DNA of 64,000 nt, taken from the NCBI GenBank assembly GCA_003220435.1, contig QHSL01000072.1, positions 1 through 64,000 on the forward strand, read 5' to 3'. Below the pieces are notes generated by a model, which was given only the letters and a program-made list of their open reading frames with translations, did not search any database and had not been told where the DNA came from. A program made the position numbers and the translations under genes. Shown here piece by piece: positions 1-64,000 of this stretch (position 1 is its first letter; every line of letters begins with the position of its first letter). This stretch comes from Candidatus Rokuibacteriota bacterium. Lineage in GTDB: Bacteria > Methylomirabilota > Methylomirabilia > Rokubacteriales > CSP1-6.

Positions 1-1
1 C

Positions 2-130
2 CCCGACGACTGGGCTAAGATCGCCGGCAAGAAGGGCGAGCGCATCGTGTACGTCAAGCCGCTCATGGGCGAGACGAAAGAGAAGCAGCGGAGCGTGGAG
101 AAAGTCGTCAACACGGGTCAGTACCTGTAA
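2..130 (+). CDS. mpa: Proteasome-associated ATPase (Mpa/ARC), C-terminal end, truncated by window start
   Basis: Frame 2 translation PDDWAKIAGKKGERIVYVKPLMGETKEKQRSVEKVVNTGQYL*. The PDDWA.I.GKKGERIVY segment and terminal GQYL are characteristic of Mpa/ARC C-termini, and dop lies directly downstream. Confidence 0.88.
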   Translation, partial: PDDWAKIAGKKGERIVYVKPLMGETKEKQRSVEKVVNTGQYL

Positions 131-243
131 CGACGAGGGGGCGTCGCGCCCCCCAGCCAATGGGGGGTGCGCGGCGCCCCCAACTTTCGCCCCCGGGCTC
201 CGTTGACCGGGGGCGTTCTTTCTAGCCTTCAGAGAGGACAGCA

Positions 244-1740
244 ATGGCGATCCCGAAAGTCATGGGCATCGAGACCGAGTACGGGATCACGGTCAAGAAT
301 CAACCGGACTTCAATCCGATCCTGTCCTCCCTGTTGCTGATCAACTCCTACGAGACGTTCCGCTCGTCGCGCGTCCGGTGGGACTACGAAGCGGAGAGCC
401 CGCTGCGCGACGCTCGGGGGTTCGAGTACATGGAGGAAAAGGAGGGCACCTCGAAAGAGGAGTCGCGCCTCATCAACCTCATCTTGTCCAACGGCGCGCG
501 CTTCTACGTCGACCACGCCCACCCCGAGTACTCGAGCCCGGAGACCACGAATCCGCGCGACCTGGTCATCTGGGACCGCGCCGGAGAGCGGATCCTGAAC
601 CTGTCGCGGCAGCGCGCCGAGGCCGTCTCGCCGCCCGAGCAGCGGATTCTGATCTACAAGAACAACACCGATAACAAGGGCAACTCGTACGGCACCCACG
701 AGAACTACCTGATGGATCGGCGGGTCCCGTTCGCGCGCATCGTGCAGCACATGATGCCGTTCTTCGTGAGCCGCCAGATCTTCACCGGAGCCGGGAAGGT
801 CGGCGCCGAGAACAACGCCGACCCCTGCGACTACCAGATCTCGCAGCGCGCCGACTTCCTCGAGACCGAAGTGGGCCTCGAGACGATGCACTCGCGCCCG
901 ATCATCAACACGCGCGACGAGCCGCACGCCGACCCCGAGAAGTACCGGCGGCTCCACGTCATCGTCGGCGACGCCAACATGAGCGAGGTCTCGAACTACC
1001 TCAAGGTCGGCACGATGGCGATCGTGCTCAGCATGGTGGAGGACGATTTCATCGAGCGCGACCTCTCGGTGGATGGGCCGGTGGGCGCCTTCCGCGTGGT
1101 ATCGCGCGACCTCACCTGCCGCGAGACGATCCGGCTCAAGGACGGCCGCTCCATCACCGCGGTGGACCTGCAGCGGGAGTTCCTGGCGATGGCGCATCGC
1201 TACTACCGCGACCGGGAGGCCGAGCCGTGGGTGCGCGAGGTGATGGCGCGGTGGGAGTCGACCCTCGACCGCCTGGCCGAGGACCCGATGCAGCTCGGGC
1301 GCGAGCTCGACTGGGTCATCAAGCGCCAGCTGATCGAGAACTACATGGCCAAGCACGACCTCGAGTGGAACGACTCGCGCGTGCAGATGATCGATCTGCA
1401 ATTCCACGACATCCGCCCCGGCAAGGGTCTCTTCTACAAGCTCGAGGAGTCCGACGCGGTGGACCGGATCGCGACCGACGACGAGATCGCGAAGGCCATC
1501 TACGATCCGCCCAAGGACACCCGCGCGTACTTCCGCGGCATGTGCCTGCAGCGCTACGCGGACGAGATCGTCTCGGCGAGCTGGGACTCCGTGATCTTCG
1601 ATCTGAAGGAGGGCCCGCTCAAGAAGATCTTCATGCTGGAGCCGCTGCGCGGCACCGAGGCGCACGTCCGCCAGCTGCTGACCGAGTCGCCCACCGCCGC
1701 CGATCTGCTGCGCAACATCTCGCGCGCCGCCGGGATGTGA
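244..1740 (+). CDS. dop: Depupylase/deamidase Dop
   Basis: MGIETEYGI N-terminus, YVDHAHPEYSSPE motif, 498 aa, directly upstream of prcBA-pafA. Confidence 0.92.
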   Translation: MAIPKVMGIETEYGITVKNQPDFNPILSSLLLINSYETFRSSRVRWDYEAESPLRDARGFEYMEEKEGTSKEESRLINLILSNGARFYVDHAHPEYSSPETTNPRDLVIWDRAGERILNLSRQRAEAVSPPEQRILIYKNNTDNKGNSYGTHENYLMDRRVPFARIVQHMMPFFVSRQIFTGAGKVGAENNADPCDYQISQRADFLETEVGLETMHSRPIINTRDEPHADPEKYRRLHVIVGDANMSEVSNYLKVGTMAIVLSMVEDDFIERDLSVDGPVGAFRVVSRDLTCRETIRLKDGRSITAVDLQREFLAMAHRYYRDREAEPWVREVMARWESTLDRLAEDPMQLGRELDWVIKRQLIENYMAKHDLEWNDSRVQMIDLQFHDIRPGKGLFYKLEESDAVDRIATDDEIAKAIYDPPKDTRAYFRGMCLQRYADEIVSASWDSVIFDLKEGPLKKIFMLEPLRGTEAHVRQLLTESPTAADLLRNISRAAGM

Positions 1741-1742
1741 CC

Positions 1743-2552
1743 GTGAGCGACGAGCGCTGGCGTTCGCTGTTCAGCGACTATTCGAACTCGAGCTTCATCG
1801 ACCTGCTGCGCCGCGAGTCGCCGCACCTGGTTCCGGGCGGGGCGCCGACGCCCCTTCCCGAGATCGAGCCCGTGCACGGCACCACCGTTCTCTCGGTGCG
1901 CTTCCGTGACGGCGTGATCATGGCCGGCGACCGCCAGGCGACCGCCGGCTACCAGGTGGCCAGCCGCCGCATCGAGAAGATCTTCAAGTCGGACGAGCTC
2001 TCCGGCGTCGGCATCGCCGGCGCGGCCGGGCCGGCCATGGAGATGGCGAAGCTGTTCCAGACCGAGCTCGAGCACTACGAGAAGGTCGAGGGCGAAAACC
2101 TCTCGCTCGACGGCAAGGCGAACCGCCTGAGCCAGATGATCCGGATGAACCTGCCGGCCGCGATGCAGGGGCTGGTAGTGGTCCCGATCTTCGCCGGCTT
2201 CGACGAGAAGGCCGGCGTGGGGCGGCTGTTCAAGTACGACATCACCGGCGGCCGCTACGAAGAGACCAACTTCGACGCGCAGGGCTCGGGTTCGAAGGAC
2301 GCGCGCGACTCGCTGAAGAAGCTCTGGAAGCGCGACATGGGACGGGACGAAGCGCTACGCGTCGCCCTCGAGGCGCTCATCGACGCCGCCGACGAGGACG
2401 TCGGCACCGGCGGTCCGGACCTGGTGCGCGGGATCTTCCCGTCGGTGAAGACCATCACGCGCTCGGGCTTCGGCGACGTGCCCGAGGACGAAGTGCGGCG
2501 CGTCTGCGAGGAGATCCTGAGCGAGCGAACCCGCGCCGGAAACGGGGCCTGA
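1743..2552 (+). CDS. prcB: Proteasome beta subunit (GTG start)
   Basis: Propeptide followed by G|TTVLSVRFRDGVIMAGDRQAT with predicted catalytic Thr after HG; N-terminal nucleophile hydrolase pattern. The 441 aa track ORF is over-extended into dop. Confidence 0.92.
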   Translation: MSDERWRSLFSDYSNSSFIDLLRRESPHLVPGGAPTPLPEIEPVHGTTVLSVRFRDGVIMAGDRQATAGYQVASRRIEKIFKSDELSGVGIAGAAGPAMEMAKLFQTELEHYEKVEGENLSLDGKANRLSQMIRMNLPAAMQGLVVVPIFAGFDEKAGVGRLFKYDITGGRYEETNFDAQGSGSKDARDSLKKLWKRDMGRDEALRVALEALIDAADEDVGTGGPDLVRGIFPSVKTITRSGFGDVPEDEVRRVCEEILSERTRAGNGA

Positions 2553-2556
2553 CGTC

Positions 2557-3249
2557 ATGCCGCTGCCCTATTACGTGAGCCCCGAGCAGATGATGAAGGA
2601 CAAGGCCGAGTATGCCCGCAAGGGCATTGCGCGCGGCCGGTCCATCGTCACCCTCGAGTACGGCGAAGGCATTCTCCTGGTCGCCGAGAACCCGTCTACG
2701 CTCCTGCACAAGATCTCGGAGATCTACGATCGGATCGCCTTCGCCGGCGTCGGCAAGTACAACGAGTTCGAGAACCTCCGGATCGCCGGCATCCGCCACG
2801 CCGACGTGAAGGGCTACTCGTACAGCCGCGGCGACGTGACGGCCAAGGCGCTGGCCAACGCCTATTCCCAGGCGCTCGGCAACATCTTCACCCAGGACAT
2901 CAAGCCGTTCGAGGTGGAGGTGCTGGTGGCCGAGGTCGGCGACGCCAACGGCTCGAAGAGCGAGATCTATCACATCCTCTACGACGGCACGATCGAGGAC
3001 GAGCGGAACTACGCAGCGATGGGCGGTCAGGCCGACGAGATTCGGCGGTTTCTCAAGGACCACTATCGCGAGGGCATGACCCTCAACGACGCCTTGCAGC
3101 TCGGCGTGCGGGCGCTGACGGTCACGCAGAACAAGACGCTGACCGAGCGCGACCTCGAGGTCGCGGTCCTGGACCGCACCAAGGCCCGGCGCAAGTTCCG
3201 CCGGATCCCGCTGGAGGCGCTCAGCCAACTCCTGGGCACGGCGAGGTAA
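2557..3249 (+). CDS. prcA: Proteasome alpha subunit
   Basis: MPLPYYVSPEQMMKDKAEYARKGIARGRSIVTLEYGEGILLVAENPS, PrcA-like; adjacent to prcB. Confidence 0.92.
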   Translation: MPLPYYVSPEQMMKDKAEYARKGIARGRSIVTLEYGEGILLVAENPSTLLHKISEIYDRIAFAGVGKYNEFENLRIAGIRHADVKGYSYSRGDVTAKALANAYSQALGNIFTQDIKPFEVEVLVAEVGDANGSKSEIYHILYDGTIEDERNYAAMGGQADEIRRFLKDHYREGMTLNDALQLGVRALTVTQNKTLTERDLEVAVLDRTKARRKFRRIPLEALSQLLGTAR

Positions 3250-3273
3250 GCCGTGCTAGTCTGAGGCAGGCTC

Positions 3274-4629
3274 ATGAAGCGGCGGATCTTCGGCCTCGAG
3301 AACGAGTACGGTCTCACCTGCACCCTGAACGGCCAGCGCCGCTTGTCCCCCGACAACGTCGCCCGCTACCTGTTCGAGAAGGTGATCCCCGGCGCCCGCA
3401 ACGCGAACGTGTTCCTGGAAAACGGCGCCCGGCTGTACCTGGACACCGGCTTCCACCCGGAGTACGCGACCCCCGAGTGCGACGACGTCGCCGAGCTGGT
3501 GATCCACGACAAGGCGGGCGAACGCATCGTCGAGGACCTGCTGCATCAGGCCGAGAAGCGCCTTCGCGAGGACGGGATCTCCGGCAACATCCTGCTCTTC
3601 AAGAACAACACGGACTCGGCGGGGAACTCCTACGGCTGCCACGAGAACTACCTGGTCAGCCGCGACGTCTCGTTCCAGCGGCTGGCCGAGGCCTTGATCC
3701 CCTTCTTCGTCACCCGGCAGATCTTCGCGGGCGCCGGCAAGGTCCTCCAGACCCCACGGGGCTTCCACTACTGCCTCTCGCAGCGCGCCCAGCACATCTG
3801 CCAGGAGATCTCCGGCGCCACGACATCATCGCGCTCGATCATCAACACCCGCGACGAGCCGCACGCCGATGCCGAGCGATATCGCCGCCTTCACGTCATC
3901 GTGGGCGACTCGAACATGTCCGAGGTCGCCACCTATCTGAAGATCGGCACGACGGCCCTCGTGCTCGACATGATCGAGGACGGCTTCTTCGACCGCGATT
4001 ACTCACTGCAGTCGCCGGTTCAGGCGATCCGCGATATCTCGCACGATCCGACGCTGCGCGAGGCGATCAAGCTGAAGGACGGGCGCTCGATCACGGCGCT
4101 CCAGATGCAGTTCGAGTACCTCGAGTACGCCACGCGGTACGTCAACTCCATCAACGCCGATCCGACGACCAAAGATGTTCTGGCTCGCTGGACGGACATC
4201 CTCACCAAGCTCGAGACAGACCCGATGCAGCTCAGCCGCGAGCTCGACTGGGTCATCAAGCGCCAGCTCATCGACAACTTCATGAACCGTCACCGCCTTT
4301 CCTGGCGTGATCCGAAGGTGTCGCTGCTGGACCTCCAGTATCACGACATCCGGCCCGACAAGGGCGTCTACTACCGCCTCGTCAGTAACGACCACGTGGA
4401 CCGGATCACCGACGACGAGACGATCGAGCAGGCCAAGCACGTGCCGCCACAGACCACCCGGGCGCGGCTGCGCGGTGAGTTCATCCGGCAGGCGAACCTG
4501 AAGGGCAAGGACTATCGCGTCGACTGGGTCTACCTGAAGCTCAACGATCCGGAGCGCGAGACGATCCTCTGCAAGGACCCGTTCCAGTCCCACGACGAGC
4601 GGGTCGAGCGCCTCATCCGCTCGTTCTGA
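3274..4629 (+). CDS. pafA: Pup-protein ligase PafA
   Basis: [15 protein letters not shown] start and [16 protein letters not shown] motif; paralogous to dop. Confidence 0.92.
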
Positions 4630-4644
4630 TTTTCTTCGAAATAA

Positions 4645-4710
4645 ATGGGGGGCCTCGACGGGCCCCCCAAGCCCCCCAGCGCTCGGAAGCGCCCCGGCGG
4701 AGCCGTGACC
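4645..4710 (+). repeat. Dispersed GC-rich intergenic repeat, copy A
   Basis: ATGGGGGGCCTCGACGGGCCCCCCAAGCCCCCCAGCGCTCGGAAGCGCCCCGGCGGAGCCGTG; near-identical inverse copy at about 33188-33250; begins with a GGGGGGCC/GGCCCCCC hairpin. Confidence 0.8.
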
Positions 4711-4921
4711 CACGCCCGTAGAGCGCCCATCGATTTTGCGCAACGTCCGCACGGGCTTCGACGCGCTTAGAAGGCCCCGCGCGCGGTACAAGGGGAGGCG
4801 CTCACGCCGAGCCAATGCACGACCGGCAGTGTGGTCACACAAAGTTGACACCCCACGGCCGGGGGTGCAATCCTGGCCTCCCGCGCTCATCCGAGCGGTC
4901 TCACGCAATGAGGAGCTCACG

Positions 4922-5386
4922 ATGTTCAGTACTCAGAAGGGCGCCAAACAGGAGCCGCTGGCGGCCTCGGAAAATGGCAAGTCGGTCGCCTCTTCGGTGG
5001 CGCTGCTGACGATCGTCGGCGAGCGCGCCCGCATGGAGGGCAAGTTCGACATCGCGGACTCGATCCAGGTCGAGTGCGAGGTCGGCGGCGAGATGAACGT
5101 CGGCGGCAAGCTGGTCATCGGCGAGAAGGGCGTCGTGAACGCCAACGTCCAGACGGTGGATGCGATCATCATGGGGCACTACCAGGGCACCATGGTCGCG
5201 ACCGGCAACGTCGAGATCACGGAGACCGGCCGCGTCAGCGGCAACATCACGACCGACTCGCTGGTGATCACCAAGGGCGGCTTCTTCAACGGCAACGTCA
5301 CGAAGATGAACGAGCTGGCGCACGACTCGCGACCGGTCTACATGTCCGACGACAGGTACCCGGCGCAGCTCGGCGCGCCGCGATAA
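4922..5386 (+). CDS. Bactofilin (polymer-forming cytoskeletal) family protein
   Basis: Repetitive beta-helix pattern (GKLVIGEKGVVNANVQTVDAIIMGHYQGTMVATGNVEITETGRVSGNITTDSLVI). Likely start MFSTQKG; the track start at 4736 is over-extended. Confidence 0.85.
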   Translation: MFSTQKGAKQEPLAASENGKSVASSVALLTIVGERARMEGKFDIADSIQVECEVGGEMNVGGKLVIGEKGVVNANVQTVDAIIMGHYQGTMVATGNVEITETGRVSGNITTDSLVITKGGFFNGNVTKMNELAHDSRPVYMSDDRYPAQLGAPR

Positions 5387-5404
5387 TTCGGCGCGCGCGA
5401 AAGG

Positions 5405-5854
5405 GTGTCCATGCTCTGGAAGAAGAAGAAGCACGCGGCCACGCCCAAGGGCAGCGACCTGACCGCCTTCATCGACGAAGGATCGGAGATCGAGGGAAAG
5501 TACACCTTCCGCGGGACCGTGATGATGAACGGCAAGTTCAGCGGCGAGATCGTCTCGAGTGACACCCTCATCATCGGCGAGAAGGGTTCGGTTCACGCCA
5601 ACGTCCGCGCCGGCATCGTGTTCATCAACGGCGAGGTGGTCGGCAACGTCCTGGCCGCCGAGCGCGTCGAGCTGCGCGGCGCCGCACGGGTCTTCGGCGA
5701 CGTGGAGGCTCCGGTGGTCGTCATCGAGGAAGGCGTCTTCTTCGACGGCAAGTGCAAGATGACCAAGGCGCAGGGCGCCGACGCGGTCGACGCCCTCCGG
5801 ACCGAATCCCTAGATCGACCAGCCGCGCGTCAGCTCGCGAACGCGCGCGAGTAG
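5405..5854 (+). CDS. Bactofilin family protein, second copy
   Basis: EIEGKYTFRGTVMMNGKFSGEIVSSDTLIIGEKGSVHANVRAGIVFINGEVVGNVLA; GTG 5405 or ATG 5411 start. Confidence 0.85.
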   Translation: MSMLWKKKKHAATPKGSDLTAFIDEGSEIEGKYTFRGTVMMNGKFSGEIVSSDTLIIGEKGSVHANVRAGIVFINGEVVGNVLAAERVELRGAARVFGDVEAPVVVIEEGVFFDGKCKMTKAQGADAVDALRTESLDRPAARQLANARE

Positions 5855-7111
5855 CTCGCCGGCGTCGACCGTCGCGAGTCGCCCGCGCGCGACGATGCGC
5901 CGGCCGTGGACCCAGACGTCGGTCACGGCCCGCGGCGACATCGCGTAGACGATCGACTTCAACACATCCGTCCTCGGGTGGAGCGACACGTCGTCGAGGT
6001 CCACCGCGACGAGGTCGGCGAGCGCGCCCGGCGCCAGCGCCCCCGCCTCGAGGCCGAGCACCTCGGCGCCGGACCGGGTCCCGAGTCCGAACACCGTGGC
6101 GGCGTCGATCGCCGCGCCGTCGAGCAGCCGCACGCGCTGCAGCAGCGACGTCATGCGCATCTCCTCGAACACCGAGAGCCGGCTGTTGATGCAGCCGCCG
6201 TCGGTGCCGAGCGCGACCCGGACCCCCGCCTTCAAGAGCTCCGGCACCCGCGTGATCCCGTCGCCCAGGAACATGTTGGCGCTGGGACAGTAGGCGAGCG
6301 CGGCACGCCGGGCGCCCATCAGCCCGATCTCCTCGTCGTCGAGCCAGACGCAGTGGACGCCGATCATCCGCGGGCCGACCACCCCGAGCCCCTCGAGATA
6401 TCGGATGGGAGTGGCGCCGTGCGCGCGGAGGGTGCGCTCGGCCTCGTACTGTCCCTCGGCCACATGGATGTGGAAGCGCGTGTCCTCGGACTCGGCGATC
6501 TCCCACCCCGCCCTGATCATCGCCGGCGACGCGCCGTGCGGGCTGTGCGGCGCGGGCTGGATCAGCGTGGTCTCGTCGCGCCGATGCGCCGCGATCAGCT
6601 CGCGGGTCCGCCGGGCGGCGTCGGCTACCGTCTCCCGATAGCGCCGGGGGGCGCCCTCCCAGTCGTACATGGCGCGCGCCAGGACGAGGCGGATCCCGAC
6701 CTCGCGCGCCGCCTCGATCACCGCCTCGGCATTCTCGTTGCCGCCGTCTTGTAAATAGAAGAAGTCCGCACAGGTGGTGGCGCCGTGCAGCAGCATCTCG
6801 GCGAACGCGAAGGAGGCGCCGAGCGCGATCGCGCGGCGATTCAGCCGCTCCGAGAACGGGTAGAGCACCCGGTCGCGCCAGCCCACGAAGCCGAGGTCAT
6901 CGCCCAGCCCGCGCAAGAGCGACTGGAAGGTGTGGCAATGCGCGTTGACCGTGCCGGGCAGGAGCGCCTTCCCGGCCAGCGTGACGTCGCCCGGGCGAAG
7001 GCGGTCGAGGGGCTCGATCGACGCGATGCGTCCGCCGTCGAGCGTCACCGCCCGGCCCGAGGCCCAGCCCGTCTCGGTCAGGACGAGCTCGGGAACGACC
7101 CGCGAGAGCAC
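5810..7111 (-). CDS. Amidohydrolase family protein (TrzA/AtzA/8-oxoguanine deaminase-like)
   Basis: LLPGTVNAHCHTFQSLLRG, HSPHGASPAMIRAG, VHCVWLDDEEI, ALGTDGGCINSRLSVFEEMR metal-site motifs. Confidence 0.85.
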   Translation of the reverse strand: MLSRVVPELVLTETGWASGRAVTLDGGRIASIEPLDRLRPGDVTLAGKALLPGTVNAHCHTFQSLLRGLGDDLGFVGWRDRVLYPFSERLNRRAIALGASFAFAEMLLHGATTCADFFYLQDGGNENAEAVIEAAREVGIRLVLARAMYDWEGAPRRYRETVADAARRTRELIAAHRRDETTLIQPAPHSPHGASPAMIRAGWEIAESEDTRFHIHVAEGQYEAERTLRAHGATPIRYLEGLGVVGPRMIGVHCVWLDDEEIGLMGARRAALAYCPSANMFLGDGITRVPELLKAGVRVALGTDGGCINSRLSVFEEMRMTSLLQRVRLLDGAAIDAATVFGLGTRSGAEVLGLEAGALAPGALADLVAVDLDDVSLHPRTDVLKSIVYAMSPRAVTDVWVHGRRIVARGRLATVDAGELLARVRELTRGWSI

Positions 7112-7131
7112 TCCGCCGCCGGGGAGAACGC

Positions 7132-7905
7132 TCAGACCGCCATGATGCGGTAGCCGCAGTCGACGTAGATCACCTCGCCCGTGATCCCCGAGGCCATGCG
7201 CGACGCGAGAAACAGCGCGGTGTCCCCGATCTCCCGCAGCTCGACGTTGCGGCGCAGCGGCGCTCGGTCCGCGTGGTGCTTGAGCATGTCGGTGAAGCCG
7301 CGGATGCCCCGGGCGGCGAGCGTGTTGACGGGGCCGGCCGAGATCGCGTTCACGCGAATCCCGCGCGGGCCGAGATCGGCCGCGAGGTACCGCACCGCGG
7401 CCTCGAGCGAGGCCTTGGCGACGCCCATGACGTTGTAGCCGGCGGCGACGCGCTGCGAGCCCAGGTAGGTCATCGCGAGCACTGACGCCCCGTCGGACCG
7501 CTCGAGCAGGGGCAGGGCGGCGCGCGTCAGCCCAACCAGCGAATAGGCCGACACGTCGTGCGCGACGCGGAACCCTTCGCGCTCGGTCGTGACGAAGTTG
7601 CCCTCGAGATCCTCTCGCCGGGCGAAACCAACCGAGTGGACGAGCGTGTCGAGCCGCTCGAAGTCACGCGCCACGCCCGCAAAGACGGCGGCGACTTCTC
7701 CGTCCGAGGTGACGTCACACGGATAGACCCGCGAGCCGGAGAGCGTGCCCGCGAGCTCCTCGACGTTCTCCTTCAGTCGCTCCCCCTGGTAGGTGAACGC
7801 GAGCCGCATGCCGGCGCCGGCGAGCGCCTGAGCGATCGCCCACGCGATCGAGCGCTTGTTGGCGACGCCGAAGACGATTCCCCTCGTGCCGTCGAGCAGA
7901 CCCAT
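7132..7905 (-). CDS. fabI: Enoyl-[acyl-carrier-protein] reductase (NADH)
   Basis: GIVFGVANKRSIAWAIAQALAGAG, YQGERLKE, Y-NVMGVA-K catalytic pair, MASGITGEVIYVDCGY. Confidence 0.9.
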   Translation of the reverse strand: MGLLDGTRGIVFGVANKRSIAWAIAQALAGAGMRLAFTYQGERLKENVEELAGTLSGSRVYPCDVTSDGEVAAVFAGVARDFERLDTLVHSVGFARREDLEGNFVTTEREGFRVAHDVSAYSLVGLTRAALPLLERSDGASVLAMTYLGSQRVAAGYNVMGVAKASLEAAVRYLAADLGPRGIRVNAISAGPVNTLAARGIRGFTDMLKHHADRAPLRRNVELREIGDTALFLASRMASGITGEVIYVDCGYRIMAV

Positions 7906-8000
7906 GCGTGGAGCCTCCGGTGGTCATGATACGGCGAGCCGCGCGCCTCACGCGTCACTCTATCGAGAGGCGACGTTGAGTACAATGGCGGCGCAACGCC

Positions 8001-9032
8001 ATGCCGATCCTCTACGCGCTGATTGCGGCGCTCGCGTTCGGGCTGAGCGCGCCGCTCGCGAAGCTGCTGCTCGCCTCGACGTCGCCGTTGCTGCTCGCCG
8101 GCTTGCTCTATCTGGGCGCCGGCGCGTTTCTTGGGCTCACCCGCCTCGCGTGGCATCGCCGGCCCGCGGTCGGCCGTCGCTTCACGGTGCGCGACCGATT
8201 GATACTGGTCGGCGTCGTGCTGGCGGGCGGCATGCTCGCGCCGCCGTTGCTCCTCTGGGGTCTTTCGCGGAGCCCCGCCGCGGCCACGGCGCTGCTGCTC
8301 AACCTCGAAGTCGTCTTCACGGCCCTCCTGGCCGGCGCCGTGTTCGGCGAGCATCTTGGCCCACGCGTGGGCGGCGCCGCCGTGGTGATGGCGCTCGGCG
8401 GAGCGGCGCTTGGCTGGGCTCCCGGCGGCACGACGAGCGTCGCTGGGATCGGGGCGGTCGCGCTCGCGTGCGCGCTGTGGGCGCTCGACAACAACCTGAC
8501 GAGGCTCATCGCCGAGGCTGACCCGCGGCTGATCGTGACGGTCAAGGGGCTGGGCGCCGGGACTGTCAACACCGTCCTGGCGCTCGTGGGGGGCCAGTCC
8601 CTGCCGGCGCCGTGGACGATCGTCCTCGCGATGGCTCTGGGGGCGGTGAGCTACGGCACGAGTCTCGCCCTGTTCATCGTGGCGATGCGCGATCTGGGCG
8701 CCGCGCGAACCGGCGCCTACTTCGCCACCGCGCCGTTCTTCGGCGCCGCCGGCGGCATTCTCCTCCTCGGCGAGTCGCCGACGCCGGGGCTCCTCGCCGC
8801 GGCGGTGTTGATGGCGCTCGCGACCTGGCTCCTGGCCAGCGAGCGGCATGCGCACGCGCACCGGCACGCCGCGGCCGTCCATGCCCACGTGCACGTCACC
8901 GACGCACATCACCGGCACGAGCACGCGGGCTGGGAGGGGGCGGAGCCGCACAGCCATCCGCATTCGACGGGCCCGCTGGAGCACGAGCACCCGCACACTC
9001 CGGACACCCACCACGATCACGGTCACCGCTGA
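8001..9032 (+). CDS. DMT/EamA-family permease with His-rich C-terminal tail
   Basis: About 10 TM helices with an EamA-like pattern; tail HAHAHRHAAAVHAHVHVTDAHHRHEHAG...HSHPHSTG...HEHPHTPDTHHDHGHR. Confidence 0.8.
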   Translation: MPILYALIAALAFGLSAPLAKLLLASTSPLLLAGLLYLGAGAFLGLTRLAWHRRPAVGRRFTVRDRLILVGVVLAGGMLAPPLLLWGLSRSPAAATALLLNLEVVFTALLAGAVFGEHLGPRVGGAAVVMALGGAALGWAPGGTTSVAGIGAVALACALWALDNNLTRLIAEADPRLIVTVKGLGAGTVNTVLALVGGQSLPAPWTIVLAMALGAVSYGTSLALFIVAMRDLGAARTGAYFATAPFFGAAGGILLLGESPTPGLLAAAVLMALATWLLASERHAHAHRHAAAVHAHVHVTDAHHRHEHAGWEGAEPHSHPHSTGPLEHEHPHTPDTHHDHGHR

Positions 9033-9077
9033 CGCGCTATACTCGCGGCGCGCAACCGACACATCGACGAAGGGACA

Positions 9078-10094
9078 GTGCTCGTGAACGATCAGAAGGG
9101 GCGGCTCGGTATCGTCCTGGCGCCCTTCGCCGCGCTCCCCGCGGCTGAGTTCGTGGCCGTCGCGCGCGAGACGGAGGCGCGCGGCTATCACATGGCGTGG
9201 ACCGGCGAGGCCTCGGGCTACGACGCGATCAGCCTCATGACCACGATCGCCGTCCACACCGAGCGGCTCCAGGTGGGCTCGGCGGTCCTGCCGGTCCAGA
9301 CGCGAACGCCGGTCGTCCTCGGCCAGACGGCGGCGACGCTCAACCACCTGGCGCCCGGCCGCGTCACGCTCGGCATCGGGCTCTCGAGCCGCGTCATCGT
9401 CGGGGACTGGCACGGGCTCGCCTTCGCGCCGGCGATCCAGCAGATCCGCGAAGCAGTGCAGGTCATCCGCATGGTCGCCTCCGGCGAGCGCGTCACCTTC
9501 GAGGGCAAGTTCTACCGGGTGAAGAACTTCCGGCTGACGGCGCCGCCGCCGGCCAGACCCGTGCGCGTCGCGCTGGCCGCGCTCGGCCCCGAGATGCTGG
9601 AGCTCGCCGGAGAGATCGCGGACGGCGTGGTCCTGAACTGGATCCCGCCGGAGACCGTCCCGGTCTCGATCCGGCACCTGGAAGTCGGCGCGCGCAAGGC
9701 GGGACGCACGCTCGCCGACTTCGAGATCGCGTCGTTCATCCGCACGTGCGTCACCGACGACGTGCCCGGGGCGCGCGAGGCGCTGGCGCGCGACATCACG
9801 GGCTACGCGACCGTGGACGCCTACGCGAGCTTCTTCCGGGTCGCCGGCTTCGCCGACGAGGTCGATGCGGTCAACGCCGCATGGCGGAGGGGCGACCGCG
9901 CCGGCGCGGTCAAGCAGGTGTCGCCACGGTTCCTCGACGGCCTCGGCGTCGTGGGGCCGGCGCCCTTCTGCCGCGAGCGCGTCGCCGAGTTCGCGCGCGC
10001 CGGGCTCACGCAGCCGGTGATTGTGCCGTTCGCTCACGGCGCCGGCGCCGAGGCGCGCGAGGCGCCGCTCCGCACCCTGCGCGCCTTCCCGTGA
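9078..10094 (+). CDS. LLM-class flavin-dependent oxidoreductase
   Basis: GYHMAWTGEASGYDAISLMTTIAVHTERLQVGSAVLPVQTRTPVVLGQTAATLNHLAPGRVTLGIG. Confidence 0.85.
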   Translation: MLVNDQKGRLGIVLAPFAALPAAEFVAVARETEARGYHMAWTGEASGYDAISLMTTIAVHTERLQVGSAVLPVQTRTPVVLGQTAATLNHLAPGRVTLGIGLSSRVIVGDWHGLAFAPAIQQIREAVQVIRMVASGERVTFEGKFYRVKNFRLTAPPPARPVRVALAALGPEMLELAGEIADGVVLNWIPPETVPVSIRHLEVGARKAGRTLADFEIASFIRTCVTDDVPGAREALARDITGYATVDAYASFFRVAGFADEVDAVNAAWRRGDRAGAVKQVSPRFLDGLGVVGPAPFCRERVAEFARAGLTQPVIVPFAHGAGAEAREAPLRTLRAFP

Positions 10095-10885
10095 CCGACG
10101 GATCCCCCCTCCGTGTCCTGGGAGTCATCCCCGCGCGTCTTCAGTCCACGCGGCTCCCGCGCAAGGTCCTACGCGAGATCGTCGGGAAGCCGCTGCTCGT
10201 CCACGTGTGGGAGGCGGCGCGCCGGGCGCCCGACCTCGACGACCTGCTGGTGGCCACCGATTCGCAAGAGGTCGTGAACGCCTGCACCAGCCACGGCATT
10301 CCCACGGTCATGACCTCGTCCGATCATCCGTCGGGAACGGACCGGATCTGGGAGGTCGCGCAGACGCGTGCCGCCGACGTCTACGTGAACATCCAGGGCG
10401 ACGAGCCGCTGACCATGCCCTCACACATCCGGCTGCTCGTCACGCCGTTTCGCGAGCGCCCGGACACCCAGGTGTCGACGCTGAAGATCCGCCTCCTGCC
10501 CGGCGAGGTCGACAACCCGAACGTGAACAAGGTCGTCTGCAGCGTCGACGGACGCGCGCTATACTTCTCCAAGTATCCCGTCCCGTATGACCGGGACGGG
10601 ATCGGCGTCGTCCGCTGGAAGCATCCGGGCTTCTACGCCTATCGCAAGGCGGCGCTCGACGCCTTTCATCACCTGCCGCCGTCGCCACTCGAGCTCACCG
10701 AGAAGCTCGAGCAGCTCAGATTCCTCGAGAACGGTATCGCGATCGTCGTGATGGAGACGACCGAGCCCACGATTGGCGTGGACACTGAAGCCGACCTGCG
10801 GGCCGTCGAGAATCTTCTGAGCGCTCGCGGGGCCGCGAAGGGCGGCCGCGCTACAGCCGATCGCGGTCCTCGCGATCAGCGGTAG
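10091..10885 (+). CDS. kdsB: 3-deoxy-manno-octulosonate cytidylyltransferase (GTG start)
   Basis: VLGVIPARLQSTRLPRKVLREIVGKPLLVHVWEAA...HPSGTDRIWEVA...VNIQGDEPL; overlaps the previous stop. Confidence 0.9.
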   Translation: MTDGSPLRVLGVIPARLQSTRLPRKVLREIVGKPLLVHVWEAARRAPDLDDLLVATDSQEVVNACTSHGIPTVMTSSDHPSGTDRIWEVAQTRAADVYVNIQGDEPLTMPSHIRLLVTPFRERPDTQVSTLKIRLLPGEVDNPNVNKVVCSVDGRALYFSKYPVPYDRDGIGVVRWKHPGFYAYRKAALDAFHHLPPSPLELTEKLEQLRFLENGIAIVVMETTEPTIGVDTEADLRAVENLLSARGAAKGGRATADRGPRDQR

Positions 10886-12084
10886 GCGCACGGCGGCACC
10901 GGCGTCCGGAAGGGCGCTTGAGTCAGATGCTGGCCGTGGGGGAAGAGCCGTAGCTGCCTCGGCGCAGGCGCGCTCGCGAGCCGCCGGCCGCGAAGCGACA
11001 GGAACCAGCCCGCCCGCGTGACGTCCACGCCGGCCGCTCGCAGATCTCCCGATCCGCGGATCACGGTGCGACGCCGCTCGGCAACGATCGTCCGGGCGGC
11101 CATTGGGCCGATCCCCGGCACGCGCACCAGCGCCTCGTACGGCGCGCGAGAGACCTCGAGGGGAAAGCGCTCCGGGTGGGCGAGCGCCCACGCGGTCTTC
11201 GGGTCGTCGTCGAGCGGCAGGTTGCCGTCGGCGCTGAAGACGAGCTCGTCGTAGCCGAAGCCGAACTGTCGGAGCAGGTGCTCGGCCTGATAGAGACGGA
11301 ACTCTCGCATCGCCGGCGTGGGGCGCCGCTCCGCGAACGGCGTCCCCACCACGGGCTGAAACGCGCTGAAGTGAGCGTGATGGAGGAGCCGCTCCCCTTC
11401 GAGTCGGGCAACGAGACCGAGGATCTCACGGTCTTTTTCGCCCGCGGCGCCGACCACGAACTGCGTGGTCGTGCCGACCGACGTGACGGCGGCCGGGTCA
11501 CCGAGCAGCCGGCGCTCTCGCATGAGGCGTCCGGCCCGCTCCAGGTTCGGCAGAAGGTCGCCCAGCAAGTCTTTCTCCCGGGCGAGGGCCCTCACATGGG
11601 TGTCGCCGGGCGCCTCGAGGTTCACCGACACGCGATTGGCCAGGCGAACGGCCGCGTCGACTTGGGCCGGTTCGGCGCCTGGCAGCAGCTTCAGATGGAT
11701 ATAACCGCTGAACTCCTCACGCCGGCGTAGCAGCTCGACGGCGGCAAGCATCCGATCCGTCATCTTCGCCGGGCGGCCCGGGACGCCCGATGTCAGGAAG
11801 AGCCCATCGGCGAGACCGCGGCGTCTCGCGTCCATGAACACGCGCGCAACCTCCTCGGGCGCCAAGAAGGTGCGCCTCACTTTTCCTCCGCAGAACGTGG
11901 GGCAGTAGCCACAGGACAGCGAGCAAGCATTCGTTTGCATGACGCGCATGAGACGTGTCGAGCCCTGACCGGGATGGCGTACCTTCGTGATCCCGACCGG
12001 ATCTCCGGGTCGCATGAGCGCGCCGGATGGTCCGTCACGGTCGGCGGTCTCCGAGAGGATCGTGACCCTGGTCCTCAGGTCCAT
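10876..12084 (-). CDS. Radical SAM protein with C-terminal helix-hairpin-helix (putative DNA modification/repair type)
   Basis: CSLSCGYCP cluster motif with further Cys (TFCGGK), C-terminal VRVPGIGPMAARTIVAERR HhH. Confidence 0.78.
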   Translation of the reverse strand: MDLRTRVTILSETADRDGPSGALMRPGDPVGITKVRHPGQGSTRLMRVMQTNACSLSCGYCPTFCGGKVRRTFLAPEEVARVFMDARRRGLADGLFLTSGVPGRPAKMTDRMLAAVELLRRREEFSGYIHLKLLPGAEPAQVDAAVRLANRVSVNLEAPGDTHVRALAREKDLLGDLLPNLERAGRLMRERRLLGDPAAVTSVGTTTQFVVGAAGEKDREILGLVARLEGERLLHHAHFSAFQPVVGTPFAERRPTPAMREFRLYQAEHLLRQFGFGYDELVFSADGNLPLDDDPKTAWALAHPERFPLEVSRAPYEALVRVPGIGPMAARTIVAERRRTVIRGSGDLRAAGVDVTRAGWFLSLRGRRLASAPAPRQLRLFPHGQHLTQAPFRTPVPPCAYR

Positions 12085-12285
12085 GGGCGACTACTATACA
12101 CGAGATGAGTGGTTCTGGTCACCGGTTTCGGTTCGTTGACGGCTCAAACGAATTCCGCCTGCACCCGAACATCGGAGTCGGTGGCCCTCGAGTGGCCCTC
12201 GAATCAGCGCGGGCGTAGACTCGGAAGCGAGAGCGGACACGGCAGGTTTCGTCGGCAGGTAACAACGCACCAAGGGGGAGACCAC

Positions 12286-12810
12286 ATGATCGCAAGACGC
12301 ACGTCGGTCGGAATCCTTGCCGCTTTGGTTGGGGCTTTCCTCGTCAGCGGTGTCGCCGCTCCCGCGTCGGCTCAGCAGCCGCCGAGCGAGACGAGGCCCA
12401 AGGCCCGGGAGGCGGTGAAGAAGGCGCACATGCAATGGGAGTCTCTGACACCGGAGCAGCAGGAGGCGCTGAAGGCCACCTGGAAAACCGAAGCCGAACA
12501 GACCAAGGCGAAGTGGCAGGCGATGACTCCCGAGCAGCAGCAACAGGCCATCGCCCAGACGAAAACCAAAGCCACGACCGCGGCGAAGCAGTGGGAGTCG
12601 TTGACCCCTGAGCAAAAAGAGGCGATGAAGGCGACCTGGAAGACGGACGCAACTCAAGCCAAGGCAAAGTGGCAGTCGATGACCCCTGAGCAGCGGCAGC
12701 AAGCGATCGCGGAACTGAAGACCAAGGCCCAGACTGCGACGCAGACCAAGGCTCAGACGGCGCCACCGGCCACACCGCAGAGCACGCCACCGGCCACGCC
12801 GAAGCAGTAA
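12286..12810 (+). CDS. Secreted repeat protein, unknown function
   Basis: Signal peptide ending APASAQQ; two approximately 52-aa repeats (QWESLTPEQQEALKATWKT... / QWESLTPEQKEAMKATWKT...); RBS gggggag. Confidence 0.7.
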   Translation: MIARRTSVGILAALVGAFLVSGVAAPASAQQPPSETRPKAREAVKKAHMQWESLTPEQQEALKATWKTEAEQTKAKWQAMTPEQQQQAIAQTKTKATTAAKQWESLTPEQKEAMKATWKTDATQAKAKWQSMTPEQRQQAIAELKTKAQTATQTKAQTAPPATPQSTPPATPKQ

Positions 12811-12892
12811 GACGTCGGAGAGCCGCAGACCAGACGCGAGACCGAGGCCGGCCCCGGAGGCGGTGCCGGTTCTCGGTCCCTCGCGTGACGTC

Positions 12893-13933
12893 CTAGCCCG
12901 ACCGCGCGCCCCCGACGTCCCGCAACTCCGCCGCCCTCACCTGTACCGGGATCCGGATCCCCTCGACGCCCAGACGCCGAAGGATGCGCTTGCGCAACTC
13001 GTGCTGCACGGGGAACTGATCGGTGAACGACGCCACCTGGCACGAAAGCGTGAAATCGAGTGAGAAGTCGCCGAAGCCGGGGATCAGCCGCGCCGAGGGC
13101 GAGGGGCTGGCCATCAGCCCCGCCACCTCGCCGACCGCGCCGGTCGCCTCCTCGACCAGGAGGCGCTCGACCAGCTCGACGTCCGAGCCGTAGTCCACGC
13201 TGACGCGGATCAGCAGCGTCAGTCGCGGGTCGGGCATGTCGTAGTTGGTGATGATCGACTCTGCCACGCGCTTGTTCGGAATCGTCACCACCATGTTCTG
13301 AAGCATGCGCACCCGCGTCGAGCGCCATCCGATGTCGACCACATAGCCCTCGACGGTGTCGGCGACCTTCACGTAGTCGCCGACGCGGATCGGCTTGTCG
13401 GCGAGCAGGTGGGCGCCGGCGAAGAAGTTCGACAGCGTGTCCTGCAGCGCCAAAGCCACGGCCAGACCGCCCACCCCCAGCGCGGTGAGGATCGGCGTGA
13501 TCTGGATTCCGAGCGCGGCGAGCAACACCAGGAATCCCACGATGAGAACGACGCCGCGGACCACGGCCTGGCCGAGCCCGGTGATGGGGCCCCCGAGCGC
13601 CTGCCGCTCGCTCGCGCGCTGGATCAGCGTGCTCAAGATGCCGGCGACGGTCAGCGTCACCGACAGGATGATCGCGACTTCGAGGATGAGGCCGAGCTGC
13701 TGGGAGAGGCGCCGGGGCAGCTGCTCGGTCTCGCCGGCGACGTCGATGGAGATCCACAGGCCAAGGACGACGGACCAGAGGATCGAGGGCACCCGCACCG
13801 CCTGGGCCAGCGAGGACCAGCCGTTCGGCGCGCGCGACCACCGGCGGATTCCCGAGAGCAGCAGGGCGCGGACGAGCAGCGCGATCACAGTGGCGGCGGA
13901 GAAGAGAAGGGCCGGCCACACGAGATACCGCAT
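12893..13933 (-). CDS. MscS-family mechanosensitive ion channel
   Basis: VGGLAVALALQDTLSNFFAGAHLLADKPIRVGDYVKV...VEGYVVDIGWRSTRVRMLQNMVVTIPNKRVAES. Confidence 0.92.
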   Translation of the reverse strand: MRYLVWPALLFSAATVIALLVRALLLSGIRRWSRAPNGWSSLAQAVRVPSILWSVVLGLWISIDVAGETEQLPRRLSQQLGLILEVAIILSVTLTVAGILSTLIQRASERQALGGPITGLGQAVVRGVVLIVGFLVLLAALGIQITPILTALGVGGLAVALALQDTLSNFFAGAHLLADKPIRVGDYVKVADTVEGYVVDIGWRSTRVRMLQNMVVTIPNKRVAESIITNYDMPDPRLTLLIRVSVDYGSDVELVERLLVEEATGAVGEVAGLMASPSPSARLIPGFGDFSLDFTLSCQVASFTDQFPVQHELRKRILRRLGVEGIRIPVQVRAAELRDVGGARSG

Positions 13934-13960
13934 GGCGCTACATGCTATCGTAGTTCGCCC

Positions 13961-15190
13961 ATGAGTCAGCGCGGACTCTTCTACGGCTGGGTGATCCTCG
14001 CCGCCGCCGCCACCGTCGTCGCCATCGGCCAGGGCGCGCTGTTCTCGCTCGGCATCTTCCTCAAGCCACTCGAAGAATCGATGCGCTGGAGCCGGAGCGC
14101 GATCTCGGTGATCGCCCTCATCAACTGGATGGCGATGGGCGCGGGCTCCTTCTTCTGGGGCGCCGTGTCCGACCGGCTCGGGAGCCGCGTCGTGACGATC
14201 GCGGGCGGCGCGCTACTGGGCCTGGGCCTGGTGCTGTCGAGCCGGGCAACCGCGCTCTGGCATCTCCACGTGACGTTCGGCCTGGCGGTCGGCTTCGCGG
14301 CGGGCGCGTTCTTGACGCCGCTCTCGGCGACGGCGACGAAGTGGTTCACCACGAACCGCGGGCTCGCTGTAGGCATCGTGTCCGCCGGCGGCGGCGCCGG
14401 GATGCTCCTGATCTCACCCCTCGCCCGCTGGCTCACCTCGGCGTTCGACTGGCGGGTCGCGATGCTCGTGCTGGGCGACCTGGCGTGGCTGGTGACGATT
14501 CCGGTCGCGCTGCTGATCCGGAACGCGCCGGCCGAGATGGGCGCGGTCGCGCTCGGCGGCGCCGCGGCGGCTCATCGCGACTTCTCCACCGTCCAGGTCC
14601 TGCGCGCGCCACAGTTCTGGGCGATCGCGCTCACACACTTCGCGTGCTGCGCCGCGCACGCCGGACCGATCTTCCACATGGTGACCCACGCGATCGACCA
14701 GGGCGTGCCGGCCATGCTCGCCGCGACCGTCCTCGGGGTCTCCGGGCTCTCGTCGATCGCCGGACGGATCGGTTGTGGACTGATCGCCGACCGCTACGGA
14801 GCCAAGCTCACGCTGGTCGTCGGGCTCGCGCTCCAGGCCGTGATGGTCGTCTCGTACCTCTTCACGCGCGACGCGTGGAGTTTCTACGCCGCCGCGGTGG
14901 TGTTCGGGGTCTCGTACGGCGGGGTCATGCCCCTCTATGCCCTCGTCACGCGCGAGTACTTCGGCGAACGAGTGATGGGCTCGGCCTATGGCGCCGTGTT
15001 CCTGGTCTCGACGGTCGGGATGGGGATCGGGGCGTGGGCGGGCGGGTGGATCCACGATGCCATGGGAACCTACGCGTGGCTCTTCATCGGCTCCGCCGCG
15101 ATCGGGGGGATGGCGATGCTCATCGCGCTGACGTTCCGGCCGCCCCGCCTCACGGTGTCGCCGGCGCCGGTTCCCGCGGTGGTCCGCTAG
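13961..15190 (+). CDS. MFS transporter (oxalate:formate antiporter-like)
   Basis: FYGWVILAAAATVVAIGQGALFSLGIFLKPLEE...GAVSDRLGSRVV; 12 TM pattern. Confidence 0.87.
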   Translation: MSQRGLFYGWVILAAAATVVAIGQGALFSLGIFLKPLEESMRWSRSAISVIALINWMAMGAGSFFWGAVSDRLGSRVVTIAGGALLGLGLVLSSRATALWHLHVTFGLAVGFAAGAFLTPLSATATKWFTTNRGLAVGIVSAGGGAGMLLISPLARWLTSAFDWRVAMLVLGDLAWLVTIPVALLIRNAPAEMGAVALGGAAAAHRDFSTVQVLRAPQFWAIALTHFACCAAHAGPIFHMVTHAIDQGVPAMLAATVLGVSGLSSIAGRIGCGLIADRYGAKLTLVVGLALQAVMVVSYLFTRDAWSFYAAAVVFGVSYGGVMPLYALVTREYFGERVMGSAYGAVFLVSTVGMGIGAWAGGWIHDAMGTYAWLFIGSAAIGGMAMLIALTFRPPRLTVSPAPVPAVVR

Positions 15191-15197
15191 TCGCATT

Positions 15198-15247
15198 GGC
15201 GCAATTGCGCCGTGGGCGGTTGACACCTCCGAGCCTGGGATGATACT
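15198..15247 (+). promoter_or_regulatory. Palindrome plus sigma70-like promoter upstream of the sugar ABC operon
   Basis: Perfect palindrome GGCGCAATTGCGCC (15198-15211), TTGACA (15220-15225), 16-nt spacer, GATACT (15242-15247). Confidence 0.5.
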
Positions 15248-15313
15248 AGTTCGTCGCTTTTCTCAGAGGTTAGAGCGCGCCCGGTTCGGCAATCCTGATC
15301 AAGGAGGATCCGC

Positions 15314-16648
15314 ATGGACGCTCAGGGGATGAATCGCCGTCATTTCCTCAAGGTCTCCGGGACGGCGGCCGCCGTTCTGACCACCGGGATCGAGGGCATC
15401 GTGGCCGCGCGCCGGGCTCCCGCCTGGGCGCAGGGCACCAAGCTCCACATCGTTCGCTGGGTCGACTTCATTCCCGAGGCCGACGTCGAGCTGAAGCGCC
15501 AGGCGCCGGAAGCGTCGAAGGCGCTGGGGGCCGAGATCACCTTCGAGTTCATCAACGCCAACGACCTGCAACCGCGCATCACGGCCGCGATCCAGTCGGG
15601 GTCCGGCGCCGACATCATCCAGATGCTGTGGAACTGGCCTCAGCTCTACGCCAACTCGCTCGTCGACATCTCCGACGTGGCCGAGCCGATCGGCAAGGCG
15701 CAGGGCGGCTACTACGACGTCTTCAGCTCGACCGCCAAGGTCGGCGGCAAGTGGCTCGCGGTGCCCCACGGCACCGGCGGAAACGCTGTCGCGTATCGGC
15801 GCTCGTGGTTCAACGAGATCGGCGTCAAGGAATTCCCGAAAACCTGGGACGAGTACCGCGAGGTCGGCAAGAAGCTCAAGGCCAAGGGCAAGCCCATCGG
15901 TCAGGCGCTCGGTCACAGCTTCGGCGATCCGCCGACCTTCGCCTACCCGTTCCTGTGGGACTTCGGCGGCGCCGAGGTCGACGCAACCGGAAAGAAAGTC
16001 GCGATCAACTCGAAGGGCACGATCGAGTCCGTGAAGTTCCTGCAGGCGTTCTGGAAGGACGCCTGCGACGAGGGCGGGCTGGCCTGGGACGACACCAACA
16101 ACAACCGCGCCTTCCACGCCGGCGAGATCAGCGCGACGCTCAACGGCGCCTCGATCTACATCGTCGCCAAGCGCCAGAAGGACAAGATCAAGGACGAAAA
16201 GGGCGAGCCGCTCTGGCAGGACATCGAGCACGCGGCGCTGATGCCCAAGGGGCCGGCCGGACAGTTCGCCCTCTACGCGGCCTTCCAGCACGCCGTGATG
16301 AAGTACTCGAAGAACCAGAAGCTCGCCAAGGAGTTCTTGAAGTGGCTGCATCAAGACGCGAACTACGGGAAGTGGTTCGAGGTCAACGAGGGCTACAGCG
16401 TGGGCGCCACCAAGAAGTGGGAGGACCACCCGATGTGGGCCAAGGTGGACAAGCCGCTGCAGGTCTTCCGGCAGGCGGCCCGCCTGACGCGCGCCTTCGG
16501 GCACCCGGGGCCGGCGACGGCCAAGGCCACCGAGGCCTACACCAAGTACATCATCGTCGACATGTACGCCAAGGCCGTGCAGGGCATGAAGGCCGAGGAC
16601 GCGGTGAAATGGGCCGAGGGCGAGCTCAAGAAGATCTACGAAGGCTGA
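15314..16648 (+). CDS. ABC transporter substrate-binding protein, carbohydrate type, Tat-like signal
   Basis: NRRHFLKVSGTAAAVL leader; extracellular binding-protein family 1 pattern; permeases downstream. Confidence 0.87.
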   Translation: MDAQGMNRRHFLKVSGTAAAVLTTGIEGIVAARRAPAWAQGTKLHIVRWVDFIPEADVELKRQAPEASKALGAEITFEFINANDLQPRITAAIQSGSGADIIQMLWNWPQLYANSLVDISDVAEPIGKAQGGYYDVFSSTAKVGGKWLAVPHGTGGNAVAYRRSWFNEIGVKEFPKTWDEYREVGKKLKAKGKPIGQALGHSFGDPPTFAYPFLWDFGGAEVDATGKKVAINSKGTIESVKFLQAFWKDACDEGGLAWDDTNNNRAFHAGEISATLNGASIYIVAKRQKDKIKDEKGEPLWQDIEHAALMPKGPAGQFALYAAFQHAVMKYSKNQKLAKEFLKWLHQDANYGKWFEVNEGYSVGATKKWEDHPMWAKVDKPLQVFRQAARLTRAFGHPGPATAKATEAYTKYIIVDMYAKAVQGMKAEDAVKWAEGELKKIYEG

Positions 16649-16664
16649 TCGACAGGTAGATGGC

Positions 16665-17633
16665 TTGAAGAATCCGATCGCCGGAGGCGCGGGGAGCGCC
16701 GCCCGAGTCGAGGTGGCGCTCCCGCACTCCGGCGCCGTGCGGCGACGCGCGTTCGAGCGCCTCCTCGAAAACGAGAGGCTCCTGGCCTTCGCCCTCCTCA
16801 CCCCGACCGTCGTTCTTCTCGGGGCGTTCATCGCCTACCCGTTCGTGATGGGGGTGTGGTTCTCGCTGTCGGACATCAGCGTCGGTCAGCCCGCGCACTT
16901 CGTCGGCCTCAAGAATTTCGTGAAGGCCTGGAACGACTCGATCTTCCGCACGGCGTTTTGGAACACCACCGTCTACACGTTCTGGGCGACGATCTTCAAG
17001 CTGGCGCTCGGCATGTGGCTCGCGATCATCCTCAACCGGCACTTCCGCGGCAAGCGCCTGGTCCGCGCGTCGATGCTGCTCCCGTTCATCATCCCGACCG
17101 TCCTGTCGACCTTCGCGTGGCGCTGGATGTTCGATCCGACCTTCAGCGTCCTCAACTGGACTCTGTACAAGATGGGCGTGATCGTCACCAAGCTCCCATT
17201 CCTGTCCAACGGCGACTGGGCGCTCTGGTGCGCGATCGCGGTCAACACCTGGCGCGGCATGCCGTTCTTCGCGATCACGCTGCTGGCCGGGCTGCAGACG
17301 ATCAACACGGACCTGCACGAGGCGGCGTCGCTCGACGGCGCCAATGGCTGGAAGCGGTTCTGGCACGTGACCTGGCCGCTGCTGAAGCCGGTCACCGTCG
17401 TCGTCGTGGTGTTCTCGATCATCCAGACGTTCTCCGATTTCCAGCTGATCTACGTCCTGACCGGCGGCGGCCCCGCGAACTCCACGCACCTGCTGGCGAC
17501 CTACGCCTACCAGATCGGCGTGGCCACGGGCCTCCTCGGTGAGGGCGCCGCGATCTCCCTCTTCATGCTCCCCGTTCTCTTCCTCGTCGTCTGGGCGCAG
17601 CTCCGCTACCTCCGCAAACTCGAGGGCGCATGA
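16665..17633 (+). CDS. ABC sugar permease (MalF/UgpA-like)
   Basis: EAASLDGANGWKRFWHVTWPLLKP EAA motif. Confidence 0.9.
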   Translation: MKNPIAGGAGSAARVEVALPHSGAVRRRAFERLLENERLLAFALLTPTVVLLGAFIAYPFVMGVWFSLSDISVGQPAHFVGLKNFVKAWNDSIFRTAFWNTTVYTFWATIFKLALGMWLAIILNRHFRGKRLVRASMLLPFIIPTVLSTFAWRWMFDPTFSVLNWTLYKMGVIVTKLPFLSNGDWALWCAIAVNTWRGMPFFAITLLAGLQTINTDLHEAASLDGANGWKRFWHVTWPLLKPVTVVVVVFSIIQTFSDFQLIYVLTGGGPANSTHLLATYAYQIGVATGLLGEGAAISLFMLPVLFLVVWAQLRYLRKLEGA

Positions 17634-17662
17634 TGGCGAGCACCGAAAGACGAGGGGCATGC

Positions 17663-17746
17663 GCGGCCGAAACGGTTGTCCGCGCGGGCCGAAGGGTCCT
17701 CCGAGCGGGCCGAAGGGTTGTCCGCGGAGGTCGAAGGGTTGTCCGC
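17663..17746. repeat. Tandem repeat, four units of about 21 bp (consensus gcgggccgaagggttgtccgc)
   Basis: Units at 17663, 17684, 17705, 17726 read directly from sequence; lies between two permease genes. Confidence 0.85.
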
Positions 17747-17812
17747 GGAGCGGAGCCACCAGCATCTACAGCAGGCCACCCTCGGTCCGCACCGGCCTGG
17801 AGCCCTCGGTAA

Positions 17813-18664
17813 ATGGTCATCGAAAGACGTTGGAAGAAGTGGGTGTTCTTCTACATCCCGCTGACCGTGTTCGTGGTGGGCACGCTGTTCCCGTTCTACT
17901 GGATGACCGTCACCGCGATCCGGCCCGACGCCGAGCTCTACCGTTCGTGGCGGGCGGTGAACAACGCGCCGTTCTGGACGCTCCATCCGACCTTCGAGCA
18001 CTTCCGAGACCTGCTGGCGAAGACCACGTTTCCCCGGTGGCTCCTGAACACGTTCTATATCGCGGTGGCCTCGACGGCGATCTCGCTCCTGTGTGGGCTG
18101 CTGGCGGGCTACGCACTGGCTCGGCTCCGGTTCCCGATGGCCGGCGCGCTCGGCACCTCCATCTTCGTGACCTACCTGGTGCCGCCGACGCTCCTGTTCA
18201 TTCCGCTCGCGGACATCATCCGGGACTTCCAGCTCGGCAATACGCCGTGGGCGCTGATCCTCACCTACCCGACGTTCCTGATCCCATTTTGCACGTGGCT
18301 CCTCATGGGGTACTTCAAGACCATCCCCAAGGAGCTGGAGGAGTGCGCGCGCATCGACGGAGCCACCCGCGTCGGTGCGATGACGCGCATCATCTTCCCG
18401 ATCGCGGTTCCGGGAATCCTGTCGGCCGGCATCTTCGCGTTCACCCTGTCGTGGAACGAGTTCATCTACGCGCTCATCTTCCTGTCGTCGCCCGAGCGCA
18501 AGACCGTGCCGGTCGGCGTGGTGTCCGAGCTGATCCGCGGCGACATCTACTTCTGGGGTCAGCTGATGGCCGGCGCGCTGCTCGGCTCGATCCCGGTGGC
18601 CCTCGTCTATTCCTTCTTTGTCGAGTACTATGTCACCGGCCTGACCGGCTCGGTGAAAGGCTAG
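17813..18664 (+). CDS. ABC sugar permease (MalG/UgpE-like)
   Basis: ECARIDGATRVGAMTRIIFPIAVPG EAA motif. Confidence 0.9.
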   Translation: MVIERRWKKWVFFYIPLTVFVVGTLFPFYWMTVTAIRPDAELYRSWRAVNNAPFWTLHPTFEHFRDLLAKTTFPRWLLNTFYIAVASTAISLLCGLLAGYALARLRFPMAGALGTSIFVTYLVPPTLLFIPLADIIRDFQLGNTPWALILTYPTFLIPFCTWLLMGYFKTIPKELEECARIDGATRVGAMTRIIFPIAVPGILSAGIFAFTLSWNEFIYALIFLSSPERKTVPVGVVSELIRGDIYFWGQLMAGALLGSIPVALVYSFFVEYYVTGLTGSVKG

Positions 18665-18690
18665 TCGCTACAGACTAAGGAGACACCTCC

Positions 18691-19782
<1,092 letters not shown>

Positions 19783-19787
19783 ATCGC

Positions 19788-20684
19788 GTGGCGGCGGCGA
19801 GGTCGGCGGGGCGCGCCCGCGACATACGGCTCGCATACCTGCTCCTCGCCCCGACGCTCCTCCTGTTCGGCGTGGTGATCGCGTACCCCGTCGGGTGGGA
19901 GGTGTGGACGAGCCTCACCGACCTCTCACCGCTCAAGGACGGCTCCGCCGAATTCGTCGGACTCAGCAACTACCGCCGTCTGCTCGTCGACGCCGAGTTC
20001 TGGCGAGCCACGCTCGTCACCGTCGTCTACGCGGTGGTCACGAGCGCCGGGAAGCTGGCCCTCGGGCTCGGCTTCGCGCTGCTGCTGGCGCGGCCGTTCC
20101 GGGGTCGGGCCCTCGTCTTCCTGGCGATCTTTCTGCCCTGGGCCTACCCCGCGGGCGTGAGCGTCATCGGCTGGTACTGGACGCTGAACCCGCCGACCAT
20201 CACCGCCTACGCCCCGTTCATGGGGCATCTGAAGTTCTACGTCGACAGCGCCTTGGGCGGCGGCGCCTGGGCCTTCACGAGCGTCATGCTGTTCAACGTC
20301 TGGCGCGGCAGCTCGTTCATCGCCGTGCTGTTGCTGGCCGGCATCAACTCGATCCCGCCGGAGCTGTTCGAGTGCGCGCTCCTGGAATCGAAGAGTCCGT
20401 GGCGTCGCTTCCGCCTGGTGACCGTTCCGCTGCTGAAGCCGTTCCTCGCGCTGGGGGTCTTCCTCTCGATCACGAGCGCCTTCGCCGACCTGTCCAACGT
20501 CTGGATGCTCACCGCGGGCCGTATCGTCTTCCCCCTCGTCGGCACGCACGCGTACTGGTTGGCCGTCAAGGTCGGCCAGTATGGACCCGCCTCGGCGCTG
20601 GCGCTGACGATGGGCCCGTTCCTGCTCGTCGTGCTCCTCGTGCTCTTCCGGCTCTTCGATCGTGCGGAGCGGAGCGCTGCATGA
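19788..20684 (+). CDS. ABC sugar permease (MalF-like), GTG start
   Basis: YLLLAPTLLLFGVVIAYPVGWEVWTSLTD; ECALLESKSPWRRFRLVTVPLLKP. Confidence 0.87.
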   Translation: MAAARSAGRARDIRLAYLLLAPTLLLFGVVIAYPVGWEVWTSLTDLSPLKDGSAEFVGLSNYRRLLVDAEFWRATLVTVVYAVVTSAGKLALGLGFALLLARPFRGRALVFLAIFLPWAYPAGVSVIGWYWTLNPPTITAYAPFMGHLKFYVDSALGGGAWAFTSVMLFNVWRGSSFIAVLLLAGINSIPPELFECALLESKSPWRRFRLVTVPLLKPFLALGVFLSITSAFADLSNVWMLTAGRIVFPLVGTHAYWLAVKVGQYGPASALALTMGPFLLVVLLVLFRLFDRAERSAA

Positions 20685-21553
20685 ACCCGAAGCCCTGGTG
20701 GGCGAAGCTCGGCCACGCGAGCCTGGTACTCCTGGTCACGGTGTACTGCGTCTTTCCGATCTACTTCATGCTGGTGCAGTCGCTGAAGACCCCCCGAGAG
20801 GACGTCTTCGGCAATCCATTCATCGTCGTGAATCCCACTTTCGAGAACTTCGAGGAGCTGTTCGAGCGCCAGGGCGAGGTCCGCGGCTTCGTGGGGAGCG
20901 CGCTGCGCCGCTCCTACCCGTTCCTGGACTGGCTCGTGAACACCCTCGTCATCTTTGCCGGGTCGGTGGCGGCGACCCTCGTGGCGAGCGTCGCGGCGGC
21001 CTACGCGCTGGGCCGGCTGCGGCCACCGGGGTTCCGGTGGTGGCGACGCGCGATCTTCGCCGCGTACGTCATTCCACAGACCCTCCTCTTCATCCCGCTC
21101 TATCAGGTCGTGAACACGCTTGGATTGGACGACAGCCTTCTGGCCCTGCTCCTGATCTACCCGACGATGGCGCTGCCCTTCTGCGTGTGGATGCTCTCCG
21201 GCTACTTCCAGCACCTGCCGCGGGAGATCGAGGAGGCGGCCCTGATCGAGGGGGCGAGTCGTGCCACCGCCTTCTTCCGCATCATCTTGCCCATGAGCCG
21301 CCCGGTCGTCGTCGCCGCGGGCATCTTCAGCCTCGGCACCGTCGCCAGCGACTTCATGATCGCTTCGATGTTCCTGCTGACCGCGAACAATCAGACCGTC
21401 ACGGCTGGGCTCGGCACCTTCGACGTGGCGCTGGACGAGCTGGCGGCGGTGGCGGGCGTGAATCTGTTAGCGATCCCGGTGATGACGATCTCAGCGCTCT
21501 TCGCACGGGGCTACGTGCGGGGTCTCACGGCCGCGATGGTCGAGGGCGCCTGA
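20681..21553 (+). CDS. ABC sugar permease (MalG-like)
   Basis: EAALIEGASRATAFFRIILPMSRPVVVAAG; ATGA overlap with the previous gene. Confidence 0.88.
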   Translation: MNPKPWWAKLGHASLVLLVTVYCVFPIYFMLVQSLKTPREDVFGNPFIVVNPTFENFEELFERQGEVRGFVGSALRRSYPFLDWLVNTLVIFAGSVAATLVASVAAAYALGRLRPPGFRWWRRAIFAAYVIPQTLLFIPLYQVVNTLGLDDSLLALLLIYPTMALPFCVWMLSGYFQHLPREIEEAALIEGASRATAFFRIILPMSRPVVVAAGIFSLGTVASDFMIASMFLLTANNQTVTAGLGTFDVALDELAAVAGVNLLAIPVMTISALFARGYVRGLTAAMVEGA

Positions 21554-21562
21554 CCGACTCTC

Positions 21563-22624
21563 TCAGCGAATCGGCGCGATCCGAATGATCCGGTGGAGGG
21601 CCGCCTCCGGAACGTAGAGCGCGCCCTCGGAGTCGAGCACGATCCCACCCGGATCGCCGAGCTCGCTGGCCACGACGCTGACGCTGCCCGCCGGCGAGAT
21701 CCGGAAGATCTGACGAATCTGGTAGCCGGCGCAGACGTAGACGCTCCCATCGGCGCCGGCCGTCAGGTTGGTCCGATGATAGTGACCGCCGGGGAGTCGA
21801 ACGACGAGACGGAGCTCGCCGTCGGGTCCGAGCCGGAACACTTCCCCGACCGAGCTCAGGAACACGAGGTCGTCACCCGGCGTCGCGGTGACGCTCACGA
21901 GCCGCCACATAGGCTCCCGGTCGAGACGAGTGGTTTCCCGTCGCGGCAGGAGCGGGACGAGCAAATCGGCTCGCCTCGGCAGCGGCCGCTCCTCGCGCGG
22001 ATCGATGCGAAAGACCAACGGGCCTCGATATCCTTCGTCGAGCAGCCACCGGAGCGAGGGGGGCAGGGGCGCTTCCGACCGCAGATGGGTTTCGGCACTC
22101 GCGTAGTCCAGCACGATGAGGCGGCCATGCCGGTCGAGCGTCAACGCGGTCCCGCCCAGCAGGTGGTTCAGCCCGACGACCATGGCCTGGAGCCTCTGAT
22201 TATCTCCCAGGCGATAGATGCGATTGCCGTTCTCTTCCCCGAGGAAGAGGTCTCCGCTCCGTGGATCCAGCGCCAGGCTCCCGAGCACCGCCTTTCGCAG
22301 TTCGTCAGCGAAGGGGATCACCACTCGCGGCACGCGCGTCGCATCAATCGGCTGGTGCGTGCGCAAGTCCAGGCGATAGATCTCCCCGGCAGCGTCTCCG
22401 GACCAGCCCGGGCTCAGCGCCACGAGCGCTCCACGAGCATCGAGGGCAAGCTGGATCGGGCGGGGAATCCCCGTGACCACCGTGTCGACCCGGAACCCCG
22501 GCGCGACGTCGACGCCCGCCGATGGCGTGGGGCTCACCGCGAGAAGCCATGTCAACCCTGCGATCACGATTCGTGCCCACCGACGACCGCCGACGGCGCG
22601 CCCGAGGCACGTGACGCTTGACAT
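21563..22624 (-). CDS. Secreted beta-propeller (NHL/SMP-30-like) protein
   Basis: Repeated GDLFLGEENGNRIYRL / GSVYVCAGYQIRQIFRISPAGSVSVVASELGDPGGIVLDSEGALYVPEAALHRIIRI; signal-like N-terminus from ATG at 22624. Confidence 0.75.
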   Translation of the reverse strand: MSSVTCLGRAVGGRRWARIVIAGLTWLLAVSPTPSAGVDVAPGFRVDTVVTGIPRPIQLALDARGALVALSPGWSGDAAGEIYRLDLRTHQPIDATRVPRVVIPFADELRKAVLGSLALDPRSGDLFLGEENGNRIYRLGDNQRLQAMVVGLNHLLGGTALTLDRHGRLIVLDYASAETHLRSEAPLPPSLRWLLDEGYRGPLVFRIDPREERPLPRRADLLVPLLPRRETTRLDREPMWRLVSVTATPGDDLVFLSSVGEVFRLGPDGELRLVVRLPGGHYHRTNLTAGADGSVYVCAGYQIRQIFRISPAGSVSVVASELGDPGGIVLDSEGALYVPEAALHRIIRIAPIR

Positions 22625-22755
22625 CCGCGAAGAGCCTCTGCTAGCCTCCGCGTGGCTCGCGAGCGCCGGTTTAGACGAGCGGTGGGCCGACGGGCTCGAG
22701 CCGCCGAGTAGGACCGGCTGCCAGCAGTTCACTTCGTCTCCCGAGGAGCGCATCG

Positions 22756-23220
22756 ATGATCACCAGGGCGTTGATCGCCGCGGCGGCCGGCTTGCTCGTT
22801 ATCGGCCTCGAGAGCATCCCGGTCGACGCGCAGGCCCAGCCGGCCGCAGAACCAAAAGGTGTCACCGTCAAGGGACTCGTCACATCGCTCGGAGGATTCT
22901 CGGCCACGGTGAGCACGCCGATCTTCATCACCGGTGCGACGGTGGAGCTCGCGCCCGGCGGGCAGACTGGCCGTCAAGAATTCCGGGTGCCGACCTACAT
23001 CTACGTCATCGAGGGCATCCTGGTCAGCGAGTACGAATCGGGCCCGATCGGGGTCAAGGGCACTCAGTACCACGCGGCGGGGCAGTCCTTCATGGACAAC
23101 GGGGGCGTAGGCTGGTGGCACAACTTCGCCAACCGCTCGGAGAAGCCCGTCAAGTTCCTGATGCTTCACATTGCCTACCCCGGTCGTCCCGATCCGATTC
23201 AGAGGCCTGACAAAGAGTAA
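22756..23220 (+). CDS. Secreted cupin-domain protein
   Basis: Signal peptide; YIYVIEGILVSEYESGPIGVKGTQYHAAGQSFMDNGG cupin-like pattern. Confidence 0.7.
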   Translation: MITRALIAAAAGLLVIGLESIPVDAQAQPAAEPKGVTVKGLVTSLGGFSATVSTPIFITGATVELAPGGQTGRQEFRVPTYIYVIEGILVSEYESGPIGVKGTQYHAAGQSFMDNGGVGWWHNFANRSEKPVKFLMLHIAYPGRPDPIQRPDKE

Positions 23221-23238
23221 GCCCGGATCCGGCGCTCT

Positions 23239-24099
23239 CTACTTCCCGGCCCCGCCGGTGATGCCCTGGATGAACCGGTCCAGGAAAAAGTTGTAGAGGA
23301 TTGCCACCGGTAGGCCCACCATCAGCGCCGCCGCCATCAGCGAGCCCCAGTAGTACACGTCGCCCCGGATCAGCTCCGTCGGCACACCGACCGTCACCGG
23401 CTTCTGGTCGCCGGGGGCGACGAAGGCCAGCCCGTAGAGGAAGTCCTGCATCGAGAGCGTGAAGGCGAAGATCACCGCGGTCAGGATCCCCGGGATGCTC
23501 ACGGGCAGCACGATTCGCAGGAGCGCGCCGAGGTAACCGCATCCATCGACGCGGGCGGCCTCCTCCATCTCCATGGGAACGGTCTTGAAGAAGCCCATGA
23601 GCAACCAGGTACAGAATGGGATGGTGATGGTCGGATAGACCAATACCAGCGCCCACCAGGAATCTTGTAATCCGGCCATCGACACCACCCGCGCCAGCGG
23701 GATGAAGAGGATGATGCCCGGGACCAGATAGGTCATGAACACCGCGATCCCGAGATTCTCGGACCCGGGGATCCGAAGGCGCGCCAGCGCGTATCCCGCC
23801 GGCACCGCGATGAGCAACGTGATGACGGCGACCCAGGCGGCGATGCTCATCGTGTTGACGATCCAGGCGCCGTAGTTCGTGCTGTAGAAGAGGTAGGAGA
23901 AATTCTTCCACGTGGGCGGCAGGTGGAACCACAGCGGGAACTGATCCATCCGGTAGAGGTCGGGGTCCTGCTTCAGGGCCGTGAGGGCCATCCAGTAGAC
24001 CGGGAAGATCGCGATGATGACATAGGGGGTGATCGCCCCGTAGATCCAGAGGTGACGCCGGATCTCTCGCTGGCGGTGGGTGCGCGGAGCGGCCGCCAT
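23239..24099 (-). CDS. ABC sugar permease (MalG-like)
   Basis: EAARVDGCGYLGALLRIVLPVSIPGILTAVIFAFTLS. Confidence 0.9.
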   Translation of the reverse strand: MAAAPRTHRQREIRRHLWIYGAITPYVIIAIFPVYWMALTALKQDPDLYRMDQFPLWFHLPPTWKNFSYLFYSTNYGAWIVNTMSIAAWVAVITLLIAVPAGYALARLRIPGSENLGIAVFMTYLVPGIILFIPLARVVSMAGLQDSWWALVLVYPTITIPFCTWLLMGFFKTVPMEMEEAARVDGCGYLGALLRIVLPVSIPGILTAVIFAFTLSMQDFLYGLAFVAPGDQKPVTVGVPTELIRGDVYYWGSLMAAALMVGLPVAILYNFFLDRFIQGITGGAGK

Positions 24100-24102
24100 T
24101 GG

Positions 24103-25092
24103 TCAGTACTCCCTGCGCTTCAAGTTTCTGAGCATCAGGATCATCAGGGGCAGGAGCAAGGGGAAGAGGAACAGGGCGATCGCCGCCCCTCGTCCGAGCG
24201 CTCCCGCCTGGATCCCGACCTGGTAGGCGAGCACGGGCAAGATCTTGGTGGCGTTCGCCGGACCACCCTGGGTCAGGAGGTACACGACGCCGAGATCGGA
24301 CAGCGTGAACACGGTGTCGAAGAGGAACCCGATCAACAGAATGGGGGCGATCATGGGAACCACGACGTGACGGAAGCGCTGAAAGAAGCTGGTTCCGTCC
24401 ACGCGGGCCGCGTCGAGGATCTCGTTGGGCACTGACGTGAACCCCGCGAGGAGCACGATGGCGGAGAACGGAAAGTTGCGCCACACGTTCACCATGATGC
24501 AGGCGAACAGCGCCAGGTGGGGCTCACCGAGCCACACCGGCCAGCCCGCGGACCCGTAGGCCCCGATGACCCCGATCCGGCTCAGGAACCAGTTGATGAC
24601 GCTGAACTGGGAGTCGTACATCCACTTCCAGCCGAGCACGCTAATGCTGATGGGAAGCGTGAACGGGATCACGACGAGGCCGCGGACGAACTTCCGGCCC
24701 CAGAAGGGCTGGAGCAAGAGAAACGCGAGGCTGGTACCGAGCAGGCCCTTGAAGATGGCGGCCACCACGGTGAAGCTGATGCTGTTGCGGAGCGCGATGT
24801 AAAAGACGTCGCTCTCGAACGCGGCCCGGAAGTTCTCCAGCCCCACGAAGCTCGCCGAGGTATCGGCGACCGAGGCATCGCTCAATGCCAGAAAGAGCGA
24901 GAACACGAACGGGGCGCCGACGAGGAGGAGAACGTAGAGGACGGCGGGGGCGAGCAAGAGGTAGCCGAAGGCGAGTCGCCTGGACGTCTGGCTTGCGAAC
25001 CACCGGCGCGGGCGGGCCCGAACAGCGACCGAGACGGCAGCGGCCCGGGGGCTTGCCGCCTCCGGGCCGCCGCTCGACGAGCTTGGCGTCAT
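24103..25092 (-). CDS. ABC sugar permease (MalF-like)
   Basis: DAARVDGTSFFQRFRHVVVPMIAPI; start MTPSSSSGG at 25092. Confidence 0.9.
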   Translation of the reverse strand: MTPSSSSGGPEAASPRAAAVSVAVRARPRRWFASQTSRRLAFGYLLLAPAVLYVLLLVGAPFVFSLFLALSDASVADTSASFVGLENFRAAFESDVFYIALRNSISFTVVAAIFKGLLGTSLAFLLLQPFWGRKFVRGLVVIPFTLPISISVLGWKWMYDSQFSVINWFLSRIGVIGAYGSAGWPVWLGEPHLALFACIMVNVWRNFPFSAIVLLAGFTSVPNEILDAARVDGTSFFQRFRHVVVPMIAPILLIGFLFDTVFTLSDLGVVYLLTQGGPANATKILPVLAYQVGIQAGALGRGAAIALFLFPLLLPLMILMLRNLKRREY

Positions 25093-26423
25093 GCCTGCTT
25101 GTGCTTGGCGTAGATCCGACGGTACTCGCCCGCTCCCCACTTGACCGCGTCTTCCAGGGCCATGCCGCGACAGAACTTGGTGATCATGTCGGGGAAGACG
25201 AACGTGTTCACGATCTCCTGGATTGGCGTGGTCGACGGTCCCGGTTGACCGTAGAACGCGACGATCTTCGGGAAGTCCTGGAGGATCTGCAGCTTGGGAT
25301 CGGTGCCGATCACGGGCATGGGCTTCTTGTAGCGGTCGTTGAGGTACGGCATGTTGTAGCCGCGGCTCTGGACCATGCCCTCGAGATCGTTGTCGATGAG
25401 GTACGCCAGCCATTCCTTCGCCGCTTGCTGGTTCTTGGAGAACTTCCACACCATCCAGACGTTCGGCGCCGCGGCGCTCACCCGCTTGCCGGGCAGCCCC
25501 TGGGGCTCGAGGCCGAGGAAGGTGTTCTGGAACACGGGAGGGTTGGTGTCCTCTGTGGTGCGATACGCCGAGATCGCGTCGTGGACCCAGCACGCGATAC
25601 CCGAGGCCAGATATCGGTTGTCGGACGCGTCGTCCCAGGAGAAGACTTCCGGGGTCATGCCTTCCTCGAAGATGGCCTTCGCGAACTTGAGAAACTCGCG
25701 CAGCTCCTTGGAGTCGATCGTCGGCTGGTCACCCGAGGGAGTCGCCTCGGTGCCGCCGAAGCTCCAGAACATCGAACGCCAGAACAGGTTCGCGTCGGCG
25801 CACTGGGACAGCGCGATGCCCGTGGGATGCCCCTTGGGCTTGAGCGTGCGCGCGGCCACCCGCGCCAGCTCCCAGGTGTCCGGATATTTCAGATTGTTGG
25901 CGTCGAACAGGTCCTTCCGGTAGAGCATCGGCGCCAGGATGTAGAAGATCGGCAGGCCGTACCAGCGCCCTTCCACCTCGACGAGTGACTTTGCCGCCGG
26001 AATCCAGCCCCCGTACTTCTTGGCGGCTGTGTCCGCGATGTCCGTCAGATCGACCAAATTCTTGTAGTAGAGCCGGGTGAGGATGGACGAGCCGTTGTAG
26101 ATGATGTCGTGGCCGGCGCCCGCTGCGAACTCGGCCGCCATGCGCGCCGGAATGTCGAGATGCGGAATGTGGTCGACCCGCACCTTGACGCCGTTTTTGT
26201 CGCCCCACTCCTTGGCGAACTTGTCGTACCAGGCGTCGTACGCGGGAATGAAGTGGCTCCACTGGAGGATCCGGAGCGTCGTCCCCTTGATCTGGGCCGG
26301 GGCCTGCCGGGCATCGAGCATCGTGAGAAGAGAGCTGCCCGCCACGCCCGCTCCAGCAACCCTGAGGAACTTCCGGCGGTTGACCGCAGAGGAGGGGGTA
26401 TCGGCCGGTCGGGGATCACGCAT
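25089..26423 (-). CDS. ABC transporter substrate-binding protein, Tat-like signal
   Basis: NRRKFLRVAGAGVAGSSLLTM leader; ATG at 26423 follows RBS aaggagg. Confidence 0.87.
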   Translation of the reverse strand: MRDPRPADTPSSAVNRRKFLRVAGAGVAGSSLLTMLDARQAPAQIKGTTLRILQWSHFIPAYDAWYDKFAKEWGDKNGVKVRVDHIPHLDIPARMAAEFAAGAGHDIIYNGSSILTRLYYKNLVDLTDIADTAAKKYGGWIPAAKSLVEVEGRWYGLPIFYILAPMLYRKDLFDANNLKYPDTWELARVAARTLKPKGHPTGIALSQCADANLFWRSMFWSFGGTEATPSGDQPTIDSKELREFLKFAKAIFEEGMTPEVFSWDDASDNRYLASGIACWVHDAISAYRTTEDTNPPVFQNTFLGLEPQGLPGKRVSAAAPNVWMVWKFSKNQQAAKEWLAYLIDNDLEGMVQSRGYNMPYLNDRYKKPMPVIGTDPKLQILQDFPKIVAFYGQPGPSTTPIQEIVNTFVFPDMITKFCRGMALEDAVKWGAGEYRRIYAKHKQA

Positions 26424-26486
26424 TGTCAGCCTCCTTGGCTGTCCGAGCAACAACTCATCTAAAGGATTAGCTTCTTTATGCGTTCT

Positions 26487-26508
26487 GACCACTACTTGTC
26501 AAGTGGTC
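26487..26508. promoter_or_regulatory. Inverted repeat overlapping a TTGACA -35 upstream of the minus-strand ABC operon (candidate operator)
   Basis: GACCACT-acttgtca-AGTGGTC; minus strand reads GACCACTTGACAAGTAGTGGTC, 64 bp upstream of the start codon at 26423. Confidence 0.5.
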
Positions 26509-26547
26509 TCGGCGCGACCCGGCTTTGCGAATGCTATCCTCGCCGCT

Positions 26548-26928
26548 ATGCGCCGACCGCTCGCCACGCTCGTCGTCGTGCTCGCGGCGGTGGGCGCCCT
26601 CACCGGTGGCTCGGCGTGGCTTCTCGACACCCCGAAGGCGCCGCCCGGCGCGTCTCGGGCCGAGCGTCTGTACTTGGGCCTCTGCGCTACCTGCCACGGC
26701 GCTGACGGGCACGGCTCGTGGCGCGCGGCGCTCTTCATGGTCCGTCCCGGGAGCCTCGCCGACAGCGAGCGGCTCGGCCGGCGCTCGGATCAGTACCTCT
26801 GGGACATCATCAAGCACGGAGGAGCGCCGATCGGGAGGCCGGGGATGCCCGCCTTCGGTTCGACGATCAGCGACGCGGAGATCGAGGAGCTCGTCCGGTA
26901 TGTCCGCGGTCTCGCGGTCAAGCGCTGA
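26548..26928 (+). CDS. Monoheme c-type cytochrome
   Basis: Signal anchor, CATCH heme motif, distal GRPGMPAFGSTISDAEIEELVRYVR. Confidence 0.88.
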   Translation: MRRPLATLVVVLAAVGALTGGSAWLLDTPKAPPGASRAERLYLGLCATCHGADGHGSWRAALFMVRPGSLADSERLGRRSDQYLWDIIKHGGAPIGRPGMPAFGSTISDAEIEELVRYVRGLAVKR

Positions 26929-26929
26929 G

Positions 26930-27214
26930 TCAGGGAAGGCGTTCGATACGGATGAGGACGAGCCGATCGGCGCGCTGCCGAACGGCGAGCTTGACGCGAT
27001 CTCCCGCTTTCGGCGTGAGGGCATCGAGCAGCGCGGGCTCGGAGGAGACGGCCATGAGCTCCATAGCGCCCATACCGAGCCCCGCGACGGGCTCGTGGCG
27101 CACGACGATCAGGTCAGGCGACGGTCGCGCGACGAGAACGCCGCGCACCTCGTAGGCGGAGGGGCGGAGCACGGTGCCCCAGATGCCGACCGCGAACGCG
27201 GCCAGGAGCACCAC
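26930..27214 (-). CDS. Membrane-anchored CusF-like (copper-binding) domain protein
   Basis: EVRGVLVARPSPDLIVVRHEPVAGLGMGAMELMAVSSEPALLDALTPKAGDRVKLAVRQ resembles the CusF/CusF_Ec fold pattern. Confidence 0.6.
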   Translation of the reverse strand: MVLLAAFAVGIWGTVLRPSAYEVRGVLVARPSPDLIVVRHEPVAGLGMGAMELMAVSSEPALLDALTPKAGDRVKLAVRQRADRLVLIRIERLP

Positions 27215-27251
27215 GAACAGGAGAGCGACGAGCGCGCGTGACGCGGGGATC

Positions 27252-27674
27252 TCAGTACGAGCGATCCTTCTCCCAATCGAACGTCCGCGCGTCGGCTTCC
27301 GGCTTCAGATCGTCGCCCGTCAGCACCCACTTGCCGCCGCACCCTTCGCGAGCGAAGCCGGCCGCCGTCCGGGGCGCAGAACCGATGGACACGATCATCA
27401 CGGCGACGCCGACGAGGCCGCCGAGACCGCAGAGAGCGACCTTGCCCGGGACGTAGAAAACGTTCGCCACGCCGGCGCCGATGTTGTACGCCGCCGACTC
27501 GGCCGCACGGCCGGACGTGTCCGGCTTCATTTCCATCGTCTGTGTGGGGGCGGGCTGTGCCGGGGCGGGCTCGGTGGGGGCCGGCTGCTGTGCGTTCGCC
27601 AGTGGCGCGAGCGGGCCGGTCAGGAGCATCACGAGCGACACGGCCACGGCCAGCGTTCGGAATTCGGTTCTCAT
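27252..27674 (-). CDS. Secreted protein of unknown function
   Basis: Signal peptide ANAQQ, Pro/Ala-rich linker, hydrophobic segment. Confidence 0.6.
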   Translation of the reverse strand: MRTEFRTLAVAVSLVMLLTGPLAPLANAQQPAPTEPAPAQPAPTQTMEMKPDTSGRAAESAAYNIGAGVANVFYVPGKVALCGLGGLVGVAVMIVSIGSAPRTAAGFAREGCGGKWVLTGDDLKPEADARTFDWEKDRSY

Positions 27675-27823
27675 CGCAAGCTCCTCCTACCCATTGTCCG
27701 CCCTCGGGGGCGCTCGCTTGAAGTATTTCCCGGAGCCTTGACTATAGCAAACGACGCGCCGGCGCGGAAACTCGACAAACGCTATAATCGGCGGCACATT
27801 CTCCTGCGGGAGGTCTGTCACCC

Positions 27824-28726
27824 ATGAAGCTGGTCCGCTTCTCCACGAATGGCCAGTCGCCTCGCCTCGGCGCGCTGCATGGGGATCGGATCGCCGACCT
27901 CCAGGCGAGCGTCGCGGCCACTCTGACGCATCGCGGCGTAACCCGCTCGGCGGAGATCGCCGCGGCCCTGGTTCCGAACAGCGCTCGGGCGTTCATGGAG
28001 GGAGGTCCGGCGGCCGAGGAAGCGATCGCCGGGATCAAGGAGTGGGTGACGGTTCCCACATCTTCGGCGCGCCTGCACGCGCCGATCGCCGACCCGGGGA
28101 AATTCATATGCATCGGGCTCAACTACCGCGACCACGCGGAGGAAGCCAACCAGCCGATCCCCAAGGAGCCGCCGATCTTCGCGAAGTGGTCGAACGCGAT
28201 CCTCGATCCGGGCGAGCCGATCCTGCGACCCCGCGGCTCCAACATGCTCGACTGGGAGGTGGAACTCGGGGTGGTCATCGGTCGCACCGCGCGCTTCGTC
28301 CCGAAAGAACGGGCGCTCGACTATGTCTGGGGCTACACGATCATCAACGACGTGAGCGCTCGCGACTTCCAGTTCATCGGGAGCCAGTGGATGGCCGGGA
28401 AGATCCCCGAGACCTTCGCGCCGGTCGGACCCTACATCGCTGATCGGACCGAGATTCCGGACCCGCACGTCCTCGAGCTCAAGCTGTGGGTCAACGGAAC
28501 GCAGATGCAGAGCGGTAACACCAAGACATTCATCTTCGACGTCCGGTATCTCGTGAGCTACCTCTCGAATCTGATCACCCTCTCACCCGGCGACCTCATC
28601 GCGACGGGGACGCCCCCCGGCGTGGGCTTCGCGCGGAAGCCGCCGGTCTTCCTGCAGCCAGGCGACACCTGCCGCCTGGAGATCACCGGCCTCGGACAGA
28701 TCGAGAACGGAGTGAAGGAAGCATGA
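27824..28726 (+). CDS. Fumarylacetoacetate hydrolase family protein
   Basis: KFICIGLNYRDHAEEANQPIPKEPPIFAKWSNAI...DWEVELGVVIGRTARFV...GYTIINDVSARDFQ. Confidence 0.92.
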   Translation: MKLVRFSTNGQSPRLGALHGDRIADLQASVAATLTHRGVTRSAEIAAALVPNSARAFMEGGPAAEEAIAGIKEWVTVPTSSARLHAPIADPGKFICIGLNYRDHAEEANQPIPKEPPIFAKWSNAILDPGEPILRPRGSNMLDWEVELGVVIGRTARFVPKERALDYVWGYTIINDVSARDFQFIGSQWMAGKIPETFAPVGPYIADRTEIPDPHVLELKLWVNGTQMQSGNTKTFIFDVRYLVSYLSNLITLSPGDLIATGTPPGVGFARKPPVFLQPGDTCRLEITGLGQIENGVKEA

Positions 28727-29961
28727 TCGCCCGCGAGGCGCCCATGCTCGACGTGATCGCGCCGCTTGTCGTCACGAACACGACCAAGATCGTGCTGGTC
28801 TCGCTCGATGGGCTCGGCGGCCTCCCCCGTCCAGAGACCGGACGCTCGGAGCTCGAGACGGCGCGCCTGCCGAATCTCTCCCAGCTCGCGACCGAATCGG
28901 CGTGCGGCCTCATCCGTCACGTCGCGCCCGGCATCACCCCGGGCAGCGGCCCAGGGCACCTCGGGCTCTTCGGCTACGATCCGCTCCATTTTCTGGTCGG
29001 GCGCGGGGTCCTCGAGGCGCTCGGTATCGAGTTCGACCTGCGCCCGGGCGATATCGCTGCGCGGGGGAATTTCTGCACGGTGGACCGGGCGGGCCGCATC
29101 ACCGACCGCCGCGCGGGCCGGATCTCGACCGACCTGTGCGTGCGCCTGACGGAGCGCCTGCGCACCATTCGCCTGCCGGGGATCGAGGTGCTCGTCGAGC
29201 CCGTGAAGGACTATCGCTTTGTCCTCGTTCTACGCGCCCGGGCCCGCGGTGGCGCCCCGAAGCTGTCGGCACAGCTCTCGGAGAGCGACCCTCAAATTCT
29301 CGACAAGCCGCCGCTCCCGATCAAGGCGCTCCACCCGAAGGCGAAGGCCACCGCCACCCTCGTCAACCGGTTCGTCGCGGAGGCTCGCCGCCTGCTCGCT
29401 GACGAGACGCCGGCGAACATGGTGCTCCTGCGCGGGTTCGATCAATCGCCGAAGCTCCCGCGGTTCCCCGAGATCTACGGGCTCCGCAGCGCCGCCATCG
29501 CCGCCTATCCGATGTATCGCGGCCTGGCCAAGGTCGTCGGGATGGAGATCCTCAAGACGGGCAGCACGTTCGCCGACGAGCTCGCGACGCTCCGCGACCA
29601 CTGGGATGCGTACGACTTCTTTTTCGTCCACTACAAGGACACCGACAAGGCGGGCGAGGACGGGGACTTCGATGCGAAGGTCGACGCGCTCGAGCGCCTG
29701 GACCGGGCGATCCCCGAGATTCGCGCCCTGAAACCCGATGTCCTCATCGTCTCCGGCGATCACGCCACCCCCTCGATCCTGGCCGCCCATGGCTGGCAGC
29801 CGGTCCCGGTGCTGGTCTGGAGCCGCTACTGCGGCGCCGACGTCGTGACCGCCTTCACCGAGCGCGCATGCGGCGCCGGCAGCCTCGGCGTGATGCCCGC
29901 CCAGCACCTCATGCCGCTGGTGATGGCCAACGCCCTCCGCCTGACCAAGTTCGGAGCCTGA
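28723..29961 (+). CDS. apgM: 2,3-bisphosphoglycerate-independent phosphoglycerate mutase, archaeal (ApgM) type
   Basis: KIVLVSLDGLGGLP, PGITPGSGPGHLGLFGYDP, FFFVHYKDTDKAGEDGDFDAKVDALERLD, SGDHATPS. Confidence 0.9.
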   Translation: MIAREAPMLDVIAPLVVTNTTKIVLVSLDGLGGLPRPETGRSELETARLPNLSQLATESACGLIRHVAPGITPGSGPGHLGLFGYDPLHFLVGRGVLEALGIEFDLRPGDIAARGNFCTVDRAGRITDRRAGRISTDLCVRLTERLRTIRLPGIEVLVEPVKDYRFVLVLRARARGGAPKLSAQLSESDPQILDKPPLPIKALHPKAKATATLVNRFVAEARRLLADETPANMVLLRGFDQSPKLPRFPEIYGLRSAAIAAYPMYRGLAKVVGMEILKTGSTFADELATLRDHWDAYDFFFVHYKDTDKAGEDGDFDAKVDALERLDRAIPEIRALKPDVLIVSGDHATPSILAAHGWQPVPVLVWSRYCGADVVTAFTERACGAGSLGVMPAQHLMPLVMANALRLTKFGA

Positions 29962-30012
29962 CGCGACAATTCGCTTGCCTCGTGCCGGGGCCCGGTCATA
30001 CTCCGAAGTAGG

Positions 30013-31359
30013 ATGGAAGAGACCGGGCGACTGACCGAGTCGGTCAAGCAGCTCCTCGGCGAAGGCCGGGACGAGCGGCTGGCCGACCTCTTGGAAGATG
30101 CGCACCCGGCGGACGTGTCCCGGGTGATCCGCGAACTCCCGCACGAAGATCAGATCCGCGTCTTCCGCCTCCTCGCACCTCAGCGCGCGGGTGAGGTGCT
30201 GGCCGAGCTCGACGACCCGACGCTGCGCGAACTGGTCGGCTCGCTTCCCGAGGTCGAGGTTTCACGCGTCCTCGATCGTATGCCGCCGGAGCACGTCGTG
30301 GACGTTGTCGAGGAGCTGCCCAAGGCGCAGGCAGAAGAAATCCTCGAGCTCATGGAGGAGGAGAAGGCCGAGGAGGTCCAAGAGCTCCTCGAATACAAGG
30401 AGGGCACGGCGGGCCGGCTGATGTCGCCCGAGTTCGTCGCCGTGCGGGAAGAGGCGACCGTCGCCCAGGCGATCGAGCACATCCGCAAGGCGGCACCGGG
30501 CGAGGGCGACTTCTACCTCTACGTCGTGGACGATCACGACCACCTCGTCGGCGTCGTCCCCCTCCACCGGCTCCTTGCCGCCGAGGCGGCGACGCCGATC
30601 AGCGCGATCCGCACCGAGGATGTCGAGAGCGTCAGGGTAGACATGGACCAGGAAGAGGTCGCGCGGCTCGTGCAGCACTACAACCTGATCCAGATCCCGG
30701 TAGTGGATGTCAACCGGCGCCTCCTCGGCACGATCGGCGTCGACGACGTCATCGACGTCATTCGCGAGGAGGCCACCGAGGACATCCAGCGCCTCGGCGG
30801 CGTCGCCGGCGACGAGACCGTGCTCGACTCACCGAGGGCGGTCTTCCCCAAGCGCAACACCTGGCGGCTGATCAACCTCGGGACGGCCGTGCTGGCGGCG
30901 TCGGTCATCGGTCTCTTTGAGTCGTCGATCCAGACCCTGGCGACGCTGGCGGTCTTCATGCCGATCGTCGCCTCGATGGGCGGCATCGCGACGACCCAGA
31001 CCGCCACGGTCGTCGTCCGCGGAATCGCGCTGGGCGACATGACCGGGAGCGTCTTGCGCCGCGTCCTCTACAAGGAGCTCTGGCTTGGGCTCGCGACCGG
31101 CGCGGCGAACGGGCTCGTCATTGCGGCGATCGCCTATCTCTGGAAGGGGCAGCTGCTCCTGTCGCTGATCCTGGCCGTGGCCCTCATGGCCAACATGATC
31201 GTTGCCGCCGTCGTAGGCACGCTGATCCCGATTGCGCTCAAGACTTCTCGGGTCGACCCGGCGATCGCGTCGAGCGTGATTATTACGACGTTCACGGATG
31301 TGTTCGGATTCTTTTCCTTCCTGGGACTGGCCACGATCCTGATCAGGTTTCTCCTCTAG
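30013..31359 (+). CDS. mgtE: Magnesium transporter MgtE
   Basis: N-terminal MgtE_N repeats, CBS pair, TM domain with MPIVASMGGIATTQTATVVVRGIALG. Confidence 0.93.
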   Translation: MEETGRLTESVKQLLGEGRDERLADLLEDAHPADVSRVIRELPHEDQIRVFRLLAPQRAGEVLAELDDPTLRELVGSLPEVEVSRVLDRMPPEHVVDVVEELPKAQAEEILELMEEEKAEEVQELLEYKEGTAGRLMSPEFVAVREEATVAQAIEHIRKAAPGEGDFYLYVVDDHDHLVGVVPLHRLLAAEAATPISAIRTEDVESVRVDMDQEEVARLVQHYNLIQIPVVDVNRRLLGTIGVDDVIDVIREEATEDIQRLGGVAGDETVLDSPRAVFPKRNTWRLINLGTAVLAASVIGLFESSIQTLATLAVFMPIVASMGGIATTQTATVVVRGIALGDMTGSVLRRVLYKELWLGLATGAANGLVIAAIAYLWKGQLLLSLILAVALMANMIVAAVVGTLIPIALKTSRVDPAIASSVIITTFTDVFGFFSFLGLATILIRFLL

Positions 31360-31472
31360 GGGGCCGTCAAGCGAAAAGTCGCTTGGCAACCCGGGCTGCA
31401 GTAGTTAGAATACGCGCGGCTCTCGGCTATGACCGGCCTCACACCCAAACTCGAATCGCGGGAGGGCTTTGA

Positions 31473-32105
31473 GTGGTGGACGCCGCGTTGGAGAAGAGGC
31501 AGGTCCAGCGTGCATACGAGTTGTACGCTCCCGTTTACGACTTCATCTTCGACTGGATTTTTGCGCCCGGGCGGACCGCCGCCGTCAAGCAGCTGGCGAT
31601 CCAGCGAAGCGACTCGGTGCTCGAGGTGGGCATCGGCACCGGCCTGAACCTTCCGCTCTACCCGTGGTCGTGCCAGCTCACCGGCATCGATCTCATGCAG
31701 GAGATGCTCGACAAGGCGGTGGAGCGCGTCCACAACCTCGCCATGCCCAACGTGACGTTGAAAGTCATGGACGCGACGTCCATGGACTTCGGCGAGAACG
31801 AGTTCGACAAGGCGCTCGCCACCTATACGATTTCCGCCGTGCCCGATCCGATCGCGGTCCTGCGCGAGATGCGCCGCGTTGTGAAGCCGGACGGCATCAT
31901 CGTGATCCTGAACCACTTCCGGAGCCAGCGCAGGGTCACCGGGTGGATCGAAGACATGCTCGCGCCGCTCTGCACGCGCCTGGGCTGGAAGTCGAACCTC
32001 GCCCTGGCGCCGCTTCTGGAGCAGGTGGCGTTGGTGCCCGAGTCGATCGACTACGTCAACCTGTTCAAGGGCTGGCGCCTCGTGACGTTCGTCAACCGGA
32101 AGTAG
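31473..32105 (+). CDS. Class I SAM-dependent methyltransferase (phospholipid N-methyltransferase-like)
   Basis: YELYAPVYDFIFDWIFAPGR...VLEVGIGTGLNLPLYP...GIDLMQEMLDKA. Confidence 0.83.
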   Translation: MVDAALEKRQVQRAYELYAPVYDFIFDWIFAPGRTAAVKQLAIQRSDSVLEVGIGTGLNLPLYPWSCQLTGIDLMQEMLDKAVERVHNLAMPNVTLKVMDATSMDFGENEFDKALATYTISAVPDPIAVLREMRRVVKPDGIIVILNHFRSQRRVTGWIEDMLAPLCTRLGWKSNLALAPLLEQVALVPESIDYVNLFKGWRLVTFVNRK

Positions 32106-32192
32106 CCCGACTCACCGCCCGCGCCGAGATCAACCGCGTCTCACACGCCGTCGGGCCAGGAACCGGCCGGCTGGCAGATCCTGCCGCTGCTC

Positions 32193-33143
32193 TTGCTGGC
32201 GGTGCTCCTGGTCCTGCCCGTCATGCGAGCCGGATGCCGAGCAAGCCTTGCGGCCGCGTTTTTGGTCGAGTTCCTGACCCACGCTCCCGTGCTCACGGCG
32301 ACGACCGCGGCGCCCGTCAGGGGCCCGCTCGGCGTCGCCGGCGCGGCGGCGGACCTCTATAGCCACGCCGGCTGGACCCAGGGTGTCCGGCTGGTGCTCG
32401 TCCACGGCTTCGCCCCTGAGGGCAAGGGCGACCGGCGGGTCCGGGAGGCGGCGGTTCTCCTGGCGCGGACCGGCTTCGACGTCGCGGTCCCGACGATCGT
32501 GGGGCTCACGCGCGGGCGGCTGGGGCTCGAGGACGTCGAGACCGTGGTCGCCGCGCTCGCCAGCCATGCGGCGCCGACCGTCGTGATGGCCGTGAGCATC
32601 GGCGCCGGCCCCGCACTGCTCGCCGCCGCCGACCCGCGCGTCCGCGATCGGGTCAGCACGGTCGTATCCCTGGGAGGCTATGCGTCCGGGATCGAGGCGG
32701 TGCGGTTCTGGCTGACCGGCGACTATGGGTTCGAAAACGTTCGGGGCCGGGTGGAGCACGATCCGGAGCTCCTGCGGATGTTCGTCCGCGCCAACTGGGA
32801 CCTGCTCGATCCCGCGTCCCAGACGCTGCTGGAGAGGGGCGAGCCCGAGAACGCCGCCCGGTTCCTCGCCGCCCTCCCGCCGAACCTTCGGCGGCACCTC
32901 GAATCGCTCTCGCCCCTGCGAGTGGCACGCGACATCTCAGCGCCGCTCGTCCTGGTCCACGGCTATCAGGACCGCGCGGTGCCATACACGGAGAGCCTGC
33001 GACTCGCTGCCGCGCGGCCGGAGCGGACCGCAATCGTGCTGGTGGGCATCGTGGGGCACGTGGAAGGAGGTCCCGGCCTCGGCTGGCGGGCGGCCGCCGA
33101 CTTCCTGGCGCTGTGGCGCGCGATGTACGGGTTGATCCCGTGA
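32193..33143 (+). CDS. Alpha/beta hydrolase-like protein
   Basis: LVLVHGFAPEGKGDRRVREAA, VVMAVSIGAGPALLAA nucleophile-elbow-like, LVLVHGYQDRAVPYTESL, GHVEGG; start uncertain. Confidence 0.65.
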   Translation: MLAVLLVLPVMRAGCRASLAAAFLVEFLTHAPVLTATTAAPVRGPLGVAGAAADLYSHAGWTQGVRLVLVHGFAPEGKGDRRVREAAVLLARTGFDVAVPTIVGLTRGRLGLEDVETVVAALASHAAPTVVMAVSIGAGPALLAAADPRVRDRVSTVVSLGGYASGIEAVRFWLTGDYGFENVRGRVEHDPELLRMFVRANWDLLDPASQTLLERGEPENAARFLAALPPNLRRHLESLSPLRVARDISAPLVLVHGYQDRAVPYTESLRLAAARPERTAIVLVGIVGHVEGGPGLGWRAAADFLALWRAMYGLIP

Positions 33144-33187
33144 GTGTGGGATCCGTCGAGGCCTCCCGAGCACGCAGTCGAGGAGTG

Positions 33188-33250
33188 CCACGGCTCCACC
33201 GGGGCGCTGGCGAGGGTTGGGGGCTTGCGGAGGCCCGTCGCGGCCCCCCA
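33188..33250 (-). repeat. Dispersed GC-rich intergenic repeat, copy B
   Basis: Reverse complement ATGGGGGGCCGCGACGGGCCTCCGCAAGCCCCCAACCCTCGCCAGCGCCCCGGTGGAGCCGTGG. Confidence 0.8.
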
Positions 33251-33291
33251 TTTTCTTGGTTCTGAGGGTGGGGTGCTGCTAGGCTGCGCCC

Positions 33292-33876
33292 ATGAAAAAA
33301 GAAATTTGTGCGATCGCGGTGCTCCTGCTCTCGACTGCCGCGTGCGCGACGACGACGGCGCCGCGGCCTCAGTTCCCTGATATCACGCTGCCGACCGGGC
33401 TCACCTACCAGCCCGATCGCTCGGTCGTGATCGAGTCGCCGTCGGTCAAGGCGGCTCAGCTCGTCTATCGCGGACGTCTCGAGCCCCAGAGCCTCGGCGA
33501 CGCGATGCGGGCGCGGTTGGAGTCGAGCGGTTGGCGACCGCTGTCCAGGACGAGCGCGGCCGCGGACGGAACGCGGCAGGTCTACGAGAAGGAGGGGCAC
33601 GCGCTCGAGATCCACATCTATGAGGGATGGTGGTTCACGTACCTGACCGTCAGCGCCGCCGAGACGCTCCAGCAAGCGACGGCCGGGACGGCCAGCATTC
33701 CGGCGCCCGGAGTCGGTGCGGTGCAGGATCAGGAGAGAGTCACGCGTCCCGCGACGGCGTCGCTCGACGCGTCGGCCACGCCGGCCGCGCCTGCCATGCG
33801 CGATCAGGCGGCGAGGAGCGACCCGTCGTTCACGGACCGGGTGAAGCACTTCTTCACGAATCTGTTTTCCTGGTAG
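33292..33876 (+). CDS. Lipoprotein, unknown function
   Basis: MKKEICAIAVLLLSTAACATTT lipobox. Confidence 0.7.
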   Translation: MKKEICAIAVLLLSTAACATTTAPRPQFPDITLPTGLTYQPDRSVVIESPSVKAAQLVYRGRLEPQSLGDAMRARLESSGWRPLSRTSAAADGTRQVYEKEGHALEIHIYEGWWFTYLTVSAAETLQQATAGTASIPAPGVGAVQDQERVTRPATASLDASATPAAPAMRDQAARSDPSFTDRVKHFFTNLFSW

Positions 33877-33907
33877 GCCGGGCCCGGCGACAGACGCGGG
33901 AGACCCG

Positions 33908-35346
<1,439 letters not shown>

Positions 35347-35350
<4 letters not shown>

Positions 35351-36798
35351 GGCCGGCGGCGTTCCATCACGATGTACTGGTTGCCGCCGGAGCCGGCGCC
35401 ACCGATCCGGTGGACGTAGATCAGCACCGACTCGCCCGGCTTGAGCGCGCCCAGCGCGCGGTAGAGGTTGGCCGGATCGTCGATCGGCTTGCGGCCGAGC
35501 TCGAGGATCACGTCGCCGCGCTTGAGGCCGGCCTTCTCGGCCGCGCTTCCGGGCTGGACGTCGGTGACGAGCAGGCCGCGCGTGACTCCGAGGTCGAGGC
35601 GGAGCGCCGCGTCGCCGGTGAGTGCCTCGACGCTCAGGCCCCACTCGTCGGCCTCCGGCGCCTCGGCGGCCGCCGTCTCGTCGGAGGGCATCTCCCCGAT
35701 CTTGACGGTCACGGCCACGGGCTTCTTTTCGCGGATCACCGTGAGCTTCATAGTCTGTCCGGGCTTGAACGCGGCGACCCTCCGCTGGAGGTCGGGCACT
35801 TCCTTGACGGGCGCGCCGCCGAGCTCCACGACCACGTCCCCGGCCTTGAGACCGGCCGCTTCCGCAGGACTACCCTTCATTACCTCGGCCACCAGGACCC
35901 CGCCGCGCTCCTTCACGCCGAAGCTACCGGAGAGCTGATCGGTCACGTCCTGGATGGCGATGCCGAGCCAGCCGCGCACGACCCGACCGCGCGTGATCAG
36001 TTGCTGCATCACGTCGCGCGCCTGGTTGATGGGGATCGAGAAGCCGATCCCCTGCCCGGCCGCGACGATGGCTGTGTTGATCCCGATCACCTTGCCGTCG
36101 ATGTTCAGGAGCGGCCCGCCAGAGTTGCCCGGGTTGATCGAGGCGTCGGTCTGGATGAAGTTGTCGTACTGCGTCACGCCCACGCGCGTCCGCGCCGTCG
36201 CGGAGATGATCCCCACCGTGACGGTGCGGTCGAGGCCGAACGGGTTCCCGATGGCGATCGCCCACTGCCCGACGCGGAGCTGGTCGGAGTCGCCCAGCTC
36301 GGCTACCGGCAGGGCGGCCGGCGCGTCCACCTTGAGCACGGCCAGGTCGGTCTTGGGATCGCGACCGACGAGCCGCGCCGTGAACTTCCGCTGATCCGAG
36401 AGACGCACGATGATGTCCTGAGCGTTCTCGATCACGTGGTTGTTCGTCAAGATGTACCCCTTCGGATCCACCAAGACGCCCGAGCCGGTGGCTCGCGCGT
36501 CCTCGCGCGGGCGCCGGCGGAAGTAGCGCTCGTAGAACTCCTCGCCGAAGAACTCGCGGAACCGCTCGGGTGATTCCTCGGCGGAGCCGGGCGGCGCCTT
36601 TTTCGGCACCGTGCTCACGTGCACCACCGCCGGGGTCACCCGGTCGGCCACCGCGCTGAACGCCTCTTCCATCGCGCGCAGGATCCCACGCGGATCCACT
36701 TTGGTCGCCGGGCGCGTCTCGGTCGGCGCCGGGCGCTGCTGTGCCCACGCCGGCCCGGCAACGAGCAGCGTGAAGGCGAGGACGATGAGTGCGTTCAT
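35347..36798 (-). CDS. DegP/HtrA (Do)-family serine protease with two PDZ domains
   Basis: LTNNHVIENA (His), TDLAVLKV (Asp), INPGNSGGPLLN (Ser); duplicated PDZ. Confidence 0.94.
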
Positions 36799-36811
36799 CG
36801 GGGGCTCGTCT

Positions 36812-38191
36812 CTACTCTACCCGGTCGCGCTCCGACTTCGCCAGAGGAACCAGCGCCAGCTCGAGCACGCGGCGCGTCCGACGCGTCACGCGGGCCGAGG
36901 CGCCGCGCCGGAGGTTGCCGACCCAGACGATCTCGCCGCCGGACTCCACCACGGGGATCCGGCCTCGCTCCCAACGAGGCACTTTCGCGTCGATGAGCAG
37001 CGTCTTGAGCCTCCGCTCTCCGCCGCCGAACGACACGAGGCGCTCGCCGGTCCGTCGCGCGCGAACGACCAGGGGGCCGGCGAGCTCGTCGGCATCGAAC
37101 GCCACGCGGCTCGATTCGCGGGGAACCGCGTACTCGCCGGCGGCGACCACACGCGCCTCGAGCGCCAGGCCGATCTCCGGCAGCTCGGTGCGTCCCGGCA
37201 CCGCGACCGCGCGCTCCGGCAGCCGCGGCGGCGAAGCCAGCGCCAGGCGCACCAGGCCGCAGCTGACCTCGATCGTGATGCCGCCCAGCTTGAACGGGCG
37301 GCGCGGCGCCGGCGTCGCCAGAACCCGGCGGAGCCCGCGATGGGCCCACGCCCGGAGCGGCGCGCGGCTGCCGAGACGCCCCGCTCCCTGGCGCAGCACC
37401 TCGGCGGCGGTCTGCCGTGCCAGCGATCGCAGCCGAGCGAGGGGAAGCGTCACCGTCTGATCGCCGAGCACGCCCAGCCGATCGAGCTCGGCGCTGGCGG
37501 CGCGGTCGAGGGTCGACACCGTGTCGCGCGCGAGCGTCGCCACGCGCGCGAGCGCGGTGGCGACCTCGGGGTTGTACGAGTCGGCGAGGAGTGGAAGCAG
37601 CTCATGGCGGATCCGGTTGCGCAGGAACTTGGGGTCGCGGTTCGTCGGATCCTCCACCCAGGAGAGGTCGGCCCGGCGAAGCTCGGCCTCGAGGGCGGCG
37701 CGCCGGACCTCGATCAGCGGCCGGATGATCTGCCCGCGCACGGGCGGGATCCCGGCAAGGCCTCGGACTCCCGCGCCCTGCAGCAGGCGCATCAGCACCG
37801 TCTCGGCCTGGTCGTCGGCGGTGTGCCCGAGCGCGATCCGCTGCGCCCCGACGCGCGCGGCCCACGCCTCGAGCGCCGCGTGGCGGGCCGTCCGCGCGGC
37901 CGCCTCGAGCGACGCGCGCCGATCGACCGTCACGGTCGCGACGTCGACCGGGACGCCGAGGCGCGCGCCCAGCGCGCGCACGAAGTCTCCGTCGCGTGCC
38001 GAGTCGGGACGAAGCTCGTGGTCGACGTGCAGGACGTGGAGTCGCAGACGCCACGAGGGCACGAGTGCGATCAGCAGATGGAGCAGCGCCACGGAGTCGG
38101 CGCCGCCCGACACGCCCACCAGGACCGTTTCGCCGCCCGCGAGCATCGCGTGGCGGCGAATGGTGCGCTCCACCAGGGCGCGCAGGGCCAC
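36812..38191 (-). CDS. tilS: tRNA(Ile)-lysidine synthase
   Basis: GETVLVGVSGGADSVALLHLL PP-loop; HTADDQAETVLMRLLQGAGVRGLAG. GTG start at 38191 is likely. Confidence 0.92.
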   Translation of the reverse strand: MALRALVERTIRRHAMLAGGETVLVGVSGGADSVALLHLLIALVPSWRLRLHVLHVDHELRPDSARDGDFVRALGARLGVPVDVATVTVDRRASLEAAARTARHAALEAWAARVGAQRIALGHTADDQAETVLMRLLQGAGVRGLAGIPPVRGQIIRPLIEVRRAALEAELRRADLSWVEDPTNRDPKFLRNRIRHELLPLLADSYNPEVATALARVATLARDTVSTLDRAASAELDRLGVLGDQTVTLPLARLRSLARQTAAEVLRQGAGRLGSRAPLRAWAHRGLRRVLATPAPRRPFKLGGITIEVSCGLVRLALASPPRLPERAVAVPGRTELPEIGLALEARVVAAGEYAVPRESSRVAFDADELAGPLVVRARRTGERLVSFGGGERRLKTLLIDAKVPRWERGRIPVVESGGEIVWVGNLRRGASARVTRRTRRVLELALVPLAKSERDRVE

Positions 38192-38195
38192 CGGC

Positions 38196-38867
38196 CTACC
38201 CCCCCTGGAGACCCACCCAGATCTCGCCGTCCTCGAAGTGCTCCTTCTTCCACACCGGGACCGTACGCTTGAGCGTGTCGATCGCGTGCCGGCACGCCTC
38301 GAACGCGTCGCCACGGTGCGCGGCGGAGACCGCGATGAGGACACTGGCCTCGCCGATCTCGAGCCGCCCGATGCGGTGGAGCATCGCCACGCGCTTGACG
38401 CCGGGCCAGCGGGCGCGCAGCCCCGCGCCGATCTCGCGCATCTTGACCTCGGCCATCGGCGCGTGCGCCTCGTACTCCAGGAACTTCACCGGCCGGCCGT
38501 CGGTCTGATTCCGCACCACGCCGGAAAAGACGACGACGCCGCCGGCGCCGGGATCGTCGACGAGCGCGGCGATCGCGTCGGGGGACAGCGGTTCGGTGAC
38601 GACCCGGTAGACGTCGGTGTCCGCGCCGCCACTCACCGGCGGAAACAGGCAGAGCTCGTCGTCGGCTCGGAGGCGATGATCTGACGTGACGTAGTCCTGG
38701 CCGACGGCGAAGAGGGTGAAGGGACGGAACCGCGCCAGCTCTGGATGGCGATCCGCGACTGCTGACCACGCGGACTCGACGGTCCCGCCCTCGGGAAGAT
38801 CGACTTCGAGCTGCTCGCGTCCCAGGGCCTCACGGTACCGGGCGAAGAGACGGACCCGGACGCGCAC
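38196..38867 (-). CDS. Fused molybdopterin synthase MoaD-MoaE
   Basis: N-terminal ubiquitin-like MoaD ending FPPVSGG joined to MoaE (GGVVVFSGVVRNQTDGRPVKFLEYEAHAPMAEVKM...HRIGRLEIGEASVLIAVSAAHR). Confidence 0.92.
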   Translation of the reverse strand: MRVRVRLFARYREALGREQLEVDLPEGGTVESAWSAVADRHPELARFRPFTLFAVGQDYVTSDHRLRADDELCLFPPVSGGADTDVYRVVTEPLSPDAIAALVDDPGAGGVVVFSGVVRNQTDGRPVKFLEYEAHAPMAEVKMREIGAGLRARWPGVKRVAMLHRIGRLEIGEASVLIAVSAAHRGDAFEACRHAIDTLKRTVPVWKKEHFEDGEIWVGLQGG

Positions 38868-38882
38868 GGCAGACGGCGCGGG

Positions 38883-39209
38883 TTAGAAGCGGTGCGACTG
38901 CCCGCAGCCGCAGCTCGACTTCACATTCGGATTCTTGATCGCGAAGCCGGCGCCCATCATGCTGTTGTCCACGAAGTCGATCTCGCTGCCGCTGAGGTAC
39001 GGCAAGCTGTTCGGATCGATGTAGACCTTGATGCCCTGGGCATCGATCACGTTGTCGTCCGGCGCGGCTTGCTCTTCCCAGCCGAGCTCGTACGACATCC
39101 CGGAGCAGCCGCCGCCCACCACACGGATCCGGAGACCCCACTCGGGCTTGCCTTCCTCGAGACGGAGCTCCGACACTTTCCTCGCGGCCGTTTCAGTCAT
39201 CGTAACCAT
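38883..39209 (-). CDS. A-type iron-sulfur cluster carrier (ErpA/IscA family)
   Basis: GLRIRVVGGGCSGMSYELGWE...NPNVKSSCGCGQSHRF. Confidence 0.93.
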   Translation of the reverse strand: MVTMTETAARKVSELRLEEGKPEWGLRIRVVGGGCSGMSYELGWEEQAAPDDNVIDAQGIKVYIDPNSLPYLSGSEIDFVDNSMMGAGFAIKNPNVKSSCGCGQSHRF

Positions 39210-39303
39210 GCGATCCTCCCGATCTGGCGAGCGTTTCCGGAACTGACCTTAGTTGTCATCGTATCACAGGATGCGCCCCAGGGGCGGCCCATGCACCCAT
39301 ATC

Positions 39304-40035
39304 TCACAGGATGCCCCCCGCGGGGAGGAGGGTCAGCTCCTCCAGCGAGGCTCCGGGCGGAAGCGAGGCCATGAGAACGGCCGCCCGCGCCACGTCCTGG
39401 GGCCGCAGCATCCGGCTTCGATCCGGGCCCTGTGGTATCGAGTCCCAGAGCGGCGTGTCCACGGCACCCGGCACCAGCACGCCCACGCGGACTCCGTCCG
39501 CGCGGAGCTCTTCCGCAAGCACCCGGCTAAAGCCGACGACTCCGGCCTTCGTCGCGGTGTAGACGGCGGCGCCCGCGATCGGCCGCTGCGCCGCCACCGA
39601 CGCGATGTTGATGATGGTCCCGCGGCGCTGGCGAATCATCAGCGGCAGCACGGCGCGGCAACACACCATCACCGCGCGCAAGTTCACCGTGAGCATCGCG
39701 TCCCAGTCGGCCGGCTTCGTGCCGATCAGGGGCCCGAACGCGGCCGTCCCGGCCGCGGTCACGAGCGTGTCGATCCGTCCGAGCTCGGCGTAGGCCTGCT
39801 CGACCATCGCCTCCACCGCTCCATCGTTGGCCACGTCGGCGGGAATCGCGAGGGCGGAGCCGCCGCTCTCCCGGATCGCCGCCGCAGTGGCGGCCAGCTC
39901 CCCGCGTGTCCGCGCGACGACCACCACCGTCGCGCCCTCGTGCGCGAGCGCCATCGCGACCGCGTGGCCGATCCCGCGTCCGGCGCCGGTAACGATCGCC
40001 ACCTGTCCCCGCAGGGCGGCCGACGCGGCGCTCAT
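39304..40035 (-). CDS. SDR-family oxidoreductase
   Basis: [48 protein letters not shown] (Y-x3-K). Confidence 0.88.
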
Positions 40036-40613
40036 ATCTCGAGCCCCCGGCTCGACTTGATCAACTCCATGAACTCGGCCCGCGTCTCGGGCCGGTCGCG
40101 GAACGAGCCGAGCATCGCCGATGTGATCGCCTTGGAGTTCTGCTTCTCGACGCCCCGCATCATCATGCAGAGATGGACCGCCTCCACCACGACCGCGACG
40201 CCCCGGGGCTGGAGCGCCTCGTTCAGCGTGTTCGCGATCTGCGTGGTCAGCCGCTCCTGGATCTGCAGGCGCCGGCTGTACATCTCGACCAGCCGCGGGA
40301 TCTTGGAGAGGCCCACGATCTTCCGATTCGGCATGTACGCCACGTGGCACCTGCCGATGAACGGCAGGAGGTGGTGCTCGCACAGCGAGCTGAAGTCGAT
40401 GTCCTTCACGATGACCATCTCGTCGTAGTCCTCGACGAACATGGCGTCGTTCAGGACCTCCTTCACGTCCTGCGCGTAGCCCGAGGTGAAGTAGCGGAGC
40501 GCCTTCTCGACGCGCTCGGGCGTCTTGTCGAGGCCCTCGCGCCGTGTGTCCTCGCCCAGCTCGTGCAACAGCTCGGCGACCAGTCGCGCGATTTTTCCGT
40601 TCTCGGTCATCAC
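40032..40613 (-). CDS. folE: GTP cyclohydrolase I
   Basis: [48 protein letters not shown]...[11 protein letters not shown]. Confidence 0.96.
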
Positions 40614-41014
40614 GACTCCTCACCGCCGAATTCGAATCGATTCTTGGCCGTCTCGACGACGGTGACGCGGCGGAGCGTCCCCAACGGGAGGGCCGGCGCC
40701 AGCAGGCGCCAGAACGCGCGGGCGAGTCCCTCGCCGGTCGTGACGACACCGGCCAGCGCTGGAACGCTCTCGAGGGTGTGGTGATCCACGTGGTCCAGCA
40801 CGCGCTCGCTCACGGCGCGATCGAGCTGTCCCAGGTCCGCGGCCATCCCCGTGAGCGAGTCGGGACGACCCGCCACCGTGACCTCGAGATAGTAGTTGTG
40901 CCCGTGCGGTCGGTAGCACGCACCGTAGAGCGCCGCGTTCGCCTCCGGCGACAGGGCGGCACTGGCGAGCCGGTGGCCCGCGCTGAAATGGTAGATGCGC
41001 GTCAGCTCAAGCAT
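40610..41014 (-). CDS. 6-pyruvoyl-/6-carboxy-tetrahydropterin synthase family protein, copy 1
   Basis: [22 protein letters not shown] (Cys-x3-HGH), [10 protein letters not shown]. Confidence 0.9.
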
Positions 41015-41426
41015 CGGGACCCCGGTAGTCCACGAAGAGCGTCGGATCCTCCCACACGCGGATTTGCCAGAGCCGGTCGGCCCCGAGCTTCGGGACCAGG
41101 AGCTCCCACACCGCGATCGCGATGTTCTCCGTCGTCGGCACGCGGCCGCGGAACAGCGCGTCGGCGTTCAAGTCGGCGTGGTCGAATCGGTCGACCACGG
41201 TCTCGCCCACGACCCGCTTCAGCTCCGCCAGATCGATGACCATGCCGGTCTGCGGGTCGATGGGCCCGCGAACCGTGACGTCGAGCGTGTAGTTGTGTCC
41301 ATGCGGGACCGTGAGCCGCCCGAAGAAGCGCTCGTTCTCCTCGTGCGGCCACTCGTCCACCCAGTAGCGGTGCGCCGCGGAGAACGCGAATCGGCGGGTG
41401 CTCGACGCCCGGGGCTCGTCCGTCAT
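41007..41426 (-). CDS. 6-pyruvoyl-/6-carboxy-tetrahydropterin synthase family protein, copy 2 (Cys of C-x3-HGH replaced)
   Basis: FSAAHRY, GRLTVPHGHNYTLDVTV (Leu at the Cys position), FDHADLN. Confidence 0.88.
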   Translation of the reverse strand: MTDEPRASSTRRFAFSAAHRYWVDEWPHEENERFFGRLTVPHGHNYTLDVTVRGPIDPQTGMVIDLAELKRVVGETVVDRFDHADLNADALFRGRVPTTENIAIAVWELLVPKLGADRLWQIRVWEDPTLFVDYRGPDA

Positions 41427-42478
41427 GGCAGCGTCTCGAGGAAGCGTCGCGCGACGCGCTGGAGGCCATACGCCTCCACCCGCTGCGTCGCGGCCCGGCC
41501 GAAGTCACGTCTGAGACTTTCGTTCATCAGCAACGTCTCCAGTGCGGTTGCCAGTTCCACGGGGCTTCTCGGGCTCACCAGGAAGCCGGTCCGCCGATCC
41601 TCGACGATCTCGGGCACCGCCGCCGCACGACAGGCAACCACGGGCAGCCCGGCCGCCATCGCCTCGGCGAAAACCAGCCCGAACCCTTCCTGAACGGTCG
41701 GAAGGCAGAAGCAGTGGGCGCTCAGATATTCTACCGCGAGCCTCCCGCGGCTGACCTCGCCGAGTAGGACCGCGGCGTCGCCCAGCCCGAGGTCCCGATG
41801 GACGGCGCGCAGCCGGGCGGACTCCGGCCCCTCCCCTATGATGCGGACCTGGGCATCCGGGATGCGATCGCGGAGGAGGGCCGCGGCCCGCAGAAGGTCC
41901 TCAAGACGCTTGCGTGGATACATTCGCGCCACCGAAAGCACGGTGGGACGCGCCGCGGGCGCGGCCGCCGCTTCGGTGAAGCGGCGGCGCCATTCATCGA
42001 GGTCGATCGGCTCCGGAACGACCGCCAGCTTGTCTTCCGGAATCGCGTACGCGTCGCGGGCGACCGCCGCCGAATAGCGGCTCGGCACCACGACGCGGTC
42101 CGCGCGCGCGGTGTTGGTCCGTTCCCAGCGCGCCTGGACGGAGAGCAACGCGCGGACCCAGCCGCTCTCGTTTCGGAGCTCGTCGGCGATGATCCCCTTG
42201 AGCATGACGACGAAGGATCGACGGCCGCGCCCCCGCGCCCACAGGAACCCGTCGAGGTCCACCCCGACGACGACGTCGCCGGCCGGCGGCGCCAGCGCGG
42301 CGTGCGCGTTGTACAGCCAGCGGTCGAAGGTGTGGAAGCCGCTGCGCAGCCGCAGGGGCCGGATCGCGATGGTGTGGCCGAGCGCGGTGAGCCCGCGCAG
42401 GAGACCATCGAGCGCGACGTACGTGCCGCTTCCCTCGATCGGGTTGAGCGGCGTCGACGTCAGAAACTCGAAGCGCAC
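41423..42478 (-). CDS. Family-4-like (group 1) glycosyltransferase
   Basis: TPLNPIEGSGTYVALDGLLRGL; VVVPSRYSAAVARDAY; LSVARMYPRKRLEDLLRA; HCFCLPTVQEGFGLVFAEAMAAGLPVVACRAAAVPEIV. Confidence 0.9.
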   Translation of the reverse strand: MRFEFLTSTPLNPIEGSGTYVALDGLLRGLTALGHTIAIRPLRLRSGFHTFDRWLYNAHAALAPPAGDVVVGVDLDGFLWARGRGRRSFVVMLKGIIADELRNESGWVRALLSVQARWERTNTARADRVVVPSRYSAAVARDAYAIPEDKLAVVPEPIDLDEWRRRFTEAAAAPAARPTVLSVARMYPRKRLEDLLRAAALLRDRIPDAQVRIIGEGPESARLRAVHRDLGLGDAAVLLGEVSRGRLAVEYLSAHCFCLPTVQEGFGLVFAEAMAAGLPVVACRAAAVPEIVEDRRTGFLVSPRSPVELATALETLLMNESLRRDFGRAATQRVEAYGLQRVARRFLETLP

Positions 42479-42490
42479 GAGGGGTGAGTG

Positions 42491-43273
42491 CTAGCGCCCC
42501 TGGAATCTGGGCGCCCGCTTCTCGAGGAACGCGTGCGTGCCCTCCTTGTAGTCCTCGCTCTCGGTCGCCTCGACCGTCAGCTCCTTGAGCTTCCGGCGAC
42601 GCTCCTCGGTGAGGCCGAGCAGATACGACTCGATCGTCACCTTGGCGCCGCGCACCGAGAGCGGCGCGTTGTCGGCGACCTTCTTGAGATAGTCGTAGGT
42701 GTAGCGCTCGAGCTCGTCCGGCGGCAGCAGCCGCTGGATGAAGCCCATCGCCAGCGCCTCGCGGTCGTCCACCGCCCGCGCCGAGTACAGGATGTCCTTC
42801 GCGTAGGCGGGGCCGACGAGATCCACGAGCTGGCCGACCGAGTCCGCACCGTAGATGATGCTGAGCCGCGCCGCCGGGATGCCGAACTTGGCCCCTTCGG
42901 CCGCGAAGCGCAGGTCGCAGGCCATCGCGACGGCCATCGCGCCGCCCATACAAAAGCCGAAGATCATCGCCACCGTCGGCTTGGGGCATGCGCGGATCGT
43001 CGAGTAGGCCAGGCCGGTCTGGGCGTTGTAGTGCAGCGCGCCCTCGGTATCCTTGCGCTGCTCCTTGAACTCGGAGATGTCCGCGCCCGACGCGAACGCC
43101 ACCGTGCCGGCGCCGCGATAGACGATCGCGCGCACCGACTCGTCCTTCGCGAGCCCCTCCGTCACGCGCGCGAGCTCCGTCCACATCGCGAGGCTGATCG
43201 CGTTGCGCATGGCCGGCCGGTTGATGACGACCGTCGCGATCGGCCCGTCGTGCTGTACGAGGATATCGGTCAT
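42491..43273 (-). CDS. Enoyl-CoA hydratase/isomerase family protein
   Basis: IATVVINRPAMRNAISLAMW...GTVAFASGADISEFKEQ...PTVAMIFGFCMGGAMAVAMACDLRFA. Confidence 0.92.
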   Translation of the reverse strand: MTDILVQHDGPIATVVINRPAMRNAISLAMWTELARVTEGLAKDESVRAIVYRGAGTVAFASGADISEFKEQRKDTEGALHYNAQTGLAYSTIRACPKPTVAMIFGFCMGGAMAVAMACDLRFAAEGAKFGIPAARLSIIYGADSVGQLVDLVGPAYAKDILYSARAVDDREALAMGFIQRLLPPDELERYTYDYLKKVADNAPLSVRGAKVTIESYLLGLTEERRRKLKELTVEATESEDYKEGTHAFLEKRAPRFQGR

Positions 43274-43373
43274 TCGTGCCACCTCGGGTCCCCGAGTGTA
43301 ACACGCGCGCGCCGACCTCGATCGCGCCGGAACCTTTTGCCCCGTCCCCCGCGTTGTTGCAGGGGAGGAGCGA

Positions 43374-43556
43374 ATGGGAAAGACCGTGCGCGAGGGCCTC
43401 GGATCCTTGCTGCTTGTTCTCGGGCTGGCGGGTTGCGCGGATTTCCAGGGGGCTCCACCAGTCGCCACCGCGCAGCAGGAGTGTGAGCGAGCCGGTGGGA
43501 TCTGGCGCACCGGCAGAGCGTACTGCGAGCGGTCGGCCGGGGGCGGCGGGTACTAG
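43374..43556 (+). CDS. Small lipoprotein, unknown function
   Basis: Lipobox LAGC; 60 aa with a conserved-looking C-x10-C. Confidence 0.5.
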   Translation: MGKTVREGLGSLLLVLGLAGCADFQGAPPVATAQQECERAGGIWRTGRAYCERSAGGGGY

Positions 43557-43726
43557 TCTTCGAGAGGGCGTCGGGTGCGTTCGCCGCATCCCTCGCACCA
43601 AGCTCGACCGTCTGCAGAACACGATCGCGGCGCCCCGCACCATCCAGACCGACTCGATGCCGGTGTCGTGCCGGATGCGCGCCATCCGCTCACCGCGCGT
43701 AGGGGGCCGCGCCGCCCCCCACGTTC

Positions 43727-44788
43727 CTACGCGAGCGACGTTCGGACGAAGACCCCGGCGTCGAACTCCTCGGCCACGCGATTGTCCTGATCGAGCAGCG
43801 CGTCGCTGTCGAGATCCGCGAACTCGATGGCGCCCATGTCGGCGAACGCCTTCTGCACGCCCGAGCCCCAGAGCCCGATGTCCTTGACCGTCGGCACGAT
43901 CCGGCTGAACAGGCGCTTGCGGAACAGGCGCATGCTCTCCGAGGCCATGGCGACCTCGATGGCCTCTTTCACGGGCAGGCCGAGGTTCTCCCACAGCTCC
44001 TTCTGGTTGAAGCGATCGCGCATGTGGTAGCAGGCCTCGACCACGAACTCCTCGCGCTCCGCGCGCTCGGCGTCGGAGAGCTGGGGATAGAAGTCGCGCA
44101 GCGCGAGGCGCCCGAAGGCGACGTGGCGCGCCTCGTCCTGCATCACGTAGGCGTTGACGGAGGCGGCCAGCCGGTTCTTGGCGAAGTCGCGGATGCGCTG
44201 GAAGGCGGCCAGCGCGAGGCCTTCGATGAGGATCTGCATTCCGAGGTAGGTCATGTCCCAGCGCCGATCGGTCAGCACCGTCTCGAGCAGCGACTTGAGG
44301 CCCGGCGTGATCGGATACGCGATGCCGAGCTTCTCGTTCAGAAGCCGCGCGTACGCCTCCACGTGGCGTGCCTCGTCCATCACCTGCGTGGCGGCGTAGA
44401 ACTTCGCGTCCAGATCCGGGACCATCTGCACGATCCGCGCGGCGGCCATGAGCGCGCCCTGCTCGCCGTGCATGAACTGCGAGAGGGACTGCGCCTGCTG
44501 GTGGTGGCGCAGGTGGACCTTCTCCGTGTCCGTCAGCTTCTCCCAAATCGGCGAGCCGAAGATCGGGATGAGCCGGTCGTCGATCTCCTGGGGGTTCTCG
44601 GGATCGAGGTCCTGCGACCAGTCGATGCGGGTGGCGGCGTCCCACTGCTGCTTCTTGCCCTTGTCGTACAGGGCCAGCAGCTTGGACCGCTCGTCCTCAT
44701 ACTCCCAGGTGAAGGACGTCTGCGTCTCGCCCGACAACGTCCAGCCGGTCTGCTCCACGGGTAGCTGATATCGGTACATCGTCGCCAT
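43727..44788 (-). CDS. Ferritin-like diiron protein (R2-like)
   Basis: HGEQGALMAA, MDEARHVEAYARLL, MQDEARHVAFGRLAL: paired E/ExxH diiron ligands; start MATMYRYQ. Confidence 0.8.
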   Translation of the reverse strand: MATMYRYQLPVEQTGWTLSGETQTSFTWEYEDERSKLLALYDKGKKQQWDAATRIDWSQDLDPENPQEIDDRLIPIFGSPIWEKLTDTEKVHLRHHQQAQSLSQFMHGEQGALMAAARIVQMVPDLDAKFYAATQVMDEARHVEAYARLLNEKLGIAYPITPGLKSLLETVLTDRRWDMTYLGMQILIEGLALAAFQRIRDFAKNRLAASVNAYVMQDEARHVAFGRLALRDFYPQLSDAERAEREEFVVEACYHMRDRFNQKELWENLGLPVKEAIEVAMASESMRLFRKRLFSRIVPTVKDIGLWGSGVQKAFADMGAIEFADLDSDALLDQDNRVAEEFDAGVFVRTSLA

Positions 44789-45029
44789 GCGGGCCTCCTG
44801 AGCTGACCCATTGTCGCCGACGACCGGCGCCAGCGCACGCGACAACTTGGGTGTCGCCGGGCATCGAATTTGACGCTGTGGTGGCCACACCACCCCCGCA
44901 CCGATCGTGCTTCGGAGAATCTCCTCCATGTGGGAGTTACGCGTGCGCTCGGCGCTGGTTTGGCCTCGAGCGAGAGCGTGAACGACTCGAGAAGGATCTG
45001 ACCCGCGCGAACGAGCGCGCGCGGCCCGG

Positions 45030-45120
45030 GCCGGGTCCGCCGAGCAGCGAAAGGCGGTCGGCCGGACGGCGGGCGATCATCCGCTGGTATCGGCGACCGC
45101 GCGATGTGTCTGTTGAGTTG
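45030..45120 (+). repeat. Degenerate copy of a serine-recombinase-tail-like sequence (direct repeat, left)
   Basis: Aligns with 47744-47839; shares gatgtgtctgttgagttg exactly; frameshifted (GSAEQRKAV, then RRAIIRWYRRPRDVSVEL in another frame). Confidence 0.75.
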
Positions 45121-45173
45121 TATGTCGCCTACGCGCTAGACTGCACCATCAACCTCTCAGGAGTCTCGCGCAC

Positions 45174-46265
45174 GTGCGGCTATTGATTGTCATGCTGACG
45201 GTCATGAGCGCGCTCGGCCTTGGATCCGAGCACGCGTCTGCGCAGGATGTCCGAACAGTTTATGCCCCAATGGCGTTTCACGCCGAAGCTGGCGATTTGC
45301 GGACGACAGCCTGCCTACAATTGGGGGAACGCGTTTATCCCGCGACCGCGTGGTGGGAGACGGGGTCCGGCACCGGGGGTGGACCCGAGCGCACGTTCCG
45401 GTCCGTCATTGTCGCCATTAAACAGAAGGATCGAGGTGCGTTGCTCAAGCTGACGGATACGGCCCAGGCCAGAGATACGGGTCGGTTCGACAGGCAGGCC
45501 GATGCCTTCTTTGAGCAATTCCAGTCGATTCAGCTCCTCGCCGTGCCGCGCGCGTACGAGTTCGATGGCCTGGTGGCCTTCCTCGGCAAGTTTCAATCCA
45601 CGCGTCAGACGGCATTCGTGCCGCTCGTGTTTGCGTACAACGGCGAAGACACGTTCAGGTTCTTGCCGTCGCGCACCAACAAGGCAAGCTTTAGGATCGT
45701 CACGGACTGGTTTGCTCCCTCAGGTGCGGCTCCCACCGAGACGCCCTCGTACTGCGCGGATGCTGACGTCAAGCGGGCGACGCATCGGGTGTCGCTTGTG
45801 CCTTCGACATGGCGACCGAGTGCTCTCCTGCTGACGGGCGCTCCGCTCGACGCGAAGGAACCGTTGTCCGCCGTCGCCACTCGGGTGAAAGCGACGATCG
45901 ATCGAATGAAAGCCGCGCTGCGCGTCGGGGATGTCGATGCGTTCGCCAACGACATGACGCCGGAAGGCGGAGGTCGTTTGAAGCAGTGGTTCGCCACCGC
46001 GCCCCAGAACGAGCGCGACCGCTACAAAACGGCGTTCGTCGACCAGCAGCCGTTTTTTGTGTTCGATGAGTCACCCTTGCTCGTCGTCTACGTCAGGACG
46101 GCCCAGCGCGATGTGCAGGTGCTCTATTTCACGGTCGCACCCGACAAGCGGCTGCTGTGGACGAACGCATCGCACCTCACCACGTCGGATGAGGTGTTCA
46201 AGCAAGGCCCGCTGTTCGCAGCGGCCGGGTCGACCAAGCCGTTCAGCAGTCTGGCGATCAAATGA
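45174..46265 (+). CDS. Secreted protein, unknown function (363 aa, GTG start)
   Basis: Signal peptide GLGSEHASAQDV; long ORF with no recognised family. Confidence 0.6.
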   Translation: MRLLIVMLTVMSALGLGSEHASAQDVRTVYAPMAFHAEAGDLRTTACLQLGERVYPATAWWETGSGTGGGPERTFRSVIVAIKQKDRGALLKLTDTAQARDTGRFDRQADAFFEQFQSIQLLAVPRAYEFDGLVAFLGKFQSTRQTAFVPLVFAYNGEDTFRFLPSRTNKASFRIVTDWFAPSGAAPTETPSYCADADVKRATHRVSLVPSTWRPSALLLTGAPLDAKEPLSAVATRVKATIDRMKAALRVGDVDAFANDMTPEGGGRLKQWFATAPQNERDRYKTAFVDQQPFFVFDESPLLVVYVRTAQRDVQVLYFTVAPDKRLLWTNASHLTTSDEVFKQGPLFAAAGSTKPFSSLAIK

Positions 46266-46449
46266 GCACCCGTCGGCGCCGAATCATTGTCGCGTTCTTG
46301 TTCATCGGCGCGCCGTAGAGAACGTGGCTCGCCAGCCCCGCTCGTCGTATCGCGTGAGTTGGAGATCGTAGCCATGCCACGCTCAACATCGCCGATCTCC
46401 CGCCAAGAGTTCAGCCACGAGCCAAGCACGCCGACGATGTTTCGACCCT

Positions 46450-46618
46450 CCACGTAGCCCAGCTCGCGCAGCCTTTGCCGGAAGGCCTCCGGGAGTGCTC
46501 GGTTACAAGACCAAGGTAGGACGAGGAGGTGACCTATCCGAGGAACGTTGCCCGCCTGTTGCGCCTCCGCCGCGAGCGGCGCGGTGAGGAAAGTGACCAG
46601 GAGCGCACGACGGTGCAC
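46450..46618 (-). pseudogene. Truncated N-terminus of an ABC substrate-binding protein (PF04392-like)
   Basis: MHRRALLVTFLTAPLAAEAQQAGNVPRIGHLLVLPW...FRQRLRELGYVEGRNI resembles the start of the next gene, then homology is lost. Confidence 0.65.
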
Positions 46619-47610
46619 TACTGAATGATCTCGTCCGCCCGCAGCAGGAGCGATCGGGGGATCGAGAGACCCAGCGCCTTCGCCGTCTTGAGGTTGATAA
46701 CCAGTTCGAACTTGGTCGGCTGCTCCACGGGGAGGTCGCTTGGCTTCGCGCCTTTGAGGATCTTGTCCACGTAGCCGGCGGCCCGCCGGAAGCCCTCGGC
46801 GACATCTGGCGAGTAGGACATAAGGCCGCCGGCCTCCGCGAACTCCCTGGCTCCGAAAACGGTCGGTAACTTCTGCTTCTTCGCAAAGTCCCCGACGAGT
46901 CCTCGGTAGCCCGTCGTCAACGCATCGAAGAGCATTGTGAGGCCATCCGGTCGTTCCTTCTCAAGCACCGCGAACACGCGTATCAGGTCGTCGGCGTTCC
47001 GCACCTCCATGAGCTTGAGGGCGACTCCCAACCGGCGGGCCGCTGCTCGCGTCGCCTGTAGTTCAAGCTTGTCGCTGGTGACCGGGTTCAGGAGAACGGC
47101 CAGGCGGGCGACTCGAGGAACGGCCTCCTTCAGCAGCTCGAGTCGCTTCGAGCCCAGCTCAGCGATCATGAGGGAACTACCCGTGACGTTGCCGCCGGGG
47201 CGCGCCATGCTGGCGACGAGTCCCTCGGCGACTGGATCGGCGCTTCCAGTCATGACGATGGGAATCGTGCTGGTCGCCTGCTTCGCGGCTCTGAGCGGCG
47301 CGCCGCCCCCTGCCGCCACGATGATGTCGACCTTCATTCGGACCAGCTCCTCGGCGAGGTCGTCTAGCAGGTCAACATTCCAGTTCGCGGAGCGGTACCC
47401 GATGGCGATCGATTTGCCGTCGATCCAGCCCAGCTCGCGAAGACCGGCGAGGAAGGCTGCGCGTTCCGGCGAGGGCTTGTCGCTGAGCGGGGCGAGAACA
47501 AGGTACCCGAGGCGCGGGATCTTCCCTGCCTGCTGTGCTTCGGCCGCGATCGGCGCAAGCGCGAAGCTGAGCGTGAGTGTGAGAATGACCGCCAGCCCGA
47601 TTAGCCGCAT
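46618..47610 (-). CDS. ABC transporter substrate-binding protein (PF04392/TrpX-like)
   Basis: AAEAQQAGKIPRLGYLVLAPL...FLAGLRELGWIDGKSIAIGYRSANWN...PIVMTGSADPVAEGLVASMARPGGNVTGSS. Confidence 0.9.
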   Translation of the reverse strand: MRLIGLAVILTLTLSFALAPIAAEAQQAGKIPRLGYLVLAPLSDKPSPERAAFLAGLRELGWIDGKSIAIGYRSANWNVDLLDDLAEELVRMKVDIIVAAGGGAPLRAAKQATSTIPIVMTGSADPVAEGLVASMARPGGNVTGSSLMIAELGSKRLELLKEAVPRVARLAVLLNPVTSDKLELQATRAAARRLGVALKLMEVRNADDLIRVFAVLEKERPDGLTMLFDALTTGYRGLVGDFAKKQKLPTVFGAREFAEAGGLMSYSPDVAEGFRRAAGYVDKILKGAKPSDLPVEQPTKFELVINLKTAKALGLSIPRSLLLRADEIIQ

Positions 47611-47743
47611 GCTGCCGGGAGTCTAGCCGAACGCCAAGAGGCGCACCAGCGCCCGCCTGGACGAGCACCGAGGGGCTGGGCTATTCGATCACCTGATCGT
47701 GGATCCCCTCGCGAACCTCGGCAATGTGCGCCAAGTGTTCGAG

Positions 47744-47839
47744 GCTGGGTCAGCCGAGGAGCGCAAGGCGGTCGTCCAGACGTACCGCCGGGCCATCCGC
47801 CGGTGGTACCGGTTGCCGCGTGATGTGTCTGTTGAGTTG
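47744..47839 (+). repeat. Serine-recombinase-tail-like remnant (direct repeat, right), ending in the tRNA CCA
   Basis: Frame encodes NVRQVFEAGSAEERKAVVQTYRRAIRRWYRLPRDVSVEL and runs into the tRNA gene; about 80% match with 45030-45120. Confidence 0.7.
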
Positions 47840-47912
47840 GTGGCGGTGGGAGGAATTGAACCTCCGACACGGGGCTTATGAGACCCCTGCTCTGCCGCTG
47901 AGCTACACCGCC
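47838..47912 (-). tRNA. tRNA-Met (CAT anticodon), CCA encoded; elongator Met or Ile2 not resolved
   Basis: Minus strand GGCGGTGTAGCTCAGCGGCAGAGCAGGGGTCTCATAAGCCCCGTGTCGGAGGTTCAATTCCTCCCACCGCCACCA folds as a cloverleaf with a fully paired acceptor. Confidence 0.93.
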
Positions 47913-48021
47913 GATCCGGAGAGAGGACGTAGCCGCAGCGCGCAATTCTACCGCGGCCCCCCCCTCTCATGCGAGGAAACATCGCCCGCCGGAGGCGCCG
48001 ACGATCACGTAGCATTCGACC

Positions 48022-48720
48022 ATGATTCGGGCCCTCACCTTCGACACGTACGGCACCGTGGTGGACTGGCGGACGAGTGTTCTCGACGAGCTCCGGGCGC
48101 TGGCGGACCGAAAGTCGCTCACGCTCGACTGCGTCGCGTTTCTCGACGAGTGGAAGGCCGCGTATCGTCCGGGCATGGACAGAGTGAACCGCGGCGAGAG
48201 CCGGTGGACGACCGTCGACGCGATGTATCGCACGCGGCTCGAGGAGCTTCTCGCGAAGTACGGCGTCACGCTGGCGACGGATGAGATCGACGCGCTCACC
48301 CGCGTCTGGTGGCGGTTGCGTCCCTGGCCCGACGCCCTCGCCGGTTTGCGCCGGCTCAAGCAGCGCTACATCCTGTCACCCCTCTCCAACGCGAGCTTCA
48401 TCGGCATGGTCGAGCTCGCCCGGTCGGCGGGTCTGCCGTGGGACTGCGTCATCACGGCGGAAAATGCGCGCTGCTACAATCCCCGGCCGGAGGTCTATCA
48501 AACGGCGATCGCGCTCCTCGGCCTGGCGCCGGCCGAGATCATGATGGTCGCCGCGCACAACTACGACCTTGCCGCCGCGCGCGCCGAGGGCATGATGACG
48601 GCCTTCGTCCCGCGCGCGCTCGAGTACGGCCTCGGACAGACGACCGACCTCGCGCCGACACAAGCGTGGGACGTCGTCGCCGCAGACTTCGGGGAGCTTG
48701 CCGTCCGCCTCGGGTGCTAG
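48022..48720 (+). CDS. Haloacid dehalogenase type II-like hydrolase
   Basis: IRALTFDTYGTVVDWR; LSPLSNASFIGMVELARSAGLPWDCVITAENARCYNPRPEVYQTAIALLGL; MVAAHNYDLAAARAEGM. Confidence 0.93.
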   Translation: MIRALTFDTYGTVVDWRTSVLDELRALADRKSLTLDCVAFLDEWKAAYRPGMDRVNRGESRWTTVDAMYRTRLEELLAKYGVTLATDEIDALTRVWWRLRPWPDALAGLRRLKQRYILSPLSNASFIGMVELARSAGLPWDCVITAENARCYNPRPEVYQTAIALLGLAPAEIMMVAAHNYDLAAARAEGMMTAFVPRALEYGLGQTTDLAPTQAWDVVAADFGELAVRLGC

Positions 48721-48785
48721 TCGCGTTGACACGGAGGATGTTTGTTATAATCCGCCCGGATATCTCACCCGAAGGAGCTTTCAAA

Positions 48786-49031
48786 ATGCAGTTTCGGACG
48801 CACCCGTGGCACGACGACGCCGAATTGCGCCGCAATGACGTCGACGACGACGAAGACGCGGACGACGACGAAGACCTGGACGACGATGACGAGTTCGACG
48901 ACGACGATGACGACTTCGACGACGACGACCTCGACGACGAGCCCGACGACGATCTCGACAATCTCGACGACGACGACCTCGACGACGACGATGAAGATGG
49001 CGAAGCCGAGGAGGACGACCAGAACGGGTAG
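48786..49031 (+). CDS. Extremely acidic Asp-rich small protein
   Basis: 81 aa, MQFRTHPWHDDAELRRNDVDDDEDADDDEDLDDDDEF...; RBS gaaggag 7 nt upstream. Confidence 0.6.
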   Translation: MQFRTHPWHDDAELRRNDVDDDEDADDDEDLDDDDEFDDDDDDFDDDDLDDEPDDDLDNLDDDDLDDDDEDGEAEEDDQNG

Positions 49032-49058
49032 CGCACCACTCGACTAGGAGGCGGCGCA

Positions 49059-49784
49059 ATGACTGACGGTTGGTTGTTCCTGCTACGCTGGTTCCACTTT
49101 CTCGCCGGCATCACATGGATCGGCATGCTGTACTACTTCAACTTCGTGCAGGTCCCGTTCTTCGCGGGCGCCGATGCCCCGGTACGGACCGGCATGATCA
49201 CCGGTGGGCTCGTCAGTCGCGCGCTCTGGTGGTTCCGGTGGGGTGCCATGCTCACCTTCATCACGGGCTGGCTCTACCTGCTGCACCGGATCGGTCAGCT
49301 CGGCGGCGTCCAGTCGTTCTTCAACACGCCCTACGGCTGGGCGATCTTCATCGGCGGCATCATCGGCACCCTGATGTGGTTCAACGTGTGGTTCGTCATC
49401 TGGCCGGCCCAGCAGGTCGTGATGGCCTCGGCGACCCGCGTGAAGGAGGGCGGCCAGGCGATTCCCGACGCGGCCGCGCGCGGCGCGCGGGGCGGCGTCA
49501 CCTCTCGCACCAACACCTTGCTCTCGATCCCGATGCTCTTCTTCATGGGCGCCGCCAGCCACTGGGCGTTCTTCGCGCCGACCGCGCGGGGGGCGAAGAT
49601 CACGATGCTCGTCGTCTTCGTGATCATCCTCGCCATCGTCGAGGGCAACGCGGTGCTCGGCCCGGCGACTCCCGACAAGGCGAGCGCGGGCAAGAAGCTG
49701 CTCAGCACCGTGAATGGGACGCTCTGGGCCGGGTTCGTGCTCACCGCGATCTTCGCGATCGCGCTCAAGCTCATTTTCTCCTGA
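49059..49784 (+). CDS. Urate hydroxylase PuuD-like membrane protein
   Basis: WFHFLAGITWIGMLYYFNFVQVPFFA; WFRWGAMLTFITGWLYLL; NVWFVIWPAQQVVM. Confidence 0.8.
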   Translation: MTDGWLFLLRWFHFLAGITWIGMLYYFNFVQVPFFAGADAPVRTGMITGGLVSRALWWFRWGAMLTFITGWLYLLHRIGQLGGVQSFFNTPYGWAIFIGGIIGTLMWFNVWFVIWPAQQVVMASATRVKEGGQAIPDAAARGARGGVTSRTNTLLSIPMLFFMGAASHWAFFAPTARGAKITMLVVFVIILAIVEGNAVLGPATPDKASAGKKLLSTVNGTLWAGFVLTAIFAIALKLIFS

Positions 49785-49845
49785 TCTGATCGGACGGACG
49801 ATGCGGTCGACGGCCCGGCCGGACGAAGCGCCGGGCCGTCGTGCG

Positions 49846-50160
49846 TCAGCGCAGGTAGTCGGCCAGCGCGGCGATGTCCGGTGCGACCGCCGGCAGCGGG
49901 GCCATCACCTTCGTCGGCCGCTTCGGCGTGTAGCCGGGCGGGTAGTCTCCGCGCAAGATCTTCGCCTCTAGCAATTCGCGCGACGACCCCTTGACCGGCG
50001 GGCCCACCGAACCTGCCTGACGAGGATCCATGTTGTGACACGCCGTGCACTGGGCGAGATAGACTTGCCTGCCGCGCTCGGCGCTCGGCGAGAGCCCGCT
50101 CTCCGAGCAGCCGCCCACCGTCAGGACGAGTGCAGCCAGCAGCGGCAGCGCGGGCTTCAC
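49846..50160 (-). CDS. c-type cytochrome lipoprotein (GTG start)
   Basis: LTVGGC lipobox, CTACH heme motif, APLPAVAPDIAALADYLR. Confidence 0.85.
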   Translation of the reverse strand: MKPALPLLAALVLTVGGCSESGLSPSAERGRQVYLAQCTACHNMDPRQAGSVGPPVKGSSRELLEAKILRGDYPPGYTPKRPTKVMAPLPAVAPDIAALADYLR

Positions 50161-50738
50161 GCGAGGTCCTCCAGCAGGCTCTTCTTCGTGTCGTCCGACA
50201 GCACCGTGCGCGCGTGCTCGTTCGGGTGCTCGACCACCACCGCGACCTCGGCCGAGAGGAAGATGCGCCACGCCCGCGGCGGCAACGCGAAGCGGACACA
50301 GTGGACGGCGCTGAGCTTGCCGCGCTCTTCGTCGGAGTGGCCCGACTCGAAGTGGCCCGCGATCACGTGGGGGCCGACGGTCAGCTTCACGTACTCGCGC
50401 GTGTCGATCCCCAGCAGCGTGTCGAGCACGGGCTTGATCTCCGCGGGCTCGGCGATCTCGATCATCATCGTCGCCGACAGCTCGCCGGACCGTGGCAGGA
50501 GGCCGTTGTAGACCTCGACCTCCTCGGCGATCTTCGAGTCGTCCACGATGCGCTCGGCGCGGACCATCTCCTGGATCTGGAACCACACCGTCGCCCGGTT
50601 CTCGAAGACGAAGGAGAGGTAGCGCCCGACCGCCACGCGGCGGGACTTCTTCAGTTCGATGAGCTCGCGGCGACGCGCGTCGCGCACCCGTTCGTACTCG
50701 ACGAGATTCAGGATCTCCGAGGTTGCCAGGTGGTTCAC
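50157..50738 (-). CDS. DUF3501 family protein
   Basis: EYERVRDARRRELIELKKSRRVAVGRYLSFVFENRATVWFQIQEMVRAER; located next to a GlpC-like protein and rubrerythrin. Confidence 0.82.
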   Translation of the reverse strand: MNHLATSEILNLVEYERVRDARRRELIELKKSRRVAVGRYLSFVFENRATVWFQIQEMVRAERIVDDSKIAEEVEVYNGLLPRSGELSATMMIEIAEPAEIKPVLDTLLGIDTREYVKLTVGPHVIAGHFESGHSDEERGKLSAVHCVRFALPPRAWRIFLSAEVAVVVEHPNEHARTVLSDDTKKSLLEDLA

Positions 50739-50742
50739 CGCG

Positions 50743-52050
50743 TCACTCCTCGAGGCCGTAGGCGGCGGCGAGGACCTCGATCGGATGCTTCGCCTTCCGA
50801 CCCGTCCCCTGCTCGATCTGGAGCGCGGCCAACGGGCAGTCGGTCGTCACCGTCGGCGCGTCGGCTGCGACGACGGCGTCGAAGAGGGGCTCCGCCACCT
50901 TGAGCGAGAGCTCGTAGTATTCCTTCTTGAAGCCCCACGTGCCGTCCACGGCGGAGCACTTCTCCACCACGTCGACGGCGGCGCCGGGCACGGTCCGCAG
51001 CACGTCCGCCGACTTGTGGCCGAGGTTCTGGGCCCGCAAGTGACAGGGCACGTGGTACGTCACGTGGCCAACGGGCCGCGTGAAGCTCGTGTCGAGCGCC
51101 CCGGCCGCCTGCAGCTGGCCGAGATACTCAAAGATGTCCCGGGTGTTCGCCGCGACGAGCTTGGCGTCGTCGGAGCCGTCGAGCCAGGGATATTCCCGCT
51201 TCAGCATGTAGCTGCAGGTCGGGCCGGGCACGACGATCTCGCATCCCTCACGGACGGCGGCGGCGAGGCTCGTCACGTTCTGCCTGATGAGGGCCTTCGC
51301 CTCGTCGACGGCGCCGCCGTCGAGGTACGGCATGCCGCAGCAGCGCTGCGCCGGCAGGCTTACGTCCACTCGGTTCCGCTCCAGCACCCGCACCGCGGCA
51401 CGCCCCGTCGACGGCGCGTAGTACTCGACGCTGCACGTCACGAACAGCGCGACTTTCCGAGCGGCGGGCTCCCGGGCCGTCGCCGCGCCCGCCGCGCTTG
51501 CGCGACGTGGAGTCATCCCCCGCGCATGTCGCCTGAACCAAGCCGAGAACGTCTGCCGGTGGAACTTGGGCATGTTCCGCCGCTTGTGGATGCCCACCAC
51601 CGCCTGCATGAAGGCGCGGTGCACGGAGCGCTCGTTCATCCAGTTCGACAGCGGCGCGCCGAGGCTCCCGAGTCGGCCGACGAGGTCGGCGTTGCCAAGG
51701 AGCCTATCTTGAAGACTCACGCCGTTCCGGCGGGCCCCGGCCGCGCGGGCTCGCAACATGAGCCGCGGGAAGTCGACTTCCCAGCGGTGCGGCGGCGTGT
51801 ACGGACAGTGGTTGAAGCAGAGCTTGCACTGGTAGCAGAGATCGACGACTTCCTTGACGTCCGACGCGGGAAGCTTGTCCACATCGCCGTCCACCGCGTC
51901 CCCGTCGATCCGGTCGAGCAGCACCTTGAACGACGGGCAGAGCGGCAGGCACCGCCGGCAGCCGCCGCAGATGTCATAGACGCGCCGCAGCTCGCGGTCG
52001 ACCGCCCCGAGATCCCAGAACTCCGCCTTCCGAAGATCTAGACTCGCCAT
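50743..52050 (-). CDS. GlpC/HdrD-like (Fe-S)-binding oxidoreductase
   Basis: CGGCRRCLPLCP and CYQCKLCFNHCPYTPP (two 4Fe-4S), CCG-type motifs (YHVPCHLRAQNLG). Confidence 0.9.
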   Translation of the reverse strand: MASLDLRKAEFWDLGAVDRELRRVYDICGGCRRCLPLCPSFKVLLDRIDGDAVDGDVDKLPASDVKEVVDLCYQCKLCFNHCPYTPPHRWEVDFPRLMLRARAAGARRNGVSLQDRLLGNADLVGRLGSLGAPLSNWMNERSVHRAFMQAVVGIHKRRNMPKFHRQTFSAWFRRHARGMTPRRASAAGAATAREPAARKVALFVTCSVEYYAPSTGRAAVRVLERNRVDVSLPAQRCCGMPYLDGGAVDEAKALIRQNVTSLAAAVREGCEIVVPGPTCSYMLKREYPWLDGSDDAKLVAANTRDIFEYLGQLQAAGALDTSFTRPVGHVTYHVPCHLRAQNLGHKSADVLRTVPGAAVDVVEKCSAVDGTWGFKKEYYELSLKVAEPLFDAVVAADAPTVTTDCPLAALQIEQGTGRKAKHPIEVLAAAYGLEE

Positions 52051-52078
52051 GATTGAGACTGGCGCGGCTAGCTACCGC

Positions 52079-52246
52079 ACGGGCTCGCGGCGAAGGGCCG
52101 ACGGGGGAGGGGCCGACCGGACCCGTTCCCTCCGAGTGGCGGCGGACGCCGCGCACCCGGATGGAGCCCAGTCGCCGCCGGGCAGCGCACGTGTGCCGCG
52201 TGGTCCGGTCGGCCCCTCCCCCGTCGGTCCTTCGTCGCGAGCCCGT
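52079..52246. repeat. Long inverted repeat element E1 (45-bp arms, 2 mismatches, 78-bp core)
   Basis: 52079-52123 is the reverse complement of 52202-52246; the core is homologous to E2 at 63117-63198. Confidence 0.93.
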
Positions 52247-52252
52247 CGTCAG

Positions 52253-52702
52253 CTAGATCGCTTCAGCTGGATCTTTCCCGGCAATCTGCTGCAGTCCCTT
52301 GTTGAACCGCCCGGCGTGCGACTTCTCGGCCTTGGCCAGCGTCTCGAACCATTCCGCCAACTCGTCGAAGCTCTCGCCGCGCGCGGTCTTGGCCATGCCC
52401 GGGTACATCTGGGTGTACTCGTACGTCTCGCCGGCGACGGCCGCCTTGAGATTCGTCTCGGTCTTTCCGATCGGCTCACCGGTCGCCGGGTCGCCGACTT
52501 CCTTCAGGAAGTCGAGGTGCCCGAAGGCGTGTCCGGTCTCGGCGTCGGCGGTGTCCTTGAAGAGGCCCGCGATGTCCGGGAACCCTTCGATGTCCGCGAC
52601 GCGCGCGAAGTACAGGTACCGCCGGTTCGCCTGCGACTCGCCGGCGAACGCTTCCTTGAGATTCTCGAAGCTCTTGGTGCCCTTGAGGCTCTTCCCTGCC
52701 AC
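52253..52702 (-). CDS. Rubrerythrin
   Basis: [23 protein letters not shown]...[17 protein letters not shown]...[18 protein letters not shown]...[14 protein letters not shown]. Confidence 0.93.
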
Positions 52703-52712
52703 GACTCCTCCT

Positions 52713-53147
52713 TTATCCTGTCACGGATGATCGACCGCGGCGCCGGCACGCGCCGCAGCGGCCGTAGTACTCGGTCCGGTGGTCCAGGACCTCGAAGCCC
52801 GTGCGCGCCGCGATTCGGCGCCGGCCGCCTCGCTCGGCGCGCGCCGGCACGTCGTAGATCCGGCCGCACACGAGGCACGTGAAGTGATCGTGCGGGCCGG
52901 TGTTACCGTCGAAGCGCAGCCCGCCCGCATGGGCGCGCTCGGCCAGGCACCCCTCGGCGGCGAGCATCCTCAGATTTCGATAGACGGTCGCGAGGCTCAC
53001 GCGCGGAAGCCGGCGACGCACGCGCCGGTAGACCACTGCGGCAGTCGGGTGCGTGTCGGCCGCGCGGACCACGTCGAGGATGAGTCGCCGGGGACGCGTG
53101 AGCCGCCGTCCGCGCGCGCGTAGCGCGTCGAGATTGTCGGGAATCAT
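52713..53147 (-). CDS. Fur/PerR-family transcriptional regulator
   Basis: [69 protein letters not shown]. Start likely MIPDN at 53147; ATG 53162 is the alternative. Confidence 0.92.
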
Positions 53148-53152
53148 CTTGT

Positions 53153-53167
53153 TAGTAATCATTATCA
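53153..53167. promoter_or_regulatory. Candidate Fur/PerR box
   Basis: Minus strand TGATAATGATTACTA against the 7-1-7 pattern TGATAATnATTATCA (left half 7/7, right half 5/7); between the fur-family gene and uvrA. Confidence 0.6.
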
Positions 53168-53279
53168 ATTTGCTACTAGCGGCAGCGTACAGGCGGCTCG
53201 GCGCGCTGTCAAGCGTCCGAAGCGTGTGGCGCGCTGCGCCGTCTTCCAGTAGACTACCCGCCTCAGGAGGACTGTTCGA

Positions 53280-56066
53280 ATGCCCCAGCCCCTCGGGCTG
53301 CGCATCCAGGGAGCACGGCAGAACAACCTCAAGAACATCTCGCTGGAGATCCCCCACGACCGTCTCACCGTCGTGACCGGCGTGTCCGGCTCCGGCAAGT
53401 CGTCCCTCGCCTTCGACACGCTCTTCGCCGAGGGCCAGTGGCGCTACGTCGAATCACTGTCGACCTACGCTCGAATGTTTCTCGACCGGGTGGACCGTCC
53501 CGACGTGGACAAGATCGAGCAGATCCGCCCGGCGGTCGCCCTCGAGCAGAAGAATCCGGTGCGGACCGCGCGGTCCACCGTCGGCACCGCCACCGAGGTG
53601 TACGACTACCTGCGTCTCCTCTACGCCAAGATCGGTCGCGTTCACTGCCCGAGCTGCGGCGCGCCGGCGGTGTCGCACTCGCCCGAGTCGATCGCGAACG
53701 CGCTGCTCGGCGAGCACGCGGGCGCGCGGGCGCTGATCACCTTCCGGCTCGCGGTCCCGGCCGGGCTGCCGCCCGCCGAGCTGTGGGCGACGCTCACGCG
53801 GCGTGGGTTCGCGCGCGTCCGGATCGACGGCGACATCCTCGATCTCGCCGCGCCGGCGCCGCCCGACTTCGGCGACCGTTCGGCGATCGCGGTAGTCCTC
53901 GATCGGGTCGTGCTGGACCCGGCGCAGCGCGCCCGGATCACCGAGTCGGTCGAGTCGGCGCTCCGCGAAGGGGGCGGGCAGCTCGCCGTCGAGATCGTGG
54001 GCGGTCCCACCCGCGTGTTCGCGGAGGAGTTCCGCTGCAGCGGGTGCGGGGCCGCCCTCGAGCGAGCACAGCCGCTGCTGTTCTCGTTCAACCATCCGCT
54101 GGGTGCGTGCCCGGAGTGCAAGGGCTTCGGCAACGTGCTGAAGTACGACGAGGCGCGCGTGGTCCCCGACCGCACGCTGAGCCTCGCCGACGGCGCCGTC
54201 GAGCCGTGGACGCACCCGTCGGGCCGCTGGTACCAGCGCGAGATGATGAAGGCGGCGCGGCGGAAGAAGCTCGACACCGAGACGCCATGGGAGCGGCTTC
54301 CGGAGGCGACGCGCACCTACGTCTACAAGGGTGACGGGAACTTCCCCGGCATCCAGGGGTTCTTCGAGGAAGTCGAGTCGTACCGCTACAAGCTCCACGT
54401 GCGGGTCTTCCTCTCGCGCTACCGCAGCCAATCCATCTGCCCGACGTGCCGCGGCGCACGGCTCAAGCCCGCAGCCCTCGCGGTCCGCGTCGGGGGGCTC
54501 ACGATCGCCGAGTTCACCGCGCTCACCATCGACGCGGCGGCTCGGCTCGTCGGCAGCCTCGGTCTCACCGCGTGGGACGCGGTCGTCGCGCGCGAGATCT
54601 TGCGCCAGCTCACCGCCAAGCTCACGTTCCTGCTGCGCGTCGGGCTCGGCTACCTCACGCTCTCCCGTCAGACGCGGACGCTGTCGGGAGGCGAGGCGCA
54701 GCGCATCAACCTGGCCAACCAGCTCGGCTCGCAGCTGGTGGGTACACTCTACGTGCTGGACGAGCCGTCGATCGGGCTGCACCCGCGCGACACGACCCGA
54801 CTGGCCGACCTCTGCCGCGAGCTGGCGCAGGCCGGCAACACGGTCGTGGTCGTCGAGCACGACCGCGAGTTCATCGCGGCGGCGGACCACATCGTCGAGC
54901 TGGGGCCGGGCTCGGGCGATCGCGGCGGCGAGATCGTCTTCAACGGCTCGCAGGCCGAGTTCCAGAAGGCGACGCACTCGCTGACCGCGCGCTACGTCAC
55001 CGGACGCGAGTCGATCCCGGTGCCCCCGTTCCGGCGCAGCGGCCGCCGCCAGCTTACCCTCGTGGGCGCGCGCGAGCACAACCTCAAGGACGTGACGGTC
55101 CGCGTCCCCCTGCACACGCTCACGGTCGTGTCGGGCGTCTCGGGCTCGGGCAAGTCCACCCTCGTGCACGACACGCTCTATCGGGCCGTCGCGCGCGCCT
55201 TCAAGACCGACTTCGCGCCGCCCGGCGCCTACCACGCGCTGACCGGCACCGAGTACCTGAAGGGCGTCCGCCTCATCGATCAGGAACCGATCGGGCGCAC
55301 CCCCCGCTCCAACCCGATCACCTACGTGAAGGCGTTCGACGAGATCCGCAAGCTCTTCGCGGCGCTCCCGCGGGCGAAGGCGCTCGGCCTCGACTCCGGC
55401 GCGTTCTCCTTCAACGTGCCGGGCGGACGCTGCGAGTCGTGTCAGGGCGACGGCTTCCAGAAGCTCGAGATGTACTTCTTCGAAGATGTGTACGTCGCCT
55501 GCCCCGAGTGCGAGGGGCGGCGCTACCGCACGGACGTCCTCGGCGTGCGGCTTCGCGGCCGGAGCGTGAGCGACGTGCTCCAGATGACGGTCGACGAGGC
55601 GGTCGACTTCTTCGCCGCCCAGACCAGCCTCGCGCGTCGCCTGCGAACCCTGCAAGCCGTCGGCCTCGGCTATCTCCGGCTCGGTCAGGCGGCGACGACG
55701 CTGTCGGGCGGCGAGGCGCAGCGGCTCAAGATCGCCGCCGAGCTGGGCGCGCGGGCGACCAGCGAGATGCTCTACGTCCTGGACGAGCCGACGACGGGGC
55801 TCCATCTCGACGACGTCAAGAAGCTCCTGGGCGTGCTCAACCGCCTGGTCGACGCCGGCAACACCGTCCTGGTCGTCGAGCACCATCTGGACGTGATCAA
55901 GGCCGCGGATCACGTGATCGACCTCGGGCCCGAGGGCGGTGAGGAAGGCGGTGAGATCGTCGCCGAGGGCCCGCCCGAGACGATCGCGCAGACGCCCGGG
56001 TCGTACACCGGCAAGTTCCTCGCGGAGGTCCTTCCGAAGCCCAACGGCAAGCACGGCCACCCCTGA
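53280..56066 (+). CDS. uvrA: Excinuclease ABC subunit A
   Basis: [51 protein letters not shown], two ABC signature motifs, Zn-finger CxxC motifs. Confidence 0.96.
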
Positions 56067-56106
56067 CGGCGACCCGCTCCATGGCCTCGGCGACAAAGGA
56101 GATTCG

Positions 56107-57321
56107 ATGAAGACTCTGCGCGACAAATACTGCATCGTCGGCGTGGGCGAGACGGAGTACTCGCGCAGCTCCCGCCGCACGACGCGGGCCATGGCCGTCG
56201 AAGCCATCCGCAAGGCGATCATCGACGCCGGGCTCAAGGCGGCCGACGTGGACGGCATGCTCGACTACCAGGGCGGGGATTCGACGCTCGCCAACAGCGT
56301 CGCCTCCGACCTGGGGATCCGCTTCAACTTCTACATGGACGTGATGGGGGGCGGCTCCTCCACCGAGGCGCTGGTTGGTCTCGCGATGGGCGCGATCGAG
56401 GCCGGCATGTGCAATACCGTCGCCATCTATCGCTCCATGAACGGCTACTCGGAGTTCCGCATCGGCGGCACCGGCGCGCGGGCCGCCCAGCCAGTCCGCG
56501 GGCTCGATCTGGCCCAGGTGCCCTATGGAATGCGGAGCGCCGGCCAGAGCTTCGCGCCGACCTTCATGCGCCACATGTACGAGTACGGCACCACCTCCGA
56601 GCAGGTCGCCCACGTCCGGGTCGCCCACAGCAAGCACGCCTCGCAGAACCCCAAGGCGCTCCTGAAGGAGCGGGTGACGGTTCAGGACGTGCTCAACTCA
56701 CGCTGGATCGTCAAGCCGCTGCACCTGCTCGACTGCTGCCTCGAGACGGACAACGCGACGTGCATCATCGTGACCTCGGTGGAGCGCGCGCGCGACCTGA
56801 AGCCCCGGCCCGTCTACATCATGGGGGTCGCCGGCCGCGTGTCCAAGCCACGCCTGGACTTCCACTGGGCGCACGGCCCCATCTCGCGGGTGGCCGGCTA
56901 CTACGCCAAGGACATCGTGTTCCCGCAGGCCGGGATCACCCCCGAGGACATCGACGTCACCGGCTCCTACGACGCGTTCACCTTCACCACCATGCTGCAG
57001 CTCGAGGAGTACGGGTTCTGCAAGAAGGGCGAGGGCGGCGCGTACGTGTCGAGCGGAATCATCGAGCTCGGCGGCAAGCGCCCCAACAACACCTCCGGCA
57101 GCCACCTGTGCGAGGGCTACACCCACGGCATGTCCATGGTGATCGAGAACGTGCGCCAGCTTCGCGGGACCGTGGACGACTACTGCCCGCGCGCCGCCGA
57201 GGGCGTGCACACCTACGACTACTCCCCCGGCCGCTGCCGCCAGGTGAAGGACGCCGAGATCTCCATGAATCTCGGCTGGGCCATGCCCGCCACCGGCAGC
57301 GCCCTGATCATGCGCCGATGA
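56107..57321 (+). CDS. Thiolase/acetyl-CoA acetyltransferase (lipid-transfer-type)
   Basis: YCIVGVGETEYSRSSRRTTRAMAVEAIRKAIIDAGLKAADVDGM; C-terminal SHLCEGYTHGMSMVIE. Confidence 0.87.
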   Translation: MKTLRDKYCIVGVGETEYSRSSRRTTRAMAVEAIRKAIIDAGLKAADVDGMLDYQGGDSTLANSVASDLGIRFNFYMDVMGGGSSTEALVGLAMGAIEAGMCNTVAIYRSMNGYSEFRIGGTGARAAQPVRGLDLAQVPYGMRSAGQSFAPTFMRHMYEYGTTSEQVAHVRVAHSKHASQNPKALLKERVTVQDVLNSRWIVKPLHLLDCCLETDNATCIIVTSVERARDLKPRPVYIMGVAGRVSKPRLDFHWAHGPISRVAGYYAKDIVFPQAGITPEDIDVTGSYDAFTFTTMLQLEEYGFCKKGEGGAYVSSGIIELGGKRPNNTSGSHLCEGYTHGMSMVIENVRQLRGTVDDYCPRAAEGVHTYDYSPGRCRQVKDAEISMNLGWAMPATGSALIMRR

Positions 57322-57416
57322 TCGGTCTGACATCCCGTACAGGGCACGGCGGGGCACGGGCGTGGCGACAGCCCGGGATGCACGGCCCAGTGGGCCCTGT
57401 TCAATAGGAGCCCCTG

Positions 57417-57923
57417 ATGCCCCAACCCGTCCAGTACCGCGGCATGACGCTGATCGTTCCCGACAACGACAGCGAGTGGAAGGAATTCTACGAGCACGCC
57501 CGCGCCCACCGGCTCGTCGTACGCAAGTGCAACGCCTGCGGGCTGATGCGCTACCCGCCGACCCACGCCTGCCCGTGGTGCATGGACCTCGGGTGGACGT
57601 GGCAGGAGGTGTCCGGCCGCGGGACGATCTACTCCTACGAGATCGTCGCGCACGCGATCCAGCCGGGCTTCAAGGAGCTGACGCCGTACGCGGTGGTGCT
57701 GGTCGAGCTGGATGAGCAGCGCGGCCGGCCGACGGCCGACGAGGCGCTGCGGGTCATCGCCAATCTGGTCAAGCCGGACTTCACTCCGGAGCCGGAGGCG
57801 AACGTGGCGATCGGCAAGCGGGTGCGCGTGGTCTTCCAGGACCTGGCCGATCACATGGCGCTGCCCCAGTTCACGCTGACGGAGGAGCCCGCGCAAGGGC
57901 GGGTGTGGCGGCTGCCAGGGTGA
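57417..57923 (+). CDS. Zn-ribbon/OB-fold (DUF35) protein
   Basis: LVVRKCNACGLMRYPPTHACPWCMDLGWTWQEVSGRGTIYSYEIV; follows thiolase. Confidence 0.9.
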   Translation: MPQPVQYRGMTLIVPDNDSEWKEFYEHARAHRLVVRKCNACGLMRYPPTHACPWCMDLGWTWQEVSGRGTIYSYEIVAHAIQPGFKELTPYAVVLVELDEQRGRPTADEALRVIANLVKPDFTPEPEANVAIGKRVRVVFQDLADHMALPQFTLTEEPAQGRVWRLPG

Positions 57924-58927
57924 GATTCGGCCTCGGGCTCTCGGTCCAGCATCTGCCCGACGAGCCGCAGGCTGTGCGGTTCCGAGAGCACGTCGAGCAG
58001 GTCCGGCTCGCCCGCGCGGTCGGCTTCTCTTCCGTGTGGGCGAGCCAGCACTATCTCTCGGATCCCTTCACCTACTTCCAGCCGATTCCAACCCTCGCGC
58101 GCCTCGCCGCCGACGCCCGCGGCCTGACGCTGGGCACCGGCGTGCTGCTGCTTCCGCTCCATCATCCGGTCGATATCGCCGAGCAGCTCGCGACGCTCGA
58201 CGTGATCGCCGACGGGCGCCTGATCTGCGGCGTCGGCCTCGGCTACCGCGACGTCGAGAACACCGCGCTGGGACACGATCCCACGCAGCGCGTCGGTCGC
58301 CTCGTCGAGGGCCTCGAGGTCCTCGAGCGGCTGTGGAGCGGCGAGCCCGTCGACTACGAAGGGCGCCACTTCAGCCTGCGATCGGTCCGGATCTCGATGC
58401 GGCCGATGCAGAGCCCGCGCCCGCCCGTCTGGCTCGCCGCCAACAGCGACGCGGGTGTCCGGCGCGCGGCGCGTCTCGGCGACGCCTGGCTGATGAACCC
58501 GCACACCACGCTCCCGACGCTCGAGCGGCAGCTGGCGCTCTTCCGGAGCGAGCGGAGCGCACTCGGCCGGCCGGCGGCCATCGAGATCCCGCTGATCAAG
58601 GAATGCTACGTGGCCCCGGAGACCGCGACGGCCGTGTCCGAGGCGGCGCGGTTCGTCGGGCCGAAGTATCAGGCGTACCGACGGTGGGAACAGGACAAGG
58701 CGCTGCCCGCCGGGGAAACCTTCGATGGGAGCTTCGACGCGCTGGCGCGCGACCGGTTCCTCGTCGGCGACCCGGCGCGCATCGTCGACGAGATCGCCCG
58801 CTACCGCGAGCGGCTCGGCGTCACCATGATGATTTTTAGACTTCAGTGGCCGGGCATGGACCAGGATCGGGTGTTGCGCTCGATCCGGCTCCTCGGCCAG
58901 AAGGTTCTGCTGAAGTTTCTCGGCTAG
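57905..58927 (+). CDS. LLM-class flavin-dependent oxidoreductase
   Basis: VGFSSVWASQHYLSDPFTYFQPIPTLARLAADARGLTLGTGVLLLPLHHPVDIAEQLATLDVIADGRLICGVGLGYR. Confidence 0.9.
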   Translation: MAAARVRFGLGLSVQHLPDEPQAVRFREHVEQVRLARAVGFSSVWASQHYLSDPFTYFQPIPTLARLAADARGLTLGTGVLLLPLHHPVDIAEQLATLDVIADGRLICGVGLGYRDVENTALGHDPTQRVGRLVEGLEVLERLWSGEPVDYEGRHFSLRSVRISMRPMQSPRPPVWLAANSDAGVRRAARLGDAWLMNPHTTLPTLERQLALFRSERSALGRPAAIEIPLIKECYVAPETATAVSEAARFVGPKYQAYRRWEQDKALPAGETFDGSFDALARDRFLVGDPARIVDEIARYRERLGVTMMIFRLQWPGMDQDRVLRSIRLLGQKVLLKFLG

Positions 58928-59631
58928 CGCGGCTCGCGGGAGGCGCGAAGCCGGAACTCCCGCAGGTCGTCGGCGGCGCTCAGTCGCGCGCCGGTGAGCG
59001 CCTGAATCTCGTCGAGAGTCCAGCCCGGCGCGTGCTCCCGCAGCTTGAACCCTTGGGGGGTCAGCTCGAACAGGCCCAGATCGGTCACCACCAGCTTGAC
59101 GACGCCCGGCGCCGTGATGGGCAGGGTGCAGCGCTTGAGCAACCGCGGCTCGCCCTCGCGGGTCGTGTGCTCCAGCGCGACGAAGACGCGCTTGGCGCAC
59201 GCCGCCAGATCCATGGCTCCACCGATGCCACCGCCCTTGCGGCCGGGGACGCGCCAGTTGGCGAAGTCGCCGTTTTCCGCGACTTCGTAGGCCCCCATCA
59301 CCGTCACGTCCACCATCCCCTTGCGGATCAGGCCGAAGGAGTCGGCGTGATGGACGATGGCCATGCCGGGGACGGCCGTGACCTGCTGCCCTCCGGCGTT
59401 GACGAGATATCGGTCCGCGGTCTCCGCCGACGCCAGGGGACCGTAGCCGATCGCGCCGTTCTCGGAATGGAAGATCAGGCTCTTGCGGGGGTCGACGTAG
59501 TTGGAGCACAGGGTCGGCATCCCGACGCCCAGATTCACGATCCAACCGTCCTGGAACTCCATGGCCAACCGGTCGCACATGGCCTGTCGTGCCAGTCTCG
59601 GCTTCTCCGTCGTCGTCCGATGCTCAGACAT
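58924..59631 (-). CDS. CoA-transferase subunit B (ScoB-like)
   Basis: MEFQDGWIVNLGVGMPTLCSNYVDPRKSLIFHSENGAIGYGP; KGGGIGGAMDLAA. Confidence 0.9.
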   Translation of the reverse strand: MSEHRTTTEKPRLARQAMCDRLAMEFQDGWIVNLGVGMPTLCSNYVDPRKSLIFHSENGAIGYGPLASAETADRYLVNAGGQQVTAVPGMAIVHHADSFGLIRKGMVDVTVMGAYEVAENGDFANWRVPGRKGGGIGGAMDLAACAKRVFVALEHTTREGEPRLLKRCTLPITAPGVVKLVVTDLGLFELTPQGFKLREHAPGWTLDEIQALTGARLSAADDLREFRLRASREPR

Positions 59632-59638
59632 CGACGTC

Positions 59639-60337
59639 TCAGTCCCAGATCCCGTCGGGCGGTATGCGCACCAGACGGTCCACGTAGACTCCCGGCACGT
59701 GGACCTGATCCGGGTCCAGCTCGCCGACCGGCACGATGTCGTTCTCCACTTCGACGATGGTGATGCGAGCGGCCATCGCCATGATCGGGTTGAAGTTGCG
59801 CTGGGTCAGACGGAACTGGAGATTCCCGAACGTGTCCGCCTTCCAGGCCCGGATGAACGCGTAGTCGGCGTGCAGCGGGTATTCCAGCACGTAGACCTTT
59901 CCGTCGATCTCGCGATGCTCTTTGCCCTCGGCGAGCTCGGTGCCCACGCTGGCCGGAGTGTAGAAGGCGCCGATGCCGGCGGCCGCGGCGCGAATCCGCT
60001 CGGCGAGCGTCCCCTGCGGGATCAGCTCGGCGTCGACCTCGCCGTTGTTGTACATCCGCACGAACGCCGTGACCTGCGAGGGATGGGGCGTCGCGGTGAA
60101 CGCGCAGCACATCTTCTTCACCTGCCCGGCGGCGATCAGCGTGCCCACGTCCACCTTGGCGTCCACGGTACCGGCGTTGTTGGAGATGCCGGTGAGGCCC
60201 TTGGCGCCCTGACGGTTCACCGCGGCCAGGAGGTTGCGCGGAATGCCGACGCCGCCGAAGCCCGGGGACATGAACACCGAGCCGTCCGGGACGTCCGCCA
60301 CGGCCTCATCGAAGGTCCGGTAGATCTTGTTCTTCAT
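59639..60337 (-). CDS. CoA-transferase subunit A (ScoA-like)
   Basis: VFMSPGFGGVGIPRNLLAAV; ELIPQGTLAERIRAAAAGIGAFYTPASVGTELAEGKEHREIDGKVYVLEYPLHADYAFIRAWKADTFGNLQFR. Confidence 0.92.
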   Translation of the reverse strand: MKNKIYRTFDEAVADVPDGSVFMSPGFGGVGIPRNLLAAVNRQGAKGLTGISNNAGTVDAKVDVGTLIAAGQVKKMCCAFTATPHPSQVTAFVRMYNNGEVDAELIPQGTLAERIRAAAAGIGAFYTPASVGTELAEGKEHREIDGKVYVLEYPLHADYAFIRAWKADTFGNLQFRLTQRNFNPIMAMAARITIVEVENDIVPVGELDPDQVHVPGVYVDRLVRIPPDGIWD

Positions 60338-60388
60338 GCGACAGAGCCCGACGTTATGACGGCCCGGTCGGCGATGTCAACGGCTCGG

Positions 60389-60673
60389 CTAGAAATACTC
60401 GAAGGTGACGGGCTCGCGCTCCATCCGGAGCCGCAGGTCCGCCATGAAGACCAGATAGGGATGGGCGCCGCGGGCGAGGAGCGTGTCGCGGTCGCCCTGG
60501 ACCAGCGCGGCCGCGTCGGCGGCGGCGAGCCCGATCTCGCGTATGGCCGCGCCGGCGTCCTTCAGGAAGCGCGCGCGGAACCCGTCGTCGGACTTGAGCG
60601 CGAACAGACACCGGTTCAGCCGGTACGCGGACGCGGGGGGAAACCGGTAGTGGAGGGGCTCGCCTGCGCTCAC
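60389..60673 (-). CDS. LigA-like extradiol dioxygenase small subunit/domain (GTG start)
   Basis: YRLNRCLFALKSDDGFRARFLKD...HPYLVFMADLRLR; overlaps the LigB-type gene. Confidence 0.75.
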   Translation of the reverse strand: MSAGEPLHYRFPPASAYRLNRCLFALKSDDGFRARFLKDAGAAIREIGLAAADAAALVQGDRDTLLARGAHPYLVFMADLRLRMEREPVTFEYF

Positions 60674-61455
60674 AGCGCCCACTCGACGACGGCGTTGCCG
60701 TGATGCCACGAGGGCTCGTAGCAGTACACGTCTGCCTTCGCGTCACCGACGGCGCCCAGCACGACCGCCCACGTCCGGAGCTCGATGTTGCCCATCTTGT
60801 CCAGCTCCTCGCCGGTGACCGCGGCCAGCTCGCGGCCACGCCCCGCCCGAAGCGTGTCGAGCAGGCGGCGGTCGTACTCGAACTCCGGTGACGCGTACCG
60901 ATCGGTTCCCGGGAAGTGGGACATCCCGCCGGAGGCCATGAGCACCACGCGCTCGGAGCGTCCCTGCAGGATCGCCCCGAGCGCCCCGCCCCACTCGTAG
61001 CAGCGTCGGGGCGTGGGCTGGGGCGGCAGGTAGACGTTCACGTGGAGCGGGACGATCGGGAGCGACGGCTCCGGCATCGTGAAGTAGAGCGGGACGTAGA
61101 ACGCGTAGTCGAGCGGCGCCGACTGCGTGTAGCAGAGGTCGAAGCCCCGCTCGACCCCCTGCTCCACGATCGATCGCGCCAGAGGCTCGTGGATCGGGAA
61201 GCGGTAGCGATACTGACCGAACGTCCCGGCGCACTCGGCGCCCACGTACACCGCGAGCGCGGGGACCGCGTCGAGGAAGAACGCCTCGACGTGGTCCCCG
61301 GCGACGATCGCGATCGCGTCGGCGCGGAGCGCCTCGAGCCGCCGCTTGACGCGAGCGAAGGCGGCGTGCACGCGCAGCACGAGGTCGCGGTCCTCGGTCC
61401 CCGGCCGGGCCAGGAGCTGTGGCGTGTGGGCACAGGCGAAAGCGCCGACCAGCAT
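60670..61455 (-). CDS. Class III extradiol ring-cleavage dioxygenase (LigB-type)
   Basis: ALRADAIAIVAGDHVEAFFLDAVPALAVYVG; VVLMASGGMSHFPG; PSWHHGNAVVEWAL. Confidence 0.88.
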   Translation of the reverse strand: MLVGAFACAHTPQLLARPGTEDRDLVLRVHAAFARVKRRLEALRADAIAIVAGDHVEAFFLDAVPALAVYVGAECAGTFGQYRYRFPIHEPLARSIVEQGVERGFDLCYTQSAPLDYAFYVPLYFTMPEPSLPIVPLHVNVYLPPQPTPRRCYEWGGALGAILQGRSERVVLMASGGMSHFPGTDRYASPEFEYDRRLLDTLRAGRGRELAAVTGEELDKMGNIELRTWAVVLGAVGDAKADVYCYEPSWHHGNAVVEWAL

Positions 61456-61462
61456 CAGCGTC

Positions 61463-61981
61463 TCACGTGGTCAGTCTCCGCACGATCTCGTCGAAGGCTT
61501 TGTCGGCGAGCGCCCTCACCTCCTCGCGCGTCAGCGGCTGGATCGGGTGCGTCACCACGACCGCTCGATAGTCGGCGGCGCCGAGCGCCTCCGCCTGCGC
61601 CCGCGCCGCGCGGGTGAACTCGGACGAAATGACCGTCGCCACGGGAATGCCGTTGTCCTCGAAGAACACGCCGTCGTGCACACTGCACGTTGTGCACGAC
61701 CCTCAGTCGGCGAGCGCCTCGACGAGGACGTCGGTGGCGCCCACGATCTCCTGGCGGAGGCCGTCGGGCGCCGGGCGCGCGAACGTCGGCTTCTTCTTGC
61801 GGACGATGGCCTTCGCCTTCGTGCGCTCGCGCAGCAGTTCCTCGATGCGATCCAGGAGGTGGTTTCCCTTGGCCTTGGAGATGTCGAGCAGCGTGACGAC
61901 CTTGCCGTCGAGGCTCATCGGTCGCCGCGCCGTCTTGCGCGGGACGGCGACGGAGTCGGTGGGGTCGAGGTAATCGGACAT
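61463..61981 (-). CDS. UGSC-motif selenoprotein (172 aa, in-frame TGA read as Sec at codon 93)
   Basis: Track ORFs 61703-61981 and 61463-61681 share one frame and are joined by TGA: ...GATDVLVEALAD-U-GSCTTCSVHDGVFFEDNGIPVATVISSEF.... Matches the UGSC motif pattern; a hairpin lies immediately after the TGA. Confidence 0.88.
61675..61689 (-). promoter_or_regulatory. Candidate bacterial SECIS apical hairpin
   Basis: Minus strand CGTGCA-GTG-TGCACG, 6-bp perfect stem; first loop nucleotide is G, 20 nt after the TGA. A competing 9-bp stem GTCGTGCAC/GTGCACGAC spans 61673-61700. Confidence 0.65.
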
Positions 61982-61990
61982 GATGCCTCC

Positions 61991-63052
61991 TTACCTGGAA
62001 TGAACCGGCGCGTGGATCGGCCTGAACACGAGCGACGAGCCCTTGGAGAACGTCCAGCCCGGCACGATCGCCGAGAACCGACCGGCCAGCCCGCCCGCGA
62101 CCAGGAGCTTGATGTTGTCGGGCGTGCGGAACTTCGGGATCAGCGTGGTATCGCTCGACGGGTCGCCGAATTTCGCGAGGACGTGCTCGGGCAACCCCTC
62201 GCCCCCGTCGAGCCCCGGCCGCAGCGCGCACACCGGCCAGCGCAGGCGCTCGTGGAGCCAGCGGCGCACATCGGCCTTCTTCCAGCCGGCGTCACCGAAG
62301 ACCTTCGCGTGCTCGGGCGAGAGCACGAGCAGGGTGTCCCCCCAGTGCGTCATCCGGTGATGAGAGACGACCGCCATGCTGGCCGCCAGCGTCGGCAGCA
62401 GGTGCTCGGGCGTGCGGCTGTTGTGAGCGTAGACGCCGAGCGGCGCGTCGGCGGCCAGCACCGCGACCACGCTTTGGTCCGGCGCGAATCCGTGCTCGAC
62501 GGCAAGCGAGTCCCAGGGGCTCGCCTCCTCGTGCTCGCCGATGCAGTACGTGTAGCGTCCCGGGTGCGCCAGTGTCGACATGCTGACGACGCCGGGCCGG
62601 GCGCCGCCCAGGTTGACGCAGATGAGCCGCACCGCGCGACCGATCGTCGCGTTGGCGCGCCAGCCCGGGCCGAACACCCCGGCGCCCGAGTTGATCTCGA
62701 GCTGGGCGCGGATCGGGCCGTTCACGATCACGAGCGGCGACGGGGCGTTGGTGGTCGCGGAGACGCCGTGCAGATCGAACGCCTCGTCGCAGGCAGCGTC
62801 GATCGCGGCGATGACGACCGGGAGATATTCGGGACGGCAGCCTGCCATCACGGCGTTGATCGCGATCTTCTCGACAGTCGCGCGGCCGTAGTTGGGCGGA
62901 ACCAGCGCGACCAGCTCGTCGCCGGGGCGCCCCGAGGCCGCGATCGCCCGGTCGACGCGGGCGCGCGTCGGCGGGACGACCGGCAGGCCGTCGGTCACGC
63001 CACGGGCGTAGAGCTCCTCGATCGCATCGGCATCCACGTCTGGGACGGACAT
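61991..63052 (-). CDS. Conserved protein of unknown function directly upstream of the UGSC selenoprotein
   Basis: MSVPDVDADAIEELYARGVTDGLPVVPPTRARVDRAIAASGRPGDELVALVPPNYGRATVEKIAINAVMAGCRPEYLPVVIAAI. The track start is over-extended through E2. Confidence 0.75.
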   Translation of the reverse strand: MSVPDVDADAIEELYARGVTDGLPVVPPTRARVDRAIAASGRPGDELVALVPPNYGRATVEKIAINAVMAGCRPEYLPVVIAAIDAACDEAFDLHGVSATTNAPSPLVIVNGPIRAQLEINSGAGVFGPGWRANATIGRAVRLICVNLGGARPGVVSMSTLAHPGRYTYCIGEHEEASPWDSLAVEHGFAPDQSVVAVLAADAPLGVYAHNSRTPEHLLPTLAASMAVVSHHRMTHWGDTLLVLSPEHAKVFGDAGWKKADVRRWLHERLRWPVCALRPGLDGGEGLPEHVLAKFGDPSSDTTLIPKFRTPDNIKLLVAGGLAGRFSAIVPGWTFSKGSSLVFRPIHAPVHSR

Positions 63053-63083
63053 AGGCCAGAGGCTAACACAGCCGTCGGCAGCT

Positions 63084-63231
63084 GGATCGGACCGGGTGTG
63101 GGCGGGGTCTGGCGACCACGCGGCACGCGCTCGCTGCTCCGCGGTGGCTGGGCTCCATCCGGGCGCGCGGCACCGAGCTGTTCCCTCGGCGGGAACGAGT
63201 CGCCAGACCCTGCCCACACCCGGTCCGATCC
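63084..63231. repeat. Long inverted repeat element E2 (33-bp arms, 1 mismatch, 82-bp core)
   Basis: 63084-63116 is the reverse complement of 63199-63231; the core matches the reverse complement of the E1 core. Confidence 0.93.
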
Positions 63232-63282
63232 ACTGCCGGTTGCTGATTCTGAGTGAGCTTGACGAGGCTTGGGGCCTTCGGG

Positions 63283-63690
63283 TCAGCGGGAAGTGCTGGA
63301 ACCGGCGAAGGCGGAGGTCGTCGGGCCGGCGGCGTCGATGACCGGCCCTACGTAACCGTTGCGGTGGAGGACGGCCACGAGCAGACCGATCAGCAGCACC
63401 AGGGTCAGCACGCCGGCACCGGCGTGCCGATAGCAGCGCCGGAACCGGAGAACTCCCGCCGCGAAGATCGTGACCGCCAGCACGCTGGCGAGCGCGGGAG
63501 CGATCGCGCCCAGGCGATCGAGCCGCCACGCGACGACGCCGAGGAGCAGCAGGCCCAGCGTGCCGAGCGTGGTGAAGCCCGGCAGCACGTGGTGATACTC
63601 GGTCTCCGGCGGAAGCATGAGCATCTTCCGGCAGAGCCGCCGCTGCCGCGCCTCTTCGGGGGTCTCCGACTGCCAGAGCACGAGCCGCAT
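63283..63690 (-). CDS. Small membrane protein, unknown function
   Basis: 135 aa with several hydrophobic segments (GLLLLGVVAWRLDRLGAIAPALASVLAVTIFAAGVL; AGVLTLVLLIGLLVAVL). Confidence 0.6.
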   Translation of the reverse strand: MRLVLWQSETPEEARQRRLCRKMLMLPPETEYHHVLPGFTTLGTLGLLLLGVVAWRLDRLGAIAPALASVLAVTIFAAGVLRFRRCYRHAGAGVLTLVLLIGLLVAVLHRNGYVGPVIDAAGPTTSAFAGSSTSR

Positions 63691-63862
63691 TTGCCCTTCA
63701 AAGCTGCAAAAGACGCACCCGACAACGGCACGTCGCCAAGTGCGCGGAATTTCGGGGGGCTGGCGGCCGACGACGTACCGGAGCGAGGTCGGGATCGACT
63801 CCGGACTGGCCGGCTGGTCAGAAACTGACGGCGGGGTTTCCGGATTTGGGCTTCGGCGGAGG

Positions 63863-63997
63863 CTATTCCTCCTCGACGGACATCAACTGCGCTGGAGGTA
63901 GGGGTTCGGAGTACGGCGCAAGACGGGACGCCACGACTTCGAGTGCCCCGAGCGTGAGCAAGAACAGCACGACCACGAACAGGATCAATCCACGCAT
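63863..63997 (-). CDS. Possible small single-pass membrane protein (44 aa)
   Basis: MRGLILFVVVLFLLTLGALEVVASRLAPYSEPLPPAQLMSVEEE*; upstream region is cut off by the window end. Confidence 0.35.
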   Translation of the reverse strand: MRGLILFVVVLFLLTLGALEVVASRLAPYSEPLPPAQLMSVEEE

Positions 63998-64000
63998 TTG

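Follow-up and report, generated by a model that had tools for sequence, protein, structure and literature searches.

A MITE-like element family of Rokubacteria whose palindromic arms differ between copies and are probably kept paired by arm-to-arm copying

Two inverted repeats in the window

In the window (that is, the whole 64-kb stretch of DNA analysed here), a rubrerythrin gene (52253–52702, minus strand; Pfam Rubrerythrin, 1.1e-29) is followed downstream by a gene for a CCG-domain/4Fe-4S protein (50743–52050, minus strand; Pfam CCG, 1.2e-14), and between the two stands an inverted repeat, E1, whose sequence delimits an element from CTAG to CTAG (52068–52256, minus strand) with its core oriented as the flanking genes. 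Read in core orientation, all on the minus strand, E1 comprises a 45-nt 5′ arm (52202–52246), a conserved core of 85 nt (52120–52204; ACCACGCGGCAC...GGGAACGGGTC) and a 45-nt 3′ arm (52079–52123) that is 96% complementary to the 5′ arm. A CTAG lies on each side, 52 nt from the core; the right-hand one (52253–52256) includes the TAG stop codon of the rubrerythrin gene (52253–52255, minus strand), which E1 thus abuts in sense orientation, and the left-hand one (52068–52071) is a putative target-site duplicate. The second repeat, E2 (plus strand), has a 34-nt 5′ arm (63083–63116), a conserved core of 87 nt (63115–63201) and a 34-nt 3′ arm (63199–63232; 97% complementary to the 5′ arm). It is antisense to both flanking genes, neither of which has a Pfam match: the gene on its 5′ side, which turns its start codon to E2 (61991–63052, minus strand), and the gene behind which it lies and whose 3′ end faces it (63283–63690, minus strand).

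The arms are as the first-pass annotation had described them, and the homology that it saw between the two cores holds, as they match in opposite orientation over 58 nt at 86% identity. E1 and E2 are the sole inverted repeats in the 64-kb window with a score of at least 16 and a loop of at most 150, which excludes chance as their origin. Core homology is what would place both in the family described below, given that E1 retains only the CTAG of its ends and that the terminus of E2 is no longer recognizable. By Pfam, no recombinase gene was found among the genes adjoining either element. The single tRNA gene of the window (tRNA-Met, CAT) lies at 47838–47912.

Distribution of the family and its core

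A search with the core of the genome and its relatives, which the first-pass annotation had suggested as a check, revealed a sizeable family. BLAST with E1 found approximately 31 copies in the 5.4-Mb assembly (E<1e-8), and a sequence-only core model likewise found 31 copies in the window’s genome, 12–56 per genome in eight other genomes of the same genus, at least 69 in a genome of a related genus (G029) and members in 28 of the 57 genomes of the taxonomic family, with zero copies in many other genera of that family. Rokubacteria are uncultured bacteria of soil and groundwater, and the named public records that contain the element almost all belong to Candidatus Rokubacteria or Rokuibacteriota (two have other phylum labels). 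The copies are dispersed and non-coding, measure approximately 165–250 bp including the termini and have arms of 35–45 bp around a core of approximately 85 nt; 148 of them, drawn from many Rokubacteria genomes, could be analysed.

In nearly all of the 148 copies, the core is 84–89 nt long and contains the fixed blocks ACCACGCGGCACGCG, GCGGCTGGGCTCCATC and GGGAACGGGTC; conservation of some block bases is inflated among the loci from L060 onwards, which were gathered with a pattern containing them, and the same blocks occur in the copies of the window’s genome, which came from BLAST. Core identity is 84.5% between orthologues and 79% between paralogues, conservation that is in part ascertained, as copies were found through the core; across 400 kb of the window’s genome, nearly every long hairpin can be assigned to a family by its core, which leaves few hairpins whose core has eroded. 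Third codon positions change faster than the core does, which makes a present or past function of the core probable, perhaps one connected with mRNA 3′ ends or with the termination of transcription. Genome-wide homogenization of the core was considered and rejected: within-genome paralogues are no closer (0.791) than non-orthologous copies of different genomes (0.787). Rfam gave nothing at the gathering threshold and nothing relevant at E<5, and the membership in a known RNA family that the first-pass annotation had considered was therefore not found.

Two local arrangements were also observed. In L201:9880-10344 (G007:C60), the core, 3′ arm and linker are triplicated in tandem with a period of approximately 181 bp, and only the first unit retains the left arm. 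L023 and L024 (end of G000:C127 and start of G000:C92) carry near-identical copies, flanks included, both at contig ends, and are probably one locus assembled twice (that is, an overlap or a strain variant).

Transposon termini and target sites

The first-pass annotation regarded the arms as unrelated between copies and the pattern as the opposite of a standard MITE. The former holds for old copies, such as those of the window’s genome, in which no two loci share arms (paralogous arms, 59% identity under flexible alignment), but not for young ones: numerous copies of G029 look young, and their arms share one consensus, GGCCGACGGGCGCGTGCGACAGGGGTCGCGGG. The latter is overturned by what lies just outside the arms. 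Conserved terminal inverted repeats, which begin at CTAG in G029, are present in young copies of G029, G021 and G032 and have decayed in the window’s genome. One type of terminal repeat (type a; CTAGTGTCCCGTC..GAAATCATGT) has 48 matches in G029, 11 in G021 and 8 in G032, with 0 in a reversed control. In its young form, the element would thus consist of CTAG, a terminal inverted repeat, a palindromic arm, the core of approximately 85 nt, the other arm, a terminal repeat and CTAG, and the terminal repeats would decay after insertion.

Older copies retain traces of the same target. A CTAG lies 30–110 nt from the core on the 5′ side of 50 and on the 3′ side of 34 of the 148 copies, for approximately 4 expected, so that CTAG is 9–12 times commoner beside cores than expected; both ends have it in E1, L042, L044, L057, L104 and L107, and in most old copies it has decayed on one or both sides. 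The proposed check of an empty site also bore out insertion, as the empty site L142, opposite the occupied L045, holds neither arm. Given this empty site, the young termini, the CTAG enrichment and the CTAG on both sides of E1, we conclude that the family is MITE-like. In the literature searched, repeats of this kind from Rokubacteria are the subject of no paper; the elements are a new family, an unusual variant of the MITE-like element. They seem to represent a transposon family not previously described, from a phylum without cultured members, with a strong preference for CTAG and stop codons.

The mobilizing enzyme is most likely, at least for some copies with local IS1380 termini, an IS1380-type transposase, and it is in the IS1380 group that we would tentatively place the copies of the window. 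A second type of terminal repeat (type b; CTAGCCTGGATTATTCATGAA) stands at both ends of elements of approximately 1.69 kb in G025 and G068 that have CTAG at both ends and carry an IS1380 transposase (L322, L324; family assignment by a partial ORF in L304), and a diverged form of it, by approximate match, flanks the core of the family in L077, L203 and L234. Type a does not equal the termini of the IS1380 elements. The transposase domain (PF13701) has matches in G033, G007, G008, G025, G068 and G022 and none in G029 (81% complete) or G000. An IS1380-type transposase would have moved the elements; the IS1380 copies of G007 and G008 were considered as its source and rejected, as they have other ends (for example, TAACCCCAATCCGAAA) and the matching IS1380 elements are in other genera. 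IS701 (PF13546) was likewise rejected as mobilizer, being present as a single copy, in G008, with ends that do not match. The same terminal repeats were also seen with no core or with another interior (L245:1496-1597, L272, L273, L254, L243, L250, L253 and L257), which suggests modular exchange between termini and cores.

The unlike arms of different loci could also have arisen if arms were made anew at each insertion (for example, from target sequence copied as an inverted duplicate), one of three options raised by the first-pass annotation. That no two loci of the window’s genome share arms would be expected of such a process, yet it is contradicted by the empty site with neither arm and by the common consensus of the young copies in G029, and arms have also diverged between orthologous copies, which go back to one insertion; we therefore regard it as barely credible.

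Position at gene 3′ ends

With gene positions taken from a simple codon-usage gene caller, copies tend to lie behind stop codons, with 87 at tandem sites (58 sense, 29 antisense), 31 at convergent and only 6 at divergent sites, for 77, 12 and 35 expected from intergenic length (chi-square p=1e-12). The tetranucleotide CTAG is rare here, and its last three letters are often a TAG stop codon, so insertion at CTAG would place copies at gene 3′ ends, and insertion at stop codons accounts for much of this position without any function; the position also agrees with a function at mRNA 3′ ends or in termination. It would follow, too, if long hairpins such as terminators had been there first and the core had entered their loop. 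However, 130 of the 140 long hairpins in 859 kb lie within elements of the family, only two of the others have a short loop, and the empty site is without a hairpin, all of which makes such an origin extremely improbable.

Concerted evolution of the arms

Across the 148 copies, the pairing score between the 5′ and 3′ arms of one copy is approximately 35, whereas with a 3′ arm taken from another copy it falls to approximately 8, so the earlier observation that arms are self-complementary and at the same time copy-specific extends to the family at large. Mismatch within a copy is 5–6% at 6–36 nt from the core and 16–27% beyond. The same sites are occupied in several species. Among 54 orthologous pairs, identity is 85% for flanks, 84.5% for cores and 71.6% between an arm and its orthologue, and within a single copy the arms are 92.5% self-complementary. 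Third codon positions of adjacent genes have nearly the same identity as orthologous arms (71.7%); the arms therefore change at a weakly constrained rate, but together. Between orthologues, 253 changes affect both arms, compared with 169 differences in one arm.

Nothing is normally taken to argue more strongly for a functional RNA stem than paired changes in two arms, and the arms could indeed form the stem of such an RNA (that is, a 3′-untranslated structure or a terminator) kept paired by selected compensatory mutations. The copies’ excess at gene 3′ ends and conserved core agree with this, as do the arms’ G+C content (82.5%) and sharp end approximately 36–42 nt from the core, and the 2:1 excess of sense copies at tandem sites (58 versus 29). 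A selected RNA stem should, however, favour G:U pairs and transition-type changes. Among the non-Watson–Crick pairs of well-paired arms, G:U (136) is not in excess of A:C (146; p=0.59), nor clearly so in sense-only copies (57 versus 49); in rRNA stems, by comparison, 78.5% of two-step compensations pass through G-U or U-G (PMC8794818). The commonest paired change is the C↔G flip (102 cases, 40%), and transition-type changes make up 36% of paired changes, versus 61% of the instantaneous compensations in rRNA (PMC8794818). Selection on a stem also sits poorly with arms that diverge at the rate of third codon positions, with the antisense orientation of one third of the tandem-site copies and with CTAG targeting, which already covers much of the 3′-end position. 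In the core itself, RNAalifold and a pair-by-pair scan found no convincing covarying helix (the one weak signal joins columns 42/43 with 68/69), and the strand difference in core substitutions (C→T, 0.057; G→A, 0.039) is too slight to establish an RNA. Selection on an RNA stem, another of the earlier options, is thus unsupported as the reason why the arms remain paired, and we consider it unlikely.

The two-arm changes are also clustered, with 109 adjacent to one another compared with 86.8 ± 7.1 after shuffling (reached in 2 of 2,000 shuffles). Together with the parity of G:U and A:C, the C↔G flips and the core inversions described below, this clustering favours DNA-level copying from arm to arm over selection on an RNA stem, and such copying (that is, template switching) is the best supported of the three options of the first-pass annotation. 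Each arm mutation would be copied to the other arm, or erased from it, by template switching or conversion, and the outcome at every locus would be a self-complementary arm sequence peculiar to it. The arms do change in concert; it is from the signature of these changes that we infer the copying mechanism. Template switching between inverted repeats has arm homogenization and spacer inversion as known products (PMC8604942; PMC8794818). Two points count against this explanation: a spacer of approximately 85 nt is long compared with those of the best-studied template-switch sites, and the 5′ arm is G-rich (G, 55%; C, 27%), which purely neutral arms do not explain.

Three copies of G029 (L231, L239 and L223) have a new sequence block in each arm. 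In L231 and L239, which are young, the block ACGACCCCCCA..GGGTCG takes the place of the usual segment in both arms, likely a recent two-arm conversion.

Inversion of the core

The same interaction between arms would at times invert the core. Among 63 orthologous sites that hold a single element, 6 differ between species in the orientation of the core, and at two of them the core is inverted between matching arms and flanks (L083/L123, core identity 0.91 versus 0.56; L008/L034, 0.81 versus 0.44); the other four are weaker, as one element of an original two may be gone from convergent sites or the arms align poorly. Differing orientation at these sites, two of them unambiguous, is also what site-specific invertible switches would give, in which a recombinase keeps the repeats identical and flips the core. 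Against such switches, E1 and E2 have no adjoining recombinase gene, flips are rare, the arms share no recombination site except the core-proximal GGGGTCG..GACC, and arm–arm recombination or template switching yields this product with no need of a dedicated enzyme, so we give dedicated switches very little credence. Recombination between the arms ends in what template switching also gives, and the data fit both alike. All in all, we think it likely that both E1 and E2 derive from old insertions of a MITE-like, non-autonomous element whose arms have stayed paired through arm-to-arm copying, which sometimes inverts the core; the first-pass observation is thereby confirmed, its interpretation in part. 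The conserved arms of G029 are of the kind that the first-pass annotation had itself named as speaking against its reading.

In this family, perfect-looking covariation thus seems to have been made by mutation (DNA-level copying) and not by selection on RNA. Its many loci, orthologues and young and old copies offer a natural system in which to measure ‘compensatory’ changes from template switching, and counsel caution in covariation-based RNA discovery in GC-rich genomes.

Comparison with known systems

Like the MITEs of IS1380, whose transposases have served as an outgroup to piggyBac (PMC10813416), the elements are short, non-coding, multi-copy and intergenic, with terminal inverted repeats and CTAG at both ends, and full-length IS1380-family elements of the same taxonomic family have type b as their termini. 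Unlike those MITEs, they have a conserved core of approximately 85 nt between long palindromic arms, the same core is enclosed by two or more kinds of termini, and the two arms of a copy drift together. Template-switch hairpins (PMC8794818; PMC8604942) share arm homogenization, clustered two-arm changes and spacer inversion with the family, which differs in its arms of 35–45 bp, its spacer of approximately 85 nt, its multiple copies and its orthologues in several species. REP, BIME and REPIN sequences (mobilized by RAYT) are likewise extragenic palindromic repeats, and REP has been proposed to act in transcription termination and mRNA stability (PMC3733652); REP and REPIN, however, conserve a short palindrome in all copies, whereas here it is the loop that is conserved and the palindrome, in its arms, that varies from copy to copy. 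Intrinsic terminators are similar in being GC-rich hairpins that directly follow stop codons and are absent from divergent promoter regions; unlike them, the elements occur in both orientations with a conserved core of approximately 85 nt, and no T-tract follows the 3′ arm among the copies inspected.

Related element families

Several element families of Rokubacteria differ in their core middles but have common core ends (GACCACGC...ACGGGTC), which suggest common descent or common machinery. From these common ends, the long copy-specific arms and the retention at gene 3′ ends over many species, one may tentatively read the families as domesticated bidirectional hairpin modules in which nothing but the core sequence and the presence of a long duplex matters and the duplex is maintained by mutation (arm-to-arm copying) and not by selection, a possibility that we hold to be less probable than not. 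A second family, found by hairpin scans, has 12 copies in the window’s genome, with near-perfect arms of 31–47 bp that differ between copies and a core of approximately 60–66 nt (CGTGTAGTCAGSRTTG...GGCTAGCGT; core ends in reverse, GACCACGC...ACACGGGTC). Its loci in the window’s genome and relatives are L160:365-486, L160:3200-3329, L163:7100-7242, L167:16121-16262, L114:208-362, L088:4031-4183, L179 and L181–L185. A third family occurs in G025, a genome that lacks the core of E1 and E2 (GACCACGCAAATCG...AAACACGGGTC in the third family), and again has long arms that differ between copies; its loci there (GACCACGCAAATCGACG...GTACCCGAAACACGGGTC) are L211:3468-3653, 3740-3894, 7607-7758 and 10926-11093.
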